A DNA stretch of 36,100 bases from Candidatus Saganbacteria bacterium (GCA_013202975.1 JABMQY010000025.1:1-36100), one strand, 5' to 3'. Positions 1-36,100 are shown, counted from the stretch's first letter. Notes: generated by a model from the letters alone, not told the origin. Numbers and translations: made by a program.

Positions 1-1
1 G

Positions 2-1117
2 AAACATGCCAAAAGCAATGAAACATACGAAGTTGGCAAATGGAAACACAGAACTTTTGTCGGAGATGAATCGTATAAATGGCCCATTACTTATAGTGGA
101 AAATTCTATGTCCCGGTCGCCTATCTAAGCGGAGGAAAAGTTAGCGGTTATATTTGGATTGATCAACCAGGAAACATTGTTTCTAGCGTAAAGGCCAATC
201 GGGCATTATTTACCTATATGTACGTATTTGGTTTTGGAAATGAATCAGTTATGAAGGATGAAATCAAAACATATGAAGAAGACGCAAAAAGAAATGATGA
301 AGAAGAAAAAGACTACAGCAACTATAAGGACGCCGCAAAAGTTTTAAAGGTAGCGTCAAGCGCAATGGGAGCTTATCTGTCCGGTGGATTAGGCGTTGGC
401 TTAGCCGCAGCCGATGTCGGTATATTTTTAACAAAGATGGATATGCTGGAAGATTCAGGAGCTGCTTCTCCCAATCTATCAAGCTATGAAGATTTATCTG
501 ATGCCGCTCAAACCCTGGATAATTTATCCGATTTATCAAAGGCCGTTTCTGCAGCAAAGGATATACAAAGGCTGCAAATACAAATGCAGACATTAAAAAC
601 CATGCAGGAAGTAAAAAATAGTAAAGCGGCAATGGACCTCTCCCGAGTAAAAATGCTTGATGCGGTTAAAAGCTTAGGCTGGGCTATTTTTGCTAAAGCA
701 GAGTCAACCGGAGAGATTGCAGAGCAGGCCGCTGTAATAGCAATTAAGTTTAAGGGATTAAAACTTTTAAACGGATTAATAGCAAAGACTTACAAAGAAG
801 CCCTAAATGGAGTTGGTGATGACAAAGAGGCAAAGAACATATTTTTACTTCACAGGATGAGGGCAAAGGCTTATAAATTAAAGGGCGATTTGGCACAATT
901 GCTCCTTAATTCATATCGCCAAAGAAAGGGCCGGCTTTCTGGATATATTGGACGATTTACACTTTACGTTCAGGGAAAATCGGTTGATGAAGATAAAGCT
1001 GAGCAGGCAATCATAAACCTACAAATGTCAGTTGAAAAAGAACTCGATTATTACTTCGATATGAAGATAAATACGGATGTGAGTACCGGTTTGGCAGTGC
1101 AGAGGGCCAGGTTTTAA
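2..1117 (+). CDS. Unrecognised protein, 5' end cut by window edge
   Basis: The reading frame is open from base 2, so the first internal ATG (218) is not a convincing start and the gene begins outside the window. At least 371 residues are encoded. The upstream part (bases 2-217) reads as a beta-rich segment with many Gly, Tyr and Trp residues, such as VGKWKHRTFVGDESYKWP. It is followed by an acidic charged stretch, a short glycine/alanine-rich hydrophobic segment (SAMGAYLSGGLGVGLAAADVG) that could insert in or cross a membrane, and then mostly alpha-helical, coiled-coil-like sequence with many Lys, Gln and Leu. I recognise no family and assign no function. It converges on the M48 protease gene, and the two stop codons overlap by 4 bp, leaving no room for a separate terminator. 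Confidence 0.75.
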   Translation, partial: KHAKSNETYEVGKWKHRTFVGDESYKWPITYSGKFYVPVAYLSGGKVSGYIWIDQPGNIVSSVKANRALFTYMYVFGFGNESVMKDEIKTYEEDAKRNDEEEKDYSNYKDAAKVLKVASSAMGAYLSGGLGVGLAAADVGIFLTKMDMLEDSGAASPNLSSYEDLSDAAQTLDNLSDLSKAVSAAKDIQRLQIQMQTLKTMQEVKNSKAAMDLSRVKMLDAVKSLGWAIFAKAESTGEIAEQAAVIAIKFKGLKLLNGLIAKTYKEALNGVGDDKEAKNIFLLHRMRAKAYKLKGDLAQLLLNSYRQRKGRLSGYIGRFTLYVQGKSVDEDKAEQAIINLQMSVEKELDYYFDMKINTDVSTGLAVQRARF

Positions 1118-1941
1118 AATTTATTCTTCCTAATCAACTCTTTTAAACGATTAATCCTTTTGGTTGTCACCGGATGGGAATCATAGTAAGAATCGAGTGC
1201 TTCCTCAAGAACCCTGGCAACCTCGCCTACCGGCGTCTTGGCCCGGGCTGGATCAGTTTCATTGTTATAAGCCTTGAGCCGGGTAAATAAATCGACTGTA
1301 GCAGAAGGATCATAACCAGCCTTTTTCATAAGCACCAGACCAAAGGAATCAGCATCTAATTCCTGATACTTTCGGTAACCCATTGAAATTGATCTTCGCA
1401 AAAGGTCGACCACCATCCCAATATCCTCCATCTCTAGAGCCTCAAAAAATAATTCGTATTGAAAAAGCTCAACACAGTGGCGAAGATCAACATGCGCCAT
1501 CTCATGGCCAAGAATCGCAGCAAGTTCAGCCTCTGAGCTAACAAAATCCAACATCCCGCTCATAACAAAAACCTGCCCGCCGGGGAGAGCAAAGGCATTA
1601 AGGCGGCTTGATTTGATAACATGAAATTCATACTTAATATCTTTTCGGTTGAGATTAGGTAAGAGTTTTTGTGAAACCCGGCTAACATAAGCCTCTTTTG
1701 ATGGGTTATTTTCAAACCAAAAGCTAACCTTTTTTGCCAGCTTTTTCCCCAGTTCCATCTCTCTTTCTGCAGATACCCGGGTCAGCTTAAAACCAAACTG
1801 GTCTACATCACGCAAAACATCAGACCAGACCTCGGAAACAGAATCAAGACTGACATCCTGCTCAATATTGCCAAGATACACAACCGCTCCTGCAGCAAGT
1901 AAAATTATAAGTAAGACCAAAAAAGCAAAACGCGAAAACAT
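1114..1941 (-). CDS. M48-family zinc metalloprotease, membrane anchored
   Basis: The 275-residue protein has one N-terminal hydrophobic segment (about residues 5-23) that should anchor it in the inner membrane or act as an uncleaved signal. The zinc site is visible: HEMAH at 146-150 and the downstream ELDAD at 194-198, which supplies the third ligand (Glu194). ALPGGQVFVMSGML just before it (118-131) is the usual M48 strand. The family (BepA/YfgC, LoiP, HtpX relatives) does envelope-protein quality control; size and anchor fit the periplasm-facing Ste24-like members better than the multi-pass HtpX type. The start follows the DUF2339 stop by one base, so the two genes are surely co-transcribed, with this one second. 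I see no TPR domain, so it is shorter than BepA. Confidence 0.9.
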   Translation of the reverse strand: MFSRFAFLVLLIILLAAGAVVYLGNIEQDVSLDSVSEVWSDVLRDVDQFGFKLTRVSAEREMELGKKLAKKVSFWFENNPSKEAYVSRVSQKLLPNLNRKDIKYEFHVIKSSRLNAFALPGGQVFVMSGMLDFVSSEAELAAILGHEMAHVDLRHCVELFQYELFFEALEMEDIGMVVDLLRRSISMGYRKYQELDADSFGLVLMKKAGYDPSATVDLFTRLKAYNNETDPARAKTPVGEVARVLEEALDSYYDSHPVTTKRINRLKELIRKNKF

Positions 1942-1942
1942 A

Positions 1943-4843
1943 TTAATCCTCCACCAAATAGCTCTTGATCTGTTTGCTAAAACGGGTATAAATCAACGAT
2001 ACCCCCAAAAGCAAAAGACCCAAAACAATAAATGATAAAATTCGATGGATAGTTTCTAATCCGCTTAAATCAAAAACAAAGAGCTTTATGATACAGAGCA
2101 TCAGCAAAAAGAGTCCGGATAAGCGCAGGCTTTTTTCCCGCGTCGGAAAACCGACCGATAAAAGGGCAACCGCTTCAATTCCCCACGCCACCGTTAACCA
2201 CCCGCCCTGGACTTCATAAAAAATCAGAACCGTTAAAAGCACAGTTGCCAAAACAGAAAACATCATGCGGCCATATTTTTCCAACTCATCCTTGTAGCGG
2301 GGAAGAATAAACTGGCAGGCATAAAAAATGGCAATTACAATTGATCCGGTTACCACCCGGCCAAACATACCGGAGAGACTCTCCGGCATATTAAAATTAG
2401 TCACCCAGCTGCGCAAAAAGACAATCAAAGCAAGAATATAACCCTGCCAGCGCAAATCAATATTGTTGCGGCGGGTGCCTAAAAGGACAAAGACAAGGAC
2501 AAGAAGCGACCAACCCACCACCGCCAGAACCCGGCCAAATTCAAAGCGTATTAAAAAGAAGAATAATATAGCCGGAGCCCAAAGATAGATCCTATTCAGA
2601 TATAGCTCAAAATCCAGCTTCTCGGCTACCGTTCGATATTTTTTTGAAAAATAGCCAAATAACAGAGCCAATGGCAAAACAGTAATAACACGATGAGATA
2701 TTCCAAATGTTTCACCAATGCCGGTAAAGTTAGCCAAAAAGAGGCGGCCAAAGCTCAATGCCGCCATGATATTGCCCTGAATACGAAGAGCCGGAAGATT
2801 CACAAAAAATCCCAGCTCCAAAACCAATAAGGCTAATACCCCCCATCCGATTGCAATCAACGGAACCGGCAGGAGATACCAGCAGAGGATTGCAAGGAGA
2901 ATTGTACCCAGACCTGAAGAAATATCCCGCAAATAAACACTTTCATCTTTTGAAATATTCGAAGGAGCAAATTTATAGAAACGAAAAAACGAGAGATAGG
3001 CCAGAGCGGCAGTAAGTCCCAGAGAGAGCCTGGATGCAAAATTACTTACTGACAAATCAAAGACATTAATAAAAACTAAGGTAAACAGGGCAAGAACAGC
3101 AACGCAATAAGCCTGGATCCTAAATTCTTCCAAATTGGTTTTTATGCCGTTTTCAAAAAGAGTGATTGCATAGAGCAGCAAGCCCAGGGCCAGCAGATGG
3201 GAATGCAATTCAAATCCCAAAACAACGGCAATTACGATTGCAGCAGAATAGGAATAACCCCTTTCGGCCAACACGGTTTTTAGACCTCTTATTGAATTGA
3301 GGATAAGCCGATTTAGATAAAAAACTGCGGCCGACAGGAATGCCAGCGGAGTCCAGTATTTAAGATTAAGGCCTGATAAAATTATTTCACCCGGTTGATT
3401 GATATCATAAACAAGCAATTTCCCCAAAGGAATGATAAACAGCGCCAGGCTTAGGTATCGCAAATAAGGCAATCGAAAATATAATCCGAGTAAAAAGAGG
3501 AACTGGGCTTCAAGCATCAAGGCAATATTTATATTTAACCCCGAAAACCTGATATAAATAAATGGAACCAGCAGCGCAGCTGCAAGAGTAACCGCTCCTT
3601 CATAACCGCCCCCAACAAGCCTGGTGACTATATCATCTTTTTTAGAAGAGGCGGAAGGAGGCATCAATCTGAAACGGATAATTGTGCTGACAAGATAAGC
3701 GGCCGCAGTCATAAATAAAAGATGAGAAATTATCAGGTTTGAACCAGTTGACCATTGTAGAAATGAAACACCCAAAAAACCACAGGCATTAAGAGGAAAA
3801 ATGGTCATGGAAAGATCAAGCCGGCTGGATCGTTTTTTTATTGCAATAAGATCAAATGCTTCAAATAAAACCCAGTAAATAATTAATATAGAATGCTGAA
3901 ATAAAAACTGGACAAAGGAAAGTTCCCGCGGCATCTCAAGGCCGCTGGTCTTAAATGCATAGATTGCGTAGGTTGCAACCAGACCAAAGACTGCCATTTT
4001 ATTCCAGGATAATTTATAGGCAACGGCAAGCAAAGAAAAAGCCAGCATTAAGAGCGCAATTGAAGAAAAACCGGTAACCGGCGTAATAGCAAGAGTAATA
4101 AAACCTATAAAAAAAGCCAGACCGCTCACTATTTCTGATCGATAGATAAAAGAATGCAAAATCATTCCAACGGCAACAACAAATAACATAACGGAGGCGA
4201 TTAGCGGGTCATAAATAATACGGGAAGCATCCATGGCATGCATGGCATAAGTTGTGATATATAAACCGGCCCATCCGGCCCCGAGCAGCCCGCGGGCAAA
4301 GATTGCATAGCGTTTTTTTGACTCTGTAAGAATTCCTATTCCTAACAATACTAAGCTAATAACCAGGCCAATTACTATTCTGCCCAGAGGACCAAAATAC
4401 CTGAAAGAATAACCTAAAAATAATGCAACACCGATAATCAGGACCAAGGCCCCGATTTTATTAAGCCAACTACCGCCAACAACCGATTCCCACTCTTCTG
4501 TAGCCATACCGCCAAAAAGACGCTGGATTAAATCCGGCTCCTTGCGTCTTTCAGCCTTTGATACCTTTTTTGTCTTAGGAACTTCTGCAACACTTTCTAT
4601 TTTTTCTGTAACTATAGGTTCTTTTTTAATTGACACATCAAAACGAGACGGCAAGGGTTCATTTTTTATTGATACATCGAAGCGAGAAGTTTGTGGGGAT
4701 TGAATTCTTTGTTCCAAATCCTCTTTTTTGGCCTTTCCCAGAACATAATCCCGCAGCAGATCAATCCTGCGATCAATTGCCCTGAGGCGGTCGAAAACAA
4801 TAACCAAAGTAATAATAACAACTATCAGTAAAATAAATGTCAT
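1943..4843 (-). CDS. DUF2339-type large polytopic membrane protein
   Basis: The 966-residue protein has an N-terminal hydrophobic segment (3-17), a charged coiled-coil/linker region (18-110) and then a long series of more than 20 hydrophobic helices separated by very short loops. This is the architecture of the DUF2339 'predicted membrane protein' family, whose function is unknown. The motif around WLNKIGALVLIIGVALFLGYS at the first main helix is typical of the family. The linker contains a 13-residue peptide present twice (SRFDVSIKNEPLP, then SRFDVSIKKEPIV, residues 53-78). It is first in a two-gene operon with an M48 protease, which hints at an envelope-maintenance or polymer-related role, but that is inference. 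A sigma70-like promoter (4861-4889) lies upstream and gives a short AT-rich leader without a Shine-Dalgarno sequence. Confidence 0.85.
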   Translation of the reverse strand: MTFILLIVVIITLVIVFDRLRAIDRRIDLLRDYVLGKAKKEDLEQRIQSPQTSRFDVSIKNEPLPSRFDVSIKKEPIVTEKIESVAEVPKTKKVSKAERRKEPDLIQRLFGGMATEEWESVVGGSWLNKIGALVLIIGVALFLGYSFRYFGPLGRIVIGLVISLVLLGIGILTESKKRYAIFARGLLGAGWAGLYITTYAMHAMDASRIIYDPLIASVMLFVVAVGMILHSFIYRSEIVSGLAFFIGFITLAITPVTGFSSIALLMLAFSLLAVAYKLSWNKMAVFGLVATYAIYAFKTSGLEMPRELSFVQFLFQHSILIIYWVLFEAFDLIAIKKRSSRLDLSMTIFPLNACGFLGVSFLQWSTGSNLIISHLLFMTAAAYLVSTIIRFRLMPPSASSKKDDIVTRLVGGGYEGAVTLAAALLVPFIYIRFSGLNINIALMLEAQFLFLLGLYFRLPYLRYLSLALFIIPLGKLLVYDINQPGEIILSGLNLKYWTPLAFLSAAVFYLNRLILNSIRGLKTVLAERGYSYSAAIVIAVVLGFELHSHLLALGLLLYAITLFENGIKTNLEEFRIQAYCVAVLALFTLVFINVFDLSVSNFASRLSLGLTAALAYLSFFRFYKFAPSNISKDESVYLRDISSGLGTILLAILCWYLLPVPLIAIGWGVLALLVLELGFFVNLPALRIQGNIMAALSFGRLFLANFTGIGETFGISHRVITVLPLALLFGYFSKKYRTVAEKLDFELYLNRIYLWAPAILFFFLIRFEFGRVLAVVGWSLLVLVFVLLGTRRNNIDLRWQGYILALIVFLRSWVTNFNMPESLSGMFGRVVTGSIVIAIFYACQFILPRYKDELEKYGRMMFSVLATVLLTVLIFYEVQGGWLTVAWGIEAVALLSVGFPTREKSLRLSGLFLLMLCIIKLFVFDLSGLETIHRILSFIVLGLLLLGVSLIYTRFSKQIKSYLVED
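4617..4694 (-). repeat. Two-copy 39-bp in-frame tandem repeat
   Basis: Two diverged copies with a period of 39 bp lie in the linker region of the DUF2339 gene and encode the 13-residue peptide SRFDVSIK(N/K)EP twice. The period is a multiple of three, so the frame is kept. The copies differ at several third positions, so the duplication is not recent. Confidence 0.75.
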
Positions 4844-4860
4844 AAAATTATATTGAAAGA

Positions 4861-4889
4861 ATTATAGTCTTGTGGCAAGTAAAAGTCAA
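4861..4889 (-). promoter_or_regulatory. Promoter for the DUF2339-M48 operon
   Basis: On the minus strand a -35 TTGACT (4884-4889) is separated by 17 bp from a -10 TATAAT (4861-4866). The ATG follows 18 bp later, so the predicted leader is about 11-12 nt, AT-rich and without a Shine-Dalgarno motif. The promoter lies back to back with that of the small membrane protein gene. Confidence 0.7.
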
Positions 4890-4890
4890 G

Positions 4891-4920
4891 TTGGGCGTTT
4901 TTGGTTTATTGTAGTATACT
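4891..4920 (+). promoter_or_regulatory. Leaderless-type promoter for the small membrane protein
   Basis: A -35-like TTGGGC (4891-4896), an 18-bp spacer and a good -10 TATACT (4915-4920) are followed by only six bases before the ATG at 4927. With normal spacing the transcript would start on the A of the start codon, giving a leaderless mRNA. Confidence 0.6.
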
Positions 4921-4926
4921 ATTCTA

Positions 4927-5169
4927 ATGACTGATAAGAATACTGCCTGGTATTTAAAGCCGATCACGGTTATCTTTCTGATATTTTTTGTCCTGGGCCC
5001 TTTTGGCCTGCCGCTGCTTTATAAGAGTCCTGAATTTAGTAAGGGTTTAAAGATAATATTAACTCTTATTGTGTTATTTTATACTGCCTTTTTTGTCTTT
5101 ATTATATACTTCTTTGTACAATCGACTCTGGAGAGTATTGACCAGCTGCTGGGGCCGTTGAATTTATAG
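4927..5169 (+). CDS. Small two-helix membrane protein of unknown function
   Basis: This 80-residue protein has two clear hydrophobic segments (about 12-31 and 41-67) and short polar ends, so it is probably a two-pass inner-membrane protein. The GPFGLPLLYKSPEFSKG stretch between the helices resembles short unnamed membrane proteins that I cannot assign to a named family. The frame is supported by a promoter whose predicted transcription start coincides with the ATG and by the absence of any competing gene. It stands alone and converges on the GIY-YIG gene, with 8 bp between the two stops. No function is proposed. Confidence 0.7.
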   Translation: MTDKNTAWYLKPITVIFLIFFVLGPFGLPLLYKSPEFSKGLKIILTLIVLFYTAFFVFIIYFFVQSTLESIDQLLGPLNL

Positions 5170-5177
5170 GGGAAATA

Positions 5178-5462
5178 TTATCTATCCCTGCATCTGGCCG
5201 CTGCCTTCAAAACCCACTTTTCTCCCTTTATTAGTGCAATCTTTTTGGTTCTAGTCCAGCCTTTAATTTGAATTTCCCTTTTTGTAGCAGCGCTTCTATT
5301 TTGGTGCTCTTCTGAATAAAGGAATTGGACTGGGGGATTTGATGAAGTATAGTGTCCTCCTTTTCCATCTTTGTGCTCTTTGAATCTTCTTTCCAAATTA
5401 GATGTAATTCCGGTGTAGAGAGCTCCATCCTTGCATTTGAGGATATAAACATGGTATGTCAT
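5178..5462 (-). CDS. Small GIY-YIG-domain nuclease (UPF0213/YhbQ-like)
   Basis: The 94 residues form a single GIY-YIG domain. The paired tyrosine motifs appear as VYIL (5-8) and YTGIT (17-21), followed by NLERRFKEH with the conserved Arg and His. The C-terminal REIQIKGWTRTKK signature is typical of the UPF0213/YhbQ-like group. The family cleaves DNA with a metal-dependent single-domain fold; members of this stand-alone group have been linked to repair-like or structure-specific cleavage, and many remain uncharacterised. It starts just downstream of a nested palindrome (5485-5559) that lies between it and the initiator tRNA gene. I see no clear Shine-Dalgarno site at the ATG. The last residues (AAARCRDR) look like the variable tail usual for this group. 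Confidence 0.9.
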   Translation of the reverse strand: MTYHVYILKCKDGALYTGITSNLERRFKEHKDGKGGHYTSSNPPVQFLYSEEHQNRSAATKREIQIKGWTRTKKIALIKGEKWVLKAAARCRDR

Positions 5463-5484
5463 ATTAGCTTGGTGGTTTCAACCT

Positions 5485-5559
5485 CGACTCACTCCGTTCG
5501 CTCGGTTTGGTTCGACAATGAGGGAGTCGAATGGTGAGCGAGCGCAGCGAGTCGAACCA
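5485..5559. repeat. Nested palindrome (REP-like) beside the tRNA and GIY-YIG gene
   Basis: Arms 5485-5503 and 5536-5554 pair over 19 positions with 16 Watson-Crick pairs, one G-U and two mismatches. The loop contains TTCGAC (5511-5516) and GTCGAA (5526-5531), which pair with each other. TGGTTCGAC (5508-5516) also pairs perfectly with GTCGAACCA (5551-5559), so alternative folds exist. The core words, such as GAGCGAGCGCAGCGAG, resemble dispersed palindromic repeats of other bacteria. No T-run follows, so it is not a standard terminator. Confidence 0.7.
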
Positions 5560-5633
5560 TAGCGGGGGTGGGATTCGAACCCACGACCTCAAGGTTATGA
5601 GCCTTGCGAGCTACCAGGCTGCTCCACCCCGCG
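5560..5633 (-). tRNA. Initiator tRNA-fMet (CAT anticodon)
   Basis: The 74-nt cloverleaf folds fully: acceptor CGCGGGG/CCCCGC, D stem GAGC/GCTC, anticodon stem CAAGG/CCTTG with loop CTCATAA, and T stem GTGGG/CCCAC with loop TTCGAAT. Two initiator hallmarks are visible: base 1 (C) cannot pair with base 72 (U), and the D stem has the purine-pyrimidine pair A11-U24. Two details are unusual. The three G-C pairs expected at the bottom of the anticodon stem are A-U, G-C, G-C, and base 72 is U rather than the common A. CCA is not encoded. A TATAAT (plus-strand 5646-5651) lies upstream and overlaps the plsY promoter on the other strand. Confidence 0.95.
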
Positions 5634-5647
5634 ATAATATATGCTAT

Positions 5648-5653
5648 TATACT
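5648..5653 (+). promoter_or_regulatory. -10 element placed for a leaderless plsY transcript
   Basis: TATACT is followed by six bases and then the plsY ATG (5660), so transcription would begin at the start codon. I find no convincing -35, since that position falls within the 5' end of the antisense tRNA gene. The minus-strand TATAAT for the tRNA overlaps it, so the two divergent promoters may compete. Confidence 0.45.
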
Positions 5654-5659
5654 ATAGTT

Positions 5660-6262
5660 ATGAAAATAACGCTAATTTTGGTAGTAAGTTATCTGCTTGG
5701 GTCAATCCCCTTCGGTTATATTATTGGAAAATTCTATGGCAAAGACATAACAAAAGAGGGAAGCGGAAACATCGGCGCAACCAATGCCTTCCGACTGCTC
5801 GGAACCGGCCCCGGAATTCTGGCCTTTATTCTTGATTTGCTAAAAGGCACGGTTGCAATATTGATTGCCTATAAGCTATCGTATGGCCAGGTTTCAAACT
5901 TGTCCTTATATTTAATTGCCGCCGGAGCCTGCGCAATCCTCGGCCATTCTTTTTCTATATTCATGAAATTTAGGGGCGGAAAGGGAGTTGCAGTCGGTCT
6001 GGGAGTTCTACTGGGCCTGGCACCCGGCGTCTTTATAATCTGTGCTTTATGGGCGGTATTAGTAATTGCAATTACCCGCTATGTCTCGGCCGCATCCATC
6101 ACCGGGGCAACTCTTGCAACATTTCTAATGTTCTTATTTGGGAAACCGCAAACCCTCTCCTTTTTTCTTTTGGCGGTAAACATCCTGATAATCATTAAAC
6201 ATAAAGATAACATCACAAGAATAATTAACGGAACAGAGAGGAAGATCGGAGAACATGAATAA
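5660..6262 (+). CDS. plsY: Acyl-phosphate:glycerol-3-phosphate acyltransferase PlsY
   Basis: This 200-residue inner-membrane enzyme transfers the acyl group from acyl-phosphate to sn-glycerol-3-phosphate, the first step of phosphatidic acid synthesis. The three family motifs are visible: SIPFGYIIGK near the N-terminus, SGNIGATNAFR in the first cytoplasmic loop, and GHSFSIFMKFRGGKGVAVGLG in the middle. About five hydrophobic helices surround them. The frame stays open to 5531, but that extension is the antisense translation of the tRNA gene (it reads GGGIRTHDLKV). MKITLILVVSYLLGSIPFG is therefore the real start, and a -10 element sits seven bases upstream of it. The gene overlaps gpsA by 8 bp, so substrate supply and use are encoded together. 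Confidence 0.96.
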   Translation: MKITLILVVSYLLGSIPFGYIIGKFYGKDITKEGSGNIGATNAFRLLGTGPGILAFILDLLKGTVAILIAYKLSYGQVSNLSLYLIAAGACAILGHSFSIFMKFRGGKGVAVGLGVLLGLAPGVFIICALWAVLVIAITRYVSAASITGATLATFLMFLFGKPQTLSFFLLAVNILIIIKHKDNITRIINGTERKIGEHE

Positions 6263-7244
6263 TAAAGTTTCTGTAATTGGAGCAGGTAACTGGGGCACTA
6301 CCCTGGCCCAGTTGTTATGTGAAAACCGGTGCCAGACTACCCTCTGGGCATACGAAAAAGAGGTCGTCTCGGACATTAAAAATTATCGGGAAAACAAACT
6401 TTTTTTACCCGGGTGCGAGCTTCCGGCCTCCCTCGAAGCAACCGATGATATAAATCAGGCTGTCTCTAACTCTAAATTAATAATATTTGTCGTTCCGGTG
6501 CAGCACCTAAGCGCTGTAATTAATAAAATCAATAAGCTGCCGCCAAACTGCCTGCTGATCTCTGCCGCAAAAGGGATTGAAATTAAGTCACTAAAAAGAC
6601 CGTCACAAATTATTCACGAACACTTTAAAAAGGAAATTGCCGTACTCTCCGGACCAAATCTGGCAAAAGAAATTGCTGCGGGGCTTCCTGCGGCATCGGT
6701 TGTTGCTTCAAAAAACAAGGATAATGCAGCGGCAATCCAGAAAATTATCATGTCAAACCGCTTTCGAATCTATACCCAGGAAGATGTATGCGGAGTAGAA
6801 CTGGGGGGAGCATTAAAGAATATTATTGCAATAGCTGCCGGAATTTGTGACGGTCTTGACCTGGGAGAAAATGCCCGGGCAGCCCTGATTGTCCGGGGAA
6901 TTACAGAAATCAGCCGGCTGGGAAAAGCGCTGGGTGCTGAAGAAAAAACTTTTTACGGGCTGTCGGGAATCGGGGACTTAATACTGACCGCCGGAAGCCC
7001 AAAATCCAGAAACCATAAAATAGGTGAAGCAATCAGCCGGGGTAAAAAACTCGATGAAATCATCAGGGGAATGAGCGAAATTGCGGAAGGGATCCCGACT
7101 ACAAAAGCAGTTTATAAACTGTCTCAGGAATTAAAAATCGATATGCCGATTTGCTCAAAAACCTACCAGGTCCTGTATAAAGGATTAGACCCATACACTG
7201 CAATAACTGATCTGTTAACCAGAAAAGCAAAACAAGAAAATTAG
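6255..7244 (+). CDS. gpsA: Glycerol-3-phosphate dehydrogenase (NAD(P)+)
   Basis: The 329-residue soluble enzyme reduces dihydroxyacetone phosphate to sn-glycerol-3-phosphate, the acceptor used by the neighbouring PlsY. The N-terminal Rossmann motif GAGNWGT spans residues 9-15. Family landmarks follow in order: SAAKGIE, LSGPNLAKEIAAGLP, the catalytic-domain stretch GALKNIIAIAAGICDGL, GENARAALIVRG, and the C-terminal SEIAEGIPTTKAVYKL. Its length matches the family. GGAG lies a few bases upstream of the ATG inside the plsY coding sequence, consistent with Shine-Dalgarno initiation or translational coupling from plsY (8-bp overlap). It converges on the sensor-like gene with a 4-bp overlap of stops. 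Confidence 0.97.
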   Translation: MNNKVSVIGAGNWGTTLAQLLCENRCQTTLWAYEKEVVSDIKNYRENKLFLPGCELPASLEATDDINQAVSNSKLIIFVVPVQHLSAVINKINKLPPNCLLISAAKGIEIKSLKRPSQIIHEHFKKEIAVLSGPNLAKEIAAGLPAASVVASKNKDNAAAIQKIIMSNRFRIYTQEDVCGVELGGALKNIIAIAAGICDGLDLGENARAALIVRGITEISRLGKALGAEEKTFYGLSGIGDLILTAGSPKSRNHKIGEAISRGKKLDEIIRGMSEIAEGIPTTKAVYKLSQELKIDMPICSKTYQVLYKGLDPYTAITDLLTRKAKQEN

Positions 7245-7990
7245 GCCTTCTTACCTTTTAAGCGGGCGATCTCTTCTTTTAAATGCACCATTTCCAGTTC
7301 GCGGCCGACAAAGAGTTCATTCATCCTTTCAATATCAGCATATTTATCGCGCAGCTCCTGGTTAAAATTCTCAATGGTTTTTATTTTATTTTTTAATTCC
7401 TGAGCGTAGGCCTCGGCCTCTTCTTTTCTCTTTTTAAAATTATACCCGGCAGAGACCGAAATAGCAGCAGCACCAAGATACAAGACCACCATGGCCGAAA
7501 TATAATCAATCATATACGGCAGATTCTTCCAGGTGTCGGTTCCATAGGCGCCGAAATGGGGAATAAGCTCAAGATATTCCAGCCAGACCATTCCGGCAAA
7601 AGCGATGATTGAGAGAAAGGCCATTGTCAAAGCAGTTGCGAGAGAAAAATACAATCCGGAAATAACGATAACAACCGAAAGCAGAAATCCCCAGGTATTT
7701 TCTATCCCTCCGCTAAAATAAATAGCCAAAATGATCAGTAAAAGGTCCAGGACAAACTGAAAGTTAGAGAAATAATAGAGCAGCCTATTATTCTTGAGCA
7801 GCAGGTAGGCAAAAAAATTGAGCAAAAAGGCTACAGTCAAAAGAATATAGGCCGGAAGCAAAACCAGGGCAGAGGAAAAACCCAAAAGCGATTTAAAGAT
7901 CAGGAAAAAGAGCACCCCGCATAAGACAACATTGCGCAGGCGCAGGGCGGCTTTTATGTTTTCAATATCCGGATGTTTAAATTTTATCAA
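7241..7990 (-). CDS. Six-helix membrane protein with C-terminal coiled coil (orphan sensor-like)
   Basis: The 249 residues comprise about six hydrophobic helices (roughly 18-180) followed by a charged heptad-rich tail (185-249) ending in a segment like MNELFVGRELEMVHLKEEI. That combination is what precedes PAS or HisKA modules in many membrane histidine kinases. Here the protein stops right after the coiled coil: no HisKA, ATPase, GGDEF or receiver domain follows in any frame, because the gpsA 3' end begins at once. It follows pilQ by 10 bp and so is last in the pilin-pilMNOPQ operon. It may be a truncated kinase or a free-standing sensor that passes its signal to another protein; the sequence does not decide. 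Confidence 0.7.
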   Translation of the reverse strand: MIKFKHPDIENIKAALRLRNVVLCGVLFFLIFKSLLGFSSALVLLPAYILLTVAFLLNFFAYLLLKNNRLLYYFSNFQFVLDLLLIILAIYFSGGIENTWGFLLSVVIVISGLYFSLATALTMAFLSIIAFAGMVWLEYLELIPHFGAYGTDTWKNLPYMIDYISAMVVLYLGAAAISVSAGYNFKKRKEEAEAYAQELKNKIKTIENFNQELRDKYADIERMNELFVGRELEMVHLKEEIARLKGKKA

Positions 7991-8000
7991 TCAAAACCAC

Positions 8001-9305
8001 CTAGTGGATCAGGGAACTACCCTGCGACTCTTGTTTTTTTATAAATTTCTTAACGTCAGACTGCATAGTTTCAAGGTACTCGGGGGTAATTATCCTTGGC
8101 CTTATAAAGACAATCAACTCGCGGTCTTCGTTTGAGATCACCGTCTTTTTGAAGGCCATTCCGATAAACGGTATATGCATTAATATCGGGATGCCGGTTT
8201 CGGTCTGCAGCTCTTTTTTCTTGATCAGCCCGCCGATCACAATAGTCTGCCCGTCTTTAACCAGGACCTCACTCTTGGTTTCGGTTGTATTTTCGTTAGG
8301 AACTCCGGTAGTCTTATCTACTGTCCCTTCGCTTATTTTTGGAGCAATATTCATTCGGATATATCCGTTGCTGCTGACATGGGGTGTTATGACTAATTTT
8401 GTGCCGGTCTCTAAAAATTTAATCGTTGTAGAGGTCCCGGTTGTAGTAGTTGTTGTTGTTTGATACCCCAGTTTTTCGCCGATTAAAATAGTGGCCTCTT
8501 TGTGGTTTATTGTTGTAATGCGGGGAGAGGCGATAATACTATAATTTTTTGCTTCAAGAACAGCGGATAGATATCCTTCGTAATTGCTTGAAATTACCTG
8601 CGCATAGAGGCCGGTAGTGGTCTTGCTGTTGGTAAATCCGACCGTCTGGGTATATTTGTTTGCATCACTGGGCATCTGTCCCTTTAAGCCCACCCCCAGG
8701 GTACCGTCGTCGCTGCGTTTAATTTCTACAATATGCGCTTCAACTACAACCTGGGTCTGGGGGACATCAACCTTGGCAATGGCCCGGTCAATGCTTGCAA
8801 TCTTATCACTGCTGGCACTTACAATAATCTGGTTATAGGATTTGTTAACTGATATAGTTCCGGACTTGCTGCCGGCAGAACCGGTGCCGGTAGAAGTAGA
8901 TGCTAAAAGCGGCAGAATGCTATCTTTTACCTCTTCTGCATTGGCAAATTGCAAAGTATAGGTCTTTACCGCCATATCGGTTGTAATCATGAGGGTATCC
9001 CCTTCCCTGACCCAGCTATACCCTTTTACCCTAAGGATTGCATCCAGCCCTTCCATCGGATCGACATTGGTAAAGGCCATTGAAACCGTGCCGGTAATAT
9101 TATCTCCGGCCACAATATTTAGTCCCAGCTGCCGGCTAAAAATCTGCAGCACGGTCTTTATGTCCGCATTATTGAGCCTAAAGGTGATTTTGCCCCGGCC
9201 GCTCTTTTTTAAGATTATGTCTCCCTGCGCTGCCTGTGTCTCAATGCTCAGGCCAAAAAAGAAAACCCCCAGCATAAATAAAATCAATATTATTTTTTTT
9301 GACAT
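8001..9305 (-). CDS. pilQ: Type IV pilus secretin, short PilQ/GspD-type
   Basis: The 434-residue outer-membrane channel protein has a signal peptide (1-26, ending QAA), an STN/N0 domain (about 38-90), a single N1-like domain (about 113-180) with a Ser/Gly-rich insertion, and a C-terminal secretin domain (about 185-425). Secretin landmarks include VVVEAHIVEIKRSDDGTLGVG (187-207), VLVKDGQTIVIGGLIKKK and IPFIGMAFKK. It is much shorter than typical PilQ (600-700 residues): it lacks AMIN domains and extra N domains. A run of seven threonines (283-289) sits in the barrel domain, probably in a loop. GGGAGG lies about 10 bases upstream of the ATG, inside the end of the PilP-like gene. Confidence 0.9.
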   Translation of the reverse strand: MSKKIILILFMLGVFFFGLSIETQAAQGDIILKKSGRGKITFRLNNADIKTVLQIFSRQLGLNIVAGDNITGTVSMAFTNVDPMEGLDAILRVKGYSWVREGDTLMITTDMAVKTYTLQFANAEEVKDSILPLLASTSTGTGSAGSKSGTISVNKSYNQIIVSASSDKIASIDRAIAKVDVPQTQVVVEAHIVEIKRSDDGTLGVGLKGQMPSDANKYTQTVGFTNSKTTTGLYAQVISSNYEGYLSAVLEAKNYSIIASPRITTINHKEATILIGEKLGYQTTTTTTTGTSTTIKFLETGTKLVITPHVSSNGYIRMNIAPKISEGTVDKTTGVPNENTTETKSEVLVKDGQTIVIGGLIKKKELQTETGIPILMHIPFIGMAFKKTVISNEDRELIVFIRPRIITPEYLETMQSDVKKFIKKQESQGSSLIH

Positions 9306-9307
9306 TT

Positions 9308-9994
9308 TTAATAACCTCCCAGTTTTAAATAGAGCCTTTTAATCAGGCCTCCTCTTTTCAATCCTACCCGGTCTTTCTTTATTCCGACTACTCTCCAGCC
9401 ATGGATATATTCTCCGATCCTCAACGCTTTATCATCAATTAATGCAATACTGTTTCGTCCGGCATCGACAATTCCCTGCAGAATAAAATATTTTTTAGCA
9501 GAAGCCGCGACAGAGGCCGCTGTTGATTCTTCCGCTTCGGTCGTCCCCTTTATTTTTCTTATCCGAAAATTGACAGTAAACGGATCGGATATTTTCTTGA
9601 ACGGAATTACAGAAACGACCTTCTTTTTCTTGACCTGAACCGCTTTAGTGCTGGTCGTCGTTTTCTTGGTGTGAATTACAATTTTGGGAACTTTGACTTT
9701 TGGCTTTGCCTTTTTTACTTCTACTTTTTTAGGCTCAACCTTCTTTGGTTTGGAAACAACTTTTTTCTTTTCTTTTTTGGGCTTAGCCGAAACCTTTGTT
9801 TTAGCTTTTATTTTGGGGGGAGCAGCTTTCTTTATATCAATCGTTTCATTAGTTTTTATTTTTTCACTTTCAACGTTAACTTTCTTTGGTGCAGAAACAA
9901 AATTGCCACCTGCAAGCCCCATATAAAAAGCCCCGCCACAGATAACCCCTATTATAAGAGGCCATTTTACTATTCCAAATATCGTTTTTATCAT
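9308..9994 (-). CDS. PilP/GspC-like pilus assembly protein with lysine-rich linker
   Basis: The frame is open to 10099, but that part lies inside the pilO-like gene. The ATG at 9994, 4 bp after the pilO-like stop, gives a sensible 228-residue protein. It has one hydrophobic segment (about 8-30), a very Lys/Pro/Val-rich linker (about 37-128) and a compact C-terminal domain (about 165-228) with the sequence LQGIVDAGRNSIALIDDKALRIGEYI. This domain resembles the homology-region domain of GspC and PilP, which docks to the secretin's N0 domain in the periplasm. Its place between the pilO-like and pilQ genes is the canonical pilP position. Assignment rests on domain layout and synteny rather than on strong motif identity. 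Confidence 0.75.
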   Translation of the reverse strand: MIKTIFGIVKWPLIIGVICGGAFYMGLAGGNFVSAPKKVNVESEKIKTNETIDIKKAAPPKIKAKTKVSAKPKKEKKKVVSKPKKVEPKKVEVKKAKPKVKVPKIVIHTKKTTTSTKAVQVKKKKVVSVIPFKKISDPFTVNFRIRKIKGTTEAEESTAASVAASAKKYFILQGIVDAGRNSIALIDDKALRIGEYIHGWRVVGIKKDRVGLKRGGLIKRLYLKLGGY

Positions 9995-9998
9995 AATT

Positions 9999-10502
9999 TT
10001 AATAATAGGCTGAAATCGCAACTGAAGAAGTAATGGTATTATTCTTCTTGCGGCCCAGCTTAAACGAATCGACGACCAAGAGATTGGGAGACTGCTCAAT
10101 TGCGCTCATAAATTTATAAACCTGATTATAGCTCCCTTCGACAATAAGATCAAACTTCATCAGACTGGCCTGTTTCACGGTTGTAGTAGAATAATGCGGT
10201 TTTAGCGAAACCAGGTTCAGATCCAGATAAGCAATATTGTCGGCCAGATAGCTTATGACATCAAGCGCCAGCTCCTCTTTTGTTTTGCGTCTGATTTTTT
10301 CCGGCGCTTTGGCCTGAACACTCTTTAACTGTTTCTCTTTAGCACGGGCGGTCAACAGACTCAATTCAACGGTCTTAATTTCATCTTTTAAGACCCCGAT
10401 TGCCTTAAACTGCGCAGTAAAGACATACTGCTGCAGGATATAGGCCGCAGCAATACAGAGCGCGCCTAATAATAGCCATTGTTCTCTTTTACTTACTTTC
10501 AT
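9999..10502 (-). CDS. pilO: PilO-like type IV pilus inner-membrane alignment protein
   Basis: The 167-residue bitopic protein has a short cytoplasmic start (MKVSKREQW), one membrane helix (about 10-28), a periplasmic coiled coil (about 30-65) and a ferredoxin-like C-terminal domain. A typical PilO phrase is present: LMKFDLIVEGSYNQVYKFMSAIE, followed by SPNLLVVDSFKL. PilO pairs with PilN in the periplasm and links the cytoplasmic PilM ring to PilP and PilQ. The start overlaps the PilM-PilN fusion gene by 4 bp (ATGA), and the PilP-like gene starts 4 bp after its stop, so translation is probably coupled. Confidence 0.88.
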   Translation of the reverse strand: MKVSKREQWLLLGALCIAAAYILQQYVFTAQFKAIGVLKDEIKTVELSLLTARAKEKQLKSVQAKAPEKIRRKTKEELALDVISYLADNIAYLDLNLVSLKPHYSTTTVKQASLMKFDLIVEGSYNQVYKFMSAIEQSPNLLVVDSFKLGRKKNNTITSSVAISAYY

Positions 10503-12130
10503 TTTTTCTTTATTTCCGTTTTTATTTCAAATTTAAAATTCTTGGGGCTGTATTCCAGACCAAGCCCGGCCTGTTTTAGCTCTACCTCTTTAAAAAGAGG
10601 AGAACTTGCCAGGTTATTTACCAGTTTGGATAGGACCTTTTCTGCCGCCCCCCCCTGCTCAAAGGCCAGCCCTTTGAGCGAGACCGCTTCGGAACTGGGG
10701 GAGTAATCGATTTGTTCAAGCAGGACAGAAGACGGGACGACAGAACTTAATTCTGCCAGCATCTGTGAGATACTAACCCTTTTGGTCAGGGCGGAGGAAA
10801 AAACGGTGCGCAGTCCCTCTGCCTCCCGGTGGGTCTTTACCAAAGCCTCCAGCTGCTTAACCCTGGGCTCAACCGTTGCCAGCTCCTTTTTTAATCCCGC
10901 TTTTTTATTGGCATACATCTGGGTATTTAGCATTAAGACACCCCAGAAAAGCAGAAGTATTATTCCGATCAAAGCCCCGATGTAGGGGGGGCTTACGTAT
11001 TTGCGCATAACCACTTTCCAGCGGTCGCGGTACTCTTCCGGAATAAGATTTATTTTTGTTTTGCCGGCAAAGACCGCTCCGACGGCAGTACCAAAATAAG
11101 CTTTCTGTTTTTGCAGTTTTTCCGGCTGATGGATCCCATCTTTTATCTTTATCTTTGCAAATGGGTCGATACTTTCGCACTGGATGCCGATGGAGTTAGT
11201 CAGGGCTTCGGCCAGGTGGGGGGTTTGGGAGGCCGAGCCGGTAAAGATCAATTTTCTTATTGCCGTATCGGACATGTTATTGCGGAAGTATTCCAATGTC
11301 CGGATAATTTCTTCTTCTATGCGCTCAAGCGCCGGTCGGACGACCGCCTGCAGATGGGCGATTGGTATATGCTCGAGTTTAGGATATTTTTCAAGGTCGA
11401 CAGGAACACCATATTCGGTTCTGATTTTTTCGGCCTGTTCGTAATCGAGCTCCAGCCTCCCCTCTTCTGATACCAGAATTGAGGTCATAGCATTTGTGAT
11501 ATCGTCTGATCCAATTGGAATGTCGCGGGATAGCTGTAAGTTCCCATTTTCGTAGAAGCTGATAGAGCTCAAAAATTTTCCCATCCGTAATAGACAGATT
11601 ACCCCTTCCTGTGTTATTTCTGATTCAAAGGTATGGAAGAGGGCTTCTGATGTGGGAATAACTGAGACCGCTTTTATTCCGGCAAGTCCGGCTGTTTGGA
11701 GCGCCTTTAGGACGATATCCTGTTTTGCCACCACCACCATATAGCAGTGCTGGTTTTTTTCTTTATTGAGCTGGTTTTGGGGTATTTTATAAAAGCTAAA
11801 GTAGCCCTCTTCTATTTTGAAGGGGATTTCATCTTTCATCTGCCATTTGATTGCTTCGGCCGCTTCGTCGTCTCCGAGTGACGGGAGGGTAATTATTTTT
11901 GAGACGACATCCAGGCCGCCGACGACGATGACAGAATCCCGGGTAGATGCGTTGGTAATAAATTTTTTGATTGCTTCGGCCTGAAACACTTCGCGCTCAG
12001 GGTGCTTATCGCGGAGATCCAGGGGAAGGTCTACCAAGGCCCAGTTGTTCAGGATAAAGTCATTGCCCTTTTTGTCTATTTCGACAATCTTTATCGAACT
12101 ATTTCCTATTTCTATTCCGAGTAAGGCCAT
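10499..12130 (-). CDS. pilMN: PilM-PilN fusion protein
   Basis: The 543 residues combine two proteins that are usually separate. Residues 1 to about 350 are PilM, an actin-like cytoplasmic ATP-binding protein (LLGIEIGNSSIKIVEID at the N-terminus, FTGSASQTPHLAEAL near the second phosphate loop). Residues 359-543 are PilN: KINLIPEEYR (359-368), a membrane helix (about 380-401), a coiled coil (about 405-440) and a periplasmic ferredoxin-like domain. INLIP is the short N-terminal PilN peptide known to dock on PilM in two-gene systems. Here it sits at the junction, so the contact would be intramolecular. There is no stop or restart codon at the junction. An AGGA motif precedes the ATG, and the gene lies 14 bp after the minor pilin cassette. 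Confidence 0.92.
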   Translation of the reverse strand: MALLGIEIGNSSIKIVEIDKKGNDFILNNWALVDLPLDLRDKHPEREVFQAEAIKKFITNASTRDSVIVVGGLDVVSKIITLPSLGDDEAAEAIKWQMKDEIPFKIEEGYFSFYKIPQNQLNKEKNQHCYMVVVAKQDIVLKALQTAGLAGIKAVSVIPTSEALFHTFESEITQEGVICLLRMGKFLSSISFYENGNLQLSRDIPIGSDDITNAMTSILVSEEGRLELDYEQAEKIRTEYGVPVDLEKYPKLEHIPIAHLQAVVRPALERIEEEIIRTLEYFRNNMSDTAIRKLIFTGSASQTPHLAEALTNSIGIQCESIDPFAKIKIKDGIHQPEKLQKQKAYFGTAVGAVFAGKTKINLIPEEYRDRWKVVMRKYVSPPYIGALIGIILLLFWGVLMLNTQMYANKKAGLKKELATVEPRVKQLEALVKTHREAEGLRTVFSSALTKRVSISQMLAELSSVVPSSVLLEQIDYSPSSEAVSLKGLAFEQGGAAEKVLSKLVNNLASSPLFKEVELKQAGLGLEYSPKNFKFEIKTEIKKK

Positions 12131-12144
12131 TTATATTCCTTTAT

Positions 12145-13725
12145 TTATTCAAATTTTAATCTTTCTTTAAAATTAACATAGTGAATTTTATTATTCATTT
12201 TATCAAGACCTGGCTGAAAAAAGTCTGGAAAATTATCTCTCATGCCATAAGCTAGTCGGACAATTTGATCATATTCTATTCTAATGCTGCTCGGATTTCC
12301 AGATGCGTCCTTTGCTCCCTCAAGATAGACCCCATATCCAGGAGTCACAGGACCAGGGCTTGGTCCGTTCTCCACTCCAGCTGATACAGCCCCTCTAATA
12401 TCAATAGAATTTAAGTCCTCTTTATAAAAAAGCTTTAGCCCAACATAACCATTGGCATGGATAAGTCCTTCAACCTCAATACTTCCAAGTTCTGTTATAT
12501 TATTATTAAATTGCCCGGTAGTGATATTTTCGTTTGCAACAAGAGCAGGCATATACTCATTATTATTATTTGGATTAGAAATTATCCTGACTCTCGTTCG
12601 CGGAGAAACTGGAACTGGCCATTCAATACTTTGTTCTATAATAATATTTCCATTCACAAAAATTGAACCATATACAGTAACATCCCCAGAAATTTTCAGA
12701 TCTCCATTCTTAAAATACCTTATGGGTTGGGTCGGAGAACCAAGAACTACAGGTCCATCTCCAAACCGATAACCGCCTGCGGTCCCGTATGGTGCATTAA
12801 AACTTGTTAAAGTATCGTTCTTCAGGGTTTGCAAGGTAACAACATTATCTGCAATCTTTCTAAAATCCTCAATTTCAACCCTCATGGGAAACCACTGATC
12901 ATTTTGAAAAGCTACATTAAATATTGGTTGGCCACCCATAGTATCCGGGGAATTATTAAATAAGAGCCCCGTACCCCAAGATGTACTACAATTTCCACTT
13001 GAAATAAATCTAATTTCACTAGGGAGAGATTCCTTACCAGGATTAGTAGAAAGAACAACATTATTTGGAGGAGCAGCATAGTCATAGTTTTCAAAATAAG
13101 CGCTAGCAGTAGATCCAACATAAACATCTCCCTGGCCTGCGGAAACCGCATACTTTAACGTTGGACATAGATATCTTTTTACATGCTGTTCTATAGAAGA
13201 CTCCGAACCGGAAGCATATCCACCTGAAACGATTTTTGCCTCGGACCAAAGAAATTCACCCTTAAAATGGGGGTCATCGCCAATATTACCGTTAATAGGC
13301 CCTGAAAAAAGCGGCTTGACATTTGTGATATCTACTTGAAATGAGCCAATGCTATTATCCAATTGGTTTCTTATTTCTCTGGATATCCTATTATAATCCC
13401 AATTTCCTATAAAAAGAGAGCTCGGATTGTCGCCGGAATCATGACATGGGTAACCAAACGAATTATTATCTATTCTCATTGGTACTACTGTAGCACCAGG
13501 CGCTAAATTATTTATCATCCAATCGTAGTCATTTTTCAGCAGGCGATTTGCTGCATAATGGGCCCCTGCTTCTGCCATATAAAGGGCATTAGTATAATTG
13601 ACCTCTTTTGATGCAGAAATTAACTGGCCGGATAACAATTGGACCATGGTCATTCCAAGCATTAGAAAAATTATCATTACAAAGATACTGGCAATTAGCG
13701 AAAAACCTTTACTTTTAATTTTCAT
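12145..13725 (-). CDS. PilX/GspK-like minor pilin with large beta-rich domain (cassette B)
   Basis: The 526-residue protein starts with a type III signal-like segment (MKIKSKG, cleavage expected after Gly7) and a pilin helix FSLIASIFVMIIFLMLGMTM. Position +5 is Ala rather than Glu, as in GspK- and PilX-type tip subunits. AEAGAHYAANRLL after the helix is typical of PilX N-terminal domains. The long remainder carries stretches such as DLKISGDVTVYGSIFVNGNI, like the stacked beta-helix turns of polymer-forming (bactofilin-like) proteins, and 'NITELGSIEVEGLIHANGYV'. It is the last gene of cassette B, overlaps its neighbour by 4 bp and is followed after 14 bp by pilMN. It is a paralogue in layout of the 15781-16818 gene. 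Confidence 0.82.
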   Translation of the reverse strand: MKIKSKGFSLIASIFVMIIFLMLGMTMVQLLSGQLISASKEVNYTNALYMAEAGAHYAANRLLKNDYDWMINNLAPGATVVPMRIDNNSFGYPCHDSGDNPSSLFIGNWDYNRISREIRNQLDNSIGSFQVDITNVKPLFSGPINGNIGDDPHFKGEFLWSEAKIVSGGYASGSESSIEQHVKRYLCPTLKYAVSAGQGDVYVGSTASAYFENYDYAAPPNNVVLSTNPGKESLPSEIRFISSGNCSTSWGTGLLFNNSPDTMGGQPIFNVAFQNDQWFPMRVEIEDFRKIADNVVTLQTLKNDTLTSFNAPYGTAGGYRFGDGPVVLGSPTQPIRYFKNGDLKISGDVTVYGSIFVNGNIIIEQSIEWPVPVSPRTRVRIISNPNNNNEYMPALVANENITTGQFNNNITELGSIEVEGLIHANGYVGLKLFYKEDLNSIDIRGAVSAGVENGPSPGPVTPGYGVYLEGAKDASGNPSSIRIEYDQIVRLAYGMRDNFPDFFQPGLDKMNNKIHYVNFKERLKFE

Positions 13726-14420
13726 TGAATATCATTCCTCATTTTAACAACGGTAACAAGGGGAAAGGTCTTATCCACCTCTTCTACCGAAAACCCAACC
13801 TTTATCAACCTGCTCGAGCGAGGCGAGGGCCAGTTTGGATCAAGAAAAGTATCTCTAGGAGTAGGGGGTGCCAAATCTAGATCAATTTTAGTTATATTAC
13901 CATCCCCAAGATTTACCCCATAATATTCAAAACGGAAATCATCGGTAACAGTATTTGCCAAATCAAATTTTAGAACATCTATTCCCATTAAATTGATTAC
14001 ATTTCCAGTGTGCGGAGCTTTAAAATCATCGCCATAACGGGTATCAAAAGGGGCAGGTCTGGCGGCAAATTTGTCAAAAAATATCAGGTTCTTGGCAGGA
14101 GCCCCGAGTAGAACAAAACCGACCTTGTTTTGATCTATTGGATCAGCATCAGGGGGAATATTTATAGTAAAAGCAAATGATTTTTCTTCAACATAAAATT
14201 CTTGATCAAACTGTCTATTTAATGCTCTCATATTGCGAGTCTCTCTTATAATTTTAGTCATGGTAAGACGTGCTTTGGCCTGAGCCTTATAGCTGTCTCT
14301 GTAAAAGACCCAAATATCCAAACCTTTAACAATAAAAACGGTAATCAGACTACCAATTACCGTTATCAGTGTCATTACAATTACTAATTCAATAAGAGTA
14401 ACTCCATGTTTACGTTTCAT
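13722..14420 (-). CDS. PilW/GspJ-like minor pilin (cassette B)
   Basis: The 232-residue prepilin has the leader MKRKHG, predicted cleavage after Gly6 and a mature start of VTLIELVIVMTLITVIGSL with Glu at +5, followed by a hydrophobic helix. FIVKGLDIWVFYRDSYKAQAKARLTMTKIIRE after the helix is typical of PilW/GspJ. It corresponds position by position to the cassette A gene at 16815-17336 (FIIKGIDVWNLLRQ). The start overlaps the preceding gene by 4 bp. PilW-type proteins join the priming or tip complex of the pilus in the inner membrane. Confidence 0.85.
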   Translation of the reverse strand: MKRKHGVTLIELVIVMTLITVIGSLITVFIVKGLDIWVFYRDSYKAQAKARLTMTKIIRETRNMRALNRQFDQEFYVEEKSFAFTINIPPDADPIDQNKVGFVLLGAPAKNLIFFDKFAARPAPFDTRYGDDFKAPHTGNVINLMGIDVLKFDLANTVTDDFRFEYYGVNLGDGNITKIDLDLAPPTPRDTFLDPNWPSPRSSRLIKVGFSVEEVDKTFPLVTVVKMRNDIQ

Positions 14421-14965
14421 CTAAATAATATCCTTGGCTGAAGAACAGAAAAAAAGTTTTTTGAAAATTGGGGATTCCCGTCTGAATCGGTCTTAAACAC
14501 CTGTACAGTCAATAAACGAAAATCATATTCATTCCCCTCACCAGGCATAGACTTGACCCTCAAAATAGAAGAAGCATTAGGAAAAGCAGGAGGTGGGGCA
14601 TCTTCCATATAATAAATCCATGCCCTATATTTGTAATCCTGAAAATACGGAGTAGTACTCAGTGGATTGCCAGGATTAAAAAAAGACTCTCCCAAAGGAC
14701 TATTTCCCACAAACGGATCCATTTGAGTACCAGCAGCATATACAACTGGGTCTTCACAAAGGGCGGTAGCAAGAAATTCCTCGGTCTTACCCATCCCTAA
14801 AAATGAAGCAATAGTTATATCACGGCTGTTCTGGCTTTTGCCTGCAACCAAAGAGATCACATTTATCAAAGAATAAAAAGCAATGCCAATAATTACAACA
14901 CTGATTATTAACTCAACCAGCGTTACCCCTTTTATCCGTTTTTTATTATGGGGTCCAATCTTCAA
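14417..14965 (-). CDS. PilV/GspI-like minor pilin (cassette B)
   Basis: The 182-residue prepilin has a basic leader, predicted cleavage after Gly13 (KKRIKG) and a mature start of VTLVELIISVVIIGIAFYSLI with Glu at +5. AFYSLINVISLVAGKSQNSRDITIASFLGMGKTEEFLA matches the PilV/GspI pattern of a helix followed by an alpha-1C segment. The start overlaps the GspH-like gene by 20 bp, and its stop overlaps the PilW-like gene by 4 bp. It is equivalent to the 17326-17730 gene of cassette A but has a longer globular domain. Confidence 0.85.
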   Translation of the reverse strand: MKIGPHNKKRIKGVTLVELIISVVIIGIAFYSLINVISLVAGKSQNSRDITIASFLGMGKTEEFLATALCEDPVVYAAGTQMDPFVGNSPLGESFFNPGNPLSTTPYFQDYKYRAWIYYMEDAPPPAFPNASSILRVKSMPGEGNEYDFRLLTVQVFKTDSDGNPQFSKNFFSVLQPRILFR

Positions 14966-15497
14966 CTTTTACCCCCCCTGTATTGGGAGTTACAACAATC
15001 TGTTTTGTTGCGTCCCCTTTCCTGAAACGAATATAAAAATAATCATTTAAAGGTTCAACTAGTTCAAAATCAATGTGAGGAACACCCTCGTGATCAAATG
15101 CAAGGTCATAAGTGATAAACCAAGGTTCCCTTCCTATCCACACCCCAGTTACTCCCCTATAATCGTTAGCAAAATTTACCGGATTAATATGAGTAGGGTC
15201 AGAATATTCTGGATAAACCCCCGGTGAATCGCGATAGTTTAAATAATAAGAAACAAAATTATCAGAGCCGGGAATTTGATTAAATCTAAGTCCATGTACT
15301 TTTCCACTGCTAACCGCCAAAGATCGCATGTACCGTATATCACCCGCAATCCGCTCAGCCGCCAAATTGAGGGAGGTCTGGCCTTCTCCGCTATAACGCA
15401 CAAAAGCAACAGCCGCAAGAATCGCCATAATGACCATAACAATAACCAATTCTATCAACGTGAACGCACGCCGTGAATTAGTTTTATTTCTTTTCAT
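14946..15497 (-). CDS. GspH/FimT-like minor pilin, first gene of cassette B
   Basis: The frame is open to 15572, but the promoter decides the start. TTGACA and TAAAAT are spaced 17 bp apart and the expected transcription start falls on the ATG at 15497, giving a 183-residue prepilin. The leader is MKRNKTNSRRA, followed by FTLIELVIVMVIMAILAAVA with Glu at +5; the residue before the cleavage site is Ala rather than Gly, which is tolerated in some prepilins. The downstream LAAERIAGDIRYMRSLAVSSGKVHG block is typical of the GspH/FimT family. It heads the cassette B-pilMNOPQ operon. An ATG two codons upstream (15503) would lie just inside the predicted transcription start. Confidence 0.85.
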   Translation of the reverse strand: MKRNKTNSRRAFTLIELVIVMVIMAILAAVAFVRYSGEGQTSLNLAAERIAGDIRYMRSLAVSSGKVHGLRFNQIPGSDNFVSYYLNYRDSPGVYPEYSDPTHINPVNFANDYRGVTGVWIGREPWFITYDLAFDHEGVPHIDFELVEPLNDYFYIRFRKGDATKQIVVTPNTGGVKVEDWTP

Positions 15498-15504
15498 TTG
15501 CATT

Positions 15505-15533
15505 ATTTTAGAACTTAAATAAGGGGTTGTCAA
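15505..15533 (-). promoter_or_regulatory. Leaderless-type promoter of cassette B and pilMNOPQ
   Basis: On the minus strand a perfect -35 TTGACA (15528-15533), a 17-bp spacer and a -10 TAAAAT (15505-15510) are followed by seven bases and the ATG at 15497. The start site would be on or one base before the start codon. It lies next to foldback element 1. Confidence 0.75.
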
Positions 15534-15552
15534 TTGGTATTTTTTTGTTTTG

Positions 15553-15778
15553 TTCTTTAATCGCCAAGGCACTCAGATCTTATCGCTGGATTAAGGATAA
15601 TCGCAGGATCTCGCAGGATAAAACAATAGCAGATAAAACGCAGATCTACTCGGATTAAGCAGATATAATATCGGTGTTATCTGTGATAATCAGAGTTCTA
15701 TCAGCGATGTGGATTTATCGGCGAGATCCGTGAGTATCAAAATCTAGCGATAGGATCTGCGAAGCGGCGTTTAAAGAA
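15553..15778. repeat. Foldback element 1 (about 226 bp, inverted ends)
   Basis: The 13-bp ends TTCTTTAATCGCC (15553-15565) and GGCGTTTAAAGAA (15766-15778) are inverted repeats matching at 12 positions. The two halves also pair imperfectly over most of their length: CAGATCTTATCGCTGGAT on the left matches the complement of the right half, CAGATCCTATCGCTAGAT. Short GAT-containing words (CGCAGGAT, GCAGAT, CGGATT) recur every 8-16 bp. No long frame is present. It fills the gap between the cassette A stop (3 bp away) and the cassette B promoter. It shares its ends and layout with element 2. Confidence 0.8.
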
Positions 15779-15780
15779 TA

Positions 15781-16818
15781 CTATAAATTACGCCATCTCG
15801 TAATCGTGACACTAGCCCCTACCCCAACAAAAGGGGTTAGCAGAATTTTTGGATCATAAGTTAAAGATAAAAAATTAGCATTCACCATGCTTATACGTCC
15901 GCCGCTGACTATGCCGCCGTTAAAAACCATATCGTCATTATTATTCATTGTAATATTGTCGGAGGCATAAACTAATCCATTAATATATCCGCTTCCGGAT
16001 TGAGTTCCGTTGATGTGGCCGTTAGCCATAATAGCCGGATAACTTGCTTCGGCGCTGACATATAAATAATCGGCCTGGTTCATATTGACATTTCCCATAG
16101 TAATAATAGACCCGTTAACAATAACATCATCCTCGATATCAACATTTCCCTCGGCAAAGATAATACCGTTTACGGTCTGGTTATCCAACTCCAGATCTCC
16201 AGAATAATAATTGCCGGATGCCTGTGCCAGCGCGCGATACTGGTCCCAGTCTATTGGCGGAATACTAATACTCTCGTTTGAAGCAAGATCATGCTCACCG
16301 GTCATCTGAGAAACAATATCCGAGCCGGAGACTAAATCCCCGTCATTAATCGTACCGCTGCCATTATTTAAATTAATCCGATTGGCGGCATACATTGCAC
16401 CAAGTAAAGCCTCTTCATAATTCCTCTGAAGAGTAACCTCAACCTCCCGCCGGATCTCGGACAAGACATTGCCGCGGTTAAAATATCCGCTTGCCTCAAT
16501 GGTACAAATGGTCGGCTCATAACTTCGAATCACAGTATCAAATTCCCCGTCGCCCAGAGCTATATTTGAGTTGGTCTGGCCGTTGTTATCGCTCCAGTCA
16601 TAATCAACTAAGAGATCTTTCGCCAGCGCATACTCCGCCCCCCCCTCGGCAATATGGATAGACTTAATCCCGGAAAGGGTCAGGACATTGCCGATTGATT
16701 CGGATGAGATAAAAGCGGCAATGGTAATACCTATGGCCGAAAAAATTACAATTACATAAATTGTAACTATCAGCGCATAAGCCTTATTATTATTATCTTT
16801 TAGTTTTAGTCTCATCAT
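15781..16818 (-). CDS. PilX/GspK-like minor pilin with beta-helix-like domain (cassette A)
   Basis: The 345-residue protein has a basic leader and pilin helix (YALIVTIYVIVIFSAIGITIAAF) lacking Glu at +5. It is followed by HIAEGGAEYALAKDLLVDYDW, which parallels AEAGAHYAANRLLKNDYDW in the cassette B paralogue. The second half shows repeated short strands rich in Asn, Gly and Ile (GIIFAEGNVDIEDDVIVNGS, then ITMGNVNMNQ) that look like successive turns of a beta-helix of the polymer-forming type. It ends cassette A: the start overlaps the PilW-like gene by 4 bp, and foldback element 1 begins 3 bp after the TAG stop. Confidence 0.8.
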   Translation of the reverse strand: MMRLKLKDNNNKAYALIVTIYVIVIFSAIGITIAAFISSESIGNVLTLSGIKSIHIAEGGAEYALAKDLLVDYDWSDNNGQTNSNIALGDGEFDTVIRSYEPTICTIEASGYFNRGNVLSEIRREVEVTLQRNYEEALLGAMYAANRINLNNGSGTINDGDLVSGSDIVSQMTGEHDLASNESISIPPIDWDQYRALAQASGNYYSGDLELDNQTVNGIIFAEGNVDIEDDVIVNGSIITMGNVNMNQADYLYVSAEASYPAIMANGHINGTQSGSGYINGLVYASDNITMNNNDDMVFNGGIVSGGRISMVNANFLSLTYDPKILLTPFVGVGASVTITRWRNL

Positions 16819-17336
16819 ATAACCCTTAAACGGACGGCCGACTGGATATTAATAATCTCCGCACCTCTTTCAAATTTAATTTCCACCCGTATGGCCCTGA
16901 TATCATCCCTGACTGCCGTCGGATTCCCAAAAACATCAAGATAAGTAAACAGTAAACCGTTGGCGGTGAGGTTATCGCTTAATGAAACACCGTTGTGAAA
17001 CAGATTTCCGCCAACCGCATCAAAGGTATAATTATGGTTTTCGCCGTCAATATTATTAAACTCAAAAATAATTGGGTCAAAGACCAGGATATTATTGGTA
17101 TCGGGAATTTTTCTAACCTCGTCCAGCACCTGAACTATCACCCGCCGCGATTCGGCCTGCAGGGCATTGCGCTGCCTAAGTAAGTTCCAGACATCAATTC
17201 CCTTTATTATAAAAATTCCCAGGCCATAGACAATTATTACCAGCAAAACCATCCCGATAATTATTTCAATTAATGTATACCCTTCGACAGTCCGCTTACG
17301 CGGACTTCTCAGGGCAAGCCCTCTTCTATTGCCCAT
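16815..17336 (-). CDS. PilW/GspJ-like minor pilin (cassette A)
   Basis: The 173-residue prepilin has an unusually long basic leader of 19 residues ending EG, then YTLIEIIIGMVLLVIIVYGL with Glu at +5. The FIIKGIDVWNLLRQRNALQAESRRVIVQVLDEVRK segment after the helix is the PilW/GspJ pattern. The start overlaps the PilV-like gene by 11 bp and the stop overlaps the PilX-like gene by 4 bp. The leader may be shorter in reality, but no better ATG lies before the cleavage site. Confidence 0.83.
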   Translation of the reverse strand: MGNRRGLALRSPRKRTVEGYTLIEIIIGMVLLVIIVYGLGIFIIKGIDVWNLLRQRNALQAESRRVIVQVLDEVRKIPDTNNILVFDPIIFEFNNIDGENHNYTFDAVGGNLFHNGVSLSDNLTANGLLFTYLDVFGNPTAVRDDIRAIRVEIKFERGAEIINIQSAVRLRVI

Positions 17337-17730
17337 ATCTCACCTTTAGCGTAGTTAATTTGACCGGAATATTCATGGCCTCATTGGAGACCAGAACCTC
17401 TATCCTCTTATAATCGGTGGGAGGAGCGACCGCCTTACCGGCTAAATTATCAAGATCAACATACTCAACATCTACCCGGTAGGTATAATTAGAAAAATCT
17501 CCGCCAAAGCTTACGGTCTCCTGGGTTACATAATCAGTGCTCCAATCCTTATCTTCCATTGTAAATTCTTCCATGGCCTGCTCGGCTAAAAAAGAACCGG
17601 TCAGCACCTGCTGGCTGGCGACATTTTTAAAAGCGGTGTTGCTCAAAAAAGACATCAGGGTATAGAAGGCCAGGGCAATCAGGGATATGCTTATCACAAT
17701 TTCTATAAGAGTGAAACCGTTTCTCTTCAT
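17326..17730 (-). CDS. PilV/GspI-like minor pilin (cassette A)
   Basis: The 134-residue prepilin has the short leader MKRNG and a mature helix FTLIEIVISISLIALAFYTL with Glu at +5. FLAEQAMEEFTMEDKDW after the helix is the typical GspI/PilV segment (EQAMEE). The start overlaps the GspH-like gene by 4 bp. It corresponds to the 14417-14965 gene of cassette B. Confidence 0.87.
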   Translation of the reverse strand: MKRNGFTLIEIVISISLIALAFYTLMSFLSNTAFKNVASQQVLTGSFLAEQAMEEFTMEDKDWSTDYVTQETVSFGGDFSNYTYRVDVEYVDLDNLAGKAVAPPTDYKRIEVLVSNEAMNIPVKLTTLKVRYGQ

Positions 17731-18311
17731 GGATTTACAACCTCTATCTGCCCGCTATTCGGGTAGATATAAATATATTTATAAATTGGGGAAGAATTGC
17801 CGCATCCCTCCGGGCTATAACTAACCTTGACCCTGGTTTCTTCCTCTTTAGTATCCCCATAGAAATGACAGGGTATCCCTTTTGAATTAAACAAAAGATA
17901 ATTGGTAGAGACCCAAAAAAACCAGACCTTATACTGCACATCTGCAATTGCGAGATTCTTGTATATATCGCCGACATATATTTTATAAGGGGTTCCCAGG
18001 TTGGCCGGATTATCGTCCAGCGGATCAAAAAAAAGTCCCGACCCCAGCCCGTTATAAACATAATAGTAATTTGAATCAGACAACCAGTCGGAGCGCTCGC
18101 GAAACCTGACCCCGTACCAGTCCTTTTTGTTCATTGCCAGGCTCTGGGCGTAACGGATATCAGAAGCTACCCGCTGGACGCCAACATCAAGATAGGTCCC
18201 GGTTGCAGAGTTTAGCGAAACAAATACCGTGGCAGAAAGAATCGAAACCAAAACCACAACAAGTATAACTTCTATCAGCGTAAAACCGCGCAACGCAAAG
18301 GCTGTCTTCAT
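17727..18311 (-). CDS. GspH/FimT-like minor pilin, first gene of cassette A
   Basis: The 194-residue prepilin has the leader MKTAFALRG, cleavage after Gly9 and a mature helix FTLIEVILVVVLVSILSATV with Glu at +5. VGVQRVASDIRYAQSLAMNKKDWYGVRF is the GspH/FimT signature and parallels LAAERIAGDIRYMRSLAVSSGK in cassette B. Four cysteine or aromatic-rich positions near the end (GIPCHFYG, PEGCGN) suggest a possible disulphide. It starts a transcription unit with a near-consensus promoter and a leader of zero to two bases. Confidence 0.87.
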   Translation of the reverse strand: MKTAFALRGFTLIEVILVVVLVSILSATVFVSLNSATGTYLDVGVQRVASDIRYAQSLAMNKKDWYGVRFRERSDWLSDSNYYYVYNGLGSGLFFDPLDDNPANLGTPYKIYVGDIYKNLAIADVQYKVWFFWVSTNYLLFNSKGIPCHFYGDTKEEETRVKVSYSPEGCGNSSPIYKYIYIYPNSGQIEVVNP

Positions 18312-18319
18312 TTGTGAAT

Positions 18320-18348
18320 ATTCTAGGTTTTATAGAACGATTTGTCAA
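18320..18348 (-). promoter_or_regulatory. Near-leaderless promoter of pilin cassette A
   Basis: On the minus strand TTGACA (18343-18348), a 17-bp spacer and TAGAAT (18320-18325) are followed by eight bases and the ATG at 18311. The -35 box lies only five bases from the terminal repeat of foldback element 2, the same kind of arrangement as at cassette B. Confidence 0.75.
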
Positions 18349-18353
18349 TATGA

Positions 18354-18591
18354 TTCTTTAATCCCCCGGCCCCTGATTTTATCCCGGATAGTGATCTTCC
18401 CTGATCTCCCGGATAGGGGAATCCCAAATTGTTACCCGGATTGTCCCTGATTTCCCGGATATTTTTATCTAATTTAATATTTTCTATCAGGGAATTCTGT
18501 GGGATCAGGGAAAAATCTGAGGCTTTTAATATCCGGGAGATCCTGGGACAATCAAAATCAGGGATAAGATCTGGGTTCTGGGATTAAAGAA
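18354..18591. repeat. Foldback element 2 (about 238 bp, inverted ends)
   Basis: Ends TTCTTTAATCCC (18354-18365) and GGGATTAAAGAA (18580-18591) are perfect 12-bp inverted repeats. The interior is built from recurrent words such as CCCGGATA, CCCTGATT and ATCCC on the left and their complements (TCAGGGA, ATCCGGGAG) on the right, so the whole element folds back imperfectly. It shares the end TTCTTTAATC and the spacing of GAT words with element 1, although the interiors differ in sequence. Its right end supplies the stop codon of the GT2 gene at 18584. It has no long frame of its own; a 73-codon frame over it shows no protein-like features. Confidence 0.8.
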
Positions 18592-19324
18592 TATACTTTG
18601 ATTTGTTAACAACATACTTCAAACAAACAGCTAAAGTCTGAAAACCATAGATGGTACTGTTAACAAAGTTAACTGACGAGGCTTCGGAAAAATAGCGGCA
18701 GGGAACCGGGATTTCGCCCGCGCGAAACTTTGCAGCCGCCACCTCGGCCAGGACTTCGGTATCAAAAACAAAGTTATCGGAATTTTTTTGGTATGGAATT
18801 TTTTCTAAGACCTCCCTGCTATAAGCGCGCATGCCGGTATGGTATTCTGACAGTTTTAAACGCAGGGTAAGATTTTCGCATAATGTTAAAAAACGGTTCG
18901 ATATAAATTTATAGATCGGCATACCGCCGGCCAGGGTCCCCAGCCGGCCGCCCAGTACCCTGGAACCGAGCATTACATCTTTTTCCCCTTTTAGAATCGG
19001 AGCGATTAATTGGGGAATTTTTGTCGCATCGTACTGCCAGTCCGGATGGATCATAACAACCACATCGGCGCCATCCTTTAAGGCTTCGTCGTATAACATT
19101 TTTTGGTTGCCGCCGTAGCCGAGGTTAAGGGGGGTTTTGAGAACTTTAATTCCGAGTGATTTTGCAATTTCAATAGTATTATCCTTTGAACAGTCATCAC
19201 CCAAAATAATTCCTGAAATAATATCTTTGGGAATATCTTCAAAGGTCCGCTTTAGCGTCTTCTCCGCGTTGTAGGCGGGCATTATGATTATGGTTTTTTT
19301 AGTTTTTGGCAGCATCTTATCCAT
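18584..19324 (-). CDS. GT2-family glycosyltransferase (polyprenyl-phosphate type)
   Basis: This is a 246-residue cytoplasmic enzyme without membrane helices. Motifs in order are IIIMPAYNAEKTL (12-24), GDDCSKDNT (42-50), NLGYGGNQ (67-74) and HPDWQY (93-98), the last being the DxD-equivalent of the subgroup related to dolichyl-phosphate mannose/glucose synthases. GSRVLGG and YHTGMRAYSREVL are further family landmarks. It probably moves a sugar from a nucleotide donor to a lipid phosphate, giving the donor used by membrane GT-C enzymes such as those nearby. The start shares one base with the upstream stop (TAATG). MLPKTKK at codon 4 is an alternative start. The last codon and stop lie in foldback element 2. 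Confidence 0.9.
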   Translation of the reverse strand: MDKMLPKTKKTIIIMPAYNAEKTLKRTFEDIPKDIISGIILGDDCSKDNTIEIAKSLGIKVLKTPLNLGYGGNQKMLYDEALKDGADVVVMIHPDWQYDATKIPQLIAPILKGEKDVMLGSRVLGGRLGTLAGGMPIYKFISNRFLTLCENLTLRLKLSEYHTGMRAYSREVLEKIPYQKNSDNFVFDTEVLAEVAAAKFRAGEIPVPCRYFSEASSVNFVNSTIYGFQTLAVCLKYVVNKSKYIL

Positions 19325-20058
19325 TATTTTTCTAAACCCAATTCCTTTTTTAAGCTCCGTAAACCAGAAATAAACCTGATATGCTCTAAAATTACATTTA
19401 GAACTTTAATCTTTGAAGCGCCAAACTTTCTAACGGAAAGAACGGTCGGGTATTCTACAATATTAAATCCTAAACATATTGCGCGGACCAGGATTTCTGT
19501 CACTGCAATAAATCCATCATTAAAAAAATTAAGTTTACCTACTACCCTCTTTCGATAAATCCGCATAAAACCGGTATAGGTATATAATTTTTTTGGCAAA
19601 ATCAAACGATAAACGAAAGATGCTCCTTTACTAAAAAATAGCCGCCAGGCCGGAACATCCTTTATTCCGCCGTCGGGATGATATTGTGAGGCCGAAATGA
19701 TATCGATTTTTGGCGATTTTTGCATTATTTTTAGCATCGGGATAATCTCTTCGGGTGCATAGGTACAGTCAGAATCAAGGAAGGCAATAAAATCGCCGGT
19801 GGCATTTTTAAAACCCGAGCGCATTGCCGCCCCTATACCAAAGTTTTTGGGATGCTTTACCAGTAAAGCATCGGGAAAATGTTTTTTGAGCAAGTCGAAT
19901 GTTTTATCTGTACTGCCATCGTCAACCAAGATTAGTTCCACAGCAACGGTTTTCTCAAGTTCTAGGATTACATTAGAAAGCCTTTCGTTTAGATGAGGAA
20001 TCCCGCTCTCTTCGTTATAAAATGGTATTGATATCGATAGTTTCTCTGTTTTCTTCAC
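19324..20058 (-). CDS. GT2-family glycosyltransferase
   Basis: The 244-residue enzyme starts with GTG; no ATG fits before the first strand. Motifs are SIPFYNEESG (10-19), LVDDGSTDKT (44-53), NFGIGAAMRSGF (72-83) and the metal-binding DSD (95-97) in FLDSDCTY. VYRLILPKKLYTYTGFMRIYRKRVV is typical of the dolichyl-phosphate mannose synthase-like subgroup. It precedes a second GT2 of the same broad family with a one-base overlap, so the pair probably supplies lipid-linked sugars for the same glycan. Its acceptor cannot be told from sequence. The upstream region to 20159 is shared with the divergent methyltransferase gene. Confidence 0.9.
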   Translation of the reverse strand: MKKTEKLSISIPFYNEESGIPHLNERLSNVILELEKTVAVELILVDDGSTDKTFDLLKKHFPDALLVKHPKNFGIGAAMRSGFKNATGDFIAFLDSDCTYAPEEIIPMLKIMQKSPKIDIISASQYHPDGGIKDVPAWRLFFSKGASFVYRLILPKKLYTYTGFMRIYRKRVVGKLNFFNDGFIAVTEILVRAICLGFNIVEYPTVLSVRKFGASKIKVLNVILEHIRFISGLRSLKKELGLEK

Positions 20059-20115
20059 TTTAACTATTTCCTATAGATTTATTTTATCACAATTAATGCT
20101 ATGGGCACATTCAGA

Positions 20116-20144
20116 TTGACATTGTTTTTCAGGAAGACTATATT
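20116..20144 (+). promoter_or_regulatory. Promoter of the methyltransferase gene
   Basis: TTGACA (20116-20121), a 17-bp spacer and TATATT (20139-20144) lie 16 bases ahead of the ATG at 20160. The predicted leader is about 8-9 nt and has no Shine-Dalgarno motif. Confidence 0.65.
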
Positions 20145-20159
20145 AGGACATAAGTAATT

Positions 20160-20792
20160 ATGGATTATTATTCAAATAACTATATAGATTATTTAGCACA
20201 AAATCCTCCCAAAAAACTGCGGTTCTACCTAAAAGCAATAAAAGAAAATGCATATGAAATGGATTCGATTTTTGAAATTGGTTTTGGCAAGGGATTATTT
20301 TTAGAGTACGCCACAAAAGCAGGCCTTAAAATAGAAGGTTGTGATATAAATCAAAATGCATTAGACGGAGTAAAACTGCTATTTCCAAAAACAATAATCC
20401 ATCAAGGGAATTTTCAAGACATATCAGGAAACATTAAAAAACAACAAATCATTGTTGCTTTTGATGTTGTGGAACACATAAAAGAGGTGCAAACCCTCTT
20501 TAAATCTATTTATGAAAAACTTGAGAATAATGGGAAATTTATTTTTGTTTGTCCGGTTTACGATGGGCCGCTTGGTCTATTAGTAAAAATGCTTGATCGA
20601 GACCCTACCCATATTCACAAAAAATCACGGTATTGGTGGCTCAAACAAGCTAAATCGGCGGGGTTTAAAATAATTGACTGGAAAGGAATTATAAGATATC
20701 TATTGCCTACAAATTACTATCTTCATATGGAGATGAGAGGATTTCTAAGGTTTTTTTCTTCCGCTATTATGGTTATTTGTTCTAAGCCTTAA
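20160..20792 (+). CDS. Class I SAM-dependent methyltransferase
   Basis: The 210-residue enzyme has SAM-binding motif I FEIGFGKG (38-45), an acidic residue at the end of strand 2 (CDIN, Asp62) and the post-motif VAFDVVEHI (99-107) of the UbiG/Methyltransf_11-type fold. The WWLKQAKSAGFKIIDW region near the C-terminus is common in methyltransferases of sugar or lipid biosynthesis clusters. Given the glycosyltransferases on both sides, a sugar-modifying role is plausible but unproven. The 3' end overlaps the convergent YfhO-like gene by 48 bp. Confidence 0.88.
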   Translation: MDYYSNNYIDYLAQNPPKKLRFYLKAIKENAYEMDSIFEIGFGKGLFLEYATKAGLKIEGCDINQNALDGVKLLFPKTIIHQGNFQDISGNIKKQQIIVAFDVVEHIKEVQTLFKSIYEKLENNGKFIFVCPVYDGPLGLLVKMLDRDPTHIHKKSRYWWLKQAKSAGFKIIDWKGIIRYLLPTNYYLHMEMRGFLRFFSSAIMVICSKP

Positions 20793-23111
20793 CGATATTA
20801 CAACAAAGATTAGGGTCAGCAAACAAAAAGAAAAACTAATTATTGCTCCCAATTTAAACCAAAATGGCTCATAACGAAAGACGACTTGTTGCTTTCCGGG
20901 AATCACAACAATCGCCCTAAATCTGTAGTTAGCCTTATGTATTTCTGTCTCCTTGCCATTTATATATGCTTTCCACCCAGGATAAAATGAATCACTTAAA
21001 AACAATAATTGATTTTTATGCGAAGTTACCCTTAGGATAATCTCGTCTGAATCATATTTTTCAATTTCCACCTCATCAATTTTATTTAAAACCATCCTAC
21101 CATCATCAAATTTCGGGTCTTTATTTAGAATCAATGTACTTGAAGGATCAAAATTTTTCCTTTTTAATGTTTTAATAAAATGAGCTTCATTAGATACAAC
21201 CCTATAACTTGAAGAAAGAAACGCCCGGGGCATCCAATACTTATTAAGATAAACATAGGTAGCCCCGTAAAAATAAGAAGTATCTTCTTTAATTAACTTT
21301 GCCCCTTTACTGATAAATGGGAACTTCTCTGAACCAAAAGGATAAAGGCTGATTACATATTTAACATTAAGTGCCCCTAACCACCTCAGGCGTTGATCAA
21401 GAGTTAATTTACTCATTATTTTGTTAAGATCAATATAATCTTTAAGGACCACAGATTCATATCCGTCACAATTATAAAGTCTATTAATCAACGGCATATT
21501 TTCCGTAAGCATGTCTTTTGCATCTATTAGCGCTTCGTTATAATCATCCCCATACAGACTGCGATTATGCAAACTTAATTTACCGGTAGAACAATAACGA
21601 TAAAGCGATTTATCTCTTATTAAGAGAGCTAGGTTGGGGGTTATTTTACTATAAAAAGAACTCCGAATGGGAATATTCAAAGAGGTATTAACAGAAAAAA
21701 GGTCAAAAACAACAATTGAGATAATTACAAAAAAACCCAATTTTTTATTAATTTTACTATATTTAATTCCATAAAAAACCGATCCAGAGATAAGAACAAT
21801 CATGTTCAAATTGATTAGGCTTTCTAAATTAAAATTAATAGTCTCTTGTGGAACGCTAAAAACCTGATACGCAAACAATTTTCCTGCAAGATAAACAATG
21901 GATAGAAGAAATGATAATAAGAATAACCCAAAAACCTTTCTACACTTTTTATTCTCAACCATAAAAAATCTATCCCAACCCAATCCAGCAAGCAAAGCAA
22001 TGGAAAAAATTGGAATAAACAAAAACTTAACCGGATAGCGAATAAATGAGAATCCGGGAACAAATTTATAAAACAATGAATATATGGGCGTGTAGCGGCC
22101 AAAAGCTAAAAACATACCTATTGTTCCAATAACAGCCCAAAATCCTATTCTTCTGCACTTTTTCCATGCAAACAATGAACAAAAAACAAAGAATAAAGGT
22201 AAAAATCCTATATAGGGGGAAAGAAGCCAATTTTGGATACGAGGCCCCAAGAATATTTCACTATATGCTCCAGGATCTAATGGGTTTCCAAAAAAAACAG
22301 GAAAAAGGAAATTCACTACTTCTCTAATTGGAAATGATTCTAAAGACATAAGCTTTATACTATTAATCACTAATCGATCCGAGAAATTTGCAAGCTCGAT
22401 AAAAGGCAATATCTGAACTGCCAAAAGAAGAAGCAACAAAACTAGCACAATTATTAACATTAAAAATCTTTGGGCCTTGCTCAACAAGGATCTTGAAAAA
22501 TACAACCCATAAGCAAACAAAATCAAAACCGTCATATATATTATTGTTGGTTCGCCTCCCAAAAACATGCATGCAAGTATTATTAATAATAAAAGGGTAT
22601 TCTTGATCGTAATTTCTTTGACAAGTTTGTCATAAAAAAGTATCACCAAGGGCAACCAAATCACAGAACTGAGCGTGGTATTCATATTTGATATGGACAG
22701 GAGATATCCGGAAAAAGCAAAAACCAATCCTGCCAAAAAGGATGCTGGACGGGAAACAGAATAGTGACGCATTAAAAAATAAGTAAAAAGAGCAGCAAGA
22801 AAATAGTGAATAACAATATAATAATTAAAAGCAAAATTGAAAGGCAAAAAATAAAAGATAATTGAAAAAGGATAGAAAAACCCAATCTGAAGACTAGCTA
22901 AAAACGGATAACCGCAAAAAAGATAGGGATTCCATAAAGGAACAATTCCTGACTTTGCCTGTTCAACCATAAAATGACGCAGGGGATAAAAATAACGAGA
23001 CAGATCCTTAAACCCAAAAACAAACTTACCATCTAGGAATGGATAGAAAAGCAAAAGAGCAAACACAGCAAAAACACAATATATGAAAGAATCTTTTTTA
23101 TTTATTTTCAT
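20745..23111 (-). CDS. YfhO-like polytopic membrane protein (copy 2)
   Basis: The frame opens at 23138. I prefer the ATG at 23111 (MKINKKDSF) because it puts the start directly before the first helix and reduces the overlap with the upstream paralogue to 14 bp. The 788-residue protein has about 12-14 hydrophobic helices, the N-terminal motif PLWNPYLFCGYPFLASLQIG after the first periplasmic loop, and the soluble C-terminal segment LFLSDSFYPGWKAYINGKET that marks YfhO-family proteins. YfhO-type proteins are GT-C-like and are linked to glycosylation of lipoteichoic acid or surface polymers in Gram-positives. The substrate here is unknown. It resembles the next gene over its whole length, so the pair is a tandem duplication. 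Confidence 0.88.
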   Translation of the reverse strand: MKINKKDSFIYCVFAVFALLLFYPFLDGKFVFGFKDLSRYFYPLRHFMVEQAKSGIVPLWNPYLFCGYPFLASLQIGFFYPFSIIFYFLPFNFAFNYYIVIHYFLAALFTYFLMRHYSVSRPASFLAGLVFAFSGYLLSISNMNTTLSSVIWLPLVILFYDKLVKEITIKNTLLLLIILACMFLGGEPTIIYMTVLILFAYGLYFSRSLLSKAQRFLMLIIVLVLLLLLLAVQILPFIELANFSDRLVINSIKLMSLESFPIREVVNFLFPVFFGNPLDPGAYSEIFLGPRIQNWLLSPYIGFLPLFFVFCSLFAWKKCRRIGFWAVIGTIGMFLAFGRYTPIYSLFYKFVPGFSFIRYPVKFLFIPIFSIALLAGLGWDRFFMVENKKCRKVFGLFLLSFLLSIVYLAGKLFAYQVFSVPQETINFNLESLINLNMIVLISGSVFYGIKYSKINKKLGFFVIISIVVFDLFSVNTSLNIPIRSSFYSKITPNLALLIRDKSLYRYCSTGKLSLHNRSLYGDDYNEALIDAKDMLTENMPLINRLYNCDGYESVVLKDYIDLNKIMSKLTLDQRLRWLGALNVKYVISLYPFGSEKFPFISKGAKLIKEDTSYFYGATYVYLNKYWMPRAFLSSSYRVVSNEAHFIKTLKRKNFDPSSTLILNKDPKFDDGRMVLNKIDEVEIEKYDSDEIILRVTSHKNQLLFLSDSFYPGWKAYINGKETEIHKANYRFRAIVVIPGKQQVVFRYEPFWFKLGAIISFSFCLLTLIFVVISLRLRTNNHNSGRKKP

Positions 23112-25497
23112 TCTTTTTTGTTTTACGCAACCTAACAATATAAATTAAACAGTAGCCCGCTATCCCCAGAATAGAAATAAAACTAATAAATGCTCCTAAA
23201 CGGAACGACAATGGATCATAAGAGAAAACAACACTATGATTTCCAGCTGACAATGGCACTGCCCTAAACATATAATTAGCCCTATAAATTGTTGTTTTTT
23301 TACCATCAACATAAGCCTTCCAGCCAGGATAAAAATGGTCGCTCAAAAACAAAATTCCAGGTTTTTTTAGGGAAGTATTAATAACTACCTTATCATGTGT
23401 ATAACTGCTGATTTTTGAATTATAATCACTCCCAGGTCCTTTCTTAACAACATCAAAACCGGGAATTTTTTCTTCAAGGACAACCTCCATTAAGGGCTTA
23501 AACTTATTCTCAGTAATATAGCTCAAAATCTTCTTTCTATCCTTCATGATTTTATAAGCAGGGACAATAAACGCTCGAGGGAGATAATTATCATTACGAT
23601 AGAGATAGAGATCTTTTTCCCTTATTTGCATCCTTGTCTTATTTACTAAAACATATCCCTTTGCATCAAAATGAAAAGGAGATAAAAGATATTTCGAATT
23701 TAACATATTCAATATTTCAGTGTTGTCCAAGGTATTCAATGAAGCGATTTTCCGCTGCAAATCAATTATATCTGCAGCAACAATTGATTCGTATCCATCC
23801 AAAAGCTGAATATCATAAAGCATGTTTTGGTTAACAAGAAGGAAATTTCTATAATCAACAATTGCTTTTTCAAAATTAATCGTTTCATAATAACTAAATA
23901 CTTCCCTATCCTTCTTCAAGGCAGGAGAGATATACACCCTAAACAGATCGGGATCTTCCTTTAGAATCTCAATATTTGAGGCAGTTTGATGATATTTCTT
24001 ACTTTGCATTGAAACATTCATCCCTCTATTGGAAATAAACAAATCTACCAAAACAAGCAGAATGATCGCTATTGCAAACCAGCTTTCTTTTTTGGTCTTT
24101 TGAAATACCTTTGTAATTATATAAAACATAGAAAGAAACAGACACAAAATACCCGCATTAGCAATATTGCGCGAAACAATCAATAAAACATCCAAATTTA
24201 GACCATTTCTTAGCTCGGGCATAAATAATATTTTTGTAAAGCTAAACGCAAAGCCATAATTGAAATAAGAAAGGACAAACACAACAAAAACAGATAGGCA
24301 AAGTGAAAAAAATACATTCAGAAATAGATTGATTTTTTTATCTTGTCCCACAAGTATCAACCTTCTTATCTCGTCAAATCCAAAGCCGGCTAACAAAGCA
24401 ATAAAAAAGGTCGAGAAAATAAGGAATTTTTGAGGATACCTAATAAACCCAAAAAACGGAACCAATTTAAAAAACAAATGATAAAAGGGGGTATGATTAC
24501 CAAGAACTAGAACCAGGCTGAAAACAAGAGCCGAAAAAACAATCCTTCTTTTCTTAAGGAAAAAGAATGAAAACACAGCAAAAAACAAAGCAAAAAAACT
24601 CATGTAAAAAGATGAGGCCCATTCGCCAGAAGTAAAAACAAATTTCCCATAATGGAACAAATATGGAATTATAAAATTCAAAAGCTTCCTCGGTTCAAGT
24701 GACCAGAGGCTTGACTCGGCAAAAGTTATTCCCACACCTCGAATTGAACGAAAAACCAATTCAAGAAAGGGCAATATTTGGATAGAGGTAAGCAGCAAAA
24801 AGAGGATTCCAGAAACAAACAGAAAGAGAAATCCTTTTAAATCTTCAAGTTTTTTATCTCTAACAAAAAGATAACAAATATATAGAAAAATAAAGAATAG
24901 CGTTCCTAATAAAACGGTTGGTTCCCCTCCCAAAAACATCAAAGTCATCATTAGTGAAGTCAAAATCGTATTGTTAATACGGCTTCGAAAATCGGTTGAC
25001 TTCAAAGTCCTTCTGAAAAACATTACCAATAAGGGCATCCACGCAGCTGCGGCTAAAGTAGTTGGCATGTGTAATACGGAAAGCATAAAACCAGAAAACG
25101 CAAAAACAAGACCAGCTAGCATTGCACCATACCGGCTAATTCTTAAATCCCGGCACAATAAATAACTCGAAATAAAAGCCAAGGGATAGTGAATTATAAT
25201 AACAAAATTAAAGACCCAATCAAAAGGGAAAAAATACAATAATATATTTATCGGATAAAGCACTCCTGCTTGAAGGGTGGCAAAAAACGGATAGCCTGCA
25301 AATATATATGGGTTCCATAACGGAAAACTACCTGCCTTTACGGCATTTGCCAAAAATAGACGATATGGATAAAAATAATAATTAATATCACTGTAATAGA
25401 AAAGATACCCCTGAAAAATCTCACGAAAGAACCAAAGGCCGGAAAACAAAATAACAAAAAGAAAAACCCAGAAATCTTTCTGCCATTTAAATTGCAT
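23098..25497 (-). CDS. YfhO-like polytopic membrane protein (copy 1)
   Basis: The 799-residue protein has the same plan as its downstream paralogue: first helix at about 10-27, PLWNPYIFAGYPFFATLQAG in the first large loop, a dozen further helices, and a periplasmic C-terminal domain with LFLSDHFYPGWKAYVDGKKT before a last helix. The loop motifs and helix spacing are those of GT-C-type glycosyltransferases of the YfhO family, which use lipid-linked donors outside the membrane. The ATG lies seven bases after a -10 TAGAAT, so the transcript is probably leaderless. The GT2 enzymes at 18584 and 19324 are candidate donors' makers. Confidence 0.88.
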   Translation of the reverse strand: MQFKWQKDFWVFLFVILFSGLWFFREIFQGYLFYYSDINYYFYPYRLFLANAVKAGSFPLWNPYIFAGYPFFATLQAGVLYPINILLYFFPFDWVFNFVIIIHYPLAFISSYLLCRDLRISRYGAMLAGLVFAFSGFMLSVLHMPTTLAAAAWMPLLVMFFRRTLKSTDFRSRINNTILTSLMMTLMFLGGEPTVLLGTLFFIFLYICYLFVRDKKLEDLKGFLFLFVSGILFLLLTSIQILPFLELVFRSIRGVGITFAESSLWSLEPRKLLNFIIPYLFHYGKFVFTSGEWASSFYMSFFALFFAVFSFFFLKKRRIVFSALVFSLVLVLGNHTPFYHLFFKLVPFFGFIRYPQKFLIFSTFFIALLAGFGFDEIRRLILVGQDKKINLFLNVFFSLCLSVFVVFVLSYFNYGFAFSFTKILFMPELRNGLNLDVLLIVSRNIANAGILCLFLSMFYIITKVFQKTKKESWFAIAIILLVLVDLFISNRGMNVSMQSKKYHQTASNIEILKEDPDLFRVYISPALKKDREVFSYYETINFEKAIVDYRNFLLVNQNMLYDIQLLDGYESIVAADIIDLQRKIASLNTLDNTEILNMLNSKYLLSPFHFDAKGYVLVNKTRMQIREKDLYLYRNDNYLPRAFIVPAYKIMKDRKKILSYITENKFKPLMEVVLEEKIPGFDVVKKGPGSDYNSKISSYTHDKVVINTSLKKPGILFLSDHFYPGWKAYVDGKKTTIYRANYMFRAVPLSAGNHSVVFSYDPLSFRLGAFISFISILGIAGYCLIYIVRLRKTKKNENK

Positions 25498-25503
25498 GAT
25501 TAC

Positions 25504-25533
25504 ATTCTAACACCCTGTATGGAAGATTGTGAA
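25504..25533 (-). promoter_or_regulatory. Leaderless-type promoter of the YfhO pair
   Basis: On the minus strand TTCACA (25528-25533), an 18-bp spacer and TAGAAT (25504-25509) are followed by six bases and the ATG at 25497, so the transcript would start at the initiation codon. Confidence 0.6.
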
Positions 25534-25541
25534 GTAAAATA

Positions 25542-26906
25542 ATGTTAAAAATGATAAAATATGCTATGGGTAAAAATGAAAAGTCTATATTAGAATTTTT
25601 TCTAAAGCTTTTTAACCTAACATTAATTATTACTCCAATATTCATCCTGGTCTATTTTGTGCTAAAATATCATGTCGATGCCCCATTTATAGACCAATGG
25701 TCACTTATCCCATATCTTGAAAAATTCTATCAGGGCAATTTATCTCTAGGAGATCTCTTCAGGCAACACAACGAACATCGAATATTCTTCCCGTTAATAC
25801 TCATGATTGCTCTGGCGCACATTTCAAAATGGATCATAACTTACGAAGTCATTACAAATATATTTTTAGCTGTTTGTTTATTTGGTGTTATTGCCTACCA
25901 AGTTCAAATTACCTTGAAAAATAGAGAAATCGGCAGGATCAACTGGCTACTTCCCGGCATTGCTTTATTTGTTTTTTCTCTCACTCAATGGCAAAATTGG
26001 TTATGGGGCTGGCAGATACAAATATTTTTAAGTGTACTAATGGTTGTAAGTGGAATTTGTTTCCTCTCCAACCCTCCCATAACATCATATAAACTTTTTG
26101 GGGCAATTATATCTGGTATTATAGCAACTTATTCATTTGCAAATGGAAGCCTGCTGTGGGGAATAGGCTTATTGATCCTCTTTTTTTCGGCTTTTGAGAA
26201 TAACAGAATAAAACGAGTCTTTATTTTATTTTGGATTCTGATCGGATCTGGGGTTATTTTTCTTTATTATTTCGGTTATCATTCGCTTCCGCATCATCCC
26301 CCCTTGACCTTATTTTTAAAACATCCCCTTCAGTTTATTCAATACGTTTGCAACTATCTTGGTGGCGCGGTAGGAGGTAAGAATGCATTTGTAATTGGCC
26401 TTGGAGGCCTAGCTATTTGGATAACTAGCATACTCTTTCTAATTAACAACCAAAAAGTTAAGATCAAAAGATTAATTCCTTATATTGCAATGGGGCTTTA
26501 TTCTATTGGCAGTGCTTTTTTAACTGGCATTGCAAGATCCGGATTCGGAGCACTTCAGGCATTATCTTCCCGCTATGTAACAATATCTAATCTTTTCTGG
26601 GTTTCTATCATTTCATTACTATTTATTATTCTAAAAGGTTCTAATATAAAGACCCCAAAATATCAAAAATATCTATTTTCTCTCAGTTTTTTTCTTATTC
26701 TGGCTTTAAATGTTCAAGGTTCTCTTCAAGCAACCAAGTCCTTTGCTGCTTGGAATAACTGGCTGAAACCCGCCCGCCAGCAATTAATTGCAAAGGAAAA
26801 AAACTGGATAATATTAAGCCGTCTTTGTCCCAATCAGCCATACCTAATAAAAGAAAGAATTCCTATCCTAATAAAACATAATTTATCAGTCTACCGCAAA
26901 AAATAA
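25542..26906 (+). CDS. Polytopic membrane protein, possible GT-C-like
   Basis: The 454-residue protein has about 10 hydrophobic helices. The first outer loop holds conserved-looking acidic and basic residues (VDAPFIDQWSLIPYLEKF, then LFRQHNEHRIFFP), a layout like the first loop of GT-C glycosyltransferases, though I cannot name the family. Similar proteins are usually annotated only as hypothetical. The start is uncertain: ATG 25542 lies two bases after a TAAAAT, while ATG 25551 would follow the predicted transcription start by about three bases. The TAA stop is inside the stem of the terminator. It is divergent from the YfhO pair and may share their glycan pathway. Confidence 0.7.
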   Translation: MLKMIKYAMGKNEKSILEFFLKLFNLTLIITPIFILVYFVLKYHVDAPFIDQWSLIPYLEKFYQGNLSLGDLFRQHNEHRIFFPLILMIALAHISKWIITYEVITNIFLAVCLFGVIAYQVQITLKNREIGRINWLLPGIALFVFSLTQWQNWLWGWQIQIFLSVLMVVSGICFLSNPPITSYKLFGAIISGIIATYSFANGSLLWGIGLLILFFSAFENNRIKRVFILFWILIGSGVIFLYYFGYHSLPHHPPLTLFLKHPLQFIQYVCNYLGGAVGGKNAFVIGLGGLAIWITSILFLINNQKVKIKRLIPYIAMGLYSIGSAFLTGIARSGFGALQALSSRYVTISNLFWVSIISLLFIILKGSNIKTPKYQKYLFSLSFFLILALNVQGSLQATKSFAAWNNWLKPARQQLIAKEKNWIILSRLCPNQPYLIKERIPILIKHNLSVYRKK

Positions 26907-26934
26907 GGGTAATCCTCTCGGATTACCCTTATTT
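26901..26934. terminator. Bidirectional intrinsic terminator
   Basis: A perfect 15-bp stem (AAATAAGGGTAATCC pairing with GGATTACCCTTATTT) encloses a TCTC tetraloop. The stem has A-rich and T-rich feet on both sides, so it can end transcription of both the 25542 gene and the convergent pilin gene. The stop codon of the former lies within the stem. Confidence 0.9.
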
Positions 26935-26972
26935 TAAATATTAAAAAAACTAGCTATCTAAGCCTGAATTAA

Positions 26973-27395
26973 CTACCACGCAAAAGCATCCCCCAGAGAA
27001 CCGGCTACAGCCGTAGTATAATTTGACCAAACCCTTCCGGATATCGTATTATAAATCCAAGCCACTGTTACCACTCCTGGTCCTGGATGCGTTAACTGGC
27101 CGTTATTAACATAAGCAACCCCAGTAACGGTATCACCCAGCAGTTTATTGGCGGGAACCCTCCCATCTGCAAATTGACTGCCTGCTAAATCAGTAAAGCC
27201 ACTGCCACCTCCGGCAACAGTGTCAGCATATGTAATTGCCACAGCTGATCTAACAGCACCTAAAGCACCTTTTGCTGCAGATACTCTTGCTTGCTGTTGT
27301 AGATCAATAAACCTCGGCAATATCATAGCAGCCAAAATACCTAAGATTGCAATAACCATTACTAACTCGATTAATGTAAAACCTCTCTTTTTCAT
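26973..27395 (-). CDS. Major type IV pilin-like protein (PilA/GspG type)
   Basis: The 140-residue prepilin has the leader MKKRG, cleavage after Gly5 and a mature helix FTLIELVMVIAILGILAAMILPRF with Glu at +5 and the helix-breaking Pro typical of PilA/GspG. The rest is small and rich in Gly, Ala, Thr and Val, ending GDAFAW, without cysteines. Its position as a single gene with two tandem strong promoters, a strong Shine-Dalgarno sequence (GGGGGTGA, five to six bases before ATG) and its own terminator suggests the abundantly made subunit, unlike the minor pilins. It could alternatively be the GspG of a type II-like system; the neighbouring PilMNOQ genes favour a pilus. Confidence 0.9.
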   Translation of the reverse strand: MKKRGFTLIELVMVIAILGILAAMILPRFIDLQQQARVSAAKGALGAVRSAVAITYADTVAGGGSGFTDLAGSQFADGRVPANKLLGDTVTGVAYVNNGQLTHPGPGVVTVAWIYNTISGRVWSNYTTAVAGSLGDAFAW

Positions 27396-27417
27396 ATTTC
27401 ACCCCCTTTGTTTTTAA

Positions 27418-27446
27418 ATTTTAATATAAAACTATTCAGCTGTCAA
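27418..27446 (-). promoter_or_regulatory. Pilin promoter P1 (proximal)
   Basis: On the minus strand TTGACA (27441-27446), a 17-bp spacer and TAAAAT (27418-27423) lie 22 bases upstream of the pilin ATG, giving a leader of about 15-16 nt that contains the GGGGGTGA ribosome site. A 5-bp inverted repeat CAGCT...AGCTG (27437-27450) straddles the -35 box. Confidence 0.75.
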
Positions 27447-27457
27447 GCTGATTAACT

Positions 27458-27485
27458 ATTATACCTATCCAGCAAATTCTGTCAA
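27458..27485 (-). promoter_or_regulatory. Pilin promoter P2 (distal)
   Basis: A second near-perfect promoter, TTGACA (27480-27485), 16-bp spacer and TATAAT (27458-27463), lies 39 bp upstream of P1. Nine bases, CTGTCAAGC on the plus strand, are repeated exactly at both -35 regions (27440-27448 and 27479-27487). Confidence 0.7.
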
Positions 27486-27516
27486 GCGCTAATCCAGATG
27501 CACACTTTCTGCAAAA

Positions 27517-27545
27517 TAGACATGCTTTTCAAATTAGGATAGAAT
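27517..27545 (+). promoter_or_regulatory. Leaderless-type promoter of the GT-C-like gene
   Basis: TAGACA (27517-27522), a 17-bp spacer and TAGAAT (27540-27545) are followed by six bases and the ATG at 27552, placing the transcription start on the start codon. It is divergent from the pilin promoters. Confidence 0.6.
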
Positions 27546-27551
27546 TAACAG

Positions 27552-29219
27552 ATGAAAATGAAACTTACTCTGCTCGGAATTGTTTTGGCATCATTGATAT
27601 TTCTTCTTGGAGCTAGTCTATTCAAGAATATTTCATTTCCCCTGTTATGGAATGATGAATCAGAAACAGCAATGATGGCAGAACATGTACTAGATTACGG
27701 ATATCCCAAAGTGCACGACGAAAAGAATAAAGTATATCACTTCTCTACTCCAATTGGCTTGAATAAAGAGTACGATGCAAACCTCAATTGCAGCTGGGCA
27801 CAATATTATTTTGCCTCATTTGGAGCTTCTCTTGCAAGAATGACAAATAGTATTTATACAAAAACAGCCATCATGAGAATTCCTTTCGCAACAATTGGAT
27901 TAGTCGGGCTTTTTATTTTTGCACTTACAATACTCCCCTTATTTAAAAATGTGTTTAATAGATTATTGTTTCTGACATTTTTCTTTCTTTTTGAGATCTT
28001 TTCTGTTCCCCTGGCTCTTCATTTAAGAGAAGTTAGATATTACAGCCTCACTGTTTTTTTGATTTCCCTAATATTCCTTGTTTATTTAAATCATGTTTTT
28101 TATAAAAAATTATCATTTAAGCCCTATTTCTTTTCGATAATCATACTGCTATTTCTATTGTTCAATACTTTTTATCCTGCATTTATCATATTTATCTTTT
28201 CCATTGGATTGCACCAAGTAACATTGCTAATTTCCGCGGTCAGAAAAAAACAAAACAAATTAAAACCCGTTATCATCAGCTTTTTAAAGCAGGTATCACC
28301 CCTAATTGTTTCATTTGCAATAGTATTACCTTTGATCTACTTTTTTCGAATATTTGAAATTGCCCAAATACAATACCAACACCCCCAACCGCTCCTTCAA
28401 TTATACCTACAACATCTAAATACAATTATATTGTTTTTTATAAGGTATGATTTTCTATATCTTGGCCTGCTCAACAAAATATTTTTAATTTCTCTTCTTA
28501 TACATTTTAAAAAGAATAATATCTCTCTGCTCTCAGACAATAAAATTAAAATCTCAAATTTCTTAACGTTCTTCTTTGTTATTTATATTGTCATTATTGC
28601 CAGAAGCTCCTATTTTTTTGAACGATATTATATTACACTTCAACCAATATTTATATTAATATTACTAATTGATGGTTTTTGCATTTTTAAAATGCTTGGC
28701 CTATTAAACAAGAAAAGTCCTTCAAACCGATTTAGACAGATTGTCCCGCTGTCAATTGGAATGGTCTTGATTCTAAGCTTAATCAATATTTATCCTGTTT
28801 TTAAAAATCACTTGTACGAATTGACCCATCAGTATAAAGGGCCGCTTGACTATACTATCCCATACATCAAAAAGAATTATAAAAATCCCAAAAACCTAGT
28901 AATTGCAACAAACTACGAAGAAACCTCATATATGTATTATTTAGGGAGTAAAACAATAATCGGCTTTGTGTTCAACAACCTGGAAAAAGATATAAAAGAA
29001 AAGCCTGATATCCTTATTTATAGAAAGGGATGGCCACAGCACACAAAATTATTTAATATTTTTTTGCAAAGAGACAAATATAAAAGAATATCTTTTCCTG
29101 TGTTTGACTATCCCTTTAACACCATCCCGGAAATGTCTTTGCACTTATTTAGAACAGAGATGGCAACAAATGAAACTGAAAGGGCAGATATCTTTGTTAA
29201 AATACCAGACTCAAAATGA
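27552..29219 (+). CDS. GT-C-fold glycosyltransferase (GT39/PMT-like)
   Basis: The 555-residue protein has a membrane helix at 5-24, then a first outer loop with LLWNDESETAMMAEHVLDYGYP. This carries the Asp-Glu pair expected for the catalytic first loop of the ArnT/PMT/GT39-GT83 group. About ten more helices and a C-terminal soluble part follow. Such enzymes transfer a sugar from a polyprenyl-phosphate donor to protein or lipid at the outer face of the inner membrane. The adjacent major pilin makes pilin glycosylation an attractive but unproven role. Its 3' end overlaps the remnant gene on the other strand by 9 bp. Confidence 0.82.
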   Translation: MKMKLTLLGIVLASLIFLLGASLFKNISFPLLWNDESETAMMAEHVLDYGYPKVHDEKNKVYHFSTPIGLNKEYDANLNCSWAQYYFASFGASLARMTNSIYTKTAIMRIPFATIGLVGLFIFALTILPLFKNVFNRLLFLTFFFLFEIFSVPLALHLREVRYYSLTVFLISLIFLVYLNHVFYKKLSFKPYFFSIIILLFLLFNTFYPAFIIFIFSIGLHQVTLLISAVRKKQNKLKPVIISFLKQVSPLIVSFAIVLPLIYFFRIFEIAQIQYQHPQPLLQLYLQHLNTIILFFIRYDFLYLGLLNKIFLISLLIHFKKNNISLLSDNKIKISNFLTFFFVIYIVIIARSSYFFERYYITLQPIFILILLIDGFCIFKMLGLLNKKSPSNRFRQIVPLSIGMVLILSLINIYPVFKNHLYELTHQYKGPLDYTIPYIKKNYKNPKNLVIATNYEETSYMYYLGSKTIIGFVFNNLEKDIKEKPDILIYRKGWPQHTKLFNIFLQRDKYKRISFPVFDYPFNTIPEMSLHLFRTEMATNETERADIFVKIPDSK

Positions 29220-29375
29220 AGTCCCCCACCCCTCAAACATCGCCCCGTCAATGATTGGGAAATTAAAGAAAACAGATTTTGAAGCTTCAAAAAGATAAGT
29301 AAATCTTAATAAGAAAGCTAGTAAAAATATTACAAGAGGCCAGAAGAGTTTGGATCCGCTTAGATATTTTGTCAT
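29211..29375 (-). pseudogene. Truncated N-terminal remnant of a GT-C-like membrane gene
   Basis: A 54-codon frame on the minus strand reads MTKYLSGSKLFWPLVIFLLAF, followed by LLRFTYLFEASKSVFFNFP and IIDGAMFEGWGTSF, then stops. A hydrophobic helix followed by an F-F-N-FPIID-type segment and an acidic loop is how many GT-C or GT39-like membrane glycosyltransferases begin, but the other several hundred residues are missing. The frame ends where it runs into the 3' end of the 555-residue GT-C-like gene. A TATAAT (29384-29389) sits eight bases before the ATG, so the promoter seems to have survived. It could also be a true 54-residue one-helix protein; I favour a remnant. Confidence 0.55.
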
Positions 29376-29426
29376 CTGGATAAATTATAGCAAAAACAAC
29401 ATGCATAAGATTGCGGAAATTATAAA

Positions 29427-29825
29427 TTAAAGATTTTTGGCTTTGGCCAAAACCGATTTTGTCAATTTAAGATATTCTTCGTTTTCCTTTTGGCTGACAG
29501 ATAGGCCTCCGGCATAAAGGCCAACATTTCGATCCTGTCTCATTTTATTCCCTAAAATGGCGATGTTTTCATCTTTTAGTGTCTCTGCCAGTTTTTCCAG
29601 GATTTTAATGTGATGTCCGAATCCGCTTTTGACCTTATAGCCCTCTTTTGCGATAAGATATATCCCAATTTTAAGCAACGCATCGTAAGAAAACTTAAAA
29701 ACAACCTCGGGGATATCGGATTTGTCGGCTATTTCCACATCCCGTTTAGCGGAATTTAGATGGTTTTCTAATTGTTCTTTCGAAAATTTTGTTTTTTGAA
29801 AACTTTGGTTGTCAAAATTGGTCAT
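29427..29825 (-). CDS. HEPN-domain protein with degenerate RNase motif
   Basis: The 132-residue, all-helical protein is paired with an upstream nucleotidyltransferase, the usual MNT/HEPN arrangement. The helix VVFKFSYDALLKIGIYLIAKEGYKV and the later RQDRNVGLYAGG (96-107) fit the HEPN fold, with Tyr104 near the usual place. Active HEPN RNases carry R-x4-6-H. No His follows Arg96 or Arg99 at these distances, so RNase activity is doubtful. It overlaps its partner by 4 bp (ATGA). It could be a structural partner of the transferase or a decayed toxin. Confidence 0.75.
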   Translation of the reverse strand: MTNFDNQSFQKTKFSKEQLENHLNSAKRDVEIADKSDIPEVVFKFSYDALLKIGIYLIAKEGYKVKSGFGHHIKILEKLAETLKDENIAILGNKMRQDRNVGLYAGGLSVSQKENEEYLKLTKSVLAKAKNL

Positions 29826-30361
29826 AACAACTTAATCGGCCCAGCCTTAAAAATATTTTTGATAAACTGATCTTTCTTTTTTTCTGCGTATTCGGCCCCG
29901 CTTAGATTTACAACGTTAAATTCCCGGCCGGTCTCTTTTTGCAGGGTATTAATTTTTTTTTGAAGTTCCAATATGGAATGGCTGCCGATTATCAGAAGGT
30001 CAATATCGCTTGACGAATCCATTTTTTCTTTGGCGTAAGATCCAAAAATATAGGCTTCTTTAATCCCGGCAATTTCCACTGCAATTTTATTTAATTTATG
30101 TTCCAGCCCGAAAGTCTTTAGGAAGATTTGTTTGTAGTGATCGAGCAGGGCGAATTTTTTGTTTAACGAGAAATAGCGCTCTTTTCCCCGAAATTCGCTT
30201 TTAAAAAGCCCTTCTTTCTCCAGTTCTTCCAATTTGCGGTGAAGGTTTTTAGGATCCAATTCAAGCGCTTTGGCCAGTTCGTTTGTATAATGCTCCGTAT
30301 CCGGATTAAGAAAGTAATAATCCAGTATTTTTATTGTTATTTTCGATTTAAATGAGATCAT
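29822..30361 (-). CDS. Winged-helix nucleotidyltransferase (MNT-type, pol beta fold)
   Basis: The 179-residue protein joins an N-terminal DNA-binding winged helix (about 5-68, with YTNELAKALELDPKNLHRKLEELEKEGL) to a minimal nucleotidyltransferase domain (about 85-165). The GS-x10-D-x-D motif is intact: Gly107-Ser108, Asp119 and Asp121 in GSYAKEKMDSSSDIDLLI. The third carboxylate expected on a later strand is less clear; the strand reads EFNVVNL, with Asn in the likely position. In MntA/HepT pairs the MNT protein AMPylates and silences the HEPN partner. Here the fused DNA-binding domain and the palindrome upstream suggest that it also represses its own promoter. It is first of two overlapping genes. 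Confidence 0.85.
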   Translation of the reverse strand: MISFKSKITIKILDYYFLNPDTEHYTNELAKALELDPKNLHRKLEELEKEGLFKSEFRGKERYFSLNKKFALLDHYKQIFLKTFGLEHKLNKIAVEIAGIKEAYIFGSYAKEKMDSSSDIDLLIIGSHSILELQKKINTLQKETGREFNVVNLSGAEYAEKKKDQFIKNIFKAGPIKLL

Positions 30362-30368
30362 AGTCTTT

Positions 30369-30384
30369 TACCATATATATGGTA
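30369..30384. promoter_or_regulatory. Palindromic operator upstream of the MNT/HEPN pair
   Basis: TACCATATATATGGTA is a perfect 16-bp palindrome between the predicted transcription start and the ATG. A further half-site, TACCAT (30391-30396), overlaps the -10 box. This layout suits a dimeric winged-helix repressor such as the adjacent protein. Confidence 0.65.
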
Positions 30385-30394
30385 GATTGTTACC

Positions 30395-30423
30395 ATGATA
30401 GCCGCTTTGCTTATTTTTGTCAA
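30395..30423 (-). promoter_or_regulatory. Promoter of the MNT/HEPN pair
   Basis: On the minus strand TTGACA (30418-30423), a 17-bp spacer and TATCAT (30395-30400) precede a leader of about 26-27 nt that contains the 16-bp palindrome. Confidence 0.7.
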
Positions 30424-30459
30424 GCCACCCGAAACAGAACCTTTGGAGCGATTTTGGTA

Positions 30460-31680
30460 CTACTGATACACTTTTATCAGGTCCCACATCGGCAGGAAAA
30501 TACCGAGGGCTAAAACAGTAACAAAGACCGCCAGAACTGCAATCATTAAAGGCTCAATCAATGGTGTTAAATTCTTAATCATATAATCGGCATCGCGATC
30601 AAAATAATCTGCAACCTTCGACAACATCCCCTCCAAATTTCCCGACTTCTCACCAATCGCAACCATCTGCGAAGCCAGGGGAGGAATGATCTTAACATGT
30701 TCCCTCATCGGCTCGGCCACCGATTTACCCATTTCAACCTGATCCCTGATATATCCAATCATATTTGATACCACCAAATTATCAATCGTATCTTTAATAA
30801 TCAATAAAGCATCCAAAATCGGAACACCCGCTTTTAACATAGAAGAGAGCATGCGGGTAAAACGGGCTAAGGTCAGCTTTCTGTTTAAAGTGCCGAATAC
30901 CGGTATTTTTAACTTAAACCCATCCCACCACAACTTTCCTTTGGGAGTTTTAATTAACATCCGAAACAGATAAATAAAACCAACCAGGGCCGGGATGACA
31001 ATATAGAAATAGTTCCTGATTATATAATTGGTCCCGATCAAAAAGCGGGTCGGCATAGGAAGCTGGGCATTGGCTGAAGCAAAAACAGAGGAAAACTTTG
31101 GCACGACAAAAGCAATTACAAAGAAAAAGGCCGCCATTAAAACCACAAAAACCAGGGTCGGATAGCGGGTAGCCGATTTTATCTTCTGCACATTCTCATA
31201 ATCCTTCTCTAAAAGATTGGCCAAACGCTCTAAAACCTCACCTAAAATACCGGCCTTCTCACCCACCCTGATCATTGCAACAAATGGAAGCGAAAACACC
31301 TGGGGGAATTTATTTAGAGCATCAGAAAAAGAGCTCCCCGATTCAATATCCTTTTTTAAATCTGCAATTATCCCCTTTAGCTTTGGAGTTGTAACCTGGT
31401 CGTAGAGCGCCTCAAGCGATGCCAATAGAGGGACGCCGGCTTCAAGGATAGAAGATAACTGCCTGACAAAAACTAAAAGCTCTTCTGTCTTTACCTTCTG
31501 GAAATGAATTAAGTATTGGTCCAGATTTAGAGAAGAACCGCCCCCTTTTTCTGCAATTGAAATAGGGACAAAGCCCAGCTGGACCAGGCGGCTGGCTACC
31601 GCTGACGAATCATTGGCATCCATCGTCCCGCCTACCGTAACCCCCCGCTTATCCTTTGCCTTATAAGTAAAAAAAGCCAT
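30460..31680 (-). CDS. pilC: Type IV pilus inner-membrane platform protein PilC (GspF family)
   Basis: This 406-residue protein has the usual two GspF domains, each a helical bundle followed by membrane helices (around 165-195, 215-240 and 375-398). It has a short N-terminal region (MAFFTYKAKDKRGVTVGGTM) typical of PilC. Repeated signatures are FVRQLSSILEAGVPLLASLEAL in domain 1 and FTRMLSSMLKAGVPILDALLII in domain 2. PilC sits at the base of the pilus and couples PilB's ATP-driven motion to pilin insertion. The start shares one base with the kinase stop. It is last in the operon; the next 100 bp lead to the separately promoted MNT/HEPN pair. Confidence 0.95.
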   Translation of the reverse strand: MAFFTYKAKDKRGVTVGGTMDANDSSAVASRLVQLGFVPISIAEKGGGSSLNLDQYLIHFQKVKTEELLVFVRQLSSILEAGVPLLASLEALYDQVTTPKLKGIIADLKKDIESGSSFSDALNKFPQVFSLPFVAMIRVGEKAGILGEVLERLANLLEKDYENVQKIKSATRYPTLVFVVLMAAFFFVIAFVVPKFSSVFASANAQLPMPTRFLIGTNYIIRNYFYIVIPALVGFIYLFRMLIKTPKGKLWWDGFKLKIPVFGTLNRKLTLARFTRMLSSMLKAGVPILDALLIIKDTIDNLVVSNMIGYIRDQVEMGKSVAEPMREHVKIIPPLASQMVAIGEKSGNLEGMLSKVADYFDRDADYMIKNLTPLIEPLMIAVLAVFVTVLALGIFLPMWDLIKVYQ

Positions 31681-33047
31681 TACTTGCCTCCTTTGAATAT
31701 TGGAATATTAACATAAAAAGAGGTGCCTCGTCCTAACTCAGACTTGGCCCAAATACGCCCGCCATGCGCCTCTATTAAATTCTTTGCAATATAAAGCCCC
31801 AGACCGGTCCCTTTTTCCGGCGGTTTGACATTACTCTTACTCGGGATCTGTTCAAATTTCATAAAGATGCGCTCCAAATTTGTATTTGAAATTCCCATCC
31901 CGCTGTCCTTTACACATATTTCAACCTTACTATCTTTTTGGCCGGCTGAAAGTTCAACCTGGCCCTCATTAGTATATTTATAGGCATTGTTTAAGAGATT
32001 AGCAATTACCTGCGCTAGGCGGTCTTCGTCTGCCGCCAGAGGAGGCAGCCCCTTCTCTACATTTAATGTCAGTTTAACATTCTTCTTGGCAAATATAGGC
32101 TTAAATGAATCAACCAGGTTCTTAAGCAGGGGATCTATTAAAACTTTGCTGATTTCTACTCTCAAATGTCCGGTCTCCATGCGCACAATATCCAGGACAT
32201 TGTCGACTAAACGGGCCAGCCGCTTTTGGTTGCGCTCTGCCAGATCAACACACTCCTGCTTCTTTGGATTAAGCACCCCCCCGACATTTTTATTTTTCAA
32301 CAGACTGATTGTTTCTGCTATTACCGTAAGCGGGGTGCGCAGTTCATGCGAAACCGTAGCAATAAAATCATATTTTAAACGGTCGAGCTTGCGAAACTCT
32401 GTCACATTATGAAAAACACCGACTATTCCCTCAATAACACTCCCCGGAAATCTAAGCGGAGCCATGATCGTCCTTAAATACAATTCTTTGGCCTGCCCCG
32501 GATACAATACCAGTTCGGTTTCAAATATTTTTGCCTCTTTCAATACATCTTCCTGCCGGCTGGAAATATCAATATTAGGATTGGCCTCTTTAAGCAAAGC
32601 ACTAAAATCATTGCCTTTCTTCAAATTCTGCCCGGAAAAGAGGTTTTCCATCTGGGGATTAGAATAAACTATCCGGCCCTTCGGGTCCAAAACCACCACC
32701 GCATCCCCTAAATTCTCCAGCACCAGACCGAATTTTAGTTTTTCCGACTCCAATTCCTTTTTTATTGACCCGATATCATCAAGAACGTTTAAAATAGCAG
32801 TCTCTCTGCGCGGATCAGTAAGAGGAGACGCCCCCTTGCATTCTGATTCCAGGCGCCCTTCTCTCTCTTTGAGCGAACTGATCATAAAATTGACCGGCCG
32901 GGACAAAAACCAGAGAGATTTATTTTTTGCAAAATTACCCTGAGAAACCTGAAAAAAAGTTTTTTTAAGACGGAAGAATTCACGCACAGCCGCTGCCAGA
33001 ATAACCATCAAAAAAGCGGTTAAAAGGATAAAGGGGACATTAGTCAA
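31680..33047 (-). CDS. Membrane sensor histidine kinase encoded between pilB and pilC
   Basis: The 455-residue protein has one N-terminal membrane helix (5-22), a coiled-coil region (about 55-110), a PAS domain (about 105-215, with VVVLDPKGRIVYSNPQMENL), a HisKA domain with the phospho-acceptor His234 in VSHELRTPL, and an HATPase domain with the N box NLLNNAYKYT, the G1 box DSGMGIS and the G2 box GTGLGLYIAKNL. All catalytic boxes look intact. With only one helix there is almost no periplasmic domain, so sensing is probably cytoplasmic via PAS or through contact with the pilus base. It overlaps pilB by 8 bp and pilC by one base. The receiver at the operon head is the obvious partner. Confidence 0.95.
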   Translation of the reverse strand: MTNVPFILLTAFLMVILAAAVREFFRLKKTFFQVSQGNFAKNKSLWFLSRPVNFMISSLKEREGRLESECKGASPLTDPRRETAILNVLDDIGSIKKELESEKLKFGLVLENLGDAVVVLDPKGRIVYSNPQMENLFSGQNLKKGNDFSALLKEANPNIDISSRQEDVLKEAKIFETELVLYPGQAKELYLRTIMAPLRFPGSVIEGIVGVFHNVTEFRKLDRLKYDFIATVSHELRTPLTVIAETISLLKNKNVGGVLNPKKQECVDLAERNQKRLARLVDNVLDIVRMETGHLRVEISKVLIDPLLKNLVDSFKPIFAKKNVKLTLNVEKGLPPLAADEDRLAQVIANLLNNAYKYTNEGQVELSAGQKDSKVEICVKDSGMGISNTNLERIFMKFEQIPSKSNVKPPEKGTGLGLYIAKNLIEAHGGRIWAKSELGRGTSFYVNIPIFKGGK

Positions 33048-34710
33048 GCTGAGTCACCCTTAGTACTTCATCAAGTGAGGTCTTTCCCTGGGCAACCTTC
33101 ATCAGTCCGTCATCTCGTAAGGTACGCATACCGGCTTTTATTGCAGCTGCTTTTATAAGATGTCCCGGAACTTTTTCAAGGACCATCTGACGAATTTCAT
33201 TTGACATTGGCAGTTGTTCTATAATGGCCAGCCTTCCGCGAAAACCGCGGTCACGGCACTGCCGGCATCCCTTTCCTTTATAGAGGGTTGTAATGTTGTT
33301 CTCTTTAAAATACGGATACAGCTCCTTGACCGCATCTTCAATCGGATAAGATATTTTGCAGTTGGGGCAGATACTCCTGACCAGCCGCTGGGCAATGACC
33401 GAAGCGGTTGCCGAGGCCGATAAGAAGGGCTCTACCCCCATCTCTGTCAGCCGGGTTAATGCTCCGGCAGCATCGTTAGTATGCAGGGTAGAAAAGACCA
33501 AATGGCCGGTCAGAGCGGATTCAATCGCTATCTGGGCGGTCTCTAAATCACGGATTTCTCCAACCAGGATTACATCCGGATCCTGACGCAGCATAGACCT
33601 CAATGCAGTTGAAAAGAGCAGGCCGGCCTTAACATTAACATTAGCCTGACGAATGCCTTCTAGCTGATACTCAACCGGATCCTCAATCGTAATTATGTTA
33701 TTCTCCGGTGAATTAATATAATTAAGGGCGGCATAAAGAGTGGTGGTTTTTCCTGAACCGGTCGGTCCGGTTAAAAGAATAATTCCGTAAGGCCTCTTTA
33801 CAGTATTTTGGAATATTTCCAGGTTATCCTTTTCAAAGCCAAGATTCTTTAATGTCATTCCCATAGCCTGCTTGTCTAAAATCCTCATAACAACCGATTC
33901 GCCGTTTATACTTGGATAAGTCGAAACACGGACATCAATCCGGCGTGCCTCAAATTCAAATTCCATTTTACCGTCCTGGGGAAGGCGTGATTCCGCTATA
34001 TTGAGATTCGAGAGAATTTTTATTCGTGTAACCAGCGCAGCATGCAGATGGATCGGAGAAGTTGAGGCTTCGTGCATTATTCCGTCTACACGGTATCGCA
34101 CCATAACTTGTTTTTCGTGCGGATCGATATGGATATCAGAGGCTTTTTCTTCCATCGCCTGGATTATAATAAGATTAACCAGCTTAACTACCGGAGCATC
34201 CTCTGAAACCTCAATAATCTCTCTTTTAACTACATCCTTCTTAGTATCTTTTATCGTTTCAAGAATCTCTTCTAAGGCGCCGGATATTCCGTAATACTGG
34301 TTCAGCGCTGCGCCAATATCACTGGGGGTCGCGGCCATAACCTCTATCTGCATTCGGGTGCGGCTGCGCAGTTCATCGGTCGCCTGAATATCAAAAGGAT
34401 CAATCATGGCAACCGACAGAGTGCTTCCGGTCTTAAAAAGAGGGGTAACGCCGAACTTCTTTGCAATATTGGACGGCACCAGTTCAATGACCCCGGGATC
34501 AATCAGATAATTCCCCAGATCAACATGGGGAATATCCATCTCAAATTCAAAAAAATCAAGCAGCTGTTTTTCGGTCAGGTATTTCTTCATCAACAAAACC
34601 CGCACCAGGCTCTTTCCGCTCTTCTTGGATTCCCTGATTATAGTCTGGATTTTTTCAGCCGTCAGAAGGCCGGATTCAAGCAAGGCATCTTTTAAGTCTC
34701 GTCTTCTCAT
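33040..34710 (-). CDS. pilB: Type IV pilus extension ATPase PilB (GspE family)
   Basis: The 556-residue cytoplasmic hexameric ATPase drives pilin polymerisation. It has a MshEN/GspE N-terminal domain (about 5-140), the catalytic core with Walker A GPTGSGKTTT (315-324), the Asp box TIEDPVEYQL (341-350), Walker B ILVGEIRD (381-388) and His box HLVFSTLHTNDA, plus the zinc tetracysteine CPNC (448-451) and CRQC (482-485) that marks PilB/GspE rather than PilT. Length is normal. The start overlaps the receiver gene by 4 bp (ATGA). No retraction ATPase gene (pilT) is in the window. Confidence 0.97.
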   Translation of the reverse strand: MRRRDLKDALLESGLLTAEKIQTIIRESKKSGKSLVRVLLMKKYLTEKQLLDFFEFEMDIPHVDLGNYLIDPGVIELVPSNIAKKFGVTPLFKTGSTLSVAMIDPFDIQATDELRSRTRMQIEVMAATPSDIGAALNQYYGISGALEEILETIKDTKKDVVKREIIEVSEDAPVVKLVNLIIIQAMEEKASDIHIDPHEKQVMVRYRVDGIMHEASTSPIHLHAALVTRIKILSNLNIAESRLPQDGKMEFEFEARRIDVRVSTYPSINGESVVMRILDKQAMGMTLKNLGFEKDNLEIFQNTVKRPYGIILLTGPTGSGKTTTLYAALNYINSPENNIITIEDPVEYQLEGIRQANVNVKAGLLFSTALRSMLRQDPDVILVGEIRDLETAQIAIESALTGHLVFSTLHTNDAAGALTRLTEMGVEPFLSASATASVIAQRLVRSICPNCKISYPIEDAVKELYPYFKENNITTLYKGKGCRQCRDRGFRGRLAIIEQLPMSNEIRQMVLEKVPGHLIKAAAIKAGMRTLRDDGLMKVAQGKTSLDEVLRVTQLD

Positions 34711-35090
34711 TTTTTTGTCCTCTGTGTATATTTTTTTATTAACATTACTAACTGTTCCGGACTAAAGGGCTTGGTCAGGTATTCGTCTGCGCCCACCTCT
34801 TTACCCAAATTTTTATCAACATCGGTCACTTTTGCAGTCAACATTATGATCGGAATATCTTTTAAATTTTCATCATATTTAACTACCCGGCAAACCTTAT
34901 ATCCGTCCAGTTTTGGAAGCATGATGTCCAGAAGAACTACATCCGGTTTTTCTGCCCGGATCTTTTCCAGCCCGACCAGACCGTCTGCAGCAGTTACTAC
35001 CTCGTATCCCAAAGAATGAAGACGGATAGTTAAAGCCTTTACAATATCTTCTTCATCGTCAATAATCAAAATCATTTTTGCAGCTGCCAT
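34707..35090 (-). CDS. Stand-alone response-regulator receiver domain
   Basis: The 127 residues make one CheY-like receiver with no output domain. Acidic pocket DDEED begins at residue 11, the phospho-acceptor is Asp55 in LLDIMLP, and the later Thr and Lys are in IIMLTAKVTD and YLTKPF. It heads the operon receiver-pilB-kinase-pilC. A signal from the kinase may act by protein contact, as with PilG/PilH- or CheY-like receivers, perhaps on PilB; that is inference. I keep the ATG at 35090 rather than the internal ATG at 35075 because the predicted transcript begins only three or four bases before it and no Shine-Dalgarno precedes either. Confidence 0.93.
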   Translation of the reverse strand: MAAAKMILIIDDEEDIVKALTIRLHSLGYEVVTAADGLVGLEKIRAEKPDVVLLDIMLPKLDGYKVCRVVKYDENLKDIPIIMLTAKVTDVDKNLGKEVGADEYLTKPFSPEQLVMLIKKYTQRTKK

Positions 35091-35100
35091 ATAGCTTGTG

Positions 35101-35129
35101 ATTATATGATATAATCATTAAATAATCAA
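35101..35129 (-). promoter_or_regulatory. Promoter of the receiver-pilB-kinase-pilC operon
   Basis: On the minus strand TTGATT (35124-35129), a 17-bp spacer and TATAAT (35101-35106) lie ten bases before the ATG at 35090. The -10 box is the left half of the palindrome GATTATATGATATAATC (35100-35116), whose right half is the hflX -10 box. Confidence 0.65.
35107..35115 (+). promoter_or_regulatory. Extended -10 promoter of hflX
   Basis: TGATATAAT is an extended -10 (TGnTATAAT) placed 15 bases before the hflX ATG, giving a leader of about 8-9 nt with no Shine-Dalgarno. No -35 is obvious. It overlaps the divergent promoter of the pilB operon. Confidence 0.6.
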
Positions 35130-35130
35130 C

Positions 35131-36100
35131 ATGGAAAAAGCAGTACTCGTCGGCATTAAATTTAGGAACGAAATCCTTCCCCTCTCCGAATCACTGGAAG
35201 AGCTCAAAAAGCTGGCTGACTCAGCCGGAGCAAAAGCCGCAGCCGTCTTAACCCAGACCAAAGATAGGCCGGACCAGAGATATTGTATCGGATCGGGAAA
35301 GCTGGTCGAATTACAAGCACTCTGCGAATCAGTCGGAGCGGACCTGGTTATTTTTGACCATGAGATAACTCCTTCCCAATCACGCAACCTGGAAGAGGCT
35401 CTGAACGTAAAAGTAATCGACCGGACCGAACTTATTATTGATATTTTTTCCCAGCATGCCCACACACGAGAAGGAAAACTACAGGTAAGATTAGCCCAAT
35501 CGGTCTTTTTGCTTAGTCACCTGAGCGGACATAGAACCAGCCTCTCAAGACTTGGAGGAGGGATCGGAACCCGCGGACCGGGAGAGACAAAGCTTGAAAC
35601 AGACCGCCGCAAAGTTCGAAAGGATATTTCTGTCCTAAAAAAAGAGCTTGAAAAAGTAAAAAATAAAAGGCAGCTGCTTAGAACAAGAAGAAAATCAAGC
35701 AGAATGAAAGTTGCTGCCCTGATCGGCTATACTAATTCCGGAAAATCAACTCTGCTTAACTCATTAACTAATGCAAATGTTTTATCAGAAGATAAATTGT
35801 TTGCAACACTCGATCCTGTAACCAGAAGGCGCTATCTAAAGGATCGGGGGGAAACAATCCTGCTCACCGACACAGTCGGTTTTATCCAAAAGCTTCCCCT
35901 CCAGTTAATAAGTGCTTTTCGGGCTACTCTTGAAGAAACAATTGAGGCTGATTTGCTGTTACACGTAATTGATGCCTCTTCTGAATTTGCAGAGCATCAG
36001 ATAGAATCGGTTTATACTACTCTGGAAGAGTTGAAGATCCTCAATACTCCGGTATTAAATATATTCAACAAAATTGACAAGGCCGGAAAAGATAATTTAA
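35131..36100 (+). CDS. hflX: GTPase HflX, 3' end cut by window edge
   Basis: At least 323 residues are present before the window ends. HflX is a ribosome-binding GTPase that splits stalled or stressed 70S particles. The N-terminal HflX domain carries TQTKDRPDQRYCIGSGKLVEL and the glycine-rich SRLGGGIGTRGPGETKLETD. A coiled-coil linker follows. The GTPase domain shows G1 GYTNSGKST (199-207; most relatives have Ala where Ser203 is), G3 DTVGF (247-251) and G4 NKID (313-316). The G5 motif and C-terminus lie outside the window. Start is the first ATG after the extended -10 promoter. It is divergent from the pilB operon. Confidence 0.95.
   Translation, partial: MEKAVLVGIKFRNEILPLSESLEELKKLADSAGAKAAAVLTQTKDRPDQRYCIGSGKLVELQALCESVGADLVIFDHEITPSQSRNLEEALNVKVIDRTELIIDIFSQHAHTREGKLQVRLAQSVFLLSHLSGHRTSLSRLGGGIGTRGPGETKLETDRRKVRKDISVLKKELEKVKNKRQLLRTRRKSSRMKVAALIGYTNSGKSTLLNSLTNANVLSEDKLFATLDPVTRRRYLKDRGETILLTDTVGFIQKLPLQLISAFRATLEETIEADLLLHVIDASSEFAEHQIESVYTTLEELKILNTPVLNIFNKIDKAGKDNL

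Follow-up and report, generated by a model that had tools for sequence, protein, structure and literature searches.

What are the two foldback elements that bracket a cassette of minor-pilin-like genes in Candidatus Saganbacteria, and did they carry the cassette with them? The window that we analysed is a stretch of 36,100 nucleotides that makes up the whole of contig 9 of 139 in the genome assembly. An earlier note on this DNA had read the two elements as copies flanking cargo, and had suggested that an exchange between them could have produced the second pilin cassette nearby. Our analysis points to a different origin, in a dispersed family of gene-less elements that is probably related to foldbacks around small nuclease-like genes.

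Two elements of a dispersed foldback family

The relevant features of the window are as follows:

12145..15503, minus strand: minor-pilin-like cassette B, context outside the elements (ORFs, N_methyl and PilX_N)
15505..15533, minus strand: promoter of cassette B, TTGACA-17-TAAAAT, 11/12 matches, 19 bp from element A
15553..15778, no strand: foldback element A, CGC-word subfamily, 226 bp, ORF-less, 173.9 bits with model R1
15553..15564, plus strand: left end of A, TTCTTTAATCGC, from the sequence and an 11-copy alignment
15767..15778, plus strand: right end of A, GCGTTTAAAGAA, one mismatch against the complement of the left end
15781..18311, minus strand: minor-pilin-like cassette A, context outside the elements (ORFs, N_methyl motifs)
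18320..18348, minus strand: promoter of cassette A, TTGACA-17-TAGAAT, 11/12 matches, 5 bp from element B
18354..18591, no strand: foldback element B, CCC-word subfamily, 238 bp, ORF-less, 235 bits with model R1
18354..18365, plus strand: left end of B, TTCTTTAATCCC, 13-bp perfect terminal inverted repeat
18580..18591, plus strand: right end of B, GGGATTAAAGAA, 13-bp perfect terminal inverted repeat
18584..18586, minus strand: stop codon TAA of the glycosyltransferase gene 18584-19324, inside the end of element B

The coordinates and shared inverted ends given by the earlier note are correct, with the one mismatch at the right end of A, and both elements do lie directly upstream of TTGACA promoters. 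Both also fold back over their full length, as had been claimed, with DNA folding energies of -52 kcal/mol for A (z -8.7) and -53 kcal/mol for B (z -6.7) that no shuffled sequence equals. The last gene of cassette A ends 2 nt from element A, and the glycosyltransferase gene (Pfam Glycos_transf_2) runs into element B (a gap of -8).

A search of the 2.2-Mb genome with a covariance model built from eleven copies (R1) gave 12 full-length copies, together with one that is degenerate. The full-length copies, A and B among them, sit on eleven contigs at unrelated loci, and each is 220-248 bp long and without coding capacity, so that the further copies that had been named as support for mobility do exist. 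The genome contains the end motif TTCTTTAATC 48 times, and this motif is invariant at the ends of the 11 aligned copies, apart from one change in some of them. Exact inverted pairs TTCTTTAATC...GATTAAAGAA occur at 7 places, spanning 220-238 bp, while a reversed control pattern at the same spacing occurs at none, which places the pairing of ends in this genome beyond chance. In the GTDB genome collection, the same pattern gave 55 single matches, none of which folds (interior z never below -2.6, compared to about -8.5 for the window copies), and the same ends in other searched genomes are chance occurrences. It is the interior of the window elements that R1 detects across the class. A search of Rfam gave no family, in agreement with the statement that no named family has these ends. 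Two copies have unusual structures: one (L018:1501-1748, at G000:C57:30798-31045) holds an extra perfect palindrome, GGTATGAACCATACGGTTCATACC, in its left arm, forming a hairpin nested in the foldback, and a short degenerate copy (G000:C136:21461-21589, L196; 129 bp) has one TTTAAAGAA end followed immediately by another.

The copies fall into two subfamilies, named after their CCC and CGC words, with A grouping with the copies on C57 and C111 and B grouping with the CCC-type copies. Identity is 74-87% within the CCC-word subfamily and 79-84% within the CGC-word subfamily, but 58-65% between them, and A and B are 59% identical over their whole length. The earlier note had described interiors that share the spacing of GAT words but not the sequence; the common word skeleton stands, while the alignment of A and B from end to end shows that the interiors are not unrelated. 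The two window elements hold 17 and 19 CxC..(G/A)AT words, compared to about 1.6 in shuffled sequences, and these are oriented, with CxC..GAT on the left arm and its complement on the right arm. Stem pairs have been preserved through changes on both sides at 12 pairs (28 cells, compared to 9.8 in shuffles), partly since the middle CxC base and the base paired with it change in step. The differences between left and right arms are identical across all copies, which indicates that the copies share one ancestor and were not remade through arm copying. This bears on the suggestion that each element evolves by internal copying while keeping its ends: the arms are not re-copied each time, but nearly all words do differ together between the subfamilies, as that suggestion would have it.

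GxxExxY genes between arms of the same kind

The style of the arm words pointed, as a lead only, to GxxExxY genes (TIGR04256 / Pfam PDDEXK_3, PF13366). The only GxxExxY gene found in this genome is interrupted by a stop and sits at the edge of a contig, and it is followed by ATCCGTG words. No intact GxxExxY gene, and no autonomous copy with TTCTTTAATC ends, was found in this genome, whose assembly is about 91% complete. In a genome of the same order (G003), the GxxExxY gene L070 lies between arms that can be aligned with the window elements, with a weak match to R1 (E 0.002). Foldbacks homologous to R1 were found in G054, G059, G061, G065, G066, G057, and G003. Within G054, which belongs to the same class, R1 matches ten places, one of them directly beside the GxxExxY gene L086 (E 4e-15), and weaker matches lie on both sides of another GxxExxY gene, L078.

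Inverted word-array arms were found at 27 of 41 GxxExxY loci, in a sample that combines this phylum with named genomes from other groups, while 14 of the 41 are without clear arms. Among 340 control genes and among 1640 mismatched pairs, the proportion reaching the same threshold was 1.8% in each case. In one GxxExxY clade most arm words end in AT, and in another most end in AG; mapping these endings on the protein tree required 3 changes, compared to 8.7 when shuffled (0 of 500 shuffles were as low). Two genomes, G062 and G068, each hold both kinds of words, each kind in its own clade, and this pattern is therefore not due to genomic base composition. The window elements use GAT words, like L070 and its AT clade. 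On this evidence, we regard it as likely that the window elements are relatives of a broader class in which a small GxxExxY gene sits between inverted arms made of arrays of degenerate short words.

For insight into the GxxExxY protein itself we used an AlphaFold2 model of L070, in which confidence is high (mean pLDDT 91). The structures that it resembles most are those of the Cas4 protein SSO0001, LHK-Exo, and lambda exonuclease, at modest TM-scores (0.45-0.54). GxxExxY is predicted to be a nuclease of the Cas4/lambda-exonuclease type. Several residues are invariant or nearly so (E30, D69, E79-x-K81, and Q93-xxx-Y97), which we take to fit the active-site layout of this nuclease group.

Insertions with GxxExxY genes can be compared between close relatives in Chryseobacterium, where two types are scattered among sister species in the sufB-sufC spacer; for example, L200 has a GxxExxY insertion and its sister L199, at about 5% divergence, has none. 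Across about 40 Chryseobacterium species (L182, L197-L237), this spacer is empty or contains short leaders, a GNAT-like gene, or one GxxExxY type or the other, and these contents are scattered over the tree as in a hot spot of gain and loss. As an empty-site test, the spacer yielded no clean empty site and no readable duplication, because the leader was replaced together with the element. We dropped the idea that the left arm of type I is an inverted copy of the native leader, as comparison and the tree indicate that the leader may itself be an old arm.

GxxExxY genes are not the only ones with such arms. Inverted word arms were found at 11 of 27 four-helix-bundle genes (TIGR02436), compared to 0.9% of mismatched pairs, and the class is therefore wider and its arms are not tied to one protein. 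Genes of both kinds, GxxExxY and four-helix-bundle, turned up in many of the searched genomes. The TIGR02436 family occurs in 23S rRNA intervening sequences (PMC4990558). Six of the four-helix-bundle genes (L277, L278, L282, L284, L298, and L302) have inverted word arrays on their two sides, each with words of its own, such as GTCAGTA, GTAATGA, GTGATGG, ATCAGG, and TTAGTAG. The sister genus G008 has 12 full or partial TIGR02436 matches at or above the cut-off, and the window's genome has none. In the window, at 5178-5634, a gene for a 94-aa GIY-YIG protein adjoins tRNA-Met, with a palindrome, GTTCGA...TCGAACCA, between the two at about 5508-5560; no arms were found at this gene, which we had considered as a further arm-bearing gene.

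The occurrence of arms at two unrelated protein families would also fit a reading in which the foldbacks are independent of GxxExxY, their arms being a general by-product, in intergenic DNA, of a host process or some other one, such as repair-driven inverted duplication, and small genes simply coming to settle in them. The 12 copies in a genome where no intact GxxExxY gene was found are consistent with this, as is the resemblance of one arm of a Chryseobacterium insertion to the native leader. We nevertheless consider this reading rather unlikely, given that word endings track the GxxExxY clade even within one genome and that arms of this kind occur at so few control genes.

Placement behind genes and possible movement

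The copies are tightly placed behind genes: of the 11 that could be tested, 9 are no more than 8 nt away from a stop codon, where the null mean is 2.8 to 4.2 (P about 1e-4). In three of these nine copies the stop codon is supplied by the element itself, which reads ATT CTT TAA. One example is purC, where the C-terminus of the protein is GKEIL here and GKDVL in the orthologue of G001, ending at the same residue position; in G001, ispG follows directly after purC without an element between them. Elsewhere in the class, too, most homologous copies have a gene 3' end as neighbour.

Such placement, together with the strong fold and the pairs kept through changes on both sides, is what would be seen if the elements were not mobile at all but were functional RNA structures at transcript 3' ends, acting as a terminator, an RNase III site, or an mRNA-stabilising stem. 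However, no intrinsic terminator (a GC-rich stem followed by a T run) was predicted in element A or B. No fixed orientation relative to the gene was found among the copies, and G-U pairs (57) are no commoner than A-C pairs (53) in the stems when read along the direction of the upstream gene, leaving no signature of an RNA strand; an RNA role is thus unsupported. It would also leave the dispersed homologous copies and the link to GxxExxY unexplained, and we consider this explanation improbable.

As for movement, the direct repeats in the flanks of the copies are no better than those of mismatched flanks, which bears out the remark that direct target duplications are not visible. A clear target duplication was found at only one GxxExxY locus, L083 in G008. 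At this locus a GxxExxY insertion lies upstream of an NtrC-type gene, and its flanks form a 31-bp near-duplication with 4 mismatches, within which lies a sigma-54-like promoter, GGCGGCATAATTGCTGGG. In the window's genome, the homologue of this NtrC gene is also located behind the broken GxxExxY gene (L051). R1 gave no matches in the sister genus G008. Taking together the dispersal of the copies, their absence from G008, and the scattered insertions in Chryseobacterium, we favour movement or rapid gain and loss.

If the elements do move, they could be REP/BIME-like repeats whose movement depends on a Y1 (RAYT/IS200-type) transposase, as they are palindromic, extragenic, and near gene ends, and one Y1_Tnp gene is present in the genome. 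We examined this transposase as a partner and rejected it, since no Y1 gene flanked by TTCTTTAATC arms was found and the only one present has unrelated flanks carrying an unrelated hairpin. The elements also measure 220-248 bp rather than 20-40 bp and have long inverted arms, which makes this origin very improbable.

The reading of the earlier note, a composite element with cassette A as its cargo, draws on the two copies that flank this cassette in the same orientation, but they come from different subfamilies, ten other copies are solitary, there is no outer duplication, and the cassettes have diverged so far that we can practically dismiss it. The proteins of cassettes A and B are 31-40% identical over partial stretches, and a direct comparison of the cassettes showed no DNA similarity, which means that the second cassette did not arise through a recent unequal exchange between copies. 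The cassettes are ancient paralogues.

A proposed route of spread and known systems

The explanation that we consider probable is that the window elements are ORF-less, MITE-like derivatives of a GxxExxY foldback element that have become lodged at gene 3' ends. In this scheme, the arms would fold when single-stranded or extruded, and a GxxExxY nuclease that knows the word dialect would bind the folded or single-stranded arms and cut or trim them. Repair or strand transfer would then put a copy at another site, and ORF-less copies could spread in trans by using the enzyme of another copy. Gene 3' ends would be either the preferred landing place or a place that tolerates insertion. The step in which the nuclease acts on the word-bearing arms is a proposal that we think less likely than not. 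More broadly, we tentatively suggest that there may be a widespread, unnamed class of mobile foldbacks in which arms made of arrays of a short degenerate word co-evolve with a cognate small protein (the GxxExxY nuclease here, a four-helix-bundle protein in a sister class) and ORF-less derivatives spread in trans to gene 3' ends; this is possible, though we would lean somewhat against it.

If GxxExxY and four-helix-bundle proteins are the protein part of foldbacks with matched word arrays, these two catalogued orphan families would gain a testable function, rRNA intervening sequences would have possible relatives in the chromosome, and there would be a source for some of the palindromes that lie behind bacterial genes without an explanation. 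The correspondence between word dialect and nuclease clade would offer a direct handle on recognition. In a search of open-access literature, we found no paper that ties GxxExxY, PF13366, or TIGR04256 to foldback elements; what further searches there turned up were papers on MITEs and REP elements and the one on rRNA intervening sequences. There is a substantial chance that the class behind the window elements is new, and this novelty is provisional.

Several known systems share features with these elements. REP/BIME repeats with their RAYT transposases (PMC3733652) are likewise palindromic extragenic repeats near gene 3' ends, but the window elements are ten times longer and show no link to the Y1 transposase of the genome. 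The intervening sequences of 23S rRNA (PMC4990558) are foldbacks with inverted ends around a small S23/four-helix-bundle ORF, of a family that has word arms at sites in the chromosome as well, whereas the window elements are ORF-less and lie between protein genes, in a genome without TIGR02436. The GxxExxY family is known only as a family of proteins; its genes are found inside or beside homologues of the window elements, while the window copies carry no gene. Bacterial MITEs such as Correia, RUP, and similar elements are short, gene-less, dispersed, and intergenic, and have terminal inverted repeats, and the window elements are like them in all of these respects. In contrast to MITEs, they have no target duplication and no parent transposase, they are complementary over their whole length with arms made of word arrays, and their apparent partner is a Cas4-like nuclease rather than a DDE transposase.
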